Below, in pieces: positions 1 to 64,000 of a stretch of DNA of 64,000 nucleotides. Both the position numbers and the translations under genes were made by a program. Where the stretch lies: the NCBI GenBank assembly GCA_913064945.1, contig CAJYAN010000015.1, forward strand, positions 1 through 64,000, given 5' to 3'. Every line of letters begins with the position of its first letter. Position 1 is the stretch's first letter. Origin of the DNA: an uncultured Gammaproteobacteria bacterium. GTDB lineage: Bacteria > Pseudomonadota > Gammaproteobacteria > UBA6429 > Thiohalophilaceae. The notes beneath the pieces were generated by a model that ran no database searches, was not told the DNA's origin, and was given only the letters and a program-made list of their open reading frames with translations.

Positions 1-61
1 TGTTTTTCGCCAGCTCCGCTGCCAGTGCTCTCATGTCCTTTTCGTTCATCGCTATACTCAT
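1..61 (-). CDS. IS256-family transposase, N-terminal fragment (runs off the left edge)
   Basis: Only the first 20 codons are inside the window. They read MSIAMNEKDMRALAAELAKN, which resembles the usual opening of IS256-family (mutator-type) DDE transposases (MNEKD-LRALAAELAK-). An AGGAG ribosome site (70-74) sits 8 bases before the ATG at 61. An IS-like terminal repeat follows directly upstream. The catalytic part is outside the window, so intactness cannot be judged. The family call rests on a short stretch and on the matching IS end. Confidence 0.62.
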   Translation of the reverse strand, partial: MSIAMNEKDMRALAAELAKN

Positions 62-125
62 TCCTTATTCTCCTGTAAATTAGAGTAATAATTAATGAGC
101 AGTTACACAATTTAATTTACAGGCT
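1..125 (-). mobile_element. End of an IS256-family insertion sequence
   Basis: Upstream of the transposase start, bases 96-125 read on the minus strand as GAGCCTGTAAATTAAATTGT followed by GTAACTGCTC. This looks like the terminal inverted repeats of IS256-family elements. The outer end is probably at base 125 or 126, four bases from the stop codon of the neighbouring aminopeptidase gene. The other end and the target duplication cannot be seen here. Confidence 0.55.
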
Positions 126-128
126 CAA

Positions 129-1172
129 TTATTGTCTACTAACCAATCTGGGTAGTGTTTCTCTTAGCACCTTAATCTGTTCGCCACGCATTGCCGCGAC
201 TGCCTTATAAAAGCGTGCGAAGTCGTAATCATATTCTTTTAGTAAGCTTTGGAAATACGGCACATCGTCGTAATACGTTCCTACCAGTGCCAGGTGTGCG
301 TTGTTCAGGTCCTGCGCCATCCAGGCATCATAGCCCGTGTCGCCACCCCAGTCTTGTTTCAGTTTCTGATAATTTGCCTTGAGCTCGATAAAGAGACGGC
401 GTTTCAGCTTCGCTTTTTGCTGTTGGCTACCTTTTTCACTATAGGCCTGTTGGAGTTTTTTGCGTGTCGCACGTAACAGCTGGTTAAACTGTAACTGGTG
501 CTTAAAATCTTCTTTGTAGTTTTTAATCCCGGCGACATCATTTTTTGTGGACAGCCATTTAATAACACCCTCGAATTCGACGGTCATGGCAAAGGCCTCG
601 TTAAATGCCGAGAAACCTTTCTTGTAAACTCGTTGATGGGCCAACTCGTGAAAAATAATTCCTGCCAGCTTGGCATTATCTCTATATAGCATGGTGTTTA
701 ATAAAGGGTCCTCAAGCCAGCCAAGCGTGGAATAGGCACGAGCACCGCTGACCATGACATCATAGCCCTGCTGTCTGAGTGAGCTGGCATAAGTCTCGGC
801 CTGCTGTTTGTCGTAGTATCCACGATAACTCATACAGCCAACAAATAGATAACACCACTGCTTTGGCTGAATGGAGAATCGCGGCGTCGCCACCACATTC
901 CACAGCGCGTATGGCCGCTTCAGGTCGACATATTGTGTATAGCTGTTATTGTCCGGCAAGTGTAGAGACTGACTCGCAAACCGGCGAATGGCCTGGACCT
1001 GCTGTAATTTTTGCCTGACAGCAGGTCGCGTGGATTTATCTGCGATGACCTCTGCGATGGGTTTTTCACGATTGAGTATCCTGGCATGACCATTCACGGC
1101 CTGCCAGTAGTAACCTGCACTACTGCAACCCGCGCACAGCACGACGCCACATAATAAAAATAGGTGTTTCAC
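129..1172 (-). CDS. Predicted aminopeptidase-like zinc metallopeptidase, lipoprotein
   Basis: A 347-residue protein that fits the 'predicted aminopeptidase' family (Pfam PF10023). Residues about 175-179 are HELAH, a zinc HExxH motif, followed by a downstream Glu-rich stretch (FNEAFA) that would supply the third ligand. I chose the GTG start at 1172 because it gives a clean lipoprotein signal: VKHLFLLCGVVLCAGC with the lipobox LCAGC. The longer upstream start would add 16 hydrophilic residues before the signal. The product should be anchored in the envelope facing the periplasm. Its substrate is unknown. The stop codon lies only 3-4 bases from the IS256 end, but the length looks normal, so the gene is probably intact. 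Confidence 0.8.
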   Translation of the reverse strand: MKHLFLLCGVVLCAGCSSAGYYWQAVNGHARILNREKPIAEVIADKSTRPAVRQKLQQVQAIRRFASQSLHLPDNNSYTQYVDLKRPYALWNVVATPRFSIQPKQWCYLFVGCMSYRGYYDKQQAETYASSLRQQGYDVMVSGARAYSTLGWLEDPLLNTMLYRDNAKLAGIIFHELAHQRVYKKGFSAFNEAFAMTVEFEGVIKWLSTKNDVAGIKNYKEDFKHQLQFNQLLRATRKKLQQAYSEKGSQQQKAKLKRRLFIELKANYQKLKQDWGGDTGYDAWMAQDLNNAHLALVGTYYDDVPYFQSLLKEYDYDFARFYKAVAAMRGEQIKVLRETLPRLVSRQ

Positions 1173-1265
1173 TCTTTGGCCACCGTTTGTATAGTCAGTT
1201 TCGAGCCCATCACAATTCATCCTATCAGGCTCATGTCATATTGATAAAGGACGATAACCTGTTTT

Positions 1266-2174
1266 ATGACCAATACTATTGAACAAGTTCTGCAACAATC
1301 CGCCGCTGTCATTCTCGGCAAACCCCATGCCCTGCGACTGGCGCTGACCTGTATCCTGGCGCGCGGCCATTTGCTGATTGAAGACCTGCCCGGCGTAGGT
1401 AAGACGACGCTGGCCCATACCCTGGCGAAGGTTCTGGGGCTGGAGTTCAACCGCATCCAGTTCACCAGCGACCTGTTACCCGCCGATATTCTGGGAACTT
1501 CGATCTACGAAAATTCAGGCCAGTTCCGCTTTCATCCCGGTCCAATTTTCTCCCAGGTGGTCCTGGCAGATGAAATCAATCGCGCCATGCCCAAGAGCCA
1601 GAGTGCGCTGCTGGAGGCCATGGAAGAGGGCCAGGTGACGATTGAGGGCACGACCCGCCCTTTGCCACAACCCTTTTTTGTGCTCGCCACGCAAAACCCG
1701 TTAGACCAGATTGGCACCTACCCACTGCCGGAATCACAACTGGATCGTTTCTTAATGCGTATCGAGCTAGGCTATCCCGACCCGCAGGCGGAGCGCGCCC
1801 TGCTGCAGCAACAGGATCGTCGTGAAGTATTGCAGGCACTACAGGCCGTCGCTAACGGCGAGATGTTACAGCAATGGCAACAAGAGGCCAGCAAGGTCCA
1901 CTTAGCCGAGCCAATGCTCGATTATATCCAGTCCATTTTGTTATATAGTCGCCAACACCCGTCACTTCTGACCGGCCTGTCGCCTCGCGCCGGGCTGGCA
2001 CTGATACATGCGGCGAAGGCCTGGGCCTTGTTGCGACAGCGCGACCATGTCATTCCCGAAGACGTCAAGGCTGTATTAGCGGCAGTGGCCGGTCATCGTC
2101 TGTTTATGCAACACAATAGTCAGGATACGCCTGCCATCATTATTGACGAACTCCTGCATCTCCCTATTAACTAA
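1266..2174 (+). CDS. MoxR-type AAA+ ATPase
   Basis: A 302-residue AAA_3 ATPase of the MoxR family. Walker A is GVGKTT at residues 43-48 and Walker B ends in DE at 102-103 (VVLADEINRA). A second conserved block, LATQNPLDQIGTYPLPESQLDRF, holds sensor 1. MoxR proteins act as chaperone-like ATPases, often with a DUF58/VWA partner. Here the next gene is a DUF58 protein and the third a transglutaminase, the common three-gene MoxR operon. The stop lies 4 bases before the likely start of the DUF58 gene, so they are co-transcribed. Confidence 0.93.
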   Translation: MTNTIEQVLQQSAAVILGKPHALRLALTCILARGHLLIEDLPGVGKTTLAHTLAKVLGLEFNRIQFTSDLLPADILGTSIYENSGQFRFHPGPIFSQVVLADEINRAMPKSQSALLEAMEEGQVTIEGTTRPLPQPFFVLATQNPLDQIGTYPLPESQLDRFLMRIELGYPDPQAERALLQQQDRREVLQALQAVANGEMLQQWQQEASKVHLAEPMLDYIQSILLYSRQHPSLLTGLSPRAGLALIHAAKAWALLRQRDHVIPEDVKAVLAAVAGHRLFMQHNSQDTPAIIIDELLHLPIN

Positions 2175-2178
2175 ACGC

Positions 2179-3156
2179 ATGACGCACGTGTCTACCCTAC
2201 GTCAACGTCTGTTATTTTCAAAACCACTGCGACGTTTTTTTCGTGGCATGTCGCCTTTACACCCGCCGATAGAACTCAATCGCCACTGCATTTACATCCT
2301 GCCCACGAAAGCAGGGCTTGGCTTTGGCCTCATGATTCTGGTGATGTTGATTGGTGCCATGAACTATCAGAATAACCTTGCCTATTTACTCAGTTTTACG
2401 TTAATTGGCCTGAGCCTGACTACAATGATCGAGACCTACCGTCAATTACTGCATCTCTCAATTTCCATTGGTCACATCGAAGCGGTCTTTTGTGGGCAAA
2501 TCCTGACGGTTCCCGTCATTATAAAATCCAAAGGTCAACAACGTTTTGCCATCGAAGTGGATAAACAGTCGATATCGGTCAGCCATGATCTAAATCCTCC
2601 GCAAGACACACTAAGCCTGTCACTGCCCACCACTAAACGCGGCCTGCATCAGCTTGGACTGTTACGCATCAGTAGTCGCTTTCCACTCGGTCTGTTTCAT
2701 GCCTGGACACCCCTGCCCCTGGCTGTTGAATACCTGGTCTATCCAGAGGTTGACGCGCAGCCCGTCGATGCACAGCAACACCGCTATCACGACACAACGA
2801 CAGGGTTTGCCAGCGATGGTATCGATGACTTCGCCGGTATCAAGAGCTATCACCCCGGTGATGCCCCACGACATATTCACTGGAAAGCCTACGCAAAGGG
2901 GCAGGGGCTACACAGCAAACAGTTTTCGAGCCCACAACAGCAACAACGCTGGCTTGACTGGCAGGACACACAGGGACTACCGCTTGAGAAACGACTCTCA
3001 CGTCTCTGCACCTGGTTACTTACGGCAGAACGCAATGGTGAACAGTTTGGTCTGCGCATGCCGCACACCGTGATTGAAATCAGCCATGGTCGACAACATC
3101 TGCATCGCTGCCTGAAGGTCCTGGCCCTGTATCAACAGGAACAGCTCCATGCCTAG
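2179..3156 (+). CDS. DUF58 family protein, MoxR partner
   Basis: A 325-residue protein with two membrane segments near residues 40-80 (GLGFGLMILVMLIGAMN and the following LAYLLSFTLIGLSL), then a soluble domain. The DUF58 signature is the segment FAGIKSYHPGDAPRHIHWKAYAKG (near residues 215-238). I prefer the ATG at 2179 over a TTG at 2143 that would overlap moxR. The end overlaps the next gene by 8 bases, so translation is probably coupled. The domain is a VWA-like relative of unknown substrate. Context points to envelope maturation with the MoxR ATPase and the transglutaminase. Confidence 0.88.
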   Translation: MTHVSTLRQRLLFSKPLRRFFRGMSPLHPPIELNRHCIYILPTKAGLGFGLMILVMLIGAMNYQNNLAYLLSFTLIGLSLTTMIETYRQLLHLSISIGHIEAVFCGQILTVPVIIKSKGQQRFAIEVDKQSISVSHDLNPPQDTLSLSLPTTKRGLHQLGLLRISSRFPLGLFHAWTPLPLAVEYLVYPEVDAQPVDAQQHRYHDTTTGFASDGIDDFAGIKSYHPGDAPRHIHWKAYAKGQGLHSKQFSSPQQQQRWLDWQDTQGLPLEKRLSRLCTWLLTAERNGEQFGLRMPHTVIEISHGRQHLHRCLKVLALYQQEQLHA

Positions 3157-5110
3157 CCTCGGTCAACGTATCTCAGCGGCCCAGGGGAGTCTATTGCTGG
3201 CCTGCACCCTGGTCATTATGCCATTTTTTATTCACCTTCCTATCTGGATCGGTATTGTCAGCCTGGGGTTTATTCTCTGGCGTGCCCTCTATGATTTTGG
3301 TTATCACACGCTACCGAATAAATGGCTGCGCCTGTTGCTGGTCTTTTTGTCACTGGCCGGGATCATCGTCCAGTACAAAACGCCGCTGGGTCGACAGCCG
3401 GGAGCCTCGATGGTCATCATGCTCATGTGTCTGAAGCTGCTGGAACTACACGACTCACGTGATGAGAGAGTCGTACTCTACCTGGGTTTTTTTATTGTCG
3501 CCGTCGGCTTTTTGTTTAATCAGTCGTTGTGGATGGGGCTTTACCTCGTCACGGTCACATTTATACTCTCCCTGTCGCTCATGCTGCTCAGCCATCAGGC
3601 AGCGCGCGAAATAAATAGCTTTACCCTGATCCGACCACATGCACGCCGGCTTGGCAGAATGTCTCTCCAGGCGCTACCGATTATTTTATTATTATTTGTC
3701 TTTTTTCCCCGCCTCTCCTCACCTTTATGGGGTTTACCACAAGATGCTTATAGCGCCAGCACCGGGTTATCAGACTCTATGTCGCCGGGCGATATTAACC
3801 AGCTTAGCCAAAACCACAACGTGGCCTTTCGCGCGCAATTTGAAGCTGCGCCACCACCCGCCAATCAACTCTACTGGCGGGCCGCTGTTTTAAATCGCTA
3901 TGACGGCTGGCAATGGCTCCCCGCGCACCCGCGTCATGTGCCACTAGACAGCCGCACACTGGTACCACTGTCGCCCGTCTTAAATTATTCCATCATGATG
4001 GAACCACAACCCCGTAACTGGTTATTTGTTCTGGACAGAGCGATGGGGCAACCGTCATTTGGTACCTTAGATTCACTCGACCAACTGCGCGCCCCTGAAA
4101 GTATAAAACAGACCACCCGTTATCGCCTGCAGGCGGTATTACAATATCGTGACACCTCGACACCACCGGACAAAACTGATTTGTTACTACCCTCCAATAC
4201 CGCACCCCGGGCCGTCACCCTCGCCCATGAGTGGCGCGCGCAATCGCATCGTACCAGCGACATCGTCAACAGGGCATTAGCCTACTTTCGTGACGAGAAA
4301 TTTTACTATACGTTACAACCCCCATTGTTATTCGATGACCCCGTCGATGAATTTCTGTTTGAAACTCGCAAAGGTTACTGTGAACACTATGCCTCTGCCT
4401 TCACCGTACTAATGCGCGCCGCCGGTATTCCCGCCCGCGTCGTCATTGGTTATCAGGGAGGTGAATATAATACCGTCGATAATTATTTTGTTGTGCGTCA
4501 ATCAGATGCCCATGCCTGGAGCGAGGTCTGGTACCCGCAGCGCGGCTGGCAGCGCGTTGACCCGACGGCGGTTATTCCTTTAAACCGGGTCGAGCGTAAC
4601 CCCGTTCAATTGCGACTTCGGCCAACCGCCCAACAACAGGCACAACAATCGTTCCTGCAGAAATGGACTAGCAGCAGCCGGTTTTATCTTGATGCCCTCA
4701 ACTATCGCTGGAAACGCTGGGTCATTGGCTACAACCAGAAACGCCAGGCGAGCCTGTATGACGATTTTCGCTGGGATCGGCTTGGACCGAATAGTCTCAG
4801 TATACTCATGCTGGTGCTCTTTTCTTTGGCCGTTGCGGCGATATTGATCCCGTGGTCATCATTAAGGCGACCACCACGTGACCCCGTCAATAAACTCTAT
4901 CGTCGCTTTTGCCAGAAAATGGCCCGCCTCGGTATTCCCTGCCAGGCATGGGAAGGTGCCGAGGAATATGCTCAGCGTATACTCCATCAGCGACCAGAAC
5001 TTGCCAGACCGGTGAGGCGCATCACCTGGCTTTATCAACACCTGCGATACGCCAGGCTAAGCAATCAACATAACTTGCTAGAGCTGGAGGATCTGGTAAA
5101 CAATCTTTGA
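3149..5110 (+). CDS. TgpA-type membrane transglutaminase-like protease (DUF3488 + transglutaminase core)
   Basis: A 653-residue protein. Several N-terminal membrane helices (residues about 15-190, DUF3488) are followed by a periplasmic transglutaminase core. The catalytic triad is visible as Cys411 (GYCEHYASAF), His455 (DAHAWSEVW) and Asp471 (RVDPTA). A further membrane helix lies near residues 550-570, followed by a cytoplasmic DUF4129-like tail. This is the architecture of Pseudomonas TgpA, which is essential there and thought to act on envelope proteins or peptidoglycan. It overlaps the DUF58 gene by 8 bases and completes the moxR operon. No terminator is obvious after it. Confidence 0.92.
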   Translation: MPSLGQRISAAQGSLLLACTLVIMPFFIHLPIWIGIVSLGFILWRALYDFGYHTLPNKWLRLLLVFLSLAGIIVQYKTPLGRQPGASMVIMLMCLKLLELHDSRDERVVLYLGFFIVAVGFLFNQSLWMGLYLVTVTFILSLSLMLLSHQAAREINSFTLIRPHARRLGRMSLQALPIILLLFVFFPRLSSPLWGLPQDAYSASTGLSDSMSPGDINQLSQNHNVAFRAQFEAAPPPANQLYWRAAVLNRYDGWQWLPAHPRHVPLDSRTLVPLSPVLNYSIMMEPQPRNWLFVLDRAMGQPSFGTLDSLDQLRAPESIKQTTRYRLQAVLQYRDTSTPPDKTDLLLPSNTAPRAVTLAHEWRAQSHRTSDIVNRALAYFRDEKFYYTLQPPLLFDDPVDEFLFETRKGYCEHYASAFTVLMRAAGIPARVVIGYQGGEYNTVDNYFVVRQSDAHAWSEVWYPQRGWQRVDPTAVIPLNRVERNPVQLRLRPTAQQQAQQSFLQKWTSSSRFYLDALNYRWKRWVIGYNQKRQASLYDDFRWDRLGPNSLSILMLVLFSLAVAAILIPWSSLRRPPRDPVNKLYRRFCQKMARLGIPCQAWEGAEEYAQRILHQRPELARPVRRITWLYQHLRYARLSNQHNLLELEDLVNNL

Positions 5111-5333
5111 GCTGCCAGCAGCACAAAGATAGACAGGAAAAATCTTAACTAAAGTCCGATTTCTCACAAGAATATATCGTGAGACCTGCAAACTCGGCAA
5201 TATCAGAACCGGTAAAAAATTATTCTTAGCTATCAGTACACCACGCTTCTCGTCTCGATCCAGTGTATATTTCCGTAGATAAGCTCACCTAACCGCCGTA
5301 CAATGTACACATTTAACCTATTGATAACATTGA

Positions 5334-6983
5334 ATGTTGCCAAGTAGCCAACTCTTCCGACTAATCTATATAAGCTGGGTGCTGGCGCGCCACGGCCTGG
5401 ATGACCTGATCCTTGCCAGCCACCTGTTCCGCCCGGTACGTCACCTGCGCCTGCTCATGCCCTGGACCTGGCTCAATCGTCGCACCGCGCGTGGTGAGCG
5501 CATTCGCCGTAGTCTGGAGGAGCTGGGTCCAATCTTCGTTAAATTCGGTCAGATCCTCTCTACCCGCCGCGACCTGTTACCTGACGATATTGCCGACGAA
5601 CTGTCCAGCCTGCAGGATCACGTCCCGCACTTTGGCGGTCGGCAGGCGATCAAGATTATCGAGCAGGCCTACGGCAAGTCGCTGGATCAGGTCTTTGAGC
5701 ACTTCGATATCGAACCGCTGGCCTCGGCCTCGATTGCCCAGGTACACAGTGCCCGGCTGTTTGGCGGTACCGAGGTCGTCGTCAAGGTGCTGCGTCCCAA
5801 CATCCTGCCAGTCATCCGGCGCGACATCGGTTTGATGTATGTCATTGCCGATAAAATCGCGCGCTACTGGTCGGCCGGTAAGAACCTGCGCCCGGTGGAG
5901 GTAGTAGCCGAATTTGAAAAGACCATTCTTGACGAACTGGACCTGAGCCGAGAAGCGGCTAATGCCTCGCAGCTGCGGCGTAATTTTTTACAATCAGACA
6001 AGCTCTATGTCCCCGAAGTCTACTGGCACCTGACGCGGCGCCAGGTCATGGTCATGGAGCGCATTCACGGCATCCCCATTAGTAATATCAACGCCCTGCA
6101 CAAGGCAGGCATCGATATGCAATCCCTGGCCGAAAATGGTGTGGAGATCTTTTTTACTCAGGTCTTTCGTGACAGCTTTTTTCACGCCGACATGCACCCG
6201 GGTAATATCTTTGTCGCCAATGATGGCAAATATCTGGCCGTCGACTTTGGCATCATGGGTTCACTCAACCCGACCGATCAACGTTACCTGGCGGAAAATT
6301 TTCTGGCCTTTTTCAATCGTGACTATCGTCGTGTAGCACAACTGCATATCGACTCTGGTTGGGTCGACAAGACAACACGCGTCGACGAGTTTGAGGCGGC
6401 AATCCGCACAGTCTGCGAACCAATCTTTGATAAACCCCTAAAGGAAATTTCCTTTGGGCATTTGTTGTTACGCCTGTTTCAGACCGCACGCCGCTTTGAT
6501 ATGGAAGTCCAACCGCAACTGGTGTTGCTGCAAAAGACCCTGTTGAATATCGAGGGCCTGGGACGCCAGCTCTATCCCGACCTGGACCTGTGGAAGACCG
6601 CCAAGCCCTTTTTGGAAAAATGGATGGCAGGTCAAATTGGTCCACGTGCATTATTTCGACAACTCAAAGATAACGTCCCCCTGTGGGCCGAACGCATGCC
6701 GAAAATCCCCAACATGATGTTTGAGGTGCTGGAACAGGCCAAGCAAGGCAAACTCAGCGTCGAGCTGCACAGCAAACAAATGGATGAGCTGCGTCGGGAA
6801 ATTCGCAAGGCCAATCAACGCACTTTTGCTGCCACGGTCGGTGGTGCGTTCATCATCTCTGCATCCGTCATTACGGCATTAGATAATTTTCAGCCCACTA
6901 TGCTGGGCAACGCACCCTATCTCGCCTGGGTCCTCGGTGGTTTCGGTGCTGCAATGATACTGGCCGCCTGGCCACGGCGATAG
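5334..6983 (+). CDS. ubiB: UbiB/AarF-type atypical kinase (ubiquinone biosynthesis)
   Basis: A 549-residue member of the ABC1/ADCK/UbiB family. The family motif KxGQ is present in [16 protein letters not shown] (near residue 65), the alanine-rich nucleotide loop is [11 protein letters not shown], and [10 protein letters not shown] plus AVDFGIMG form the catalytic and metal-binding loops. Two C-terminal hydrophobic segments (residues about 500-545) match the usual membrane anchor. UbiB supports coenzyme Q synthesis by an ATPase/kinase-like activity. In E. coli ubiB sits with ubiE and ubiJ. Here it stands alone, with 220 bases of gene-free DNA on its left and a convergent gene on its right, so it is probably monocistronic. 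Confidence 0.92.
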
Positions 6984-7164
6984 GCAAATTAGTCCAAACG
7001 AGTCAACCACAGAATGCGATTTGCCAAATAGTGATGGTTACCCATAACCTCACGTAACTAAATTGCAGTTATTCCTTGAAACCGCGTAATTCACAGTTTC
7101 AAACCATTCATATCATTTTTTCCTTAGCATGATCCTTGTCCTCAAATATTTTCATTAAATAAAT

Positions 7165-8472
7165 TTATACAGTAAATATAACACTTACAAGCGTACCACC
7201 ATTATTACTTGCTTCCAGACGGATATTTGCACTATAACGGGCAGCAATAGTACTGACAATGGCAAGCCCTAGCCCACTACCAACCTCTCCACTATCTTCA
7301 CGTCGATAAAACCTGTCAAATACACGCTCTCGATCTTCCGATGGAATGCCTGGTCCATTGTCACTTACGTTTAGGATTACTTTATCGGTTGCCTCTTGGA
7401 TCGCAACATCCACACTACCACCGTTAGACGTATACCGGATTGCATTATCGATTAGATTATTTAGTAAGATGCGTAAACTTTCTGGCGCAATGCTTACTTT
7501 GACCGAATCCGTAACTACGTCCAAACCCAAGTCGATATCTTTTGCCTCTGCCAGTGGAGCGAAGTCTGTGATGCTTGCTTTCGCTACTGCGACTACATCT
7601 GCAATGTCTACGTTTGACTGTGCTTTGCCCTGTGGTTCATGTCGCGCCAATGTCAGTAATTGCTGTACTACGTGTGTAGTTCTATCCAATCGCTCCAGTA
7701 GCTTGTGATAAACAATAGCACGTTGTTCTTTATCACTGGCTTTTTCTGCGCGCTGCAATTGTAATTTGAATGCAGTCAGTGGCGAACGCAATTCATGCGC
7801 TGCATCTGCAACAAACGTGCGCTGCGCTGCCCACGCCTGTTCCAGGCGTATAAGTAAATCATTGAGTGCATCAACCAGTGGCCTAATCTCTGGTGGCGTG
7901 GCTGTCACCGTGATAGATTGCAACGAATCGATAGATCGACTACTGACTGCTTGCGTCACCTGATTCAACGGTCGCAGACCTCTGCGAATTACAAACCAGA
8001 TCAATAGAAGCAGTGCTGGTATTAGTAAAACGAAAGGTGCGATCGCGCCCAGCGCCATTTGTCCAGCCAACTCGTTGCGAGTTGCGCGGGGTTGTGCAGC
8101 TTGCACAAAATTTCCTTTAATCATTTTTGCATATACACGCCAACTCTGGTCATTAAATTCCAGCAAACTATAACCTTCCATTAACGCCCGCGGTAGAGGA
8201 TTTACAGTAGGCGCAACATATATTAGCTTTTCCGCATTGTCCCAAACCTGTACCACAATATCATCTTCCGCTTCATTATCTGATGGTGTGACTGGTATAA
8301 ATGTAAAATTGTAGGGTACTGTTACTACTAGTTGACGTAACTGTCTATCGAACAACTCATTTGCTTCATCATGCATAACACTAAATGTCATAAGACCGGC
8401 AATCATGGTACAGGTGGTCGCACCAAGCAATAACCAGAGTTGCAATGTACGACGTATGCTCATGTTAGACAT
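7165..8472 (-). CDS. Sensor histidine kinase (QseC/PmrB-like)
   Basis: A 435-residue membrane sensor kinase. It has an N-terminal helix, a periplasmic domain of about 110 residues, a second helix near residues 145-170, HAMP-like linker, HisKA with the phospho-acceptor in FVADAAHELRSPLTAF, and a HATPase_c domain with N (NLIDNAIRYT), G1 (DNGPGIP) and G2 (GSGLGLAIV) boxes. I prefer the ATG at 8472, which has a GAGAG ribosome site, to the GTG at 8487. Its probable partner is the OmpR-type regulator at 14876-15544, the first gene of the same strand block. The efflux genes and a PepSY gene lie between them. A 450-base gap separates it from the PepSY gene. Confidence 0.9.
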   Translation of the reverse strand: MSNMSIRRTLQLWLLLGATTCTMIAGLMTFSVMHDEANELFDRQLRQLVVTVPYNFTFIPVTPSDNEAEDDIVVQVWDNAEKLIYVAPTVNPLPRALMEGYSLLEFNDQSWRVYAKMIKGNFVQAAQPRATRNELAGQMALGAIAPFVLLIPALLLLIWFVIRRGLRPLNQVTQAVSSRSIDSLQSITVTATPPEIRPLVDALNDLLIRLEQAWAAQRTFVADAAHELRSPLTAFKLQLQRAEKASDKEQRAIVYHKLLERLDRTTHVVQQLLTLARHEPQGKAQSNVDIADVVAVAKASITDFAPLAEAKDIDLGLDVVTDSVKVSIAPESLRILLNNLIDNAIRYTSNGGSVDVAIQEATDKVILNVSDNGPGIPSEDRERVFDRFYRREDSGEVGSGLGLAIVSTIAARYSANIRLEASNNGGTLVSVIFTV

Positions 8473-8926
8473 TGTTATAGCTCTCACTATAAATAATTTT
8501 TTTCATTAATGACTCAATTCTGTTGCTTACACCAACAATAGAATTAATAAGTTACTCTTAAAGTAACTATCAAGCTTTCCTGATCTGACTAATCATCTCC
8601 TAAACATATAAATTTAATTGCATTACTTAGCAAATCAACCCACCATCAAGGCTTACCTACTTTATAGCTGATGCAAGCCCCATAGTCTGAACTTTCCCTT
8701 TCGACGCCGCACACAGGAAACAAGTAACAACTTCTGACCTTTATGGTCCTGCCATATGCCTTTAATGTCACTAATTTCCATTTAACAGTCTAATACTCCG
8801 TGAACGAATGTGTTATCAATAATAAGGTCTATATTTTTGAGTTGTATTGGAACACCATGCATCAAGATCACAATGGACAGGCGAGGCAAACGTTGTTTGC
8901 CTCGCTAATACGCCGCTATATAAAGT
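8473..8926. other. Gene-free interval with one strong hairpin
   Basis: No coding sequence is supported here. The one clear structure is a perfect 11-bp inverted repeat, GCGAGGCAAAC (8881-8891), loop GTT, GTTTGCCTCGC (8895-8905). It lies 21 bases past the stop of the PepSY gene. It lacks a T-run on either strand, so it may be a transcript-end stabiliser or weak terminator rather than a classical terminator. The remainder is AT-rich and may hold a promoter for the sensor kinase. Confidence 0.5.
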
Positions 8927-9328
8927 TCAATCCGGATTTTTCCCTTCCAACGCATTTTCCAGGACAACTCCGGTTTTTGCATCCACACCAACCTCGTGTA
9001 CAAGTACATGCTCAGACTCGCGACTTTCGTGCTCATCCTCATACACACCCTTTGTACTCTCCTGTTGATCTTTACGCTCAGACCTGCCTTCTACCTTGTC
9101 TGAAATCCTACTTTCGATGTCGAAGGAGTAGCGCAACCCACTACCGCCTCTTTCTTTTTCAAGCTCCTCATCAGTAATTTTTCCCGGGTACGCCTTCAGT
9201 GCAATCGCGCGCGCTTGTTCAATACTAATTTGAGCGTACTTCACCAATTTTTCGCCGCTATAAGCGTATGCTGAAATAGAAGCAGCCGCAATTCCAACAA
9301 CTCCAAGTGTGGTAATTAACTTTTTCAT
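8927..9328 (-). CDS. Small secreted PepSY-domain protein
   Basis: A 133-residue protein with a signal peptide (MKKLITTLGVVGIAAASISAYA) and a PepSY domain. The first half is ISIEQARAIALKAYPGKI plus a strand RYSFDI, the second half HEVGVDAKTGVVLEN. Between them lies a very charged, Glu/Arg/Ser-rich insert (residues about 75-108), longer than in a minimal PepSY. AAGGAG lies 8 bases before the ATG. PepSY proteins are often encoded next to QseBC/PmrAB-like two-component systems and are thought to act in the periplasm on peptidases or sensors. A regulator box 67 bases upstream (9396-9412) suggests this gene has its own promoter controlled by the module's response regulator. Confidence 0.82.
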   Translation of the reverse strand: MKKLITTLGVVGIAAASISAYAYSGEKLVKYAQISIEQARAIALKAYPGKITDEELEKERGGSGLRYSFDIESRISDKVEGRSERKDQQESTKGVYEDEHESRESEHVLVHEVGVDAKTGVVLENALEGKNPD

Positions 9329-9395
9329 AAAATGCTCCTTTTATTAAATCAAGAACGAATTATTCCGTCATTAAAATGAGCATACACTGACCATC

Positions 9396-9412
9396 ATTAA
9401 GCTTGTATTAAG
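9396..9412 (-). promoter_or_regulatory. PmrA/QseB-type direct-repeat box before the PepSY gene
   Basis: On the minus strand this reads CTTAAT-ACAAG-CTTAAT, two identical hexamers spaced by 5 bases. It fits the known PmrA-type consensus YTTAAK-N5-YTTAAK exactly. A TATGCT hexamer, a plausible -10 element, starts 11 bases downstream. The distance to the PepSY start codon is 67 bases, the same as for the box before the response regulator gene. Confidence 0.65.
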
Positions 9413-9434
9413 CGTGTTGTTTCAGCTTGTATTA

Positions 9435-12400
9435 TTATTTATCCCGTTGTGAGAGCTTGAAAAGCACGGGCATCACAATCAGAACAAGTGGCAGCTGTAC
9501 TGTAAGTCCAGCAATTATCGCGACTGCTAATGGCTGCTGCATAGCAGAGCCCTGACCGATTGCAAACGCCAGTGGTAGAAGCGTCAGGATAGCAGCAATT
9601 GTAGTCATTGCGATTGGGCGCATACGATTTCTACCCGCAGTGATTAATGCCTCAGAAAAGGGCATTGTAGTCACTAGTATCTGGAACTCAGAAAAATAGA
9701 ATATTGCGACTTCGGTGACGATACCTACAATCATGGTCATACCCATCATTGCGGAAATATTTAATTCAATACCAGTAATAGATAAACCAATAAAGACTGC
9801 TGACAACGCCATGACTGGAATAGCCAACACAACAATGGCCACACGAAATTGTTCGTATAAAAACAGCAGCAACAGAAATACCAGTGCCACTGCCGCAGCG
9901 AGAACTCCGAGAAGGCCACGAAAAGCAATCTGTTGTTGCTTATACAAACCGCCCAGTTCGTAGTACACACCTTTAGGAAGCATAGTCGGTTTATCCATTA
10001 ATTGACGCACATCATTAACAACCGATCCCATATCACGACCGCTAATTCGGCCCGTCACCGCTACCATGCGCTTGAGATTTTCACGGTTAATCTGCGGTTG
10101 TCCACTCACGGGAGTGATAGTAGCAACACGCTTCAGCGGAAACAGGTGACCGTCAGGTGCACGTAGCATTAAATTCCCCAGCTTGGTGTCAGTATTACGC
10201 AAGTTCCTAGGCGTCCATACACGTACCCCAATCAGTTTCGGTCCCTGCTGGATCTGAGTAGTCACGTCTCCAGCGATCATGCTATTTAGGATTCGCGTGA
10301 CGGATTCAGGGTCCATGCCTTCAACAGCTGCCTTTACACGGTCTACCTTAATATCCAGTGCATCACCGGCTGGGTTGATACCATCGCGGACATCTACCAC
10401 ACCGGGTATTTTACGAACCATCTCAGCCGTTTTCTTTGCCAATGTCGATAGTGTATCTGGATCATCAGAATATATCTTGATTTCAATTGGCTGTGGTACC
10501 GAAGTGAGATCGCCTATCATGTCTTCCATCAATTGTGCCAATTCAATATTCAGGCCTGGAACTTGTTGCTCAACTTTTTGACGAATCGCGTCCATTACAA
10601 CCTCGATTCGCTTACGCGGAAACGATTTAAGGCGTACAAAAAAATCTCCTTCATACGCTTCAGTGACGCCACCTCCTAACTGGGCGCCGGTACGACGGGA
10701 ATAGGTTTCAACATTGGGATTAGCCTTAATGATACTTTCCACCTGTTGTAGTAGGCGATTAGTCTCTGTGAGGGACGTACCGGGAGCACTGCGATAATCC
10801 AGAATAAAACCACCTTCATCCATTGCCGGCATAAATCCGGTACCGGTTGCTTTATATGCAAAAAATCCAGCAAGTAGCAATGGGATTATACCTACCAAGA
10901 GCCATACTGGCTTTGCCAATAAACGACGCATGAGAAATTCGTAACGCATGGTAAACCAATTTGCAAGCTTACCACCGTGTTGTTCTGCATCTGCATCTTT
11001 TTGAGACAGCCAATGGTCTGCCAGGATTGGAACAGCTAACCAAGTTACCATATAAGAAATAAATAAGGCTGAGGCCATAGTAAGTGATAATGCCTTGAAG
11101 AAGGCACCTGTGACACCACCCAGAAACGCAAGAGGTAAAAATATCACCAATGTGGCCGCGCTAGATCCGGTTAAGGGCCGGAAAAATTCTAGAGCAGCGT
11201 GCATGACACGTTTGTGGTGATCTATAGCATTATCCTTTAGGCGACGCATGATGTGTTCCACCATCACAATTGCATCATCAATGATAAGACCTACTGCGGC
11301 TGCCATACCACCTAGTGTCATGATGTTAAAACTCATACCTAGTGCAAGTAGCAATACAACCGTAGTAGCAAGTACTGCTGGCACTACGAGTAATGCGATT
11401 ATAGTAATCTTCGTGTTGCGTAGGAAAAACCATAGGACTAGTGCCGCCAGAGCAATACCAATCAAAATAGCATCACGAACACTTGCCGCTGAGTCGATGA
11501 CTAATTGGCTTTGATCATACCAATTCGAAATCTTGACGCCATCAGGTAACTGTATTTTATACTTAGCGAGTCGTGCTTTAACATCTCGTGCAATCTGTAC
11601 GCTGTTTCCATTTGGTTGTTGGTATATTTGAAATAACACGGCATCGTGTCCGTCTGCATTTACACGTTGCCATTGTGGCGCGGTTCCCTGTTGAACAACC
11701 GCAACATCTTCTAGCCGTATTATCGCATTACCGGAAGTATGCAAAACTGTTTGTCTGATTTGTTCCAGGTTTTTCAATCGAGTATCAGCAATTACTAAAT
11801 AGAGTTTATAATGATCCTCTAGTCGTCCCACAGCGGCTAGACTGTTCGCAGCAGAGAGTGCTTTTGAAACATCACTCATCGCCAGCCCAAATGCCTGTAA
11901 TCTCGCTGGGTCTACGATAACTTGAAATTCCTCCAGTTTTCCGCCAACAACTTGCACTCGTGCGATCCCATTGATTGACGACAGTAATGGACGAATTTGA
12001 AATCGTGCAAGATCCCGTAACTGTGTTAACGTGACTTTATCTGAGGTTAAACTATAGGCAAGGATTGGAAATGCCGTTGGATCCATGCGACGGGTTTCTA
12101 GGCGTGTCCCCGCCGGCAATTGTGCAAGAATTTGTGATACAGCTGCGTTCACCTGTAACGTCGCTGTCGCCATATTCGTACCCCAATCGAAATTAATCGA
12201 AATATCGGCCGTCCCGCGGCTAGTCGTCGAACGCACATTGCGTACACCGGGCACACGGCGAATGGCTTCTTCCACCGGCACAGTAACTTCGAGTGTCATC
12301 TGCTCAGCTGGACGATCTCCTGCATCAAGCGAGACTACTACGCGAGGAAAATCTACAGTGGGGAAAAGAGATACAGGCAAGATAAAAGATGCGATTACCC

Positions 12401-12473
12401 CTCCGAGCGCAAGCATTGCAATTAAAAATAATATTGAACGTCTATGTGCCTGTGCCCATTGACTAAAATTCAT
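9435..12473 (-). CDS. RND-family efflux transporter permease
   Basis: A 1012-residue inner-membrane RND pump of the AcrB/HAE1-like superfamily. One N-terminal helix, two large periplasmic loops and a repeated six-helix bundle are visible. The TM4 proton-relay motif is intact in GLIIDDAIVMVEHI (near residue 390). Length is close to the usual 1020-1050. The gene order TolC-type channel, adaptor, pump with 4-base overlaps shows a single tripartite system spanning both membranes. The substrate is not evident: the sequence lacks the clear metal-binding signatures that would place it in the CzcA/CusA group. Regulation probably comes from the flanking two-component system. Confidence 0.93.
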   Translation of the reverse strand: MNFSQWAQAHRRSILFLIAMLALGGVIASFILPVSLFPTVDFPRVVVSLDAGDRPAEQMTLEVTVPVEEAIRRVPGVRNVRSTTSRGTADISINFDWGTNMATATLQVNAAVSQILAQLPAGTRLETRRMDPTAFPILAYSLTSDKVTLTQLRDLARFQIRPLLSSINGIARVQVVGGKLEEFQVIVDPARLQAFGLAMSDVSKALSAANSLAAVGRLEDHYKLYLVIADTRLKNLEQIRQTVLHTSGNAIIRLEDVAVVQQGTAPQWQRVNADGHDAVLFQIYQQPNGNSVQIARDVKARLAKYKIQLPDGVKISNWYDQSQLVIDSAASVRDAILIGIALAALVLWFFLRNTKITIIALLVVPAVLATTVVLLLALGMSFNIMTLGGMAAAVGLIIDDAIVMVEHIMRRLKDNAIDHHKRVMHAALEFFRPLTGSSAATLVIFLPLAFLGGVTGAFFKALSLTMASALFISYMVTWLAVPILADHWLSQKDADAEQHGGKLANWFTMRYEFLMRRLLAKPVWLLVGIIPLLLAGFFAYKATGTGFMPAMDEGGFILDYRSAPGTSLTETNRLLQQVESIIKANPNVETYSRRTGAQLGGGVTEAYEGDFFVRLKSFPRKRIEVVMDAIRQKVEQQVPGLNIELAQLMEDMIGDLTSVPQPIEIKIYSDDPDTLSTLAKKTAEMVRKIPGVVDVRDGINPAGDALDIKVDRVKAAVEGMDPESVTRILNSMIAGDVTTQIQQGPKLIGVRVWTPRNLRNTDTKLGNLMLRAPDGHLFPLKRVATITPVSGQPQINRENLKRMVAVTGRISGRDMGSVVNDVRQLMDKPTMLPKGVYYELGGLYKQQQIAFRGLLGVLAAAVALVFLLLLFLYEQFRVAIVVLAIPVMALSAVFIGLSITGIELNISAMMGMTMIVGIVTEVAIFYFSEFQILVTTMPFSEALITAGRNRMRPIAMTTIAAILTLLPLAFAIGQGSAMQQPLAVAIIAGLTVQLPLVLIVMPVLFKLSQRDK

Positions 12474-13495
12474 GGCGCGGACTCCCGTACCAGTACACCG
12501 TCTTCTAATTCATAGTTTCCTAGAGTCACTACTGGTGCATTCATCAGAAATGTACCCTGTACGCCTACCCACCCCTTGTCTTCTAAACCTACAATGATGT
12601 TAATGCGATGGGCAATATGGTGAACCACTTGAAAGAGATAGCTTCCTTTCTCATCATGTAAAACACTCTGACGTGGAACAGCATATTGATGTATTCGACT
12701 TACCACTATATCACCACGCACACGTGTGCCTGGCGAAAATCCATGTGCCTTGATGCGTACGGATACATCCACAAGCTGTGTTTGCGAATTAATTTGTCCG
12801 GCAACCCATATAACTTTACCATCAGCCACCTGACTACCATTGAGTACTGATGATAGATGTACGGCCTGTCCTGGTCGCAGTAAATGGCTATCGCTCGGCT
12901 CAACACCCAGACGCGCACGCAAACTATCAACACTGGCAATCTGCATTAAGTTTGTACCTGATGTAAAACGATCGCCAGGCACAACCGAAACGGAAGTAAC
13001 AATGCCCGACGTTGCCGCCGTCAATTTATTCAGCATAATTCCAGCACCTAAACGCTTCTGGATTGTCATCGCATCTTCCGCATCCTTCAGATTTTTAACT
13101 GCACTATCGAGTTGCGAACGGGTCGTCAACTGCTGTTGAATTAATTTTTGTTGTCGGGCCAACTCAGCTCGTGCATAGCTTAAGGTATTTTTTGCTTGCT
13201 TATAGTTAAGTGCACTAGCAGGGTCTGCGCTTACTGTTAGTAGCAAATCCCCCTTGTTAACCGACTGGCCGGAACTGACCAGCACCTGGTCCACTCGACC
13301 GGCAATGGGAAAATTCATGTTCAGTGTTGCATCTGGTTCCGGCGTAAGGTAACCATAACCAGTGATATTGCTACTTAGATCCCGTTGTGTAAGTGGTATT
13401 GTTTGCACCATTACGCTGGAGCGGTCGCCGCCTGCTACCGCATTAGCTGTTCCTAAGACAAAGAGTAAACAGTATAGACAGATTCGTAGATTCAT
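12470..13495 (-). CDS. Periplasmic adaptor (membrane-fusion protein) of the RND pump
   Basis: A 341-residue protein with a signal peptide (MNLRICLYCLLFVLGTANAVAG). Lipoyl-like halves flank a short helical hairpin: PIAGRVDQVLVSSGQSVNKGDLLL before it, and ATSGIVTSVSVVPGDRFTSG after it. The hairpin (residues about 95-150) is short. Beta-barrel and membrane-proximal domains follow. Its start overlaps the channel gene's end by 4 bases, and its end overlaps the pump gene by 4 bases, a tightly coupled operon. It bridges the pump and the outer-membrane channel. Confidence 0.92.
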   Translation of the reverse strand: MNLRICLYCLLFVLGTANAVAGGDRSSVMVQTIPLTQRDLSSNITGYGYLTPEPDATLNMNFPIAGRVDQVLVSSGQSVNKGDLLLTVSADPASALNYKQAKNTLSYARAELARQQKLIQQQLTTRSQLDSAVKNLKDAEDAMTIQKRLGAGIMLNKLTAATSGIVTSVSVVPGDRFTSGTNLMQIASVDSLRARLGVEPSDSHLLRPGQAVHLSSVLNGSQVADGKVIWVAGQINSQTQLVDVSVRIKAHGFSPGTRVRGDIVVSRIHQYAVPRQSVLHDEKGSYLFQVVHHIAHRINIIVGLEDKGWVGVQGTFLMNAPVVTLGNYELEDGVLVRESAP

Positions 13496-14865
13496 TTTTC
13501 ATTCTCGTATACATGGGTATTGAAATCACCACCAATGAAAGTCAGCATGGAAATCTGGTTTTCCAATAGTGCCTGATTCAGATTGGCTGCTTCGATGTGC
13601 TTAACAATGCGTGTAGACTCAAATGCGACATAACCGGTCGTGTCTATTGCACCACTAGCAAGTGCCTTGCGTGCACGATTTGCAGCCAGATCGAGTTCAG
13701 GCAGGTGTTTGCGAAGTGAATCCAATTGTTCGCTGATGAGATGGCGGTCTGCCAGTAAACGCAACACATCCGCACGTGCAGCATTGAGCCGAATCTCGTA
13801 TTCATCATGCATTTTTTGACGTGTAGCTTCTTCAATTTTGATATTGCCACGGTTACCGTTTAATAACGGCAACGTCAAGGCAAGTGTAAACCCTTTCGTG
13901 CTCAATCCAGCCGTATCTTGCGTTTGTGTAAATCCCAGATTAATAGCAGGAAACTGTAACAAAATCGCCTGACGGTATCTCGCATCCTGTGCAGCGTATC
14001 CCGCCCTTAACGCCAACAAATCAGGACGTCGTTTCGGCAGGTCCTGCAGTGCCTGCTGGACATTGGTGTCAGACAGGTTGCTTAATGTTGTAGTATCGAC
14101 CAGACTTAATGTGACGTTGGGCGCAAGTCCTAGAAGGGCATCCAGATCTTGCCGTGTATGTGCTTGTTGCCGTTGTAAATTATTGAGCTCACGTTCAGCA
14201 TCCTGCCAGGCTACAAGTGCAGCATCTGCTACATCCACAGTGATATTCCCCTGCATAAGGGCATTTTTTGAATTTTGATATTGAACTGAAAGTAAATCTC
14301 GATTTCTCGTTAACCAGCGTAACAACTTTGACTGAGTATATGCTTGAGAGAACAATACACGTGCCTTAGCAACTACCTGCCATTCCTGCCACAAAAGCGT
14401 CAGGTCTGCCTTCTGCACATCTGCCAGTACGGCGTCACTTTGCGCGCTATGTGTAATCAGGGAATTGATATCATAGGCGATACCCGCATTATAGGCATTA
14501 GTAATACCTGGCCCGGATTGTTTTGGAAAATCGCGCGAAAAATTGAACTGGGGATCTGGCAGTAATCCTGCTGCAAAGGCTTGAGCATGCGTTATATTTG
14601 CATCAGCTCGTGCAAGCTTTAATTCTGGATTGTTTAATACCGCGAGAATGGCAATCTCGGTAATGTCCAGTCCATCAGTAGCATCGATAACATGCTTAGA
14701 TATTCGTGAAAACGGTAACTGCTTGGCATCAACGCTTAGGTATGAAACATCTGTCGGCAACTTCGGATGATCGCTCAATGGCAATGCCTTGTATGTCGTG
14801 CAGGCACTGACAAGTAGCACTGTCATTAACAATACCGCGATTTTTCTCATGAAAAATAACTTCAT
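13492..14865 (-). CDS. TolC-family outer-membrane channel lipoprotein
   Basis: A 457-residue outer-membrane efflux protein. The N-terminus has a lipoprotein signal with lipobox VSAC (MKLFFMRKIAVLLMTVLLVSAC); an ATG five codons in is an alternative start. Two OEP repeats are visible, with long Ala/Gln-rich helices such as residues about 190-260 and 390-440. It starts 10 bases after the response-regulator stop and overlaps the adaptor gene by 4 bases. It should form the exit duct of the tripartite pump. Confidence 0.9.
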   Translation of the reverse strand: MKLFFMRKIAVLLMTVLLVSACTTYKALPLSDHPKLPTDVSYLSVDAKQLPFSRISKHVIDATDGLDITEIAILAVLNNPELKLARADANITHAQAFAAGLLPDPQFNFSRDFPKQSGPGITNAYNAGIAYDINSLITHSAQSDAVLADVQKADLTLLWQEWQVVAKARVLFSQAYTQSKLLRWLTRNRDLLSVQYQNSKNALMQGNITVDVADAALVAWQDAERELNNLQRQQAHTRQDLDALLGLAPNVTLSLVDTTTLSNLSDTNVQQALQDLPKRRPDLLALRAGYAAQDARYRQAILLQFPAINLGFTQTQDTAGLSTKGFTLALTLPLLNGNRGNIKIEEATRQKMHDEYEIRLNAARADVLRLLADRHLISEQLDSLRKHLPELDLAANRARKALASGAIDTTGYVAFESTRIVKHIEAANLNQALLENQISMLTFIGGDFNTHVYENEK

Positions 14866-14875
14866 TTACAGAGTC

Positions 14876-15544
14876 TCATAAATTTAACTTGTTAGCTAAT
14901 TTAAAGCCAACTCCACGAACAGTACGAATAATATCTGCGTCGAGTTTTTTACGTAAATGGTGAATAAAAACATCGAGCGTATTACTCTCAACCTCTTCAC
15001 CCCAACTGTATAATTTCTCTTCAAGGCGTTTTCTCGACACAACTTCACCAGGAGGATCCATCAACGCATGTAATACAGAAAATTCTCGTCCCGAAAGTGT
15101 AAGTAACTGCTCTTTGTAATATACTTCATGTGTGGCTGGATTCAGCACTAAGTCATGATAGTGGATTTCTGGATTAGTACGGCCAAATCCGCGACGCAGT
15201 AACGCACGTACTCTCGCATCCAACTCCTCAAGATCGAATGGCTTAACCAGGTAATCGTCCGAGCCTGCATCCAGACCCTTAACCCGATCATCTACTGCAT
15301 CACGCGCCGTTATAATCAATACTGGTACTTCGCCACCATGACGACGAAAGTCTATGAGTACATCAAGCCCCTGTTTTCTTGGCAAACCTAAATCTAATAG
15401 TATTAAGTCGTAATCATGACTTTTCAGGGCTAATTCCGCTGAGACACCGTCACGTACCCAGTCGACAGCATAACCTTGCTCTCGCAGTTCTTCCTCAATA
15501 CTTTCGCCAATCATGACGTCATCTTCGACGAGCAACAAGCGCAT
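14876..15544 (-). CDS. OmpR-family response regulator (QseB/PmrA-like)
   Basis: A 222-residue two-domain regulator. The receiver has the acidic pair EDD (residues 7-9), phospho-acceptor Asp51 (LILLDLGLPRKQG) and a Lys in LVKPFDLEELDAR. The C-terminal winged helix (residues about 125-218) ends with the typical HLRKKLDADIIRTVRGVGFKL. I chose the ATG at 15544, where the family normally begins (MRLLLVEDD); an upstream start adds eight residues. It heads the efflux operon. Its promoter carries a direct-repeat box (15612-15628), so autoregulation is likely. The probable sensor is the kinase at 7165-8472. Confidence 0.93.
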   Translation of the reverse strand: MRLLLVEDDVMIGESIEEELREQGYAVDWVRDGVSAELALKSHDYDLILLDLGLPRKQGLDVLIDFRRHGGEVPVLIITARDAVDDRVKGLDAGSDDYLVKPFDLEELDARVRALLRRGFGRTNPEIHYHDLVLNPATHEVYYKEQLLTLSGREFSVLHALMDPPGEVVSRKRLEEKLYSWGEEVESNTLDVFIHHLRKKLDADIIRTVRGVGFKLANKLNL

Positions 15545-15611
15545 ACAAATATTGTTCCATTTAACCAAATATTATTCTCAAATCGCTAGTAAGTAATCTA
15601 ACACTGAGACT

Positions 15612-15628
15612 ATTAATATATTATTAAG
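15612..15628 (-). promoter_or_regulatory. PmrA/QseB-type direct-repeat box before the response regulator
   Basis: On the minus strand it reads CTTAAT-AATAT-ATTAAT: two near-identical hexamers spaced by 5 bases, one base off the YTTAAK-N5-YTTAAK consensus. A TAGATT hexamer begins 11 bases downstream, and the word TCAGTG lies between box and hexamer, as it does at the PepSY promoter. The box is 67 bases before the start codon. Confidence 0.6.
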
Positions 15629-16307
15629 ACTACGGCTATCTTGAAATCTACCAGATCTAATTAGTTATAATATTAGGAAAATAACAATATATTCTATGTA
15701 GAATAATACCAATAACACAATTTATTAAAGTGAAATAGCGGGCAATCATGCCGCAAATGGTAGTTTTCTGTTGTAACGACTTATCGTTAATGTTAGCTTT
15801 GCTATGAGTAACAATATACACTTATGAATATTGGATTAATATTTTAAGAATCCACCGCTGGCATCCGACCAACGAACAACCCTATTTCCAAAAATATTAT
15901 TCAAACAGACATCCTGGTCTTACCAGAAATAGACAATTTATAATAAATAATGCAGGTACTACTGTTCATTTACAGATTTTTTTCATACTGTTGTAACAAT
16001 AGATTGCTGAGAATTTTTTTATAAGATATTTATAACGAAACTCGACAGTCCTGAAAATTCGAATTTAACTGTATCTTTATTCAAATCAATACACTCTACT
16101 GATTAGAGACTGCCAGCATGAAAAGGATTTTTCAAAAGTCGATATTCGGTATTAATTCACCAAATTTTCATAACCTATATTGCATTGGGTTGTTAGCAAC
16201 TACTAATATTTATTTTATTTTATCTGTGCAATCCACTGACTACATCAACCATATGCACTCGATGTGATGACGCACCCAAACCATGTTGTTGTCGCAGATA
16301 CCTGCAA
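15629..16307. other. AT-rich gene-free interval
   Basis: About 680 bases without a supported gene. A 49-codon open frame at 16118-16267 (plus strand, MKRIFQKSIFGIN...) has no clear ribosome site and no recognisable family, so I do not call it. The left part is the upstream region of the efflux operon. No tRNA, repeat array or terminator was recognised. Confidence 0.5.
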
Positions 16308-16865
16308 CTAAAAACGCCAGCCAAATAAAATACCGGCACTATCACCATTCACTTTTGTAGTGCCACTGACCGTTTCGTAATCAATCGAGGTGAGCTGCAC
16401 TCCCCAATACATTCCGCTGGATAATTGATAATCCGCCTCTACGATCATACCCGTGGCATCTTTAAATGCCACTCTACCAGCGACCACGCCGCTACCCGAC
16501 AACGCCGGGCTGAGGTGCTGGGTAACACCAATACCCAGGCTCCAGACACTATTTAACCAGTAGAACAAGGAGGCATCCAGCGTTTTTCTGTCAAAGGTTA
16601 CTGAGCCATTGGATGCCGTTATATCATCAAACTTATAACCAAATGCAAAGCGTAGCTGGGAATTCGTCGTCATATCCAGGTTCACGCCAGTTCTAAAGGA
16701 AATCAGTCCACCGGCATAAATCGAGGAGCTAGAGCCATTGGTAAAGGTGACCCCTGCCAGTTTATCACCGCCATCATGCAGACCCGCTTCCACGAACCAG
16801 TCGTTGGCATAGACATTGGTAATAAGCCCAAGACCAAGACAAAGGAATAAACAATATTTTTTCAT
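16308..16865 (-). CDS. Small outer-membrane beta-barrel protein
   Basis: A 185-residue protein with a signal peptide (MKKYCLFLCLGLGLITNVYA) followed by alternating amphipathic strands and a C-terminal phenylalanine (GILFGWRF). That ending is the usual signal for outer-membrane insertion. The length suits an eight-stranded barrel of the OmpA/OmpW-like type. I do not recognise a specific family and assign no function. It is flanked by gene-free DNA and by nhaA, about 140 bases upstream, and is probably transcribed alone. Confidence 0.75.
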   Translation of the reverse strand: MKKYCLFLCLGLGLITNVYANDWFVEAGLHDGGDKLAGVTFTNGSSSSIYAGGLISFRTGVNLDMTTNSQLRFAFGYKFDDITASNGSVTFDRKTLDASLFYWLNSVWSLGIGVTQHLSPALSGSGVVAGRVAFKDATGMIVEADYQLSSGMYWGVQLTSIDYETVSGTTKVNGDSAGILFGWRF

Positions 16866-17007
16866 ATCATCCCCTATAATTTTATTTATCTGATACTGAA
16901 AATACTACGATAGTGTCCAGGAAATGTCTGTAGGTGATTTCCGAGATGGTCGTGCAAATCAAGAAAGACTAACTCACGCCTACACGGTCTATCATAATTT
17001 GAACTGG

Positions 17008-18369
17008 TTACTGCGAACGTTTTTTCTCACTTTGTCTATAGGAAAAATAGAGCCAGGCAAAGCCCGAGAAGCCTGCCACCACTGATGCCAATAAAATTCC
17101 AGTCTTGGCCATCAACAGATCCTGGGCCTGGTTTACAAACCCTAGCTCGGCAATGAATATCGACATGGTAAAACCAATGCCACCCATCAGCGCAACCCCT
17201 ATAATATGTTTAAAGTTGACGCCACTTGGCAAATTCGTCATGCCAAATTTGACGGCCAGCCAGGTAAAGCCCGCGATACCAATGAGTTTGCCTAACACCA
17301 AGCCCAGGGCGACCCCCATCGATACCGGGTGTGCGACGATACTACCGAGCGATGACCAGTCGATGGGTATACCGGCATTGGCGAGCGAAAATATAGGAAT
17401 TACGATATAGGCCGAGGGCAAATGCAGTTTATGTTCCAGGATCTGGGCAGGCGCCTGTACCAGGTGAACACCCTCGCCCAGCGCACGTACCTGGGAACGA
17501 AGCTCATCATTCTTGAGAATATTCTTTTCGTGTAAATAGGCCTGCTTGATTTGACCGATCATTTCTCCAATTTGAACCAGAAAGCGACCAGGCTCATACT
17601 TGGGTCGCATCGGGATGGTAAAGGCAAGCAGAATACCGGCAAGTGTTGCATGCACACCGCTCTTCAACATCGCAATCCACAATATCACGCCGATAAGAAT
17701 ATATGGCAATGACCGCCGTACACCACCAAGATTTAACGCCACCAGCAGAAAAAACAAACTCGCAGCCAAACCAAGCGCAACAAGATTTAGCGTGTCTGTA
17801 TAGAAAAGTGCAATCACAATGACGGCACCCAGATCGTCCACAATCGCCAGTGCTACCAGGAAGGTTAATAAATTTTTTGGAATACGCTTACCCAGTAAGG
17901 CCAGTGCCCCCAGTGCAAACGCAATATCCGTCGCCATCGGCACACCCCAACCTGTAAACGTTGGTCCCTGCGGGTTAATCAGCATATAAATTGCCACCGG
18001 TACCACCATGCCGCCAATCGCGGCAATAATCGGCAGCATGGCCTGTTTTGGATCGGCGAGCTCACCTACCAGGATCTCACGCTTAAGTTCCAGCCCAATG
18101 ACAAAAAAGAAAATGGCCATTAAGCCATCATTGATCCAGTGGTGCAGTGACTTGGAGAGTTGAAAACCCTCTAACCCGATCGTGAAATGCATTTCCAGGA
18201 TGTGTATATACGTCTGATTCCACTGGCTATTGGCAATAAACAACGCAGCTATCGCGCACAGCATTAACAGTACGCCACTGGTCGTCTGGCGATGAATAAA
18301 GTCTTCTAACGGCGTCAGCACCCGTACAAATGCCTTTTCCCATGGTGCGATATATTCTTTGTCACTCAT
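17008..18369 (-). CDS. nhaA: Na+/H+ antiporter NhaA
   Basis: A 453-residue integral membrane protein of the NhaA family. The ion-binding aspartate pair is in FLVALAIVDDLGAVIVIALFYT (near residue 170) and the conserved MATDIAFALGALALLGKR precedes it. The protein is longer than the 388-residue E. coli form: it has an N-terminal extension with FIHRQTTSGVLLM and an extra segment near residues 270-305. Both are common in NhaA of other proteobacteria. It exports sodium in exchange for protons and supports pH and salt tolerance. Confidence 0.95.
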   Translation of the reverse strand: MSDKEYIAPWEKAFVRVLTPLEDFIHRQTTSGVLLMLCAIAALFIANSQWNQTYIHILEMHFTIGLEGFQLSKSLHHWINDGLMAIFFFVIGLELKREILVGELADPKQAMLPIIAAIGGMVVPVAIYMLINPQGPTFTGWGVPMATDIAFALGALALLGKRIPKNLLTFLVALAIVDDLGAVIVIALFYTDTLNLVALGLAASLFFLLVALNLGGVRRSLPYILIGVILWIAMLKSGVHATLAGILLAFTIPMRPKYEPGRFLVQIGEMIGQIKQAYLHEKNILKNDELRSQVRALGEGVHLVQAPAQILEHKLHLPSAYIVIPIFSLANAGIPIDWSSLGSIVAHPVSMGVALGLVLGKLIGIAGFTWLAVKFGMTNLPSGVNFKHIIGVALMGGIGFTMSIFIAELGFVNQAQDLLMAKTGILLASVVAGFSGFAWLYFSYRQSEKKRSQ

Positions 18370-18626
18370 TTTGCGTTTTGCCTTCTTGCTACATCATAAA
18401 AATATTTTAACAGCCTGAATTTTATCACAAGCGCGCGTTCGCGCCTTACGATGATTGTCCTGCTACCAGCAATATCAAATAAACCGGTGCCTGGCAAATC
18501 GCCATACCCGCAATAGCATTACTGGATTGAGCAATGGCTTTTGCATTGGCCTGTATATTCGATTGCCAATACTACACATTGGATCGTAATCCACTACCTA
18601 AATTCCCTCTATGCATTTAACGCTCT

Positions 18627-20516
18627 CTAATCTTCCAGGTAGGTATAGCCATGCAGGCCTGCCTCTAATTCAATATAAATCTGCTCTTTAACACCGGATG
18701 CCAAATCCGCTGCTTCAATCTTGCTACGGTAACGCTGTAACAAATCCGCCGGGTCGAAATTGACATAGCGCAGGACTTCATCCACCGTCGTGCCCTGCTG
18801 TTTTTCCTTAATGTTATAACCACCGTTACCATCCAGTTCAACATGGACTGAATCGGTATCACCAAACAGGTTGTGCATATCCCCCAGGATCTCCTGATAG
18901 GCGCCGACGAGGAAAATGCCTAATAAATAAGTCTCACCTTCTTTAATCCGATGTACCGGTAAGCTCCCTTCAAGGCCCTCACTATCAACATAATAATCGA
19001 TGCGGCCGTCAGAGTCGCAAGTGATATCTTCCAGCACGGCACGGGCATTGGGTTCTTCCTGCAGGCGTTGCAACGGTACAATGGGAAAGATCTGATCAAT
19101 GGCCCAGACATCCGGTAGTGATTGAAACAGTGAGAAGTTACAAAAGTATTTGCTCGCCAGCTTTTCATTCAAGCTATCGGCAATTTCCCGGTGGGCCTTT
19201 TTACTGTTATCGAGTTGTTGCTGAATGGCAATACAGGCGGCGTAGTAGAGCTCTTCCGCCTGCGCACGCTGTTCCAGCGTCAACTTGCCGTGGGCGTATT
19301 CACGCTGTGCCTCGCCAAGCTGATTCACTATGTCGTGATAGGTCTCGACCAGCGAGGCACTTTTGCCCCTCGTCACAGCCTCGTAGGCCTGCCACAGGTC
19401 ATGCAGGGTCGCCGATGAGCTATCCGGTGTCTTAATGGTTAATTCACTCTGTGCCTGTGAAGTGTCGATCACATTCGTGATCAACATGGCGTGATGGGCC
19501 GTCATGGCGCGGCCGGACTCGGTAAAAATATCCGGTTGTGGAAGTTTTTGTTGCTGACAAATTTTCTGGATTGCCTGCACGACGGTCTGGGCATACTCCA
19601 GTACACTGTAATTCATGGAACAAAAACTACGCGAACGTGTCCCTTCATAATCCACACCCAGTCCACCACCGACATCGACAACGTTTAGTTCGGCGCCGAG
19701 TCGGCACAACTCGGCAAAATAACGCGCGGCCTCCTGCATACCATTTTTAATATCCTGTAGATTGGCCAGCTGTGAGCCTAGATGAAAGTGCATCATTTGC
19801 AGGCTGGCTAATTTATTAACGTCACGCAGACGTGCAACACCCTGGATCAATTGCGATGCGGTCAGACCAAACTTGGATTTTTCACCGCCCGTGTTCTGCC
19901 ACTTGCCGACACCAATCGAGGCCAGCTTGACACGCATCCCAATGAGCGGCATGACCTGCATTTGCTCAGACTCCTGGATGACCAGCTCCAGCTCGGAGGG
20001 TTTTTCCACCACAATATAAACCCGAATCCCCAGTTGCAGTCCTGACAGGGCAAGACGGATATATTCGCGGTCTTTGTAACCATTACAAACAACTTTTGTA
20101 CCGGGCATGGCCACGCCGAGTACTGCCATCAATTCCGGTTTACTACCGGCCTCCAGACCGACGCGACCCGCGCCATAACGATGAAATTCCTCGACAATAC
20201 TATGCTGCTGGTTGACCTTGATGGGATACACCGCGGTGTACCTGCCCTGATAGTCAGTGGCTGCGATAGCCGTGTCGAAGGCACCACACAGGGTATCGAC
20301 ACGGTGACGCAGGATATCCGTAAAACGCACCAGTACCGGCCAGGTGACGCCGCCTTCTCGTAGCGCCTGCGCCAGCGCGAACAGGTCGATCTCGGCCGCC
20401 TCGGCACCGGCCGGGCGCACCGCCAGATGGCCCTGATCATTGATGTGAAAATATTCACCGCCCCAGTGCTTGATATTATAGGTACGGCGGGCCTGTTCCG
20501 GTGTCCAGTCAGTCAT
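18627..20516 (-). CDS. speA: Biosynthetic arginine decarboxylase SpeA
   Basis: A 629-residue PLP enzyme of the fold III group, which converts arginine to agmatine, the first step of putrescine and spermidine synthesis. The PLP lysine is in YPIKVNQQHSIVEE (near residue 97). The glycine-rich loop VDVGGGLGVDYEGTRS and the C-terminal catalytic segment FCNFSLFQSLPDVWAIDQIFP are present. Length matches the family (about 630). It is divergent from speE across 126 bases, so a shared regulatory region for polyamine genes lies at 20517-20642. Confidence 0.95.
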   Translation of the reverse strand: MTDWTPEQARRTYNIKHWGGEYFHINDQGHLAVRPAGAEAAEIDLFALAQALREGGVTWPVLVRFTDILRHRVDTLCGAFDTAIAATDYQGRYTAVYPIKVNQQHSIVEEFHRYGAGRVGLEAGSKPELMAVLGVAMPGTKVVCNGYKDREYIRLALSGLQLGIRVYIVVEKPSELELVIQESEQMQVMPLIGMRVKLASIGVGKWQNTGGEKSKFGLTASQLIQGVARLRDVNKLASLQMMHFHLGSQLANLQDIKNGMQEAARYFAELCRLGAELNVVDVGGGLGVDYEGTRSRSFCSMNYSVLEYAQTVVQAIQKICQQQKLPQPDIFTESGRAMTAHHAMLITNVIDTSQAQSELTIKTPDSSSATLHDLWQAYEAVTRGKSASLVETYHDIVNQLGEAQREYAHGKLTLEQRAQAEELYYAACIAIQQQLDNSKKAHREIADSLNEKLASKYFCNFSLFQSLPDVWAIDQIFPIVPLQRLQEEPNARAVLEDITCDSDGRIDYYVDSEGLEGSLPVHRIKEGETYLLGIFLVGAYQEILGDMHNLFGDTDSVHVELDGNGGYNIKEKQQGTTVDEVLRYVNFDPADLLQRYRSKIEAADLASGVKEQIYIELEAGLHGYTYLED

Positions 20517-20642
20517 TTGTCTCTCTCATCATGTAATACTGCAAGTTTACTCCACATCCGACAGGGGCCAAACACAATTGTTGTTGTTGGCGCGGATAAT
20601 CGGTATGGTTGCGCCTTTATCACTGCTTGCGGAATTCTCGAT

Positions 20643-21485
20643 ATGACACTGGACAATAACTGGTTTACAGAAGTCGCTGACAGCATTGGCTCAGCCTTCT
20701 CCCTCAAAATCAATGGCAAACTCGAAGAAGTGCAAACGCCTTTCCAGAAGATCGAGATTTACGATACCACGCACTACGGCAAGCTGATGATCATTGACGG
20801 CTATACCATGGTCAGCACGGCCGATAACTTTCTCTATCACGAGATGATGAGCCACCCGGTGGTCTATACCCATCCGAAGCCCGAGAAGGTATTGGTCATT
20901 GGCGGTGGTGACTGTGGCACCCTGCAACAGGTCCTGAAACACCCGGAAGTCAAACTGGCGCAACAGGTGGACATTGACGAACAGGTAACGCGTCTGTCAG
21001 AAAAATATTTTCCTGAGCTGTGCACAGCAAATAACGACCCGCGCGCCGAATTGCATTTTGCCGACGGTCTCAAATGGGTCAAGGATGCCGCCGATGGGTA
21101 CTACGATATCATCATTGTCGATAGTACGGACCCGGTCGGTCCGGCGGAAGGCTTATTTAATGAAGCCTTTTACCGCGATTGCCTGCGCGCCCTCGGAGAA
21201 CAGGGCCTGCTCTGTCAACAGAGTGAATCACCTCTCTCGCATGTCACGCTTATAGCTGAAATGAAACAGGCAATGCGTAGTGCTGGCTTTGCCGCGACGC
21301 ACACCTACGACTTTCCGCAGCCTTTGTATCCCTCTGGCTGGTGGAGTGCCACCCTGGCAAGCAAGTCCGGTGAGATCACAAGCTTTCGTGAAGACGCTGC
21401 GCGCCACAAACCCTTTGCAACAAAATACTATAGTTATGCGCGGCATACGGTGGTGATGGAAGGCGTCCCATTCTTAAATAAGTAA
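20643..21485 (+). CDS. speE: Spermidine synthase SpeE
   Basis: A 280-residue aminopropyltransferase. The dcAdoMet-binding motif is VIGGGDCGTLQQVLKH (near residue 80), and the active-site loop is IIVDSTDPVGPAEGLF. I chose the ATG at 20643 (MTLDNNWFTE), which gives the usual length; the open frame extends upstream but that part is not family-like. It transfers aminopropyl from decarboxylated S-adenosylmethionine to putrescine. It pairs with the divergent speA. The convergent glucoamylase gene ends 13 bases after its stop. Confidence 0.95.
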   Translation: MTLDNNWFTEVADSIGSAFSLKINGKLEEVQTPFQKIEIYDTTHYGKLMIIDGYTMVSTADNFLYHEMMSHPVVYTHPKPEKVLVIGGGDCGTLQQVLKHPEVKLAQQVDIDEQVTRLSEKYFPELCTANNDPRAELHFADGLKWVKDAADGYYDIIIVDSTDPVGPAEGLFNEAFYRDCLRALGEQGLLCQQSESPLSHVTLIAEMKQAMRSAGFAATHTYDFPQPLYPSGWWSATLASKSGEITSFREDAARHKPFATKYYSYARHTVVMEGVPFLNK

Positions 21486-21498
21486 GTTTTGTCTCTTA

Positions 21499-23877
21499 TT
21501 AGTCGTTATAAATTGAGAGCCGATAATCCTGCTTAATCCATTCACCACTGCCAGCGTCACGGTAGGTGAAATTTACCTCGTCTCCCTCTGCGAGGCGGGT
21601 GGTGTCGATCTCCGCAATATGCAGACCAATGCCGCTATCCCCGGTCGGCAGGTTACGTATATTTTGCCAGCCATTGATTCCCCAGCGTATCGTCGCCGGT
21701 TGATGCAGGCCAATGTAAAGCTTCATACCGACCTGGAGATGACTGATCGGTGCCTGTTGCAGCCAGAAGGCATGCTGAATTGTCGGCACCAGGCCCTGGT
21801 AACGTTGCCAGACACTGGCAGGGCGATCAACGGGTGCACCCGCCAGGCGTGAAAAGACCAGCTTAACAAATTCTGCATGCGCCCAGACGAGTGGCATGGC
21901 TGAACCACTGGGTTTACCCGGCTGCAGATTTTTTTCAACAATGGGCGCGCTATCCCAGACCTGTTCAGGCAACATACCGCCAGCACCACTCATCGCCAGC
22001 ATGCTTTGTAGATAAACCAGCGGGTCACGCCCTGCCACCAGCTCATAGTGGCCCCGCTCACCACTGAGCAAGGGCCAGAGGCGTCCCTGTCCGCTACCAT
22101 CAAAGGCACGACCGTCAACGTGTTCACCATAACCATCACCGTTGTAGCGGTGCCAGGCAGAACCATTGGGCGTCTCCACCTTGAGCACAGCATCGATGAG
22201 CTTAATGCTATCGAGAATGACCGGATGATCGGCCTGACGCAGGCCAAATCGCACCAGCTGTAAAAACTCGGTACCGATTTGTTCACTCCCCGCCAGTCCC
22301 GGGTCACTGATACGATTTTTTATCGGTAAGATATGCTTGAGTGATTCATTGTCCGTCAGCGTCTGTACCGGTGCGACACGAATATAATATCGTTTCAGCT
22401 GATATTTTTTCTGTAAGGCCGTATCTGTAACACTGGTCCAGGCTTCGATATGGGCATTCCAGTAATCTGCCAACGCCAGCGCGATGTCTCGACTATCCTC
22501 GGCTAGAAATTCCGCGCCGCTCACCAGCGCGGCGATGCAGATCGCCAGGGTGAACGGATTGATGCCACTATTTTCCTCCCAGCGATCCTGATCGGATGCC
22601 GGTCCATGACGCGCAATAAAACTCAGCGCCCGCCGCACCATATCTTCAACCTGAATACCATCGAGTAAATTTTTTTCAGCCAACGAGGTGGCAAGCAGTA
22701 CGGGAAAGGCCGCTTCATCCAGTTGCAGCCCCTGCCAATAGGCCTTGCCACCAAGCCACTGGTTTTGATACCAGTGGCCATCCGCGTGTTGCGTGGCGAT
22801 CAGGTAACGCAGAATTTGTCGCGCCTCGTGATCAGCACCGAGTACCAGCAATGCCCCGGCACTCTCCACCAGGTCACGTGGCCAGACCAGATGATAACCA
22901 CCGACATCAGCTTTGGTATTGCCCCAGGGTATACTCAGGCTGGCCACCATCGCACCAGGGTAAATCTTATCCTGATGTACACGCAGCACCATCGAGGAGG
23001 TCATCAGCTGTTGACGTATATCGGCACTCAGGTCATCACGGAGGGCATAATCTGTTTTGTTGCTGCGATGCCAGTCGCGCCATTTGGCGATCTCCGCCTG
23101 CCAGGTCTGTTCAAAGGGTTGCAGCAGTGCTGAAATTGCCAGCGTCGCGGCCGATTGTTTACTGGTACCGAAGCCCAGGGCCAGCACGGCATGGCGCGGT
23201 AACTTTCCCATCAGGGCGACGTTGCCCGGTCCGGCATGTTGATACTGCCAGTGCATTGCACTATTACGCGAAAAATCCTGCCAGCCATCACTAACACCCA
23301 CATATCCGGCGCTGCCGCGTCGCCAGGCATCACGTTGTTTACTATCCACCGCAGCCAGGGCAAGACCGAATGGCCCCTGCTCGGCCCACAACATTCGCCT
23401 GCCGCGATAACGAGCGACGGCCGCATGGTTATCCTGCCCGGTGCCACCAAGGTGTGGTGCCAGCAGGGCAAAGACAAATAGATCCGGGTCACCGCTCAGA
23501 CTGACTTCCATTAATAAGACGTCACGTTCAGGACAGGGAGTAATGCGTAGTGTTAGTTCAAAGCGTGTATGTTGATGTGTAATACTAACGACGGGAATAC
23601 CAGTCTCTACCAGCGTCAGCTCATGATGATGCAGGCGTTTGACCTCAACCCAGAAGCCCTTGTCATCCGCAACGATAAAGCCGAGATCGCGCACCTGTGG
23701 GATATCAACACGCGGGTAATAAATCTCATTGAGGATACCGTGACTAACCGTATACCACAGCCGACTGGGACCGAGGCTGCAGCCAATCATCTCCTTGGCG
23801 CTGCTCGTCCATTTAGGTGGCAGGCCAGGCTGCCCGGGCGCTTCGCTTAATTGTGTTTCCTGGTAGTGTGTAGGCAT
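21499..23877 (-). CDS. GH15 glucoamylase / glucodextranase-type glycosidase
   Basis: A 792-residue glycoside hydrolase. The N-terminal beta-sandwich (residues about 15-270) opens with SLGPSRLWYTVSHGILNEIYYP, typical of bacterial glucoamylases. The (alpha/alpha)6 catalytic domain follows, with YHLVWPRDLVESAGALL, then DRWEENSGINPFTLA (probable general acid Glu) and LLSGERGHYELVAG (probable general base Glu). A C-terminal beta domain completes it. No signal peptide is visible, so it is probably cytoplasmic and may release glucose from glycogen-like alpha-glucans. No other glycogen genes are nearby. Confidence 0.9.
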   Translation of the reverse strand: MPTHYQETQLSEAPGQPGLPPKWTSSAKEMIGCSLGPSRLWYTVSHGILNEIYYPRVDIPQVRDLGFIVADDKGFWVEVKRLHHHELTLVETGIPVVSITHQHTRFELTLRITPCPERDVLLMEVSLSGDPDLFVFALLAPHLGGTGQDNHAAVARYRGRRMLWAEQGPFGLALAAVDSKQRDAWRRGSAGYVGVSDGWQDFSRNSAMHWQYQHAGPGNVALMGKLPRHAVLALGFGTSKQSAATLAISALLQPFEQTWQAEIAKWRDWHRSNKTDYALRDDLSADIRQQLMTSSMVLRVHQDKIYPGAMVASLSIPWGNTKADVGGYHLVWPRDLVESAGALLVLGADHEARQILRYLIATQHADGHWYQNQWLGGKAYWQGLQLDEAAFPVLLATSLAEKNLLDGIQVEDMVRRALSFIARHGPASDQDRWEENSGINPFTLAICIAALVSGAEFLAEDSRDIALALADYWNAHIEAWTSVTDTALQKKYQLKRYYIRVAPVQTLTDNESLKHILPIKNRISDPGLAGSEQIGTEFLQLVRFGLRQADHPVILDSIKLIDAVLKVETPNGSAWHRYNGDGYGEHVDGRAFDGSGQGRLWPLLSGERGHYELVAGRDPLVYLQSMLAMSGAGGMLPEQVWDSAPIVEKNLQPGKPSGSAMPLVWAHAEFVKLVFSRLAGAPVDRPASVWQRYQGLVPTIQHAFWLQQAPISHLQVGMKLYIGLHQPATIRWGINGWQNIRNLPTGDSGIGLHIAEIDTTRLAEGDEVNFTYRDAGSGEWIKQDYRLSIYND

Positions 23878-24589
23878 GATCTTCCATTAGCGCCGTGTCG
23901 TAATATGCTGGTTATAAAACCGCTGATATCTTTGGCAGTTTGCTATTAACCTGCCGCTCGCCGTCACCGAACTCCATATTCAGACCGCATATCGGAAAAA
24001 CCGTTGCGATTTTTTCCTGCTACATTGTCTATATCGGCAGCAGCCGCTTATCGATAAACCCAAACTACTCAACACCATCCCAGCAGTGTACACCGTGACT
24101 CAATGTGCAGCGATGCGAATTTCGGTATAAGAATGACTTTCTGATACTAACCTCTGACCGGATTATTAGCGGATAGTTCATCACGACAATCATCCGTTTA
24201 GTCAAAATAATTTATCACCACAGGCTGTCAAGACAATCGGCCTCTGCTGTTTCGCTATTTCCGCAAAACAATAACCAGAAACACAGGCCATGTGCAGGAA
24301 GTAGTTATCGACAGCAAAATATTCGTCATGGCGATGACAACGGCCGCTAAAGAAATTAGGGTGTAGTAAGTGGTACAGGCGAGATCGAAAACAGATTGTT
24401 TCTGTCTCTTTCTAACGACACAACGACAACAAGACTAAATTTGTGGAGATCGACCGAACTTGAATACGGGTTGATTTTGAGAGACCGGCAGCGGGACAGA
24501 ATTTGTGTATCGCGCCGACAAGCAATAACTCAACGGCATCATCCCGATGCGCTCGAATGCATTATTTCGTTACTAAAAAATAGTGACCA
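23878..24589. other. Gene-free interval of about 710 bases
   Basis: No coding sequence is supported. Short open frames on both strands, such as one at 24396-24632, lack ribosome sites and family features. No tRNA, terminator with a T-run, or repeat array was recognised. It separates the glucoamylase promoter region from the end of the DUF4124 gene. It may contain a decayed gene, but I could not identify one. Confidence 0.45.
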
Positions 24590-25060
24590 TCAATTACCAC
24601 ACCACTTGTTCACTTCCGCCCGCGCACGTTGAATTGATTTGTCACGCTCTGAACTCGGCAACATGATTCGCTTACCCTGGTCGTCCACCTTATAAACGGC
24701 GCTCGATGACTCGTAACGCCTGAGATTGTCTTTGGACATCGCGCAATTGCGTATACGCTGTTTTGCCATACGCTCCGCTTTTTGACGCTGTTCTTTTTCC
24801 TGTTGACGGTCATCGGAGAGCGCGCGGAGTAATTTTTGCTGTTTTTCCAGACGTGAGCGATTATTGGTCGGTTTTTCTACCGCTGACTTCTCTGTCATAT
24901 CGGCGGCGGATTCCGATTTCAGCTGTATTTTTTTGACTTTACCGTTTGCCGGTGGTTTCTCGCTATAATGCGTTACGCCCTGTTGATCGACCCACTTATA
25001 AATCTCCGCGCTCGCCTGACTATAAATGGCAAGTAACATCATTATCCAGACAATACGCAT
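24590..25060 (-). CDS. DUF4124 domain protein with signal peptide
   Basis: A 156-residue secreted protein. The signal peptide MRIVWIMMLLAIYSQASA is followed by a DUF4124 motif, EIYKWVDQQGVTHYSEKPP, a short beta unit common in proteobacterial periplasmic proteins. A charged Glu/Gln/Lys-rich helical region (residues about 60-110) follows, probably a coiled coil. The ATG at 25060 is supported by AAGGAG 8 bases upstream; the longer start at 25084 would precede that site. Function is unknown. Confidence 0.85.
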   Translation of the reverse strand: MRIVWIMMLLAIYSQASAEIYKWVDQQGVTHYSEKPPANGKVKKIQLKSESAADMTEKSAVEKPTNNRSRLEKQQKLLRALSDDRQQEKEQRQKAERMAKQRIRNCAMSKDNLRRYESSSAVYKVDDQGKRIMLPSSERDKSIQRARAEVNKWCGN

Positions 25061-25151
25061 TATCGCTCTCCTTAAACCCGTCATCGTGACTCACTGGCAA
25101 ACATTTGTATTTAAGACTTTCACTTCCTCGATCAGCCACGGGCTGCATCAC

Positions 25152-25952
25152 TTAGGTCTTTGACCTCAGGCGCTCCAGTCGTAAACGATGCCGGTCATCG
25201 AACAGTCGTTTGGCTCCCAGCCAGGTTGCCAATACCGTAGCAAACCCTGTCCCGGCTGTAATCATAAACATAATCAGAATCTGATACTTCACGGCCTCCA
25301 TTGGCGGACTACCAGCCAGGATCTGTCCGGTCATCATTCCCGGCAAACTAATAATACCGGCCGCCGCCATGGAGTTAATCATCGGAAACATGCCGACGCG
25401 GGTACTTTCCCTGGCGATACTGCTAATGGCCTCACGCCAATGCTGTCCCAGCGCCAGGCGCGCCTCTATCACCATGCGCTGCTGATAGGCCGACTCGGTC
25501 AGGCGATCCAGCGCCAGCGAAACACCATTCATGGTGTTGCCCAGCACCATACCTAATAAGGGGATTGCATACTGTGGCTGATACCACGGTTCGGTACCGA
25601 TGATCACGGTCAGGGCAAACAGTGTCAGCACAAAGGAGGAGACAAACATCGACAGAGTTCCCAGGGCATAACCCCAGCTACCGGCAAAGGGACGTTTCTG
25701 TCGCGCCATGACTTCACGCCCGGCCACCAGCAGCATAATCGTCGCCAAGAGCGTCATCCAGCCAAGATGGACATTCTCAAACAGAAATTTGAGTACCAGG
25801 CCAATTAACGACAACTGCACCGCCGTTCTCACAGCGGCGATATAGAGTGTCCGCGTTACCCCTAAGCGTAAACTTATTGCCACGATGCCCAGTAACAGGA
25901 TCAACAGCGCGGCAATCGCTAAGTCAACGCTGGTCAGCTGAATCACATTCAC
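25152..25952 (-). CDS. fetB: FetB-type ABC exporter permease (UPF0014)
   Basis: A 266-residue protein with about seven hydrophobic segments, belonging to the FetB/YbbM family. Conserved blocks include YAIPLLGMVLGNTMNGVSLALDR and SLPGMMTGQILAGSPPMEAVKYQI, a characteristic pair. In E. coli FetAB is implicated in iron export and peroxide resistance. The start overlaps the ATPase gene by 4 bases, so the two are coupled. The substrate here is an inference from the family. Confidence 0.9.
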   Translation of the reverse strand: MNVIQLTSVDLAIAALLILLLGIVAISLRLGVTRTLYIAAVRTAVQLSLIGLVLKFLFENVHLGWMTLLATIMLLVAGREVMARQKRPFAGSWGYALGTLSMFVSSFVLTLFALTVIIGTEPWYQPQYAIPLLGMVLGNTMNGVSLALDRLTESAYQQRMVIEARLALGQHWREAISSIARESTRVGMFPMINSMAAAGIISLPGMMTGQILAGSPPMEAVKYQILIMFMITAGTGFATVLATWLGAKRLFDDRHRLRLERLRSKT

Positions 25953-26548
25953 AGGGGTTCCTCGACAAGTCGATTGTCTTTGAGAATGACATGCCGACTG
26001 GCTATTCGATGGATCTGGTCATGTTGATGACTCACCCATAACACCGGTATGTCATGTCGCTGCTGATAACAACTGATTATGTTTTCCATTCGTTCCGTAT
26101 TTGCGGCATCGACGCTGGCCGTCGGCTCATCCAGTAACAAGGCCCTGGGTTGCTGCTGGAGCATGCGGATCATGGCCAGTCGTTGGCGCTCACCGGTAGA
26201 ACAACGGCTTACCTCCCATGTTAAAACCGATTTATCAAAACCGAGTGTCGCAAAAAGCTCACTATCAAAGTCGTCAAAGTGCTCGCCAATCGTGTCGTAC
26301 CACCATTGACTCTCGGCGGGCAGCAGGCTCACATCATGGCGCCAGGCCTCGGGACTGACTTGTGTACATGCCTGTTCCCCCAGACATACATGCCCCTGAT
26401 GCGGGATCAAATCTGCAATCGCGCGCAGCAGTAATGATTTGCCTGTGCCCGAGGGTCCGGACATGACCAGACACTGCCCTGCGCTGATACTAAAATCAAA
26501 TGGCCCTATGTGCTGAACACACAGCTGACTTATTTTCAAGCCTGACAA
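25949..26548 (-). CDS. fetA: FetA-type ABC exporter ATP-binding protein
   Basis: A 199-residue ABC ATPase. Walker A is GPSGTGKS (near residues 31-38) and Walker B ends in LLLDEPTASVD. The signature motif is CSTGERQRLA, a departure from the common LSGGQ form; the second Gly is kept. It is first in the fetAB pair on the minus strand and is followed by fetB with a 4-base overlap. It energises the exporter in the cytoplasm. The start at 26548 lies 93 bases from the divergent CDGSH gene. Confidence 0.88.
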   Translation of the reverse strand: MSGLKISQLCVQHIGPFDFSISAGQCLVMSGPSGTGKSLLLRAIADLIPHQGHVCLGEQACTQVSPEAWRHDVSLLPAESQWWYDTIGEHFDDFDSELFATLGFDKSVLTWEVSRCSTGERQRLAMIRMLQQQPRALLLDEPTASVDAANTERMENIISCYQQRHDIPVLWVSHQHDQIHRIASRHVILKDNRLVEEPL

Positions 26549-26641
26549 ATATCGCCACCTTTTCTAGTGTTGTTGATCGATTCCGGGGGGAGTAGTATCA
26601 CCGATGTTATCGTTTATGTTAATCATCAAAGTGAGTAATCT

Positions 26642-26878
26642 ATGTCCGAACCTGTCTGTGCCCAAAAGGCCCCTTATGTCCTTGAACTCGATGCCGGTGA
26701 TTACTGGTGGTGTAGCTGTGGCAAATCCGCGAAGCAGCCCTTTTGTGATGGCTCCCATAAAAATACCGATTTTTCACCGCTGAAGTTTAGTCTCACCGAG
26801 AAAACCACCGTTTATCTCTGTGGCTGCAAACAAACGGCTAAGCCACCATTTTGTGATGGCACACATAAGACCCTGTAA
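26642..26878 (+). CDS. CDGSH-type iron-sulfur protein (two CDGSH motifs)
   Basis: A 78-residue protein with two zinc-finger-like CDGSH motifs: CSCGKSAKQPFCDGSHK (about residues 29-45) and CGCKQTAKPPFCDGTHK (about 60-76). Each would bind a 2Fe-2S cluster by three Cys and one His (mitoNEET-type). Tandem CDGSH proteins are common in bacteria, with roles in redox or iron-sulfur transfer that are poorly defined. It lies divergent from the fetAB exporter, which may link both to iron handling. A terminator follows at 26933-26964. Confidence 0.9.
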   Translation: MSEPVCAQKAPYVLELDAGDYWWCSCGKSAKQPFCDGSHKNTDFSPLKFSLTEKTTVYLCGCKQTAKPPFCDGTHKTL

Positions 26879-26932
26879 GGGGTGATACTGGCTCGTCTCT
26901 GTCGGTTAAATCTTTACTGACTCAGGAGGCAG

Positions 26933-26964
26933 AAAAAAAAAGGCACCTGACGGTGCCTTTTTTA
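26933..26964. terminator. Bidirectional rho-independent terminator
   Basis: Stem AGGCACC (26941-26947), loop TGAC, stem GGTGCCT (26952-26958). A run of A precedes it and a run of T follows, so it can act in both directions. It lies between the convergent CDGSH gene (plus) and amtB (minus). Confidence 0.9.
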
Positions 26965-26999
26965 TTTTGGTATCAGTCGATACCGGTTTGTAGCCCCTC

Positions 27000-28286
27000 T
27001 TATTCTACACGCTCGCCGTGCAGCGCCAGATCCAGACCTTCGCGCTCATCTTCTTCGCTGACGCGCAGACCCATGATAGCGTCAACAACCTTCAGAATGA
27101 TGAATGTCGCTATGCCCGTGTAGACAACTGTCGCAGCAACACCGAGAAGCTGAATGCCAACCTGGGCGGTATTGCCTTCCAGCATACCGGCCGTGCCACC
27201 GACACTCTTGAGTGCGAAGACACCAGTCAGAACCGCCCCAACGATACCGCCGACACCGTGAACACCAAAGGCATCCAGTGAATCGTCATAACCCAGCATG
27301 CGCTTCAATGAAGTGGCACCCCAGTAACACAGGACACCGGCCGCAAGACCAATCATCAAGGCACCCATCGGGCCAACGAAACCAGAGGCCGGTGTAATGG
27401 CGACCAGACCGGCGACCGCACCTGAGGCAATACCCAGTACGCTAGGCTTACCCTTGGCCATCCATTCGACGAACATCCAGGCCAGTGCAGCAGCAGCAGT
27501 CGCCACCTGAGTCACGACCATGGCCATTCCGGCACGGCCATCGGCCGCCAGCTCGGAACCGGCATTAAAACCAAACCAGCCGACCCACAGCATAGAAGCA
27601 CCAATAATGGTCAGGACGAGGTTGTGTGGCGCCATGGCTTCTTTGCCATAACCGACGCGCTTACCCAGAACAATCGCAGTCACCAGACCGGCAACACCGG
27701 CGTTGATGTGTACAACCGTACCACCGGCGAAATCCAGGATACCCTTGCCACCTAACCAGCCACCCGGGCCCCAGACCCAATGGGTAATCGGCGAATAGAC
27801 CAGGATGGACCAAAGCGTCATGAAGACCAGCATGGAAGAAAACTTCATGCGATCAGCAAACGCGCCGGTAATCAGGGCAGGAGTTATAATTGCAAAGGTC
27901 ATTTGAAAGGTCATGAAGACGGATTCAGGGATAGTCCCTGTCAAGCTGTCGACGGTCATGTCCTTTAAAAACATTTTACTCAAGCCACCAATAAACGAAC
28001 TACCTTCACTGAAAGCAAGACTATAGCCAACTACGACCCAGACAATAGTCATCAGGGCAGTGATGGCAAAACTCTGCATCGTGGTCGCCAGGACATTTTT
28101 CTTACGCACCATGCCACCATAAAACAGTGCCAGACCCGGGATGGTCATGAACAGGACCAGGGCCGTCGAGGTTAGCATCCAGGCCGTATCGCCAGCGCTC
28201 AAGGTTGGCGCAGCATCGGCGGCAAGGCTCAGATCACTGATGCCGAAGACACCAAGTAGAGTCAAAAATACTGATAAAAATTTCAT
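27000..28286 (-). CDS. amtB: Ammonium transporter AmtB
   Basis: A 428-residue channel with a signal peptide (MKFLSVFLTLLGVFGISDLSLA) and eleven expected helices. The pore histidines are in FAGGTVVHINAGVAGL and LDAFGVHGVGGIVG, matching the E. coli His168/His318 pair. The C-terminal tail ends in VSEEDEREGLDLALHGERVE, the GlnK-docking region. It moves ammonium into the cell and is blocked by GlnK under nitrogen sufficiency. It follows glnK with an 18-base gap, the usual glnK-amtB operon. Confidence 0.96.
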   Translation of the reverse strand: MKFLSVFLTLLGVFGISDLSLAADAAPTLSAGDTAWMLTSTALVLFMTIPGLALFYGGMVRKKNVLATTMQSFAITALMTIVWVVVGYSLAFSEGSSFIGGLSKMFLKDMTVDSLTGTIPESVFMTFQMTFAIITPALITGAFADRMKFSSMLVFMTLWSILVYSPITHWVWGPGGWLGGKGILDFAGGTVVHINAGVAGLVTAIVLGKRVGYGKEAMAPHNLVLTIIGASMLWVGWFGFNAGSELAADGRAGMAMVVTQVATAAAALAWMFVEWMAKGKPSVLGIASGAVAGLVAITPASGFVGPMGALMIGLAAGVLCYWGATSLKRMLGYDDSLDAFGVHGVGGIVGAVLTGVFALKSVGGTAGMLEGNTAQVGIQLLGVAATVVYTGIATFIILKVVDAIMGLRVSEEDEREGLDLALHGERVE

Positions 28287-28304
28287 TGTCCGCTCCTTCT
28301 TTAC

Positions 28305-28661
<357 letters not shown>

Positions 28662-28762
28662 TTACGGGAATGTTCTCTATTGCTTCAATCCGGCGCTTCA
28701 CTTTAGTGATTTGCCCCGCTGAATCATCATCAAGCTTTTAAAATGTACTTTCAGCGGAAAGA

Positions 28763-28780
28763 TTGCACAGGCCATGCCAA
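28763..28780 (-). promoter_or_regulatory. Sigma-54 (-24/-12) promoter of glnK-amtB
   Basis: The minus strand reads TTGGCATGGCCTGTGCAA. GG (-24) and GC (-12) are separated by exactly 10 bases, matching the consensus TTGGCACG-N4-TTGC with few changes. Transcription would start near 28753, about 110 bases before the glnK start. Confidence 0.75.
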
Positions 28781-28875
28781 CCATAAAATGAATAGTAAAA
28801 ACAACTAATTAGATAATGAACGGCGGGCGCTCTGCGGATAAATGCACCAATCTGATCCGGTTGGGTTTTATTCAG

Positions 28876-28892
28876 CGCACTATTCTGGAGCA
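28876..28892 (-). promoter_or_regulatory. NtrC-like enhancer site upstream of glnK
   Basis: The plus strand reads CGCACTATTCTGGAGCA. It matches 13 of 17 positions of the NtrC site TGCACTATATTGGTGCA. A weaker half-match (TGCACCAATCTGATCCG) begins at about 28844. The distance of roughly 125 bases from the predicted start fits an enhancer for a sigma-54 promoter. Confidence 0.5.
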
Positions 28893-28918
28893 AGAATCAG
28901 TTGCAGCAGCGCCAGAAC

Positions 28919-28942
28919 TAAAAAACCCGCCAGCGGCGGGTT
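28919..28942 (-). terminator. Rho-independent terminator after the first TorF-type porin gene
   Basis: On the minus strand an 8-bp stem AACCCGCC...GGCGGGTT (loop of 3) is followed by TTTTTT. It lies 30 bases after the stop of the porin gene at 28973. Confidence 0.88.
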
Positions 28943-28972
28943 CAGAGACAAGCGGGGTGTACCTCGGGTCGC

Positions 28973-29644
28973 TTACTTCAGGTCAAACGTCTTGGTAATG
29001 GTCATAAACAATTTTTCGCGCTTGCTATTCCTGTGGTCTTCAGCCGTCGCCGTGACGCTGACGTCCGCACCAAGGATGGTCTTTTTCAAGCTGGCACTAA
29101 TATCATTGTAATCGCTGTTTGAGCCTCTTGAGTCATAATGCCCATAGTGCAGGGTCAGGCCAACTTCATCGCCGAGGTCTAACTTGTACTTCAAGTCAAG
29201 ATACTGGTAACGCGACGCTGACAGATTGGTGTCATCCCCCCAGTAAAAGGTGCCACTGAAGGGGCCAAAACCCAGACCAAAATACAGCTCGCGGGTATCC
29301 CCTTTGTCGACATCCGTATAGCTATACTGAATCGCACCAAGGTCAAACCTGCCACCACCCTGCAGCTCGCTACTAAGCCCCACATAACCATCGACCTCCA
29401 GGCCGGTCACATCCTGGCTGTTGCGACCCCCCTTCGGCAGATCAACCTGCGAGGCCCATGCCCCGGCGTAAAACCCGGAGTCATGCGTGTAATCAATACC
29501 GCCCTGAACCGCCGGGTCATTATTGGTTTGTGTCAGGCCACGGAAGACATAGTTACTGGTGACGCCAACATTGGCGGAAACATCGGCCTGGGCCACCGGT
29601 GATGCAATATATAAACAGACGAGCAGGGTAAATATTCGTTTCAT
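28973..29644 (-). CDS. TorF-family putative porin (TIGR02001 type), copy 1
   Basis: A 223-residue secreted protein. The signal peptide MKRIFTLLVCLYIASPVAQA is followed by DVSANVGVTSNYVFRGLTQT, the recognised opening of the TIGR02001 family, and by HDSGFYAGAW. Alternating strands suggest a barrel. GGAGG lies 8 bases before the ATG at 29644; a longer start at 29677 lies inside the terminator. It resembles the neighbour at 29716-30363, so the pair probably arose by duplication. Both lie next to glnK-amtB. Solute and function are unknown. Confidence 0.8.
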   Translation of the reverse strand: MKRIFTLLVCLYIASPVAQADVSANVGVTSNYVFRGLTQTNNDPAVQGGIDYTHDSGFYAGAWASQVDLPKGGRNSQDVTGLEVDGYVGLSSELQGGGRFDLGAIQYSYTDVDKGDTRELYFGLGFGPFSGTFYWGDDTNLSASRYQYLDLKYKLDLGDEVGLTLHYGHYDSRGSNSDYNDISASLKKTILGADVSVTATAEDHRNSKREKLFMTITKTFDLK

Positions 29645-29659
29645 TCTATCTCCTCCAAC

Positions 29660-29690
29660 AAAAAACGGGCCTGCCACATGGTAGACCCGC
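29660..29690 (-). terminator. Rho-independent terminator after the second TorF-type porin gene
   Basis: On the minus strand a 7-bp stem CGGGTCT...AGGCCCG, with one G-T wobble, is followed by TTTTTT. It lies 25 bases after the stop at 29716 and ends within the leader of the next porin gene. Confidence 0.75.
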
Positions 29691-29715
29691 TCTTTCTAAC
29701 GTATTTCAGTCGAAC

Positions 29716-30363
29716 TTACAAATCCAGGCTCTTGCTCCAGGTAACACTGATACGTGGATCACCTGCCGCACCGCTGAGGTCATTCTTATCCCAGGCGATG
29801 GAAAAATCGTCCTTATGCAGACTGGCATGGAAATGTGTGTAGTCCGTATATGTCGCATTATTGGGAGCGTCATAATTATAATTACCAATCAGTAAATTCA
29901 AGGTCAGGTCTTTTTTGAGTTCAAAATCGGCACTACCATAGAGATACACATCATGTTTATCGCTGGTATGATCCTTGGTCAAGGTTAATGCCACACCACC
30001 ACCAAACTGCTGGTATTTGGCATTGAGGTAAATCTCATTGAAGTTATCACCTGTACTGCCAATGGGGTAAATGTACCGGATTAGACCCGCGTCCATATCC
30101 ACCTGACCCGCTTTAAAATTATAGCCACCATAAATATCGTGTTCATACTGATTCGCGGTGGTGTTGGAGACCCAGGTACCTGCATAAAAACCACTTTGAT
30201 GTGTATAGTCCACGCCACCGGAAACAGCGGCGGCATCGGCTGACTGTGTCACGCCGCGCCAGATATAATTCGAGGCTACACCAATATTGGCTTTCAGATC
30301 CGCCATCGCGGGTGTAGCGACAACGGCGAGACCTAATGCTGCGATAATAGGTTTGATTTTCAT
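29716..30363 (-). CDS. TorF-family putative porin (TIGR02001 type), copy 2
   Basis: A 215-residue protein with signal peptide MKIKPIIAALGLAVVATPAMA and the family opening DLKANIGVASNYIWRGVTQS, then HQSGFYAGTWVSN. Strand-rich throughout and ending in KSLDL, as in copy 1 (FDLK). It precedes copy 1 on the minus strand, with a terminator between them, so each may be partly independent. A palindromic GCAC-N7-GTGC site lies upstream (30461-30477). Function is unknown; outer-membrane location is inferred. Confidence 0.8.
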   Translation of the reverse strand: MKIKPIIAALGLAVVATPAMADLKANIGVASNYIWRGVTQSADAAAVSGGVDYTHQSGFYAGTWVSNTTANQYEHDIYGGYNFKAGQVDMDAGLIRYIYPIGSTGDNFNEIYLNAKYQQFGGGVALTLTKDHTSDKHDVYLYGSADFELKKDLTLNLLIGNYNYDAPNNATYTDYTHFHASLHKDDFSIAWDKNDLSGAAGDPRISVTWSKSLDL

Positions 30364-30460
30364 GTGTATTCTCCTTGGTTACTATATGTAAACGTCACAA
30401 CTTGAGGTTCCCGAAAACAGGCGAATCATACCACTAACTTGCCTGAATACCTGTATGCGC

Positions 30461-30477
30461 CGCACATTTTCAGTGCG
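30461..30477. promoter_or_regulatory. Palindromic NtrC-like site between the porin gene and ubiK
   Basis: CGCACATTTTCAGTGCG carries GCAC at positions 2-5 and GTGC at 13-16, the exact spacing of an NtrC operator. No -24/-12 promoter was found near it. It lies about 100 bases upstream of the porin gene. Confidence 0.35.
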
Positions 30478-30562
30478 TATGTCGTAATTTGTTTTAACGC
30501 AAAAACAAAAATCGATTAGAATCTCGACATAGCAGTAATCCCAACCAGGATGAGGATGACAC

Positions 30563-30811
30563 ATGTTCAAAAATGATCAGCTGGATCAGATGGTGCAAGG
30601 CATACTCGGAGGTCTACCCGAGGGCCTGAAGACGCTACAGAATGATCTGGAAAAACACCTGCAAATCGCTCTGCGCCAGGGACTGCGTAAACTTGATCTG
30701 GTCAGCCGTGATGAATTTGACGTGCAACAGGCCGTCCTGGCCCGGACCCGCGAAAAACTCGAGGACCTGGAAAAAACGGTTGCCAATCTGGAACAAAAAC
30801 TGAACAATTAA
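30563..30811 (+). CDS. ubiK: UbiK (YqiC/BMFP family) ubiquinone accessory factor
   Basis: An 82-residue protein of the BMFP family. It is helical, with a C-terminal coiled coil (VSRDEFDVQQAVLARTREKLEDLEKTVANLEQKL). E. coli UbiK helps assemble or tether ubiquinone biosynthesis enzymes. Length and sequence match the family well. The next gene is comM, a common neighbour. AGGATGAGGA precedes the ATG. Confidence 0.9.
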   Translation: MFKNDQLDQMVQGILGGLPEGLKTLQNDLEKHLQIALRQGLRKLDLVSRDEFDVQQAVLARTREKLEDLEKTVANLEQKLNN

Positions 30812-30876
30812 TTTCAGCCATCGGATCAGGATAGATTCGATGGAAATTTATTCACGCTACTTTAGGAAGGGAAGCC

Positions 30877-32385
30877 ATGTCTCTCGCGGTAGTTCACAGC
30901 CGTGCCCGCACCGGTATTGATGCACCAGCGGTCACGGTCGAGGTCCATCTGGCCAATGGCCTGCCAAGCCTGTCGATCGTCGGCCTGCCCGAGACCGAGG
31001 TAAAAGAAAGCAAAGATCGTGTCCGCGCAGCCCTTATAAATAGTCAGTTTGATTTTCCCGCCCGTCGCATCATCATTAGCCTCGCCCCGGCCGATCTGCC
31101 TAAAGAGGGGGGTCGCTTTGATCTTCCTATTGCGCTGGGGATCCTGGCCGCGTCACGACAAATCCCGGCAACGTCACTGGATGAATATGAATTTATCGGC
31201 GAGCTGGCACTGGGGGGTGAGTTACGCCCGGTGCGAGGCGTTTTACCGGCGGCCATCAAGGTGCCGCGCCATAAGCGCAGTCTGGTGGTACCGGCAAACA
31301 ATGCCGCCGAGGCCGCCCTGGTGAGTGACCTGAATGTCCTCGGTGCCCAGCATCTGCTGGATGTCTGTGCACACCTGGCCGGTCAAAACCGTCTGCCACT
31401 GGCAGAAACGACGGAGCTTGTCTCGAACCCGGGGCAATTTCCTGATCTTGCCGAAGTCATCGGCCAGGCCCACGCCAAGCGCGCACTGGAGATTGCCGCC
31501 GCTGGTGAACATAGCCTGCTGATGCTCGGCCCTCCCGGTACTGGAAAAACGATGCTTGCCAGTCGCCTGGCAGGTATTTTACCGCCGATGACTGAGGCCG
31601 AGGCGCTCGAAACCGCGGCCATTCAATCGATCAGCGATCACGGCTTTTCGCCTGCCCACTGGCGTCAGCGACCCTTTCGCAATCCGCATCATACCGCCTC
31701 CGGCGTGGCTCTGGTCGGAGGTGGCAGCCATCCACGCCCTGGCGAGATCTCGCTGGCACACAACGGCGTCATGTTTCTGGATGAGCTACCCGAATTTGAC
31801 CGCCGCGTGCTCGAGGTATTGCGGGAACCGCTGGAGTCGGGGCGTATTATTATTTCCCGCGCTGCCCGTCAGGCCGAGTATCCCGCCCGCTTCCAGCTAA
31901 TTGCCGCCATGAACCCCTGCCCCTGTGGCTATCTTGGTCATCAAAACGGTCGCTGCCATTGTACTGCGGATCAGGTTCGACGCTATCGGGCACGGTTATC
32001 CGGTCCGTTACTGGATCGTATCGATATGCATATTGAGGTACCCACCGTCGGCCTGGAGGAGATCCAGCGTCAGAGGGGCCATACGCAGGAAGAGAGCAGT
32101 CAGCAGGTACGTCAGCGCGTTGTCACGGCACGCCAGCTACAGTGGCAGCGACAGGGCTGTGCCAATAGCCGACTGCAGGGCCAGGCCCTGGAAAAATTTT
32201 GTCCCCTGCAAAAACCGGATGCCACGCTTCTCGCACAGGCCATCGAGCGCCTGGGTCTGTCCGCGCGCGCCTATCATCGCATCCTGAAGCTGGCGCGAAC
32301 GATTGCCGACCTCGCGGCTGCCAGCACGATCAAGACCACCCATGTCAGTGAGGCCCTCACCTATCGACGCCTGGATCGATCCTGA
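30877..32385 (+). CDS. comM: YifB/ComM-type AAA+ helicase (Mg-chelatase-like)
   Basis: A 502-residue protein with an N-terminal LonC-like domain (residues about 20-145) and an Mg-chelatase-type AAA domain. Walker A is LGPPGTGKTMLASRL (near residue 215) and Walker B is VMFLDELPEFDRR. A zinc-like Cys cluster CPCGYLGHQNGRCHC follows. ComM drives branch migration during natural transformation in related bacteria. DprA is also in this window. AGGAAGGGAAG precedes the ATG. Confidence 0.93.
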   Translation: MSLAVVHSRARTGIDAPAVTVEVHLANGLPSLSIVGLPETEVKESKDRVRAALINSQFDFPARRIIISLAPADLPKEGGRFDLPIALGILAASRQIPATSLDEYEFIGELALGGELRPVRGVLPAAIKVPRHKRSLVVPANNAAEAALVSDLNVLGAQHLLDVCAHLAGQNRLPLAETTELVSNPGQFPDLAEVIGQAHAKRALEIAAAGEHSLLMLGPPGTGKTMLASRLAGILPPMTEAEALETAAIQSISDHGFSPAHWRQRPFRNPHHTASGVALVGGGSHPRPGEISLAHNGVMFLDELPEFDRRVLEVLREPLESGRIIISRAARQAEYPARFQLIAAMNPCPCGYLGHQNGRCHCTADQVRRYRARLSGPLLDRIDMHIEVPTVGLEEIQRQRGHTQEESSQQVRQRVVTARQLQWQRQGCANSRLQGQALEKFCPLQKPDATLLAQAIERLGLSARAYHRILKLARTIADLAAASTIKTTHVSEALTYRRLDRS

Positions 32386-32455
32386 GCCGAAAAATACTCT
32401 ATGCTCAATTAATAAGCGTAATCTGCCGATAACCAGTCACCAACAAGGAGGTAAC

Positions 32456-32494
32456 ATGGCGCGTCTCTCGATCAGGCCCTGGTGCAACGCCTAG
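32456..32494 (+). CDS. Possible 12-codon leader peptide before the hybrid kinase
   Basis: The frame reads MARLSIRPWCNA and then stops. It has the strongest ribosome site in the area (AAGGAGG, 7 bases before the ATG at 32456). Its stop TAG overlaps a GTG at 32494 as TAGTG, which would allow coupled translation of the hybrid kinase. Alternatively this is the true start of the kinase separated by a one- or two-base frameshift, because the kinase frame upstream of its GTG also looks protein-like (ASLDQALVQRLVSS). Confidence 0.35.
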   Translation: MARLSIRPWCNA

Positions 32495-34629
32495 TGTCCA
32501 GCACAAAAGACAATACAACGGGCATTCTGCGGGCTGGTTTCGCGGCCATCATCCTGCTGCTACTTATTGTTGCCTCATATAGTCTTTATCGAGTCGATCA
32601 GCTAACAGGCTTACTGATTAATATTGTTGAGATAAACGACAAAAAAATCGAACTGGTCAATCAGCTGCACGATACCGTCAACAACCGCTGGATCAGTCTG
32701 CGCAAAATGGTCGCCACCGACGACCCCTTTGAGCGCGATAAGGTATTACAACACTTCTATACAACCGTGCTGCCCTTCCAGCAGGCCCGGGAAAAGCTCC
32801 TTGCCTTACCACTCACCGCCAAGGAAAGGCAGATCATGCAGCTCCTCAATACTACTTCGCAACAGGCACAGCCCAAAATACGTACCTTCGTTGACCAGCT
32901 GGCAACCCTCGGCAGGCCACCCGAGTCACCCTCGCTGGTCGATATCAAGGAACTTCAGGATCAGGTCATTAACGTCACCGACAGCCTGGTAAAATTAATA
33001 AAGTCTGAGGCGCTACAGGCTGTAGAGAGTATGCGGATGGAGCTGCGTCGCACATATCTGATCACCGCCTTGTTAACGCTTAGCATCATAATACTGGCCA
33101 TCACTATTGCCCGGATTGTCTCGCACTACGTCAACAAAAAGAATCGTGAGTTAATGAACGCCATGCAGGTGAAATCCCGCTTTCTGGCGAATATGTCACA
33201 TGAAGTTCGCACCCCCCTAACGGCGATCATTGGATTCGCGGAACATTTACTCACCCCGAACCTTACAGCAACAGAACAGGGGGCCGCCGTCGATACCATA
33301 ATTCGCAGTGGCCATCATCTGCAGACCATCGTTGATGAGATTCTGGATCTCTCCAAGGATGAGGCCAGCGGGCTGGTCGCACATCATGCCGAGGTCTGGC
33401 TGCTGGAGCTGATTGTGGACGTCGAAGATACCTTTCGCCAGCAGGCTTATAAAAATGGTCTATCGTTTGAAGTCAACTACCAGCCCCCGCTGCCAAAACG
33501 CATTACAACTGACCCCGTTAAATTAAAACAGATTCTATTTAATCTTTGTAACAATGCCATTAAATTTACCGAACGCGGCTCCATCCGCCTGAATATTCAC
33601 TGTGATATAGGTCAGCAGCAAATATTTTTTGAAGTGGACGATGACGGTATTGGAATTAGTCAGCAAGAACTTGAACATATCTTCCAGCCTTTCGTCCAGG
33701 TCGATACCTCGACAACACGGAAATTTGGTGGCACCGGTCTGGGCCTGCACCTATCCCAGCGCTTTGCTGAACTACTTGATGGCAGTCTCACGGCCAGGAG
33801 CGAATATGGCAAAGGGAGTTGTTTTAGTCTGTCACTACCAACAGGCTATATCAGCCCGGAGGACATCGTCACTGATTTTAACCAGCCACACCCCCAGACG
33901 ATCAGACAGTCTGTATTTGCGGAATACCGCCGCCTGCAGGGTAAGGTTCTACTCGCCGAAGACACTCAGGATAATCAACTCCTGATTCGCGCTTTTTTAA
34001 AAAATACCGACATCCACTTAACCACCGTGGAAAATGGACAGCAGGCCATCGCCGCCGTCACTCAGGGAAAGTTTGACCTGGTCCTGATGGATATACAAAT
34101 GCCTGTCATGAATGGGCTGCAGGCAACCCAGCAACTGCGTGAAAAAGGCTGGAGCGGCGCAATTCTGGCACTCACGGCGAATGTGTTACAGGAAGATTGT
34201 CAGCGTTACCTGCAAAATGGTTTTAACGATGTCATCGGCAAACCATTAAACCGTTCACTTCTGCTGGAAAAAATCTCATCGTATCTGCCAACAGAACATG
34301 AGGATAATTCTACATTTATTTATTCATCGCTCCTGGACGAGGACCCTGATTTCTTGCCGGCGATTGAACATTTTGTGCAAAATGCGACAGAAGAATCATT
34401 GCAACTGACAAAATCTTTAAAGGATAATAACTGGACGGAAGTACAGCAGCAATTACACCGGTTAAAAGGCAGCGGTGGCGGTATTGGCTTTCCACTGGTA
34501 ACGGAGCTGGCCATAACTTGTGAGGAATATATTAATGACAGAAATTATATTGCAGCAGAATCACATATCCATCAGTTAGTCGATGTACTTCAACGGGTGC
34601 GAACTAGCAGGCAATCAATAAAAGAATAA
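32482..34629 (+). CDS. Hybrid sensor histidine kinase (HisKA-HATPase-REC-HPt)
   Basis: A 715-residue membrane kinase. One helix near residues 15-38, a periplasmic helical domain (about 40-190), a second helix near 195-215, HisKA with FLANMSHEVRTPLTAIIGFA, HATPase_c with GTGLGLHLSQRF, a receiver domain with phospho-acceptor Asp in LVLMDIQMPVMNG (near residue 537), and a C-terminal HPt domain with LHRLKGSGGGIGF. This is a BarA/TorS-like phosphorelay protein; input and output partner are not evident. The start is a GTG at 32482, or 32494, neither with a good ribosome site of its own; see the leader-peptide entry. Confidence 0.9.
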   Translation: MQRLVSSTKDNTTGILRAGFAAIILLLLIVASYSLYRVDQLTGLLINIVEINDKKIELVNQLHDTVNNRWISLRKMVATDDPFERDKVLQHFYTTVLPFQQAREKLLALPLTAKERQIMQLLNTTSQQAQPKIRTFVDQLATLGRPPESPSLVDIKELQDQVINVTDSLVKLIKSEALQAVESMRMELRRTYLITALLTLSIIILAITIARIVSHYVNKKNRELMNAMQVKSRFLANMSHEVRTPLTAIIGFAEHLLTPNLTATEQGAAVDTIIRSGHHLQTIVDEILDLSKDEASGLVAHHAEVWLLELIVDVEDTFRQQAYKNGLSFEVNYQPPLPKRITTDPVKLKQILFNLCNNAIKFTERGSIRLNIHCDIGQQQIFFEVDDDGIGISQQELEHIFQPFVQVDTSTTRKFGGTGLGLHLSQRFAELLDGSLTARSEYGKGSCFSLSLPTGYISPEDIVTDFNQPHPQTIRQSVFAEYRRLQGKVLLAEDTQDNQLLIRAFLKNTDIHLTTVENGQQAIAAVTQGKFDLVLMDIQMPVMNGLQATQQLREKGWSGAILALTANVLQEDCQRYLQNGFNDVIGKPLNRSLLLEKISSYLPTEHEDNSTFIYSSLLDEDPDFLPAIEHFVQNATEESLQLTKSLKDNNWTEVQQQLHRLKGSGGGIGFPLVTELAITCEEYINDRNYIAAESHIHQLVDVLQRVRTSRQSIKE

Positions 34630-34642
34630 TAATATTTATCGA

Positions 34643-34870
34643 ATGTATAGTATACGATTCTCGCTACGCTTATCCAGCGAACAATATTTAGCCTACTATA
34701 AAGGTTATGTGCGTAATATTTCTGTGATTGCTGATGATGGTCGGCGTATTGAATTTCCGGCAGAACACCTGCGCGCCTATCTAACCCATGAAGGTATTCA
34801 GGGACGCTTCGAGATCCAGTTTGATCGACAACATCGGTTCATTGCCCTGCAGCGATGCACTGACGCTTAA
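34643..34870 (+). CDS. DUF2835 family protein
   Basis: A 75-residue protein matching the DUF2835 pattern: MYSIRFSLRLSSEQYLAYYKG, then RRIEFPAEHLRAYLTHEGIQGRF and a short final strand. The family is small, cytoplasmic and of unknown function. It starts 13 bases after the hybrid kinase stop, so the two may be co-transcribed. It is convergent with hemF. Confidence 0.85.
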   Translation: MYSIRFSLRLSSEQYLAYYKGYVRNISVIADDGRRIEFPAEHLRAYLTHEGIQGRFEIQFDRQHRFIALQRCTDA

Positions 34871-34889
34871 ATCGGCTACCCTATCCCGC

Positions 34890-36432
<1,543 letters not shown>

Positions 36433-36598
36433 GTTACGTTAATCGCTGGACACGTGTGTCATGACTGGCTCGATGTCGGGGGAAGTCAATTTCTGAAAAA
36501 ATTCTATGCTTTGGCACATCCCAAATATGAACATACTGTTCTGTAAACAATCCTTGCAGGGCCTCTAATCGAAATCGTAGCGACCTACGTGCCGCATC

Positions 36599-36624
36599 AA
36601 AAAGCAGGTTTAACCAGCCCTGCT
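36599..36624 (-). terminator. Rho-independent terminator after topA
   Basis: On the minus strand AGCAGG, a 10-base loop and CCTGCT are followed by TTTTT. It lies about 35 bases past the topA stop. A second shorter repeat (CAGCC...GGCTG) overlaps it. Confidence 0.7.
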
Positions 36625-36658
36625 CAAGGCTGATTATTTTAATGCAGATACTATTAAC

Positions 36659-38959
36659 TTAACCGGTAGCCTGGTCATCCGTCCCTTCATCGTCGACATC
36701 TTCAACGAATTTACAGTCATCCTGTGGACAGACTTTTTGCGTACCATGGCGTTTGGTCGTTTTCAGTGTCAACATGGGCCAGCCACAGTCCGGACATTTT
36801 TCACTAATGGGCTGATTCCAAACGGCATACTTGCAGGTCGGATAGTGTTCACAGGAATAAAAAACCTTGCCACGTCGAGACTTGCGTTCCAGCATGCTGC
36901 CTTTTTTACACTCAGGACAGACCACCCCCATATCTTTAGGCTTTTCCAATGGCTCGATATAACGGCAATCCGGGTAGGAGCTACAGCCGATAAACTTACC
37001 GTATTTCCCATGGCGTATGATCAGCTCGGAGTCACACTGCGGACACTTGCGGTCCACAGTTTCCGGTTCAGCATCCGCATCCTCGTTAACGTTTCGGGTG
37101 TAGTCGCATTCGGGATAATTATCGCAGCCAATAAAGCGACCACGACGCCCCAGGCGAATCGCCAGTGAGCCACCGCACTTGGGGCATTTCTCATCAAGCG
37201 CCTCATGGGTGACATCCTTGCGATCCACATTGGCCTCTTTATCGATAACCAGCGCTTTAAATGGCTGCCAGAATTTGTGCATCATGGGCACCCATTCTTC
37301 TTCACCTCGCGCGATCGCATCCAGCTCGTCTTCCATATTGGCAGTGAAATCGTAATCAACGTACTGGGTAAAGTGTTCGGTCAAAAATTTATTCACGATG
37401 CGACCAACATCGGTGGGCATGAAACGTTTCTTGTCCATTTCGACATATTCACGCGACTGCAGCGTCGAGATGATCGAGGCATAAGTTGAAGGCCGGCCGA
37501 TGCCGTGTTCTTCCAGTGATTTTACCAGCGAAGCCTCTGTGTAACGCGGCGGTGGTTCGGTGAAGTGTTGCTCTGGCTTGATTTTAATCAACTCAACATC
37601 ATCACCTTCTTTGAGTGGTGGCAATAGACGATCAGAATCATCATCACCACTGGCATCATCTTTACCTTCCTGATAGACCGCCATAAATCCCGCGCTCACC
37701 AGTGTCGAGCCATTGGCACGAAACATATGCCTGTCACCTGCAGTCAGGTCGACTGCCACCGTATCTAATGTGGCATGGATCATCTGACAGGCAACGGTAC
37801 GCTTCCAGATGAGATCATAGAGACGAAACTGATCCTTGGTCAAGTGCGATTTGATAGCCGTCGGCTCATGGCTGACAGACGTCGGCCGAATCGCCTCATG
37901 TGCCTCCTGGGCATTTTTGGCCTTGGTCTTGAAAATCCGGGGCTCTTCCGGCACATTTTCCTTACCAAATTTCTCGGCAATATAGCCGCGTATCTCGTCC
38001 AGGGCGTCGTTGGCCAACGTCACCGAATCGGTACGCATGTAGGTGATCAAACCAACAGTCTCGCCACCGAGATCGATCCCTTCATATAGCTGCTGCGCCA
38101 CCATCATGGTCTTCTTGGCGGTAAAGCCAAGTTTTCGTGAAGACTCCTGCTGCAGCGTCGAGGTCGTAAACGGTGCCGCCGGGTTGCGTTTACGTTGCTT
38201 TTTTTCAACCTTGCTGATGCGTAACTTACCATTCGCGGCATCATGCAGGTCTTTTTCAGCCTGTTTGGCCTTGGTTTCATTATTGATGTGGAACTGGGAA
38301 AGTTTTTTACCATTGTACTGCACAAGCTTTCCGGTGAAGGCCTGGCTGGCGCTTTCCACCTCGGCCTCAACCGTCCAGTATTCTTTTGGTAAAAATTTTT
38401 CGATCTCCAGCTCGCGCTCAACAATCATACGCAGAGCTGGACTTTGGACGCGACCTGCCGACAGGCCGCGGCGAATCTTTTTCCACAACAGTGGTGACAG
38501 GTTAAATCCGACCAGGTAATCCAGAGCGCGACGCGCCAGTTGCGCGTTGACCATGTGCTGAGAAAGTTCCTGCGGGTGCTCAACCGCCTCATTAATCGCG
38601 CGCTTGGTAATTTCATGGAACGTCACACGGCCAACCGTCTTATCCTTGAGCGCACCTTTTTCTTTGAGAATTTCATAGAGGTGCCAGGAGATGGCCTCAC
38701 CCTCGCGGTCCGGATCCGTTGCGAGATATAAGGCGTCAGCCTTTTTCATGGCCTTGGCGATGGTATCGACATGCTTCTGATTTTTTTCGATCAACTGATA
38801 TTTCATGGCGAAGTCATTTTCAGGGTCGACCGCACCTTCTTTCGGTAGCAGATCGCGCACATGACCATAAGAGGCCAGAACCTCAAAACCCTTGCCGAGA
38901 TACTTTTTAATGGTCTTGGCCTTGGCCGGTGACTCTACGATGACCAGACTTTTTGCCAT
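36659..38959 (-). CDS. topA: DNA topoisomerase I TopA
   Basis: A 766-residue type IA topoisomerase. The N-terminal TOPRIM domain begins MAKSLVIVESPAKAKTIKKYLG and carries ATDPDREGEAISWHL. The catalytic tyrosine is in LITYMRTDSVTLAND (near residue 300). Four C-terminal Cys4 zinc-ribbon motifs are visible, for example CPKCGGSLAIRLGRRGRFIGC and CPECKKGSMLE. I chose the ATG at 38959, the conserved start. It relaxes negative supercoils. The gene lies downstream of smg and dprA. Confidence 0.96.
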   Translation of the reverse strand: MAKSLVIVESPAKAKTIKKYLGKGFEVLASYGHVRDLLPKEGAVDPENDFAMKYQLIEKNQKHVDTIAKAMKKADALYLATDPDREGEAISWHLYEILKEKGALKDKTVGRVTFHEITKRAINEAVEHPQELSQHMVNAQLARRALDYLVGFNLSPLLWKKIRRGLSAGRVQSPALRMIVERELEIEKFLPKEYWTVEAEVESASQAFTGKLVQYNGKKLSQFHINNETKAKQAEKDLHDAANGKLRISKVEKKQRKRNPAAPFTTSTLQQESSRKLGFTAKKTMMVAQQLYEGIDLGGETVGLITYMRTDSVTLANDALDEIRGYIAEKFGKENVPEEPRIFKTKAKNAQEAHEAIRPTSVSHEPTAIKSHLTKDQFRLYDLIWKRTVACQMIHATLDTVAVDLTAGDRHMFRANGSTLVSAGFMAVYQEGKDDASGDDDSDRLLPPLKEGDDVELIKIKPEQHFTEPPPRYTEASLVKSLEEHGIGRPSTYASIISTLQSREYVEMDKKRFMPTDVGRIVNKFLTEHFTQYVDYDFTANMEDELDAIARGEEEWVPMMHKFWQPFKALVIDKEANVDRKDVTHEALDEKCPKCGGSLAIRLGRRGRFIGCDNYPECDYTRNVNEDADAEPETVDRKCPQCDSELIIRHGKYGKFIGCSSYPDCRYIEPLEKPKDMGVVCPECKKGSMLERKSRRGKVFYSCEHYPTCKYAVWNQPISEKCPDCGWPMLTLKTTKRHGTQKVCPQDDCKFVEDVDDEGTDDQATG

Positions 38960-39033
38960 GCGCTTTCCTATCGCCTTAAATACAAATGCCCGCGAACCAG
39001 CGGGCATAGATTTTTACCCTCGTTAACCCTCGT

Positions 39034-39513
39034 TCAATGCAGCACCGACGGCGCTTCATCAAACACGAAATCTTCCATCCAGGTATAAGCCTCTTCACGC
39101 CCTGGCTGGTTAAATAACACCATCAAGACTACCCACTTGAGCTGGTCCAGATCAATCTCTTCGGATTCCAGCGCCATGACCCGGTCAACCACCAGCTCAC
39201 GCGTCAAATGATCCAGCACACCGGTCTGCTCCAGAAACTGCAGGAAGCCACGACATTCCACATTCAACTTGACGGTTTCCTTGTCTGTATAGAGACGAAT
39301 CGAGGCCGAATTCACCGGCTCGAAGGCATCCGGATTGTTTTGCAGGCTGGCCAGACCGTCGAGCCAGTCAAATGCCTTGGAGATCTCACCGGCGCCAAAA
39401 CCGGCCTCGAGCAATTCGACCCGCAAGGATTCCTCGTCCGCGTCGAATTCTATGTCATCATTCATATAGTTTTCAAATAGATACATCAGCACGTCGAGTA
39501 TGCTTTCTTTCAT
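39034..39513 (-). CDS. smg: Smg protein (DUF494)
   Basis: A 159-residue acidic protein of the Smg/DUF494 family. The opening MKESILDVLMYLFENYMNDD is typical, and the end is DFVFDEAPSVLH. The function is unknown; the gene usually sits between dprA and topA, as here. It starts one base from the dprA stop, so it is co-transcribed. Confidence 0.93.
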   Translation of the reverse strand: MKESILDVLMYLFENYMNDDIEFDADEESLRVELLEAGFGAGEISKAFDWLDGLASLQNNPDAFEPVNSASIRLYTDKETVKLNVECRGFLQFLEQTGVLDHLTRELVVDRVMALESEEIDLDQLKWVVLMVLFNQPGREEAYTWMEDFVFDEAPSVLH

Positions 39514-39514
39514 G

Positions 39515-40633
39515 TCAGGTCCTCTTCCCGGTCCGGCAATAGTATCCGCCCGTCATTGACTTCAGATAACCTTGCAATTCCAATACCAAGAGCATGGAGC
39601 AAACGGCGTCTGCCGTCAATCCACTCCTGCTGACGACGACATCGACTGAGGCCGGTTCGTGTCCCAGGCTGGCAAGCACCTTTTTATATTCATCGTCCAT
39701 TTCAAACGCCGACTGAAGTGGCGGTGCTGATTTTTCGGTCTCAATGGCCAGGGCGGCAAAACCACCCAGCTCCTCAAAGATATCCTGTGCCGTCTCGACC
39801 AGTTTAGCCCCCTGTCGAATCAGGCGGTGGCAACCTCGTGACTGCGGATTATGGATCGAACCCGGTACTGCAAACACCTCGCGCCCCTGCTCCAGAGCCT
39901 GTTTTGCTGTAATCAGGGAGCCACTTTGCACGGCCGCCTCCACCACCAGCGTCCCCATGGACAGGCCACTGATGATTCGATTGCGACGCGGAAAGTTAGG
40001 CGTCAGTGGTGGCGTACCGGCAGGAAATTCAGACACCAGCGCCCCCTGGGCGGCAATCCGGTGGGCCAGCTCACGATGCCGTGCCGGGTAGACTCGATCC
40101 AGTCCGGTACCGGTCACGGCAATGGTCACGCCGTCGACATCCAGGGCACCCAAATGACTGGCGGCATCAATGCCCTGGGCCAGGCCACTGGTAATGCTCA
40201 GTCCCCCGCCTGCCAGGTGGGCCGCAAAATCGCGTGCGGTCTCAGCCCCGCCTGGTGTGGGATTGCGACTGCCAACGATGGCCAGCTGCGGCAGGTCCAG
40301 TACCGCCGGGTCACCGAATATAAATAGGACAGGCGGCGGGTCACTAATCGCCTTAAGCATGTAGGGGTATGCAGGGTCGTTCAGTGTCAGGATATGGGCA
40401 TCGGGCTGTTGCAGCCATTCCAGGTCGGGGCTAATGCTGTCCCAGTCCGGGCGCAGGATATAGTCAATACTTTCGGTGCGAAGCCCGGCCTGTTGCAGCT
40501 GCTGGCGGCTGGCGGAAAAAACCGTCTCGGCTGACGCAAAAAGGTCCAGCAGGCGCACCTGAGTTACCGCCCCCACACCCGGGGTACGCAACAGGGCAAG
40601 CCAGTAGTGAAGGTCTTCGTGATGAGATGTCAT
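39515..40633 (-). CDS. dprA: DNA-processing protein DprA
   Basis: A 372-residue protein. A small N-terminal helical domain is followed by the Rossmann-like DprA core with IVGSRNPTPGGAETARDFAAHLA, then SGLAQGIDAASHLGAL and FPRRNRIISGLS. A C-terminal winged helix ends in LELQGYLKSMTGGYYCR. DprA loads RecA on incoming single-stranded DNA during transformation. The ATG at 40633 is preferred over a TTG two codons upstream. With comM it suggests a transformation pathway, although no pilus genes are in view. Confidence 0.94.
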   Translation of the reverse strand: MTSHHEDLHYWLALLRTPGVGAVTQVRLLDLFASAETVFSASRQQLQQAGLRTESIDYILRPDWDSISPDLEWLQQPDAHILTLNDPAYPYMLKAISDPPPVLFIFGDPAVLDLPQLAIVGSRNPTPGGAETARDFAAHLAGGGLSITSGLAQGIDAASHLGALDVDGVTIAVTGTGLDRVYPARHRELAHRIAAQGALVSEFPAGTPPLTPNFPRRNRIISGLSMGTLVVEAAVQSGSLITAKQALEQGREVFAVPGSIHNPQSRGCHRLIRQGAKLVETAQDIFEELGGFAALAIETEKSAPPLQSAFEMDDEYKKVLASLGHEPASVDVVVSRSGLTADAVCSMLLVLELQGYLKSMTGGYYCRTGKRT

Positions 40634-40711
40634 AGGCAAAACACGCCAAATCCGTTTGTCGTGTCGGCATCATACCACCGGCTCCGGGCCGGGGGCAGTA
40701 CAGGATGGGTT

Positions 40712-41875
40712 TCAGGGGTTGGTAAATCGATCCAGCAGGCTCATGGTATTATTCGCCTCCATGGTCAGGGCATAACTAACCTTGTCAAAGACCTGGAACA
40801 CCATAATCAGACCTGCCCGCTCATCAGGCAGTTTGACATTTTCATAGGCGCTGGTATCACGGATGGTCGGACCATGTTGATAGACCGCCAATACATGACC
40901 GGGTTTCAGTCCATCACGCTGACCTCGATTCAGGACCACAACATTATACTGGCCAATCATGGAGAGACCACCGAGGACCGAGATGATCTGTCCCTCGACA
41001 TGATGCTTGGGTGCTCTGGGGTAGAATGTAAAGTCGAGGTTTCGCTCTTCATAGGGCAGGAGCAAATCGCCATTTAAAATTTCCTTGCGTGCCTCTTTGA
41101 CTCGCAACGTCGTCGGATCACCTTTGCGAATGACGCGCGCGTCAGCGACGTCGATGGCCTCATAACCAAGCACATCGCCCGACACCGGGTCACGGTAGAC
41201 GGCCCCCGGACGCACAATATGATAGGCGGTAATCGATGGGTCTTTAATTCTTCGGGCATAAATCTTGTAGTCGGCACCACTAATGAGATGTTCCTCGTAG
41301 CTGGACAAAATATAGGGTGCGGTATTGAGGTCTTCTTCGGTGACGATGCGCGTCGCGTCGAGAAATGGCGAAATCGCCTCACGCGGAATCGTCGGGATAG
41401 CACGCTGTAACGATTCAATATGGATTTTTGGTGACAGCTTAACTGTTTTAATTCCCGGCCTGGTATCGGGTATGCCACCGGCACCTTCCAGCGTGATATA
41501 GGGTTTACCATCCACGTAATACAGGGCGACCACATCACCGGGATAAATCAGGTGGGGATTACGGATTTTTGGATTAATATGCCAGACTTCGGGCCATAAC
41601 CACGGGTCATGCAAAAAGCGCTTGGAAATATCCCACAGCGTGTCGCCCTTTTTGACGACATAGCGATCCGGGTAATCAGGGCGCAACGCAACCGGTCTGG
41701 CTTCTACCATCGGGGCCGTGGCTGGCTGAACAGTCGATGCCGGGGATGCCACTGGTGCAGCGGCAGGCTGTGGCCTGGTCGCGGATGGCTGACTCGCACA
41801 GCCCGAAAGTGCTATGGCGGTCACCAGCGCCAGAAAACATAACTTATTGTTTATTGAAGAATTATGATTTCGCAT
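40712..41875 (-). CDS. LysM-domain lipoprotein
   Basis: A 387-residue envelope protein. The lipoprotein signal ends in ALSGCASQ. After a Pro/Ala-rich linker a LysM domain reads YVVKKGDTLWDISKRFLHDPWLWPEVWHINPKIRNPHLIYPGDVV (near residues 72-116), which should bind peptidoglycan. The rest is a beta-rich region without a named catalytic site. I chose the ATG at 41875, with AAGGG 6 bases upstream. The gene lies 5' of dprA and divergent from def, a conserved arrangement. Confidence 0.9.
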   Translation of the reverse strand: MRNHNSSINNKLCFLALVTAIALSGCASQPSATRPQPAAAPVASPASTVQPATAPMVEARPVALRPDYPDRYVVKKGDTLWDISKRFLHDPWLWPEVWHINPKIRNPHLIYPGDVVALYYVDGKPYITLEGAGGIPDTRPGIKTVKLSPKIHIESLQRAIPTIPREAISPFLDATRIVTEEDLNTAPYILSSYEEHLISGADYKIYARRIKDPSITAYHIVRPGAVYRDPVSGDVLGYEAIDVADARVIRKGDPTTLRVKEARKEILNGDLLLPYEERNLDFTFYPRAPKHHVEGQIISVLGGLSMIGQYNVVVLNRGQRDGLKPGHVLAVYQHGPTIRDTSAYENVKLPDERAGLIMVFQVFDKVSYALTMEANNTMSLLDRFTNP

Positions 41876-42021
41876 GTGCATCCCTTGTGGAGGCCGGTTA
41901 TATTTATTAATGTACCTGTTTTTGGAACCCGTTAAGGTTAGTCCAAAAAGCATTATGTTTGTAGTATCATAATGTTAGCAGCTTTTTCTACACTTGTACT
42001 ATAAAAGTCAAACGAAATGAT

Positions 42022-42525
42022 ATGTCATTATTGAATATATTACATTTTCCCGATGAGCGTCTGCGAACTATCGCAAAGCCTGTCGAAAAAGTAGATGACC
42101 GCATTCGCGGCCTGATTGACGACATGTTCGAGACCATGTACGCCGCGCCTGGCATTGGTCTCGCCGCGACCCAGGTCAATGTCCATGAGCGCCTGCTGGT
42201 CATTGATATTAGTGAACACAAGGATCAGCCGCTGGTCTTTATCAATCCCGAAATCACGATTCGCGATGGTGAACAGGAAATGGATGAGGGCTGTCTGTCC
42301 GTCCCCGGCTATTATGAAACCGTACGTCGCGCCGAGCGTATTCATGTGCGCGCGCTGGACCGCGATGGTAAGCCCTTCGAGGCCGAGGCCGAGGGACTGC
42401 TGGCTGTCTGTATTCAACACGAGATCGATCACCTCGATGGCAAGCTGTTTGTGGATTATCTGTCACAGCTCAAGCGTGTCCGCATCAAAAAGAAAATGGA
42501 AAAACAGCAAAAGCTGGCGATCTAA
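42022..42525 (+). CDS. def: Peptide deformylase
   Basis: A 167-residue metalloenzyme. All three motifs are present: GIGLAATQV (near residue 44), EGCLSVPG with the metal Cys (near 90), and QHEIDHLDG with the HExxH (near 132). It removes the formyl group from new proteins. It is first in the def-fmt-rsmB block and is divergent from the LysM gene. A hairpin with arms CTAGTGAC and GTCACTAG follows at 42536-42560. Confidence 0.96.
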
Positions 42526-42535
42526 ATACTAGGTG

Positions 42536-42560
42536 CTAGTGACAAGGGACAAGTCACTAG
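42536..42560. repeat. Perfect hairpin in the def-fmt gap
   Basis: CTAGTGAC (42536-42543), loop of 9, GTCACTAG (42553-42560). The wider run reads like tandem CTAG/GTGAC words, similar to the runs at 50487-50508 and 50606-50622. No T-run follows, so it is not a normal terminator. Confidence 0.55.
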
Positions 42561-42590
42561 GTCTGATAACGAAACCGACTTTAAAAGTAG

Positions 42591-43553
42591 ATGCCCTCGA
42601 AGCTCGATACACCTCCCCCGTCACTGCGCATTATCTTCGCCGGTACCCCTGACTTTGCCGCGGAGGCGCTGCAGGCGCTGATTGGTTCGGAACACGAAGT
42701 TATCGCCGCTTATACCCAGCCGGATCGCCCCGCCGGGCGCGGCCGAAAATTGAGTCCTGGCCCGGTGAAAAGGCTGGCCCTGGACAATGGCATCCGGGTC
42801 TACCAGCCTGAATCATTAAAAACGGATACCGAGCAGCAAACGCTGCGTGCTCTGAACGCCGATGTCATGGTGGTCGCCGCCTATGGCCTGCTCCTGCCGA
42901 AGGCAGTGCTGGAAATACCACGCTATGGCTGTCTCAATATCCATGCCTCGTTATTACCACGCTGGCGTGGTGCCGCCCCCATTCAACGCGCCATCCTCAC
43001 CGGCGATCAGGAGACTGGCATTACCATTATGCAAATGGATGTCGGACTTGATACCGGTGATATGTTAAGGCGCAGCCATATTGCTATAGGGCGTAATGAC
43101 ACCGGTGGCAGTCTGCACGACAAGCTCGCGGTACTGGGGGCAGCGGATTTGTTAGCCGTGCTCAAACAGCTGCAACAACAGCAACTACAACCGGAGCCTC
43201 AGGATGACACGCAGGCCTGTTACGCGCATAAGCTGGACAAGGCCGAGGCCCGCATCGACTGGACACAAAACGCGGTAGACATCGAACGTCTGATCCGTGC
43301 CTTTAACCCCTGGCCCATGGCCTTCACGCTATTAGACGATAAACCACTACGCATTTATAAGGCCGAGGTCATCGCACTACAGGGTGAGGCAGGACAAATT
43401 CTCTGCGCCGATAAAAAAGGCCTTGTCATCGCCTGTGGTCAGCAGGCACTGCGCCTGTTACAGCTGCAACCGGCCGGCAGTAAACCCATGGATGCCGCCG
43501 CCTTTATGAATGGCCATACTGACAGGTTGGTAGTGGGGGAAAAACTATCATAG
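42591..43553 (+). CDS. fmt: Methionyl-tRNA formyltransferase
   Basis: A 320-residue enzyme. Family blocks: LRIIFAGTPDFAAEALQAL, SLLPRWRGAAPIQRAILTGD (with the formyl-folate site) and GITIMQMDVGLDTGDML. The C-terminal barrel binds tRNA. It formylates initiator Met-tRNA. It follows def by 65 bases and is followed by rsmB after 27 bases. Confidence 0.96.
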   Translation: MPSKLDTPPPSLRIIFAGTPDFAAEALQALIGSEHEVIAAYTQPDRPAGRGRKLSPGPVKRLALDNGIRVYQPESLKTDTEQQTLRALNADVMVVAAYGLLLPKAVLEIPRYGCLNIHASLLPRWRGAAPIQRAILTGDQETGITIMQMDVGLDTGDMLRRSHIAIGRNDTGGSLHDKLAVLGAADLLAVLKQLQQQQLQPEPQDDTQACYAHKLDKAEARIDWTQNAVDIERLIRAFNPWPMAFTLLDDKPLRIYKAEVIALQGEAGQILCADKKGLVIACGQQALRLLQLQPAGSKPMDAAAFMNGHTDRLVVGEKLS

Positions 43554-43580
43554 GCGTTGAATGCCCTGATATGAGACCTG

Positions 43581-44891
43581 ATGAAACACAAACATAATTC
43601 CAGACTGGCCAGCGTTCAGGTCCTGCAGCAAATCATCTCCCAGGGTCGCAACCTGCCGGACGCGCTGACGGCAGCGACGAAACAGCTTAGTGATAATGAC
43701 CGCGCCCTGAGCCAGGCGATCTGTTACGGCACGGTGCGTTACTATAGCCAGCTGGAATTTATTGCCCGCCAGTTACTACAAAAACCCTTTAAAGAAAAAG
43801 ATCAGGATATTTATTTTTTGATCCTGATTGGTCTGTTTCAATTGCGTGAAATGCGTATCCCGGATCATGCGGCTGTCTCAGAAACCGTCAACGTTACCCC
43901 GTTACTGAAAAAGCCCTGGGCCCGAGGACTGATCAATGCGGTACTGCGTAATTACCAGCGACAGGCGCAACAACTGAACCACGACATCGAGCAAGACGAG
44001 GCCGCCCTTTATGCCCATCCCCTGTGGTGGATCGAACGGCTCCGACAGGCCTGGCCGCAGCAGTGGCAGGATATCCTCAGACAAAACAATCAACCGCCAC
44101 CCTTTAGTCTGCGTGTCAATCAGCAACACTATGCATCACAGCGCTATATCGAGTTGCTGCAACAGGACAACATTGAGGCCACTGAAAATCGCCAGGTAAC
44201 GACGGCGATCACACTTGCACAGGCCATCGATGTCGGCCAGCTACCGGGGTTCAGTGAAGGCAAGGTCTCGGTACAGGATGCCGCCGCACAACTGGCGGCG
44301 CCACTACTCGACCCGCAGGCGGGTGAGCGCATCCTCGATGCCTGTGCCGCCCCTGGCGGCAAGACCCTACATATTTTTGAACAGCAGCCACAATTACGTG
44401 AACTGCTCGCCCTCGACAGCGATGCAAAGCGCCTGCAACGCGTCGAGGAAAACCGCCTGCGCGGCCATGCCAACATCACCACTGTCTGCGGCTCCGCCGA
44501 ACAACCGGAGCAGTGGTGGGACGGACAGTATTTTGATCGTATTTTGCTGGATGCCCCCTGCAGTGCCAGCGGTGTCATCCGCCGTCACCCGGACATTAAA
44601 CTCCTGCGTCGTAAAAGCGACCTCCCGACTCTGACCGAGACCCAGCAAGAAATCCTCAACGCCCTATGGCCCTTACTCAAGGAGGGCGGTATCCTGTTGT
44701 ACGCGACCTGTTCGGTCTTTCCCGACGAAAATGCCGAACAGATCAAACGCTTTTTAGAACAACAAAAGACGGCCCGGCTCATTACCATTGAGGCCGACTG
44801 GGGACAGGACACCGGTTTTGGCCGCCAGATCCTGCCCGGCGAGGACAAAATGGATGGTTTCTTTTACGCCAAACTGCAAAAGCTCGCTTAA
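43581..44891 (+). CDS. rsmB: 16S rRNA m5C967 methyltransferase RsmB
   Basis: A 436-residue protein with an N-terminal NusB-like RNA-binding domain (residues about 8-140) and a SAM-dependent methyltransferase domain. The SAM motif is ILDACAAPGGKTLH, and the catalytic Cys pair is in DAPCSASG and YATCSVFPDENAEQI. It methylates C967 of 16S rRNA. Its 3' end overlaps the DUF4390 gene by 38 bases. Confidence 0.96.
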   Translation: MKHKHNSRLASVQVLQQIISQGRNLPDALTAATKQLSDNDRALSQAICYGTVRYYSQLEFIARQLLQKPFKEKDQDIYFLILIGLFQLREMRIPDHAAVSETVNVTPLLKKPWARGLINAVLRNYQRQAQQLNHDIEQDEAALYAHPLWWIERLRQAWPQQWQDILRQNNQPPPFSLRVNQQHYASQRYIELLQQDNIEATENRQVTTAITLAQAIDVGQLPGFSEGKVSVQDAAAQLAAPLLDPQAGERILDACAAPGGKTLHIFEQQPQLRELLALDSDAKRLQRVEENRLRGHANITTVCGSAEQPEQWWDGQYFDRILLDAPCSASGVIRRHPDIKLLRRKSDLPTLTETQQEILNALWPLLKEGGILLYATCSVFPDENAEQIKRFLEQQKTARLITIEADWGQDTGFGRQILPGEDKMDGFFYAKLQKLA

Positions 44892-45447
44892 TACACGACG
44901 CCGAGGTCTGCGTTATCTCTGGCTGCTTGTCTTTTGCCTGCAGAGTCAGCTGGCCTGTGCCGACATTTCGATTCGCAGTGTGGAGACAAACTACAAAGAC
45001 AAGGTCTACCTGCTCAATACCAATATCGAATACCAGCTCAGTGACGCAACCATCGAGGCATTGAAGAATGGTGTCCCGCTGATTCTATTATTCGACATTG
45101 AAGTGGAAAAACAGCGTCGCTGGTGGTGGAACAAAACCGTTGCCAAACTCGAACAGGGTTATCTACTGCTCTATCACGCCCTGACCGAAAAGTATCTGGT
45201 CACCAATCTCAACAGCAGTGCACAAAACAACTATCGTAGCCTGAATGCCGCACTCGAAGCCCTGGGACATATTCATTCGCTGCCCATTCTGGATGGCAAA
45301 CTCCTCGAACCGGACGCAAAATATTTTGTGAATGTTCGCATGCACCTCGACATCGAATCGCTACCGGCACCCATGCGTCCGTTCGCCTACCTGTCTCCCG
45401 ACTGGCGCCTTGAAAGTAACTGGTACTCATGGCCTTTACAGCGTTAA
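44854..45447 (+). CDS. DUF4390 domain protein
   Basis: A 197-residue secreted protein. A long basic N-region and a hydrophobic core (RYLWLLVFCLQSQLACA) form the signal peptide. The DUF4390 body runs ADISIRSVETNYKDKVYLLNTNIEYQLSD to SPDWRLESNWYSWPLQR. No catalytic residues are recognised. The start at 44854 overlaps rsmB by 38 bases. The gene regularly sits between rsmB and ntrY in Gammaproteobacteria. The end overlaps ntrY by 19 bases. Confidence 0.87.
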   Translation: MVSFTPNCKSSLNTRRRGLRYLWLLVFCLQSQLACADISIRSVETNYKDKVYLLNTNIEYQLSDATIEALKNGVPLILLFDIEVEKQRRWWWNKTVAKLEQGYLLLYHALTEKYLVTNLNSSAQNNYRSLNAALEALGHIHSLPILDGKLLEPDAKYFVNVRMHLDIESLPAPMRPFAYLSPDWRLESNWYSWPLQR

Positions 45448-47678
45448 AAAAATTCTTTTCCGGTAGTACCCCCATTGTCCTGCTGGTCCTTTCCCTGCTG
45501 GCCTCGCTCTATCTCCTGAGTGAGGCCACTCACAATTCGGAACTGTTTAGTAAAATCTTTTCCCTGATGCTGGTCATCAACGGTCTGGCCATTTTTTTAC
45601 TGATTGGCCTGATCATCCGCAACCTTGCTGAACTGATTCGACAGTATCGCCAACGCACCATTGGTTCACGACTCACCGCCCGCCTGGTACTGCTATTCGT
45701 CATTTTGTCCGTGACCCCGGTCAGTGTGGTGTATTACTTCTCGCTGGATTTTTTACAGCGCGGGATTGATAGCTGGTTCGACGTGCGCGTAGACAATGCC
45801 CTGCAGGATGCGCTTGAGCTGAGCCAGACATCCCTTGGCGTACGCATGCGTGAGTTATTACAGGAGACCAAAAAGCTCGCCCTGCAACTCAATGACATCC
45901 CTAACGACCTGGCAGCTATAAAGCTCAACGACCTGCGCAGTCTCGCCGGTGCCTCGGAGATGACGCTCTTCAGCCTGCATGGTCGCATTATCGCCTCCAG
46001 TAACCCGGAGGCGACCAATCTTTTGCCTCTGAGTCTGGATAACACCACCCAACTGCAAGTACGTCAGGGAAAGGACGAAGTCGGCCTGATCCCCCTGCTC
46101 GACACGGGCCTGCATATTCGTATCGCGGTGCTGGTGGCGGGCCCCGATGCGGTCACCGAGCACCGCATCCTGCAGGCGCTGTTTGCCGTGCCGGATCGCA
46201 TCAACACCCTGGCCAACAATGTACAGGCCGCCTTTGGCAACTATCGTGAAATCGCCTTTTTGCGTACACCGTTGAAATACAGTTTTATCCTGAGCCTGTC
46301 GCTGGTGTTGTTACTGAGCCTGCTGACCTCCATCTGGGCCGCCTTTTTTTATGCCCGTCGCCTGGTGGCACCGATCACCGATCTGGTGGAAGGTACACGC
46401 GCGGTTGCAGCCGGAAACTATGAGAAGCGTTTGCCGCTGCCCAGCCGTGATGAGCTGGGCTTTCTGGTTAAGTCGTTTAATGAAATGACCCACCGTATCG
46501 CTATCGCCACCGAATCGGCACGCCAGAGCCAACAACAGGTCGAAGAACAAAATGCCTATCTCGAAGTGGTGCTGGCCCACCTGTCTTCGGGGGTGCTGAC
46601 CCTGGATACCGAGTACACCCTGCATACCAGTAACACTACCGCCAGCCAGATACTTGGGATCCCCCTGCTGGAATTTAACGGTCGACTGCTCGACACCATC
46701 GCCAGCGATCACCCGCATCTCCAATTGCTGGTCGATGCCCTCTATCCCCACCTGAAAAGTGGTCAGCATGAGTGGCAGGATGAAGTCATACTCTTTGGCC
46801 CGGCTGGCCGCCAGGTACTCATGTGTCGTGGCACACAGCTACCTCATACCGTCACACTACCGGGTGGGCATGTCGTGGTCTTTGATGACATTACCGCGGT
46901 CCTGCAGGCGCAACGCAACGCCGCCTGGGGCGAAGTCGCGCGACGCCTGGCACATGAGATCAAAAATCCCCTCACCCCCATCCAGCTCTGCGCCGAAAGG
47001 CTACGGCATAAGTATCTACACACCATGACCGGCAAGGATGCCGAGGTCCTGGACCGTTCCACCCATACCATCGTCCAGCAGGTGGAGACCCTGAAGGAAA
47101 TGGTCAAGGCCTTTTCCGACTACGCCCGCATGCCCTCGGTACAGATGCAGAGTCTGGTACTAAACGAAATTATTCAGGAAGTGCTGGACCTGTATCGCAA
47201 CGAGAGCATCGGCTTTCAGCTGGTCGTCGACCTTGACCCGACCAATCCATTGATAGAGGCCGACCCCGGTCGCCTGCGACAACTCCTGCATAACCTGATC
47301 AAAAATGCCCAGGAGGCAGTTGTCCAAAATGGTGAGGGACGCATTACGGTGATAAGCCGCTGCATGCAGGAGGAGACCTGCCGCTTTGTCGAGTTACGCG
47401 TGGAAGACAACGGCCCCGGTTTCCCTGACGATGTCTTCAGTCAGTTGTTTGAGCCTTATATCACCACCAAACCCAAGGGCAGCGGTCTCGGCCTGGCAAT
47501 TGTGAAAAAAATCGTCGAGGAACACGGCGGCGTCGTGTGGGCGGAAAATCGTCTCCAGGGTGGTGCGGTCATTATTATCCGTCTGCCAGTGCTTGGCCAA
47601 CGCCGCCAAAAAGACATTCACACAGGCCTAGCCAAAAATACACAACCGGTAGACAATATTCCCCATGACACCGCCTGA
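45429..47678 (+). CDS. ntrY: NtrY-type nitrogen-regulation sensor kinase
   Basis: A 749-residue kinase. Four hydrophobic segments lie at about residues 13-35, 47-70, 83-105 and 285-310. A HAMP domain (RRLVAPITDLVEGTRAVAAGNYEKRL), a PAS-like domain (about 378-490) and HisKA with RRLAHEIKNPLTPIQLCAERL follow. HATPase_c ends with GSGLGLAIVKKIVEEHGG. In alphaproteobacteria NtrY acts on NtrX in nitrogen and redox control; in this gene order the role is less clear. It overlaps ntrX by 14 bases. Confidence 0.93.
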   Translation: MAFTALKKFFSGSTPIVLLVLSLLASLYLLSEATHNSELFSKIFSLMLVINGLAIFLLIGLIIRNLAELIRQYRQRTIGSRLTARLVLLFVILSVTPVSVVYYFSLDFLQRGIDSWFDVRVDNALQDALELSQTSLGVRMRELLQETKKLALQLNDIPNDLAAIKLNDLRSLAGASEMTLFSLHGRIIASSNPEATNLLPLSLDNTTQLQVRQGKDEVGLIPLLDTGLHIRIAVLVAGPDAVTEHRILQALFAVPDRINTLANNVQAAFGNYREIAFLRTPLKYSFILSLSLVLLLSLLTSIWAAFFYARRLVAPITDLVEGTRAVAAGNYEKRLPLPSRDELGFLVKSFNEMTHRIAIATESARQSQQQVEEQNAYLEVVLAHLSSGVLTLDTEYTLHTSNTTASQILGIPLLEFNGRLLDTIASDHPHLQLLVDALYPHLKSGQHEWQDEVILFGPAGRQVLMCRGTQLPHTVTLPGGHVVVFDDITAVLQAQRNAAWGEVARRLAHEIKNPLTPIQLCAERLRHKYLHTMTGKDAEVLDRSTHTIVQQVETLKEMVKAFSDYARMPSVQMQSLVLNEIIQEVLDLYRNESIGFQLVVDLDPTNPLIEADPGRLRQLLHNLIKNAQEAVVQNGEGRITVISRCMQEETCRFVELRVEDNGPGFPDDVFSQLFEPYITTKPKGSGLGLAIVKKIVEEHGGVVWAENRLQGGAVIIIRLPVLGQRRQKDIHTGLAKNTQPVDNIPHDTA

Positions 47679-49092
47679 GCAACACGCATCTGCCGAAGAG
47701 ACGCCCGCCTTTAATCCGGGTGCCCCTTATATATTAGTGGTCGATGATGAGCCGGATATCCGCACCCTGCTGCGCGATATCCTCGAAGACGAGACCTATG
47801 ATGTTGCCATCGCCGAAAATGGCGAGGCCGCCCGTAAGGCGTATCGCCAGCGCCGACCCGACCTTGTCCTGCTGGATATCTGGATGCCGGATGTCGACGG
47901 CATTACCTTGCTAAAAGAATGGAGTGAAGACGGTAGCCTACCGATGCCGGTGATTATGATGTCCGGCCATGGCACCGTCGAAACCGCCGTCGAGGCCACC
48001 CGCCTCGGTGCCTACGACTTCATCGAAAAACCCCTCTCCCTGGCCAAACTCCTGCTGACCATCGAGCATGCCCTGGAGAGTGACCGCCTCGAACGGGAAA
48101 ATCAGGGGCTACGGCGTATCGCCCACACCATTATTGAACCCATCGGCAAGAGCGCAGTCATGCAACGCCTGCGCGAACAGGTCAAGCGCATTGCCGAACA
48201 TGACACCTGGGTACTGATGACCGGTGAATCCGGCAGCGGCATGAATGTGATTGCCCGCTATCTCCACCATTGCAGCCCGCACCGGGAGCGACCGTTTATT
48301 GAGGTCGGCGTCGCCTCTCTCTCCGTGGACAGCGCCGCCGTGGATTTATTTGGTAGCGAAGAAAGGGGACACGTACACTATGGCCTGCTGGAACAGGCCA
48401 ATGGCGGTACGCTGTTTTTGAATGATATCGGTGATATGGACCTGAATACCCAGGCCAAGCTACTGGCCGCCCTCGAGTCGCGCAGTTTTTTACGTATCGG
48501 TAGCGATTCCCCTGTGGCGCTGCACGTACGTGTCATCGCCGCCACACACTACGACCTGGAACAGCGCGTTAAGGCCGGCCAGTTTCGCAAGGACCTGTTC
48601 TACCAGCTCAATGTGGTACCGATTGCCACCCCGGCACTGCGTCAGCACCGTGAAGATATCCCCGAGCTATTGAATTACTACGTCAACTATTATGTGGACC
48701 AGGAAAAACTGCCGTATCGAAAATTCTCCATGGCCGCGCAGAATCGCCTGCGTAATTATCCCTGGCCCGGCAATATTCGTGAGCTTATGAACCTGGTACA
48801 GCGACTGCTGATTATCGGTGCCGGTTCTGAGATCGGTCTTGAGGAGGTCGAGTCCACCCTCGGTCAGTTACCGACAGACCGCCTCATTGGCGGCAGCACT
48901 GCCAACTACGAACAACCGTTACGCGAGGCACGCGAACAATTTGAGCGCGCCTATTTTGAATACCAGTTGAAACAACATGCGGGTAGCGTTGGCAAGGTTG
49001 CCAAGATTGCTGGTCTCGAACGCACGCACCTGTACCGTAAATTACGTGCGCTCGGAATTGACGCCAAAAATTTATCCAAAGACGACAACTAA
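47665..49092 (+). CDS. ntrX: NtrX-type response regulator with a degenerate AAA+ core
   Basis: A 475-residue regulator: receiver with Asp in LVLLDIWMPDVDG, central AAA+ domain, and C-terminal Fis-type helix-turn-helix (GSVGKVAKIAGLERTHLYRKL). The central domain departs from the norm. Walker A is GESGSGMN, with Met in place of the essential Lys (usual GESGTGKE). Walker B is LFLNDIGDMD, with Asn for the first Asp. The GAFTGA loop that contacts sigma-54 is absent: after DLFGSEE the sequence is RGHVHYGLL. So sigma-54 activation is unlikely, although DNA binding and phosphorylation should remain. It overlaps ntrY and is followed by trkA. Confidence 0.9.
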   Translation: MTPPEQHASAEETPAFNPGAPYILVVDDEPDIRTLLRDILEDETYDVAIAENGEAARKAYRQRRPDLVLLDIWMPDVDGITLLKEWSEDGSLPMPVIMMSGHGTVETAVEATRLGAYDFIEKPLSLAKLLLTIEHALESDRLERENQGLRRIAHTIIEPIGKSAVMQRLREQVKRIAEHDTWVLMTGESGSGMNVIARYLHHCSPHRERPFIEVGVASLSVDSAAVDLFGSEERGHVHYGLLEQANGGTLFLNDIGDMDLNTQAKLLAALESRSFLRIGSDSPVALHVRVIAATHYDLEQRVKAGQFRKDLFYQLNVVPIATPALRQHREDIPELLNYYVNYYVDQEKLPYRKFSMAAQNRLRNYPWPGNIRELMNLVQRLLIIGAGSEIGLEEVESTLGQLPTDRLIGGSTANYEQPLREAREQFERAYFEYQLKQHAGSVGKVAKIAGLERTHLYRKLRALGIDAKNLSKDDN

Positions 49093-49107
49093 TAGTAAAA
49101 GACAACA

Positions 49108-50481
49108 ATGAAAATAATTATTCTAGGCGCAGGCCAGGTGGGCAGCTCCCTGGCCGCCAGCCTTACTAGCGAATCCAACGACATCACCGTAATTGATCAC
49201 AATGAAAAGGCGCTGGCGGGTCTGCAGGATCGACTTGACCTACGCACCATTGCCGGTATGGCCTCGCACCCCACAGTCCTGCGCGAGGCCGGGGCAGATG
49301 ACGCCGACATGATTATCGCCGTCACCGATAGCGACGAGACCAACATGGTCGCCTGTCAGGTCGCCTATACCGTCTTCAATACCCCGACCAAGATTGCTCG
49401 GGTACGCTCTATTGAATACCTCAACTTTCCACAGCTATTTTGTCCAGAGGCTATGCCCATTGATGTCCTCATCAGCCCGGAACAACTGGTGACCCACGAC
49501 ATTAAACGTTTAATCGAACACCCCGGCGCCTTGCAGGTACTCGACTTTGCCAATGACCAGGTGCAACTGGTCGCCGTCCGCGCCTACTATGGCGGACCAC
49601 TGGTCGGACGTGAGCTTCGTACCCTGCGCGAACACATGCCCAATGTCGAAAGCCGTGTCGCCGCCATTTACCGCCGTGACCATGCCATCATTCCCAAGGG
49701 CCATACCGTTATCGAGGCCGATGACGAAGTCTTTTTCGTCGCCGCCAAAAAGAATATTCAAAAAGTTATTAGTGAGCTGCGCCATCTCGACAAACCCTAT
49801 AAACGCATCATGATTGTTGGTGGTGGTAACATCGGCCGCCGTGTCGCCATGGCCCTGGAACAGAACTACAGCGTCAAACTTATTGATCACAATGTCGAGC
49901 GTGCCACCGCCCTGAGTAATGAACTGGAAAAGACTATCGTCCTGCAGGGGGATGCCGCCGATGGCGAGTTATTGCTGGATGAAAATATTGAGAATACCGA
50001 CGTCTTCTGCGCCCTGACCAATGATGACGAGGCCAATATTCTATCTTCCATGCTGGCCAAACGCCTCGGCGCGCGCAAGGTTATGACCCTGATCAATCGC
50101 GCCGCCTACGTCGACCTGGTACAAAGCGGTGATATTGATATCGCCATCTCACCGCAGCAGGCGACCATCGGAAGTCTGCTGGCGCATATACGTCGAGGCG
50201 ACGTGGTCAAGGTTCACGCCCTGCGCCGTGGTGCCGCCGAGGCAATTGAGGCCGTCGCGCATGGTGATCGCCATACCTCGAAGGTGGTTGGCCGTCGTAT
50301 TGAAGAACTCAAGCTGCCGCCGGGCACGACTATTGGCGCTATCGTGCGGGGTGACAAAGTTATCATTGCCCATCACGATACCCTGATCGAAGAAGAAGAC
50401 CACGTTATTCTCTTTCTGGTCGATAAAAAACGCATCGCCGAAGTCGAACGACTTTTTCAGGTCGGCATAACATTTATTTAA
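49108..50481 (+). CDS. trkA: Trk potassium uptake regulatory protein TrkA
   Basis: A 457-residue peripheral membrane protein with two RCK units, each a Rossmann domain plus a TrkA-C domain. The nucleotide loops are [15 protein letters not shown] (residues about 4-18) and [17 protein letters not shown] (near 235). It gates TrkH in response to NAD(H)/ATP. It starts 15 bases after ntrX and is followed by two trkH genes. The 152 bases after its stop contain the GAGTGACGAGTGA-like run. Confidence 0.96.
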
Positions 50482-50486
50482 ACAAG

Positions 50487-50622
50487 GTGGCGAGTAACGA
50501 GTGACGAGTGAAAAAGAGAAGCATCATCTGTGTTATCAATGGCAAACAGTCAAGTATTTATGATGAATCATCACCTTGCCTGGACTTTAATTTTCGCCCC
50601 TCGGGCCTAGAACCTAGAAACT
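50487..50622. repeat. Short tandem-word runs between trkA and trkH
   Basis: GGCGAGTAACGAGTGACGAG, then TGA, begins at 50487: degenerate repeats of CGAGTGA. A second run GGCCTAGAACCTAGAAAC begins near 50605. The words resemble the CTAGTGAC run downstream of def. Origin is unknown, and none is coding. Confidence 0.5.
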
Positions 50623-50633
50623 ATTTTTAGACC

Positions 50634-52088
50634 ATGCAATTTTCTGCAATTCAACGCCTGCTTGGCATTATTCTCATGGTCTTCAGCGTCGCCATGTTGC
50701 CCCCCATGCTGGTGTCTTTTATTTACCTCGACGGTGACTTTAATACTTTTTTCTATGCCTTTGCCATTATTCTGATTACCGGTATCAGTATCTGGCTACC
50801 CGTTAAAAACGCCAAACGCGAACTCCGCCTGCGTGACGGTTTTATACTCGTGGTTTCATTCTGGCTTGTGCTTGGTATTGCCGGCGCTACGCCGTTTTTC
50901 ATTTCGCCAAAGCTCGACATGAGTTTCACCGATGCGGTATTTGAATCAATCTCTGGCCTGACCACTACCGGTGCCACCGTGATTAGCGGCCTCGACCAGC
51001 TACCACAATCCATTCTGTATTATCGCCAGCAGTTACAGTGGCTAGGCGGGCTTGGTATTATTATCATTGCCGTCGCCATTATGCCGATGCTGGGGATCGG
51101 TGGTATGCAGCTTTACCGTGCCGGCACTCCCGGCCCCATGAAAGACAGCAAGCTCACCCCACGCATCACCGAAACCGGCAAGGCACTCTGGTATATTTAC
51201 CTAACACTGACCATTGGTTGTGCCCTGGCTTACTGGGCGGCCGGAATGTCGCTGTTTGATGCTATTGGTCACAGCTTCTCGACCGTCTCGGTTGGCGGCT
51301 TCTCCACCCATGATGCCAGTATGGGTTATTTTAATAACATGCCCATGATACAGATCGTTGCCATTTTCTTTATGTTTCTCTCCGGCATGAATTTTAGTCT
51401 GCACTTTCTTGTCTGGCGCTCACGCAGCATCCTGCATTACCTGCGCGACTCTGAATTCAAAACCTATGTCCTGATACTGGTTGTTGTATCGACGATTACC
51501 TCGGGCTATCTTTATTATACGGATCGCTTTATTAATCTCGATAATGCCATTATCAGCGGTGTGTTCCAGACCATCTCCATCGGCACCACCAGTGGTTTTA
51601 CGACCTATGAATATTATAACTGGCCAGGTTTTTTACCGGTGCTACTGCTCTTTACCAGTTTTATCGGTGCCTGTGTCGGCTCCACCGGCGGCGGCCTCAA
51701 GACCATGCGTTTTAGCCTGCTCTTAAAACAGGGCATGCGTGAAATTCGCCGCTCCATTCACCCCAACGCCATCATCAGTATCAAGGTCGGCGGTAAGCCC
51801 TTGCCAGATCGAGTTATCAATGCCGTCTGGGGGTTCTTTGCCGCCTATATCGCCATTTTCGCCACCATTATGCTGATCCTGATGATGACCGGCCTGGATC
51901 AAATCAGCGCCTTTTCTGCCACCACGGCCAGCATGAATAATCTGGGGCCGGGTCTGTACGCGGTCGCCAATACTTACGAAGGTATAACGACTGTTGCCAA
52001 ATGGGTATTATGCTTCTCCATGCTGATCGGACGCTTGGAGATATTTACCTTGCTGGTCCTGTTTACTCCAAACTTCTGGCGTCGATAG
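50634..52088 (+). CDS. trkH: TrkH potassium transporter, copy 1
   Basis: A 484-residue channel-like transporter with about ten helices and four selectivity-filter loops, for example SGLTTTGATV (near residue 110), TVSVGGFSTHD, GTTSGFTTYEYY and the last with ASMNNLGPG. It forms the K+ pore gated by TrkA. It lies 152 bases after trkA. A second TrkH gene follows after 2 bases. Confidence 0.95.
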   Translation: MQFSAIQRLLGIILMVFSVAMLPPMLVSFIYLDGDFNTFFYAFAIILITGISIWLPVKNAKRELRLRDGFILVVSFWLVLGIAGATPFFISPKLDMSFTDAVFESISGLTTTGATVISGLDQLPQSILYYRQQLQWLGGLGIIIIAVAIMPMLGIGGMQLYRAGTPGPMKDSKLTPRITETGKALWYIYLTLTIGCALAYWAAGMSLFDAIGHSFSTVSVGGFSTHDASMGYFNNMPMIQIVAIFFMFLSGMNFSLHFLVWRSRSILHYLRDSEFKTYVLILVVVSTITSGYLYYTDRFINLDNAIISGVFQTISIGTTSGFTTYEYYNWPGFLPVLLLFTSFIGACVGSTGGGLKTMRFSLLLKQGMREIRRSIHPNAIISIKVGGKPLPDRVINAVWGFFAAYIAIFATIMLILMMTGLDQISAFSATTASMNNLGPGLYAVANTYEGITTVAKWVLCFSMLIGRLEIFTLLVLFTPNFWRR

Positions 52089-52090
52089 TC

Positions 52091-53536
52091 ATGCATATAC
52101 GCGGCGTTTTAAAAATTCTCGGGATCTTTCTTATTATTCACTGCCTGGGTCTGCTGCCACCAATATTTCTTTCTATTTACTATAACGATCATCAGTTACA
52201 TGATTTTTTGCTAACCCTCGGCTTAACCCTTGGCAGTGGTCTGCTACTCTGGCTGGCCTTTCGCAATAGCGCGGGTGAGCTACGCCGACATGAGGGTTTC
52301 CTGGTGGTCGCCTCTTTCTGGGTGGTACTGAGTGCCTTTAGTGCGCTGCCTCTGGTCATTGGCGCACATCTGTCTTTCGCCGATGCCTTCTTCGAAGCCG
52401 CCTCGGCGTTTACCACAACCGGGGCAACCGTACTCACCCATATTGACGGCCTACCCAAGTCAATCTTGTTCTATCGCCAGGAACTACAGCTACTCGGGGG
52501 CATGGGCATTATCGTTCTGGCGGTGGCCGTCCTGCCGATACTCGGCATGGGGGGGATGCAGCTCTATCGTGCCGAGACTCCCGGGCCTATGAAAGACGAA
52601 AAGCTAACGCCGCGCATTGCACATACCGCGCGGACTTTCTGGATCATCTACATGACGCTGACCCTCAGCATGGCCGTCGCTTATATGCTTGCCGGCATGA
52701 CGCCGTTCGATGCCTTCGGGCATAGTTTCTCGACAATTTCGACGGGCGGCTTTTCCACCCACGACAATGGCCTCAATTATTATCATAGCCTGCCGATCGA
52801 AATCATCACCGAGGTATTTATGTTTCTCGGTGCACTTAACTTTAGCGTTCATTTTCTGGCTTATCAAAATCGCAGCCCGATGGCCTATTTGCGAAATCCA
52901 GAATCAAAAGTCTTCGCCATTATCGTCGCTACCATTATTCTGGTCTGTGCGATCACGCTCACCATGCAGTCGACCTACAGCACATTCGCCGAGTCCCTGC
53001 GACACTCTGCCTTTCAGACCATTTCGATCATTACCAGTACCGGTTATACCACACAGAATTTTGCAGCCTGGCCTAGCTTCCTGCCAGCCTTATTAATTTT
53101 TTCCAGTTTTATTGGTGGCTGCTCCGGTTCGACAGCCGGTGGTATTAAAGTGATTCGCATCATGCTCCTTGTGAAACAGAGTTATCATGAAATCCTCATG
53201 CTCATACACCCGTCCATGGTACACCCGATCAAGATTGATGGTCGCACCTATCCAGCCAGTGTCATCAGTGGCGTATGGGGATTTTTTGCACTCTATGTCG
53301 CCGTGTTCGTTATCGCCTTGTTACTACTCATGGCAGGTGGTCTTGATCAAATCACCGCCTTCTCTGCGGTCGCCACCTGTCTGAATAATATGGGACCGGG
53401 GCTTGGTGAAGTCACGGTGAACTTTCATTCCCTCAGTGACTGGCATAAATACATCCTCTCGTTTTGTATGATCCTGGGCCGACTGGAAATCATGACGCTG
53501 CTCGTTCTACTGACACCCGGTTACTGGCGGCGTTAA
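52091..53536 (+). CDS. TrkH potassium transporter, copy 2
   Basis: A 481-residue paralogue of the preceding gene with the same blocks: ASAFTTTGATVLTHIDGLPKS, TISTGGFSTHDNGLNYY, ITSTGYTTQNFAAWPSF and TCLNNMGPGLGEV. I chose the ATG at 52091 (MHIRGVLKILGIFL), 2 bases after the copy 1 stop; an upstream start would overlap it. The tandem arrangement with one TrkA suggests differing affinities or conditions. Not seen: any disruption of the filter. Confidence 0.93.
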   Translation: MHIRGVLKILGIFLIIHCLGLLPPIFLSIYYNDHQLHDFLLTLGLTLGSGLLLWLAFRNSAGELRRHEGFLVVASFWVVLSAFSALPLVIGAHLSFADAFFEAASAFTTTGATVLTHIDGLPKSILFYRQELQLLGGMGIIVLAVAVLPILGMGGMQLYRAETPGPMKDEKLTPRIAHTARTFWIIYMTLTLSMAVAYMLAGMTPFDAFGHSFSTISTGGFSTHDNGLNYYHSLPIEIITEVFMFLGALNFSVHFLAYQNRSPMAYLRNPESKVFAIIVATIILVCAITLTMQSTYSTFAESLRHSAFQTISIITSTGYTTQNFAAWPSFLPALLIFSSFIGGCSGSTAGGIKVIRIMLLVKQSYHEILMLIHPSMVHPIKIDGRTYPASVISGVWGFFALYVAVFVIALLLLMAGGLDQITAFSAVATCLNNMGPGLGEVTVNFHSLSDWHKYILSFCMILGRLEIMTLLVLLTPGYWRR

Positions 53537-53538
53537 AC

Positions 53539-54105
53539 ATGCACCCTGATCAGACCAAATGGGATCAACGTTATCGCAATGCACAGAGTGCGGGGAAACC
53601 GGCAGCGATATTGGAACAGTATCAACAGCTATTACCGGCAGAAGGTATCGCTCTGGATTTTGCCTGCGGCCTTGGCGGCAATGCCTTGCTGCTGGCACAG
53701 CACGGACTCGATACTCATGCCTGGGATATTTCACCAGTCGCGATCCAGACACTGGCGGAACAGGCATTGCATAGCGGCCTGTTTATTCAGTCCGAAGTAC
53801 GCGATGTTGACCACCAACCACCCGCCGCGAGCAGCTTTGACGTAATCGTCGTGAGTTACTTTTTAGACCGGCGGCTTTTTCCAGCATTGCTTCAGGCCTT
53901 AAAGCCACAAGGGCTGCTTTTTTACCAGACCTTCACACAAACACTTTTTCAGGACATCGGCCCCGGCAGACCAGAATATCGTCTAAAATCGAATGAACTT
54001 TTACAGCAAATGACTGACTTACAGGTAATAGCCTATCATGAAAACTATTTTCCCTGGCGACCTGAACTCGTTGATGAGGCATGTATTATCGCAAAAAAAA
54101 TCTGA
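53539..54105 (+). CDS. Class I SAM-dependent methyltransferase (TehB-like)
   Basis: A 188-residue protein with a SAM-binding motif I in ALDFACGLGGNALLLAQHG (near residue 35) and a following acidic DISP. The small size and simple fold resemble TehB-like methyltransferases. The substrate cannot be told. It starts 2 bases after the trkH copy 2 stop, so it is in the trk operon by position. I chose the ATG at 53539 because the upstream frame overlaps trkH. Confidence 0.85.
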   Translation: MHPDQTKWDQRYRNAQSAGKPAAILEQYQQLLPAEGIALDFACGLGGNALLLAQHGLDTHAWDISPVAIQTLAEQALHSGLFIQSEVRDVDHQPPAASSFDVIVVSYFLDRRLFPALLQALKPQGLLFYQTFTQTLFQDIGPGRPEYRLKSNELLQQMTDLQVIAYHENYFPWRPELVDEACIIAKKI

Positions 54106-54188
54106 GCTGCTGAGTTAATTGTACAACCAGATAATCAGCCTTCCGCTTGTTTCAATGGATACAACAATGTGAGCAACAGGTCCGACCT

Positions 54189-55772
54189 ATGGTGAGAAAT
54201 CTTTTTTTTCTGTTATCGATAACATCGCTTATCGTCATCATCTTCCTGGCACAGGTCTGGCCATATGCCTGGTGGCTGTCTGGCCTCGTCTTGCCCTTCA
54301 TCCTGCTTGGTCTTTATGACATTAATCAGTCACGCAGCACCATTCCACGAATTTTTCCTGTCATCGGTCGTCTGCGCTATTTTTTGGAAAGTATTCGCCC
54401 GGAGATACAACAATACTTTGTCGAATCTGATATTAACGGTATCCCGGTCAACCGGGAATTTCGCTCCCTGGTCTATCAACGCGCCAAGGGCGTCCGTGAC
54501 ACCCGGCCTTTCGGCACACTGTTTGATGTCTATCGTCCTGGCTATGAGTGGCTTAACCAGTCCATGTCACCTCTTCCAGTGGCAAAAGAAGAGACACGCG
54601 TCATCTTTGGCGGCCATCAGTGTAGCCAGCCTTATGCGGCCTCCCATCTGAATATTTCAGCGATGAGTTACGGTGCACTCAGCCAACACGCGATTCTGGC
54701 CCTAAACAAAGGTGCCCGTCTTGGTGGCTTTGCCCATAACACCGGAGAGGGTGGCCTAAGTCCTTACCATTTACAGCATGGAGGAGATCTGATCTGGCAG
54801 ATCGGTACCGGCTATTTTGGCTGTCGTGATGACCAGGGTAATTTTCATCCCGCCCTCTTTCAGGAAAAGGCCAATCTAGCCCAGGTTAAAATGATTGAAA
54901 TTAAGATTTCTCAGGGGGCCAAGCCCGGCCATGGTGGTATCCTGCCCGCCGCCAAACTGACAGAGGAGATTGCACAAATTCGACAGGTCAGCATGGGTCA
55001 TGATGTTGTCTCACCACCTGCACATACCGCCTTTACGACGCCCGAGGAATTGCTGCACTTCGTGGCTCAGCTACGCGACCTATCAAACGGCAAACCAGTC
55101 GGTTTCAAGTTATGTCTTGGTCACCGCTCTGATTTTCTGGGGATCTGCAAGGCAATGACGCAAACTGGGATTTTGCCTGATTTCATTACCATTGATGGTG
55201 GTGAGGGCGGCACGGGGGCTGCTCCAGTCGAGTTGACAAATTCAGTCGGCACACCTCTGCGTGATGCCCTGTGGTTTGTCCACAACGCACTGCGCGGCAT
55301 CGGTGTGCGCGATAAAGTACGCCTGATTGCCTCCGGAAAGCACTTCTCTGCCTTTCATATAATCCGTAGCCTCGCCCTGGGCGCCGATACAATTAACTCT
55401 GCTCGCGGCATGATGTTTGCTCTTGGTTGTATCCAGTCGCGGCAGTGCAATGCCAACACCTGCCCGACCGGCATTGCCACCCAGGACCCACGGCGCTACA
55501 AACAATTGAATATCGAGAATAAAGGCAGACGTGTCGCCGAGTATCATCACCGAACCATACATGCATTACTTGAGCTGGTCGCTACTGCGGGCCTGGAGAC
55601 ACCATCACAGGTCGAACCCCGGCACCTACTCCATCGTGTCGATGGCCCGGATATTCGCAGCTATGACGAGATCTATAAAAGCCTCGATGATGGCTGCCTG
55701 CTAACAACGGCAACAGAGCCGGTCAACTGGCAGCACGACTGGATGAGAGCCAGCCCGACCAGCTGGCACTAG
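54189..55772 (+). CDS. FMN-binding glutamate synthase-like protein (GltB-domain)
   Basis: A 527-residue protein with two N-terminal helices (residues about 4-25 and 30-45) before a glutamate synthase-like TIM barrel. Key blocks are SAMSYGALSQHAILALNKGA, GEGGLSPYHLQ, GQGAKPGHGG-like SQGAKPGHGGILPAAKL, and ITIDGGEGGTGAAP. The three cysteines of a 3Fe-4S cluster are present in CIQSRQCNANTCPTGIATQ. The amidotransferase domain of GltB and a GltD partner are missing, so it cannot be a full glutamate synthase. The ATG at 54189 is preferred; a TTG at 54147 is the alternative. Confidence 0.87.
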   Translation: MVRNLFFLLSITSLIVIIFLAQVWPYAWWLSGLVLPFILLGLYDINQSRSTIPRIFPVIGRLRYFLESIRPEIQQYFVESDINGIPVNREFRSLVYQRAKGVRDTRPFGTLFDVYRPGYEWLNQSMSPLPVAKEETRVIFGGHQCSQPYAASHLNISAMSYGALSQHAILALNKGARLGGFAHNTGEGGLSPYHLQHGGDLIWQIGTGYFGCRDDQGNFHPALFQEKANLAQVKMIEIKISQGAKPGHGGILPAAKLTEEIAQIRQVSMGHDVVSPPAHTAFTTPEELLHFVAQLRDLSNGKPVGFKLCLGHRSDFLGICKAMTQTGILPDFITIDGGEGGTGAAPVELTNSVGTPLRDALWFVHNALRGIGVRDKVRLIASGKHFSAFHIIRSLALGADTINSARGMMFALGCIQSRQCNANTCPTGIATQDPRRYKQLNIENKGRRVAEYHHRTIHALLELVATAGLETPSQVEPRHLLHRVDGPDIRSYDEIYKSLDDGCLLTTATEPVNWQHDWMRASPTSWH

Positions 55773-55808
55773 GCATTACTTTCTTCTTAGTTGATATCAC
55801 GGTTAAAC

Positions 55809-58800
55809 CTACCTAGGCATAAAAACAACGCCTTCCAACTGCTCAAGTGGTTTTGGTCGGTCTATGTAATATCCTTGCACATAATCTATACCGATTTCCT
55901 GCAAACAAGAAAGAATTGATTCTGTTTCGACAAACTCCGCAACGGTTTTCAATCCCATGACGTGTCCGATTGTATGAATCGATTGTACCATGGCGTAGTC
56001 CATTGAATTTTTATCGATATCCTTTATGAAAGTCCCATCGATCTTCAAATAATCAACCGGCAGATTCTTCAGATAGGCAAAAGAAGACAGACCACTACCA
56101 AAATCATCTAATGCAAACTTACAGCCTATTTTTTTTAGATCTTCAATAAAATGTGTTGCAGACTGTATATTTGCAATTGCTGTGGTTTCTGTTATCTCAA
56201 AACACACTAAGCCCGGACGCAACTTATGTCGTATAAACTGAGCCTTTATATCTGCCAGAAATTTAGCATCGCCAACTGACGCTCCTGACAAATTGATGGA
56301 GCAGGATAAAATCTCGGAATTACCCTTGCGATGTTGGTCACCAAGCCATGCGAGCGCATTATGCACAACCCATTTATCGATATCCTTCATTAAATCATAG
56401 CGCTCGGCGGCGGGAATAAATGCGCCCGGTGGTATGATGCCTCCTTCCTCATCCAGCATTCGAATGAAGAGTTCGTAGTGGCCACTTTTTTGCTGTACAT
56501 TTGACGCAGGCGATATAGACTGAAAATACAACCTGAGTCTGTCTTGATCCAGCGCCTCCTGAATACGTGTCACCCATTGCATCTGTCCCTGGCGATTAGC
56601 AAGTTCCTTATCATTCGTTTCATAAATGTGCACCCTGTTACGCCCCAAATCCTTTGCCGCATAACAGGCCGCATCTGCCAGACTGAGTAACTGGGTTAAA
56701 TTCTCCGTATCGGGTTCAATGCGAATCAGACCTATACTCACACCAATAGAGAACTGCTTGCCATCCCAGGGAAAGCGAAACTCACGAATTGATTCACGAA
56801 TATTTTCTGCAACCTCACGCCCATGATCCACATTACAGCCATAGAGAAGAATCCCAAATTCATCTCCCCCCAACCGCGCAACGGTATCGCCTGTACGCAG
56901 ATGTGCTTTTATTAACGCCGCCACCTGTCGCAATAGCTCGTCACCTGCAAAGTGGCCACAGGTATCATTGACGAGCTTAAATTGATCCAAATCAAGATAA
57001 CAAAGTATGTGCTCACTGCCTTCTGTCTGTGCATCCGCGATCAATTCTATAGTCTTCGTTTCAAAGGCATTCCTGTTTTTAAGACCTGTCAGACTATCGT
57101 GTGTTGCCTGATGTGATAACTGCCTCTGCATTTCACGCGTACTCGTCACATCATGAAACACAACGACAGCACCGATGACCTCGCCTTTTCGGTTCCGAAT
57201 TGGCGATGCCGTGTGTTTCACCGCATATTCTTTGCCATTTTTACCAACCAGTGTATAGGTATTTGTATCGTATATTGAGTCATGTTTGTTCAACACATTG
57301 GACATAACAGACGAAGATCTCTTTTTCTTATTATCGTCTACCGCATTATAGACTTCTTCAAACAACCTTCCTTCCGCTTCCTTACTGCTCCAGCAGGTAA
57401 AGTATTCGGCTGCAGCGTTCATGTATTTAACAATACCTTCTGCCGTGGTCGTGATGACCCCGTCCGCAATTGACTCCAGGGTAACAAGCGCCCTCTCCTT
57501 TTGCTGAAATAATTCTTCTTCTATTTTTTTTCTATCCGTAATGTCACGAATCAAACCTGTATATTGCTGCATACCATTGTGCAGACTTTTTGTCACCGTC
57601 AACTCCATAAAGAATTGGGAGTTATCCTGGCGCCTCCCGATTACTTCACTTTTATGCATGCGAGTGAGCTTTTCGATACTCATTTCGTCTTTCTTAATCG
57701 AGTGAGACTGGCAAATAATATTCGCGCTGCTATCCAGCATTGAACAAAATGAATTACCAATGGCATCCGCCGCCAGGACACCGAAAATTTTTTCCGCGCC
57801 TGGGTTAAAACTGGTGAGAATACCGTTTTCTCTAAAGGTGATAATGCCATCCCGGATGTCTCTGACGATGGATTTTGTCTGCTGAATCGCATTTTCTAGA
57901 GAATCCATTACCCGATTATACTTCGAAGCTATCTGGCCTACTTCGGTGAAAGGTTCAACCGGCACACGCAAGGACAAATCAGCAGAGTCCTCCTGTTTTT
58001 TCATTGCCGTCATTAAATCATTGAGTTCTGTTACTGCCCCATGCTCCGATACATTGAGACCTTTCTCTTCGTCTTCTACTGAGACACGGATAGGGAACAT
58101 TCGATTCAGCAAGCTCAGTAATACATACGCCACAACAAAGGCCCACACACCGATCACAACGATGCCTAGCACTTGTACTTCAAGTTGTGAGATAAAATCC
58201 AGTTTTGTACCCAGCTTTACCGGGTCGCCAAAAAGCGCGACGGCAATGGTTCCCCAAATACCGGCTCCAAGATGAACCGGGATAGCACCGATGGCATCAT
58301 CGATCTGATAACGCATTAACAGGCGATCAACAAAAATAGTTACCAGGGCACCGATTGCCCCAATAATAACGGCATCTCCCGGAGTCACCGCATGACAATT
58401 TGCCGTGATGGCCACCAGTCCGGCCAGGATACCATTCATAAATACCAGTGTGCTGTCGATACATTTTCCTGGATAAATTTTACAAAACAAAAGCGATGTC
58501 ACCGCACCTGAACTTGCCGCAAGTATGGTATTGGCAACAATGCCGGGTACGCTCGCATTAAGCGCAAGCGTGCTACCACCATTAAATCCCACCCAGCCAA
58601 CGATAAAAAAAAGTACACCCAACAGCGCGAGCGGGGCATTACTTCCGGGGATTGGTTGCAATACACCGCTTACAAAACGTCCTGTTCTGGGGCCAACGAT
58701 TAATACTGCTGCAAGCGCCACCCAGCCACCGACACTATGGACAACGGTAGACCCTGCAAAATCAACAAAACCTAACTCCGCCAACCAGCCTCGTGTGCCG

Positions 58801-59234
58801 CCGAGTACGCCACCCCATGCCCAATGGCCGGAGACCGGATAGATGAATACAACGACCATGACGGTAATAAAATGATACGAGCTAAACCGAACGCGTTCCG
58901 CGATCGCCCCCGACACAATCGTCGCTGCCGTGGCACAAAACATGGTCTGAAATAAAAAGAAGGCCGCCAGCCAGGGGGCTTCATGGCCGACATTGGTAAA
59001 AAACTGTGATCCCCCTAGCAGCCCGCCATGGGATTCACCAAACATAAGGGCAAAACCGACTACCCAGAAAAGAATGACCGAGATAACAAAATCCGTCGCA
59101 TTTTTCATGGCGACGTTAATCGCATTTTTGCTTCGCGTCGCACCTGATTCAAGGCACAGAAACCCTGCCTGCATTAACAATACGAGAACACCGCTGAGTA
59201 ATAACCATAAAACATCAAGGCTTGAATTATTCAT
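55809..59234 (-). CDS. Ammonium transporter fused to PAS-GGDEF-EAL signalling domains
   Basis: A 1141-residue fusion. Residues about 1-395 are a complete Amt channel, with the pore histidines in FAGSTVVHSVGGWVAL and AIPVHLGAGIWGT. A HAMP-like linker (about 425-455), two PAS/PAC units (about 455-700), GGDEF (about 710-870) and EAL (about 885-1135) follow. The cyclase motif is ARLGGDEFGILL near residue 788, with an RTGD I-site five residues before. In the phosphodiesterase domain EAL reads ELF, but the other catalytic motifs (DDFGSG, KID, AEFVE, QGYY) remain. It should couple extracellular ammonium to c-di-GMP. The ATG at 59234 is preferred over TTG at 59240. Confidence 0.92.
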   Translation of the reverse strand: MNNSSLDVLWLLLSGVLVLLMQAGFLCLESGATRSKNAINVAMKNATDFVISVILFWVVGFALMFGESHGGLLGGSQFFTNVGHEAPWLAAFFLFQTMFCATAATIVSGAIAERVRFSSYHFITVMVVVFIYPVSGHWAWGGVLGGTRGWLAELGFVDFAGSTVVHSVGGWVALAAVLIVGPRTGRFVSGVLQPIPGSNAPLALLGVLFFIVGWVGFNGGSTLALNASVPGIVANTILAASSGAVTSLLFCKIYPGKCIDSTLVFMNGILAGLVAITANCHAVTPGDAVIIGAIGALVTIFVDRLLMRYQIDDAIGAIPVHLGAGIWGTIAVALFGDPVKLGTKLDFISQLEVQVLGIVVIGVWAFVVAYVLLSLLNRMFPIRVSVEDEEKGLNVSEHGAVTELNDLMTAMKKQEDSADLSLRVPVEPFTEVGQIASKYNRVMDSLENAIQQTKSIVRDIRDGIITFRENGILTSFNPGAEKIFGVLAADAIGNSFCSMLDSSANIICQSHSIKKDEMSIEKLTRMHKSEVIGRRQDNSQFFMELTVTKSLHNGMQQYTGLIRDITDRKKIEEELFQQKERALVTLESIADGVITTTAEGIVKYMNAAAEYFTCWSSKEAEGRLFEEVYNAVDDNKKKRSSSVMSNVLNKHDSIYDTNTYTLVGKNGKEYAVKHTASPIRNRKGEVIGAVVVFHDVTSTREMQRQLSHQATHDSLTGLKNRNAFETKTIELIADAQTEGSEHILCYLDLDQFKLVNDTCGHFAGDELLRQVAALIKAHLRTGDTVARLGGDEFGILLYGCNVDHGREVAENIRESIREFRFPWDGKQFSIGVSIGLIRIEPDTENLTQLLSLADAACYAAKDLGRNRVHIYETNDKELANRQGQMQWVTRIQEALDQDRLRLYFQSISPASNVQQKSGHYELFIRMLDEEGGIIPPGAFIPAAERYDLMKDIDKWVVHNALAWLGDQHRKGNSEILSCSINLSGASVGDAKFLADIKAQFIRHKLRPGLVCFEITETTAIANIQSATHFIEDLKKIGCKFALDDFGSGLSSFAYLKNLPVDYLKIDGTFIKDIDKNSMDYAMVQSIHTIGHVMGLKTVAEFVETESILSCLQEIGIDYVQGYYIDRPKPLEQLEGVVFMPR

Positions 59235-59240
59235 GCACAA

Positions 59241-59830
59241 CCACGCTTTATTACCATCATCTCCACTTCTAATGCTTGCAGAAGGTGAAGATATTGCTTT
59301 CCCTGATACTGGCTCTTAAATTGTTGCACCGAATCGATGCTCACGCCTTACATTTGTCGCCAAATGGTGCGTGACGGGTGCGTATAAGACTATATTGCCA
59401 CGTAATATTAATGTGGCAATTTCTATGCCACTCGTGCGCCGCCTCTACCAGGGAATCATCACTACCCAGGGCTCACCACTCGCCTATCAAAAAAAAGCGC
59501 CCCTCATTTTCTTTATCGCTTCTAAACCGTCTGCCTTGTTCCTATCTATTCCCTTACAAATAATCATTGCGACATACAGGCAACGTAACCTTTCTATATT
59601 ATTTTGACCTCCAAAACTTATAAGCAACAATGTCATCAATTGCGCTGATAGCTTTTCTCAATACGCTATAAAAATTAAATGTTATCGAGGCAAGCCAATT
59701 ATTTACTCTCTGCTATGCTTATTAAAAATATAGACAACAACTGCCACAACTTGATTTCTTTTTAACGCTGCTTATTGGCGTTACAGACTCATAATAACTT
59801 TTATAACACTATGCAAATGAGGGGGGTCTC
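59241..59830. other. Gene-free interval of about 590 bases
   Basis: No supported gene. A 78-codon open frame at 59371-59607 has no ribosome site. ATTGCCAC (59394-59401), an 11-base loop and GTGGCAAT (59413-59420) form a clean hairpin of unknown role. The interval holds the promoters of the divergent Amt fusion and cytochrome genes. No -24/-12 promoter was found for the Amt fusion. Confidence 0.45.
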
Positions 59831-60994
59831 ATGAATATTAAAATCATTTTAGGTGCACTGCTTACGCTCTTCGTCTTGGTCACCACGACCAATGTCTCGG
59901 CCTTGCCAGCCTTCGCTCGCAAGAATAATATCAAGTGTTCCTCATGCCACACCACTTATCCAACACTCACACCTCTAGGCAGACAATTCAAGGAGGCGGG
60001 CTATCGATTTACTGGAAGTGATGTTGGTGATGCAACATTATCTGACTACCTGCAGTTTGATAAAAATTTCCCCATGTCCCTGGCTTTGGTCTCGCGCCCT
60101 TATAACAATAGCAAATTAGGTACCCGCGAAATTCGTGCCATACATGAAGGTGAACTCTATGCAGGTGGTGAAATCTATAAAAATGTTTCCGGTTTTCTAG
60201 AAATAGAGGCAGAAGGGGAAGATGGTTTTGGTCTGGTGGTCACGAGTGCCAGCATCACTTACAATCAAAGCCGAGTCCTGAATATACAAACGGGCTACGG
60301 CCCAACACTTATGGCTGATCCCTATGATACCTATGCCGATATGCGTCGTCTGACGGCCTCCCACTATGAAATCATGAACCAGACTTTTGGTGGTGCCGAT
60401 AACGCGGATAAAATGCGACACGCTCGGCAGCAAGTCTCCGTATATGGCCGCCCACTTAATAACCTATTTTACTACGCTGGTGTGGGAGGCTTGACTGAAG
60501 ACAAAGTCGGTAGTGACTCCAGCATCTATTTCGCACGACTCGCCTTCGACATTACGCAGAATATGATGGTCGGCGGGATGCTTCTAAAAGGTAGCTGTAA
60601 GTTATCTGATTGCACCAGCGCCACACAGAGCCGTGATTTTAGCCGTCTTGCCATTGATGGCCAGTTCGAGATTGGCCACTTTCGCCTGACCGGTGTCTAT
60701 ATGCAGGCTAAAGATGACTCCAATACTGGTATACAGGCAACCAATAACGGCTATTATATACAGGCAATTTATCACCTCATGGAAAATGGCCGTCCAACCC
60801 TGGTACCATTACTACGGCTTGAGACTTATGAGAAAAACAATGGCCAGGATAAATACTCACTTGCTACGGCAAATATTACCTATTATTTTACCGAGAACGT
60901 AAAAGGATTTATCGAATATCAGGATACCTATGATGCACCAACGGGCGTTGCCAGGGACAATATCACCACGTTACAGGCTGAAATCGTTTTTTAG
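59831..60994 (+). CDS. Outer-membrane monoheme cytochrome c/beta-barrel protein (Cyc2-like)
   Basis: A 387-residue secreted protein. The signal peptide ends near NVSA (residue 24). A single haem c motif CSSCH lies at residues 36-40 within LPAFARKNNIKCSSCH and is followed by PTLTPLGRQFKEAGYRFTG. That pattern resembles the N-terminus of Cyc2-type cytochrome-porin fusions of iron oxidisers. The remaining 340 residues are rich in alternating strands and end in LQAEIVF, as expected for a barrel. A Cys pair (GSCKLSDC) lies in a putative loop. GAGGGG precedes the ATG. Function in extracellular electron transfer is inferred, not shown; other families share the N-terminal motif. Confidence 0.7.
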   Translation: MNIKIILGALLTLFVLVTTTNVSALPAFARKNNIKCSSCHTTYPTLTPLGRQFKEAGYRFTGSDVGDATLSDYLQFDKNFPMSLALVSRPYNNSKLGTREIRAIHEGELYAGGEIYKNVSGFLEIEAEGEDGFGLVVTSASITYNQSRVLNIQTGYGPTLMADPYDTYADMRRLTASHYEIMNQTFGGADNADKMRHARQQVSVYGRPLNNLFYYAGVGGLTEDKVGSDSSIYFARLAFDITQNMMVGGMLLKGSCKLSDCTSATQSRDFSRLAIDGQFEIGHFRLTGVYMQAKDDSNTGIQATNNGYYIQAIYHLMENGRPTLVPLLRLETYEKNNGQDKYSLATANITYYFTENVKGFIEYQDTYDAPTGVARDNITTLQAEIVF

Positions 60995-61021
60995 TTTAAA
61001 ACAAATCGTACTTCATCCACT

Positions 61022-61049
61022 CGGGCAGTAACCACTGCCCGTTTTTTTT
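61022..61049 (+). terminator. Rho-independent terminator after the cytochrome gene
   Basis: CGGGCAGT (61022-61029), loop AACC, ACTGCCCG (61034-61041), then eight T. It is a strong terminator, 27 bases past the stop. Confidence 0.95.
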
Positions 61050-61139
61050 CGATTCCCGACACTCATCACTCTTATAACCGGCACCTGCACAGTGGCAAGC
61101 CTGTAATCTCACTGACTCACGCGGTAAGATAGCCCTACC

Positions 61140-62963
61140 ATGCCAACCCAGAACAATTTAAAAGCCATTCACCACCAATATGGATGGCGTCACATCTTCG
61201 ATATCGTGTTGCAACACAAGCACGAATTAGTTCTTGCCAATATCATCGCCCTTCTGGCGGCACTGACAATTGTCCCCATCCCCTTGCTGATGCCCCTGCT
61301 GGTGGACGAGGTCCTGCTGCATAAGCCAGGGACGCTGGTCAATATTACTCAATACCTGTTCCCACCAGGCTGGCATGGACCGGTGCTGTATATCCTCTTT
61401 ATACTGGTCTGCACCATTACCCTGCGTATCTCTTCTTTGCTCTTAACCGTATTACAGACCCGCCAATTCACTATCATTGCCAAAGACGTGGTCTATCGCA
61501 TTCGCCATGCGCTCTTAATGCGCCTGCAACGCATCTCCATGGCCGAGTATGAGACTCTCGGCAGTGGTGCCGTGGCCTCACGCTTTGTTACCGACCTGAA
61601 TGCCATTGACACCTTTATCGGCGAGTCCATTAGTAAAACGCTTATATCCATACTCAGCCTGATAGGTATTACCGTGATTCTGTTGCTCATACACTGGCAA
61701 CTGGCGCTGTTTATTCTCTTCATGAACCCACTCGTCATCTATTTTACCGTGCGGATGGGTAAGAAGGTTAAGCTGTTAAAAAAGCATGAGAACAGTGCCT
61801 TTGAACTGTTTCAGCAGTCGCTTATCGAGACCCTGGATGCCATTCAACAAGTGCGCGCCGCCAACCGTGAAGGCTATTACCTGTCGCGGGTGATTGATCG
61901 CGCGCGCGGTATCCAGACACACTCCACGGCCTTTTCCTGGAAATCCGACGCGGCGAATCGTTTATCCATGGGTATTTTTCTGGTCGGCTTCGAATCCTTT
62001 CGTGCCATCAGCATGTTGATGGTGGTGTTTTCTAATCTTAGTATTGGCCATATGATGGCGGTATTCGGCTACCTGTGGTTCATGATCACGCCGGTACAGG
62101 ACGTACTGAATATTCAGTACAGCTGGTATGCAGCCAGAGCCGCCCTGAACCGTATCAATGACCTGCTTGCCCTAAAACAGGAACCACAGTACCCCCACCT
62201 GCATAATCCCTTTACCGACAAGACCACGGTCGGCATTGAGGTCAAAGATATCTGTTTTCGTTATCGTAGTGATAATGACCATGAACTCGTATTGCGTAAC
62301 GTCAATCTGAACATTCGGCCCGGTGAAAAAATCGCCCTGGTCGGTGCCAGTGGTGGTGGCAAATCAACGCTGGTGCAGGTCCTAATTGGTTTATATCCAC
62401 CACAACAGGGCATGCTGTATTTTGATGGTGTGCCGGTTACCGAGATCGGTCTCGATATTGTGCGCGATAACGTTGCCACGGTGTTACAACACCCGGCCAT
62501 GTTTAATGACACAGTACGCAATAATCTGACTCTCGGCCAGGAAATCTCTGATACACAGCTATGGCAGGCGCTGGAAGTCGCGCAACTCAAAGATGTGGTC
62601 GAAGCAATGCCACAACAGCTGGACAGCATTATCGGCCAGCAGGGCATTCGTATTTCCGGTGGCCAACAGCAACGCCTCGCTATTGCCCGCATGATTCTCG
62701 CCGATCCCAGGGTCGTCATACTCGATGAAGCCACCTCGTCACTGGATACCGAAACCGAATTACACCTGCACGCGGCCCTGCGTACCTTTCTAAAAGATCG
62801 CACCACCATCATCGTCGCCCATCGCCTCAGTGCCGTGCGTCAGGCGGATAGAGTCTACGTCTTTGAAGATGGTCATATCATCGAGGAAGGTGTACATGAG
62901 GATCTGATTCAAAGTCAGGGACTATATCAACGCCTGTACGGCGGGTATGTTGAGAAGACTTAA
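61140..62963 (+). CDS. ABC exporter, fused membrane and ATPase domains (MsbA-like)
   Basis: A 607-residue half-transporter. Six helices lie in residues about 30-320. The ATPase domain has Walker A GASGGGKS (near residue 403), signature ISGGQQQRLAIARMI and Walker B VVILDEATSSLD, followed by the H-loop IVAHRLS. There is no peptidase domain. It could export lipids, peptides or drugs; the substrate is not indicated. It stands between a strong terminator and the cassette region, so it is probably monocistronic. Confidence 0.92.
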   Translation: MPTQNNLKAIHHQYGWRHIFDIVLQHKHELVLANIIALLAALTIVPIPLLMPLLVDEVLLHKPGTLVNITQYLFPPGWHGPVLYILFILVCTITLRISSLLLTVLQTRQFTIIAKDVVYRIRHALLMRLQRISMAEYETLGSGAVASRFVTDLNAIDTFIGESISKTLISILSLIGITVILLLIHWQLALFILFMNPLVIYFTVRMGKKVKLLKKHENSAFELFQQSLIETLDAIQQVRAANREGYYLSRVIDRARGIQTHSTAFSWKSDAANRLSMGIFLVGFESFRAISMLMVVFSNLSIGHMMAVFGYLWFMITPVQDVLNIQYSWYAARAALNRINDLLALKQEPQYPHLHNPFTDKTTVGIEVKDICFRYRSDNDHELVLRNVNLNIRPGEKIALVGASGGGKSTLVQVLIGLYPPQQGMLYFDGVPVTEIGLDIVRDNVATVLQHPAMFNDTVRNNLTLGQEISDTQLWQALEVAQLKDVVEAMPQQLDSIIGQQGIRISGGQQQRLAIARMILADPRVVILDEATSSLDTETELHLHAALRTFLKDRTTIIVAHRLSAVRQADRVYVFEDGHIIEEGVHEDLIQSQGLYQRLYGGYVEKT

Positions 62964-63075
62964 TCCATAGAGTCATCTGATTGCGGTCTTTGTCTATGCA
63001 CGATTTTGTCACTCTTGAAGATAAGTTTTTGATCTTATTTATAATTATTCCATTTATTGATTATATTGACACAGA

Positions 63076-63117
63076 AATAGGCAGATTCTGCCTATTACCG
63101 TAAAATACGGATTCCGT
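63076..63117. repeat. Three consecutive short inverted repeats before the cassette
   Basis: AATAGGCAGA-T-TCTGCCTATT (63076-63096) is a perfect 10-bp repeat. CCGTA-AAA-TACGG (63098-63110) and ACGGA-T-TCCGT (63107-63117) follow and overlap each other. They lie just left of the cassette boundary. They might be a transcript end for the ABC gene or the remnant of a recombination site. Confidence 0.6.
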
Positions 63118-63127
63118 CTAATATACT

Positions 63128-63134
63128 GTTAGCT
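63128..63134 (+). other. Left junction of a gene cassette (GTTAGCT)
   Basis: GTTAGCT fits the integron core site GTTRRRY. It is the exact reverse complement of AGCTAAC at 63808-63814, the start of the attC of the same cassette. In an excised circular cassette these two heptamers are the two ends of one attC, so the match is expected only if this is the cassette's own 5' end. The cassette would span 63129-63870. Confidence 0.72.
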
Positions 63135-63152
63135 ATTACATGGAGGAAGTGC

Positions 63153-63809
63153 TTGATAGAATTGACATCATTTCCGGCGTTGTTCGGAGGAGCAACTATA
63201 ATAGCGACAGGCTTATCCTCTTGGTTTGGTCGTTTATTGTTAAAGAAACTCCTCAATGACGAAAAGCATAAAACAGACAAAATGCTAGAACGATTCAAGT
63301 CTAAACTAAGCAGGAATACTAGCAGAGAGTTAGAGCAGGTCAAATCTCAACTTGCACTACATACCAAACAATTAGAGAATGAACACTCCGCTATTTTTTC
63401 TAAACAAATTGAAGTCATGGACACGACATTCAAAGCACTAGTTTCAATTTCCAACCAAGCATCAAGGTCATTATGGTTCGTCGAGTGTCCAAGGGATGCG
63501 AGCGGGATAAGGGCAGAAGCAAATAAACTTCATCAAGAAATTAAAGAGTTAACCGTATATTTCAGTCAACATAGAATCTATCTCGACAGTGAGGTATGTG
63601 GTGTCGTCAGTGACGCAATATCTAAAGCAAGTGACCCTGCCGTAGCATATGTCTGCTATTTAGGAAACTATGACGACCATGAACTCCACACTATCCAGGA
63701 CGTTAGAGATAGAAGCTGGGATCAAATCTGCGAAGATTTACATCCTGCTATCGAATTAGTAGAGTCGAAATTTAGGTCGCAGTTTTTGCACCACAAATCA
63801 ACCAAATAG
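63153..63809 (+). CDS. Cassette-borne hypothetical membrane-anchored coiled-coil protein
   Basis: A 218-residue protein of no family I recognise. Residues about 8-26 are hydrophobic (ALFGGATIIATGLSSWFGRLLL), then a long charged helical region (about 30-90) suggests a coiled coil. The rest is mixed and soluble. The start is TTG at 63153 with GGAGG 6 bases upstream. Its stop lies inside the R'' core of the attC that follows, a normal close fit in cassettes. Base composition is more AT-rich than the housekeeping genes. No function is proposed. Confidence 0.75.
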   Translation: MIELTSFPALFGGATIIATGLSSWFGRLLLKKLLNDEKHKTDKMLERFKSKLSRNTSRELEQVKSQLALHTKQLENEHSAIFSKQIEVMDTTFKALVSISNQASRSLWFVECPRDASGIRAEANKLHQEIKELTVYFSQHRIYLDSEVCGVVSDAISKASDPAVAYVCYLGNYDDHELHTIQDVRDRSWDQICEDLHPAIELVESKFRSQFLHHKSTK

Positions 63810-63876
63810 CTAACAAAGCGTTTCACTCGGAAAACTAGGCCTGCGGCCTATTTTCCGGTGAACTTAATCGTTAGAA
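63808..63876 (+). other. Integron attC recombination site
   Basis: 69 bases. The outer cores are AGCTAAC (63808-63814) and GTTAGAA (63870-63876), matching RYYYAAC and GTTRRRY. Between them the two arms pair almost perfectly: 63820-63841 against 63845-63863, with apex TGC. The left arm has three unpaired bases (63821, 63827, 63835), the extra-helical bases that orient attC folding. The layout copies the classic AACAA...GTTCA / TGAAC...CGTTAG order of 59-base elements. Confidence 0.82.
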
Positions 63877-63886
63877 AACACTGAAC

Positions 63887-64000
63887 ATGGAACAATACGA
63901 GCTACTTCAGGAACTCGAGCTAGAGTTAGTACAGCCGACAACACGACGGAACGTTACTCGCCTTTCTGAGTTGATTGATGATGGATTTGAAGAGTTCGGC
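63887..64000 (+). CDS. DUF4440-like protein, N-terminal fragment (second cassette, cut by right edge)
   Basis: Only 38 codons are in the window: MEQYELLQELELELVQPTTR and on to LIDDGFEEFG. The pattern LLxLExxLxxPxxRRxxxxLxxLIxxxFxEFG is that of the DUF4440 (NTF2-like) family, small proteins often met in integron cassettes. It starts 10 bases after the attC, as expected for the next cassette. The ribosome site is weak. The remaining protein and its attC are outside the window. Confidence 0.6.
   Translation, partial: MEQYELLQELELELVQPTTRRNVTRLSELIDDGFEEFG

Follow-up and report, generated by a model that had tools for sequence, protein, structure and literature searches.

Organization of the locus

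The window, by which we mean the whole stretch of 64,000 nucleotides analysed here, lies on contig C15 of an uncultured gammaproteobacterium (Thiohalophilaceae), and this contig extends 12 kb past the right end of the window. The features relevant to this study are the following:

61140–62963, plus strand: ABC transporter gene, MsbA-like (NCBIfam TIGR02203, 345 bits, below the cut-off of 602), forming the left chromosomal flank of the platform
63075–63131, plus strand: orphan attI site with a predicted crossover between G63128 and T63129 (model R1, 70.3 bits, E 5.2e-15)
63078–63094, no strand: attI palindrome 1, TAGGCAGA-T-TCTGCCTA, perfect (read from the sequence)
63107–63117, no strand: attI palindrome 2, ACGGA-T-TCCGT, perfect (read from the sequence)
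63129–63870, plus strand: gene cassette 1, 742 bp, whose 5' end TTAGCT complements the R'' core AGCTAAC
63153–63809, plus strand: cassette 1 ORF, 218 aa, with a TTG start after GGAGG (from the ORF list)
63808–63876, plus strand: attC site of cassette 1, the feature singled out in the preliminary description (fold and R2 match)
63871–64000, plus strand: start of cassette 2, which continues beyond the window, with an ORF from 63887 (116 aa, DUF4440, Pfam E 8.3e-12)

Further upstream, the ORF at 55809–59240 on the minus strand (1143 aa, very long) appears by eye to join an ammonium transporter to signalling (GGDEF/EAL-like) domains.

The attC site and the cassette array

Direct reading of the sequence located the cores AGCTAAC (63808) and GTTAGAA (63870) exactly where the preliminary description had placed them. 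With regard to the stem, its 18 pairs (6+7+5) and 3-base apex were recovered, but the three unpaired bases that it had counted were not, since only two bases are bulged, both of them in the same arm. The two checks which it had suggested, folding of the bottom strand and an attC covariance model, both supported the assignment. Single-stranded DNA folding of the bottom strand gave −17.5 kcal/mol (z −5.40), a value equalled by none of 200 shuffled sequences. A covariance model termed R2, which was trained on 12 attC sites taken from the arrays of relatives and from which the window site was kept out (17 pairs in the alignment, 9 of them with compensatory change), matched 63808–63876 exactly with 39.1 bits (E 3.9e-7), and this was its sole match within the 64-kb window up to E 10. 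Other searches were less informative: Rfam returned nothing in window positions 60000–64000 up to E 10 and no match at the gathering threshold in loci L085, L095, L002 and L019, a pattern search for the R' core performed no better than chance, and a first hairpin finder proved too strict, given that among four loci only the window site was convincing, while the array on contig C8 was missed and chance matches were returned. Taken together, the segment 63808–63876 displays R'' and R' cores, L'' and L' arms, one-sided bulged bases and a bottom-strand hairpin; it is a genuine attC site, which IntI is predicted to recombine in the form of its folded bottom strand.

The view that the window ends inside a cassette array also held. 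Cassette 1 (63129–63870) is followed by cassette 2 from 63871 on, and the further attC that was expected to the right was found about 2 kb away, at contig positions 65851–65928 (R2, 31.9 bits), with an R' core that by eye is altered to GCTATA. The TTAGCT that follows G63128 and the R'' core AGCTAAC at 63808 are complementary, a relation that the opposite ends of a single cassette should show. The 218-aa protein of cassette 1 had no match in NCBIfam at 1e-3, none in PADLOC at 0.01 and none in Pfam above cut-off, and among 40 family genomes it was present in its own genome and absent from the other 39. In cassette 2, an R'' core (TTCTAAC) was found at contig position 64232, but the remainder of that attC is missing, and therefore the window array is partly decayed. 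Transposase-like gene fragments, recognized by eye, occupy contig positions 64258–64812 (L002 7866–8420), where this attC breaks off. With attC sites at 63808 and at contig position 65851 and without a neighbouring intI, the locus classifies as a CALIN.

An attI site without an adjacent integrase gene

What had escaped the preliminary description was the attI site at the start of the array, beside which there is no integrase gene. This site was recognized with an attI model termed R1, which was derived from 15 intI-adjacent sites and did not include the window attI; even so, the window attI scored higher (70.3 bits) than the attI of contig C21 (63.3 bits), although the latter was part of the training set. 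Compared with this C21 attI, which lies beside an intact intI, the window attI showed 91% identity over 64 bp. Located behind the ABC transporter gene, it carries its two palindromes 26 bp apart, followed by the core TCTAATATACTG|TTA, and both palindromes are perfect, whereas the C21 counterparts, compared by hand, contain two mismatched pairs in palindrome 1 and one in palindrome 2. It is thus homologous to an intI-adjacent site and is followed by a cassette at G|TT. Neither a TIGR02249 match on contig C15 (E≤0.001) nor an intI remnant within 3.5 kb of the window attI was detected, and the locus is consequently not a complete integron, in which intI adjoins attI. A promoter consensus scan of positions 62900–63300 yielded 4 promoter-like sites versus 1.5 expected, a difference that is not informative.

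Integrases and further attI sites of the same genome

In this genome, TIGR02249 was matched above cut-off on contigs C21 and C8; C16 and C18 hold matches with lower scores, and C1 holds a fragment. The C21 protein belongs to the IntI family by the curated cut-off (447 bits versus 265); its gene (L011 12671–14080) encodes a product of 470 aa, which includes an additional domain at the N-terminus. Most integrases beside the 15 intI-adjacent attI sites used for R1 are similar in length (about 470 aa, of which some 150 form an N-terminal extension), and extended IntI proteins of about 470 aa also occur in named records such as Allochromatium palmeri, Ectothiorhodospira marina and Desulfobacterales MAGs. 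Concerning the nature of the extension, comparison with Pfam SAM_4 remained below cut-off (E 0.011), Foldseek gave no match at E≤0.001, and the hhalign probability was 3%. When the extension of a relative (L155, 108 residues) was modelled alone (pLDDT 92), its best structural matches were tyrosine recombinase core-binding domains, with 2a3v, the Vibrio integron integrase, at the top (Z 9.8, rmsd 3.8, 101 residues aligned). By its predicted fold, the N-terminal extension of C21-type IntI may be a second core-binding domain. R1 matches at E≤0.001 were obtained in 8 of 15 named genomes with extended IntI, with one or two in each (the 15 include G154 and G155, which are probably the same genomes as G033 and G035, as the places of their matches are equal), and therefore this type of attI is not universal for extended IntI.

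No R1 match was found up to E 10 in the 20-kb stretch around the C8 intI. On contig C19, an attI-like site (R1, 28.7 bits) precedes a cassette with a 117-bp attC, and attI-like sites on C5 (38.2 bits) and C13 (34.3 bits) are followed by ORFs, behind which no attC was detected. As to cassette content, the protein encoded behind the intI-less attI of C19 (1800–2522, L019) is trypsin-like below the Pfam cut-off and matched LmuA in PADLOC (E 4.7e-13), and the cassettes beside the C21 attI (L011 14258–16363) place a restriction-modification pair in an integron, made up of an EcoO109I-like restriction enzyme and a C5 cytosine methyltransferase. At the start of C1 (L013 1–2730), a truncated intI and an attC (552–619) are separated by a gene for an IS110/IS1111-type transposase, identified by eye.

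Architecture of attI across relatives

All 15 intI-adjacent attI sites share two palindromes followed by a TCTA...ACTG|TTA core. The letters of the palindromes vary among attI sites, and their symmetry is kept: 86% of the palindrome cells pair, whereas shuffles give 74% and sliding gives at most 45%. Covariation was also apparent, with 26 double-change cells versus 11, and three measures beat all 500 shuffles; two other measures were unremarkable, the number of pairs with double change being reached by 45 and the number of pair types by 208 of 500 shuffles. Upstream of the sites, a GCTAGGATTA-like motif was present in 6 of 15 intI-adjacent and 5 of 70 orphan sites (background 14/2100), and is therefore missing from most of the orphan sites. 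At 15 of 71 orphan sites there is a TTGA box 40–44 bp upstream, which may represent a candidate promoter, while none of the 15 intI-adjacent sites had one in that bin.

Orphan attI sites in the family

An R1 match at E≤1 was present in 35 of 40 family genomes, including the one studied here. Among the matches listed with at least 37 bits, counted by hand after one opposite-strand shadow had been dropped, there were 90 attI sites, 20 of them beside an intI above cut-off and 70, from 22 genomes, not beside an intact intI (hereafter orphan sites). Genome G016 alone contributed 11 of the 70, and G037, which is assembled in three contigs, harbors 7 orphan sites together with one site beside its only intI above cut-off. 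The same layout was observed in the more contiguous genomes (G037, G028, G038 and G000, with 3 to 22 contigs), most genomes being drafts. In a class-wide draw, made with stricter filters than the family search, 8 of 113 other genomes had an R1 match at E≤1e-4, and all eight carry other family labels.

A search with an intI profile (E≤0.01) detected no intI remnant within ±3.5 kb of 67 of the 70 orphan sites, some of whose contigs end within about 1.3 kb upstream and one (L137) after only 39 bp of upstream sequence. Remnants were found beside L124 and L127 and, weakly, beside L152, all of them in genome G022, and some of the orphan sites are therefore the remains of once complete integrons. Genomes G038, G012, G009 and G022 contain orphan sites and no intI above cut-off; their platforms may be dormant, or an existing intI may have escaped assembly. 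In the genus of G037 and G038, many of the attI sites terminate a repeat of about 480 bp, dispersed between genes and lacking intI (e.g., L085 1943–2423), which is perhaps the vehicle that spreads attI in this genus, while elsewhere the sequence upstream of attI differs. The origins of the orphan sites look mixed, with spread of attI perhaps occurring in addition to the intI loss seen in G022.

Orphan attI sites as heads of cassette arrays

In order to learn whether orphan sites head cassette arrays, the bases following attI were compared with the R'' cores of the same loci. Exact complementarity was found for 15 of 64 orphan sites versus 15 of 1098 control GTTA positions (Fisher p 2e-12); the test detects 2 of 10 intI-adjacent sites, and its sensitivity is therefore low. 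A looser version gave 24/67 versus 47/763.

Furthermore, R2 was run over 68 orphan loci, the sequence scanned around the 70 sites amounting to about 172 kb upstream and 274 kb downstream; in L087 and L089, which have two attI sites, the first-listed one set what counted as upstream and downstream. This search returned 92 matches at E≤0.05. Since 10 of the 12 R2 training sites lie in the tested loci, these were excluded as a guard against circularity, leaving 82 matches. All of these were on the attI strand, 80 of them downstream and 2 upstream of attI, and the opposite strand had none. A downstream attC was present in 37 of the 68 loci, the first one 254–1282 bp from attI, and none was found in the other 31, in some of them because the contig ends. 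When four orphans that are not clean (L137, L124, L127 and L152) were left out, the proportion with a downstream attC was 34 of 64.

Three pairs of orthologous orphan loci, sharing flanks between different genomes, provided a further comparison, and all three diverge right after attI. The loci L085/L096 (G037/G038) agree in attI and in the second cassette but not in the first, the junctions lying at G|TT; the first attC of L096 is degenerate and had no R2 match. The loci L099/L100 (G011/G007) align with 91% identity over 2.4 kb of upstream sequence, up to a break at G|TTA, and a downstream attC is present in both. The pair L091/L095, in which both flanks are common and the content differs, is weaker, as the L091 attI reached 35.9 bits, and no attC was found in this pair, of which L095 was covered by the R2 run. 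In the sister-species pairs L085/L096 and L099/L100, the orphan attI is shared while different first cassettes are carried.

Interpretation and alternative explanations

Integrons are usually viewed as one integrase, one attI and one array, and arrays without an integrase are usually taken as products of decay. The reading that we prefer for the window, with a probability of roughly 0.7, is that its attC ends the first cassette of a small array at a stand-alone attI, which is most likely served in trans by the C21 integrase, and that this layout is common in the family. The 470-aa C21 integrase, whose own attI is nearly the same, would act in trans on the window attI, where the folded bottom strand of a cassette attC would be recombined with the double-stranded attI; one integrase would thereby supply several dispersed cassette-docking platforms per genome. 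Because the two attI sites are nearly identical, we infer action of the C21 integrase at the window attI, and the site is probably still active in this strain. The chemistry of recombination is presumably the same as in known integrons. For the family as a whole, it seems rather probable that the integron is distributed, in that an IntI with a duplicated core-binding domain serves many attI platforms, which are inherited and spread independently of intI and whose cassettes differ between sister species; the palindromic repeats and the extra domain may then be a recognition pair for efficient docking in trans. Against the preferred reading stand the 31 of 68 loci in which no downstream attC was found, the intI remnants of G022, the orphan-bearing genomes without intI above cut-off, the partly decayed state of the window array, the C5 and C13 sites without a detected attC and the strict complementarity test, which misses most sites, intI-adjacent ones included.

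One alternative is a relic, in which a former intI-attI-array lost its intI and left behind an attI and a decaying array, i.e., a degraded CALIN with no present function. CALINs are seen as degraded integrons by the authors of IntegronFinder (PMC9024848), and the remnants beside L124, L127 and, weakly, L152, the intI fragment on C1 and the truncated attC of the window array fit this explanation. We nevertheless consider it unlikely for the window, given that 67 of 70 sites lack a remnant within the limits set by the contig ends, that orphan sites outnumber intI genes, that the window attI has more regular palindromes than the C21 attI, that first cassettes are unlike between sister species and that the attI sites of the G037/G038 genus end a dispersed repeat without intI. 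A mere chance resemblance to attI was rejected on the basis of the 91% identity over 64 bp, the R1 score of 70.3 bits and the rarity of R1 matches outside the family. Insertion of a cassette at a non-classical genomic site of the attG type, although such insertions outside integrons have been described (PMC12444791, PMC12901181), appears very improbable: the insertion point is itself an attI by R1, it bears the two palindromes, and outside the family 8 of 113 genomes from the same class have an R1 match (E≤1e-4), compared with 35 of 40 within it (at the looser E≤1).

We attach similarly little credence to an assembly error by which an attI belonging to C21 or some other array would have been joined to the wrong flank. 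Contigs do appear to break inside arrays, as the end of C21 and the start of C1 share about 127 bp that by eye are attC-like (without an R2 match), and attC matches lie near the starts of C1, C4, C10 and C12. However, the window attI differs in sequence from that of C21, has other flanks on both sides and lies 13 kb inside its contig, and the same layout is found inside a 2.49-Mb contig of G037.

If attI platforms are indeed dispersed and served in trans, captured genes could be placed at many chromosomal loci. One class of CALINs would then consist of functional docking sites, and integron content would be underestimated by tools that ignore attI. Orthologous orphan sites in sister species constitute a natural and directly testable record of cassette exchange, and the co-occurrence of a palindromic attI with an extra integrase domain makes the question of what determines attI specificity testable.

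Comparison with known systems

The literature, in which subscription papers were thinly covered, yielded CALINs, attG sites and delta-attI cassettes, and in it we found no system that combines several attI sites with one integrase. IntegronFinder 2 is described as detecting attI for class 1 alone and as requiring two attC sites for a CALIN by default (PMC9024848), and therefore attI-headed platforms are easily missed. Like the window array, CALINs consist of attC-bounded cassettes without an adjacent intI, which a functional IntI can mobilise in trans (PMC12444791), but arrays of the window type are headed by a recognizable attI, and there are many of them per genome; in the sections describing Xanthomonas CALINs, which comprise seven loci, attI is not mentioned. 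With sedentary chromosomal integrons, our system shares attI, attC, cassettes and, in the same genome, an extended IntI of the TIGR02249 family; it differs in that the window platform lacks intI and a promoter-linked intI region, and in that one integrase is accompanied by several attI sites. Sites of the attG type likewise hold cassettes outside the main integron, but where PMC12444791 defines them, they are neither attC nor attI, whereas the window site is an attI by both model and identity.

At the level of the attI itself, class 1 attI1 also has accessory repeats upstream of the core, which are described as direct repeats (PMC8191803), while in the family studied here both repeats are palindromic, their letters varying between species. 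With respect to the integrase, the IntI of clade 15 belong to a group described in an older survey as about 120 aa longer through a fusion (PMC2426708), so that both they and the C21-type IntI are lengthened; section 7 of that paper holds no attI data. The parts of the system are classical, and what is new is the layout, namely several attI platforms far from one integrase.
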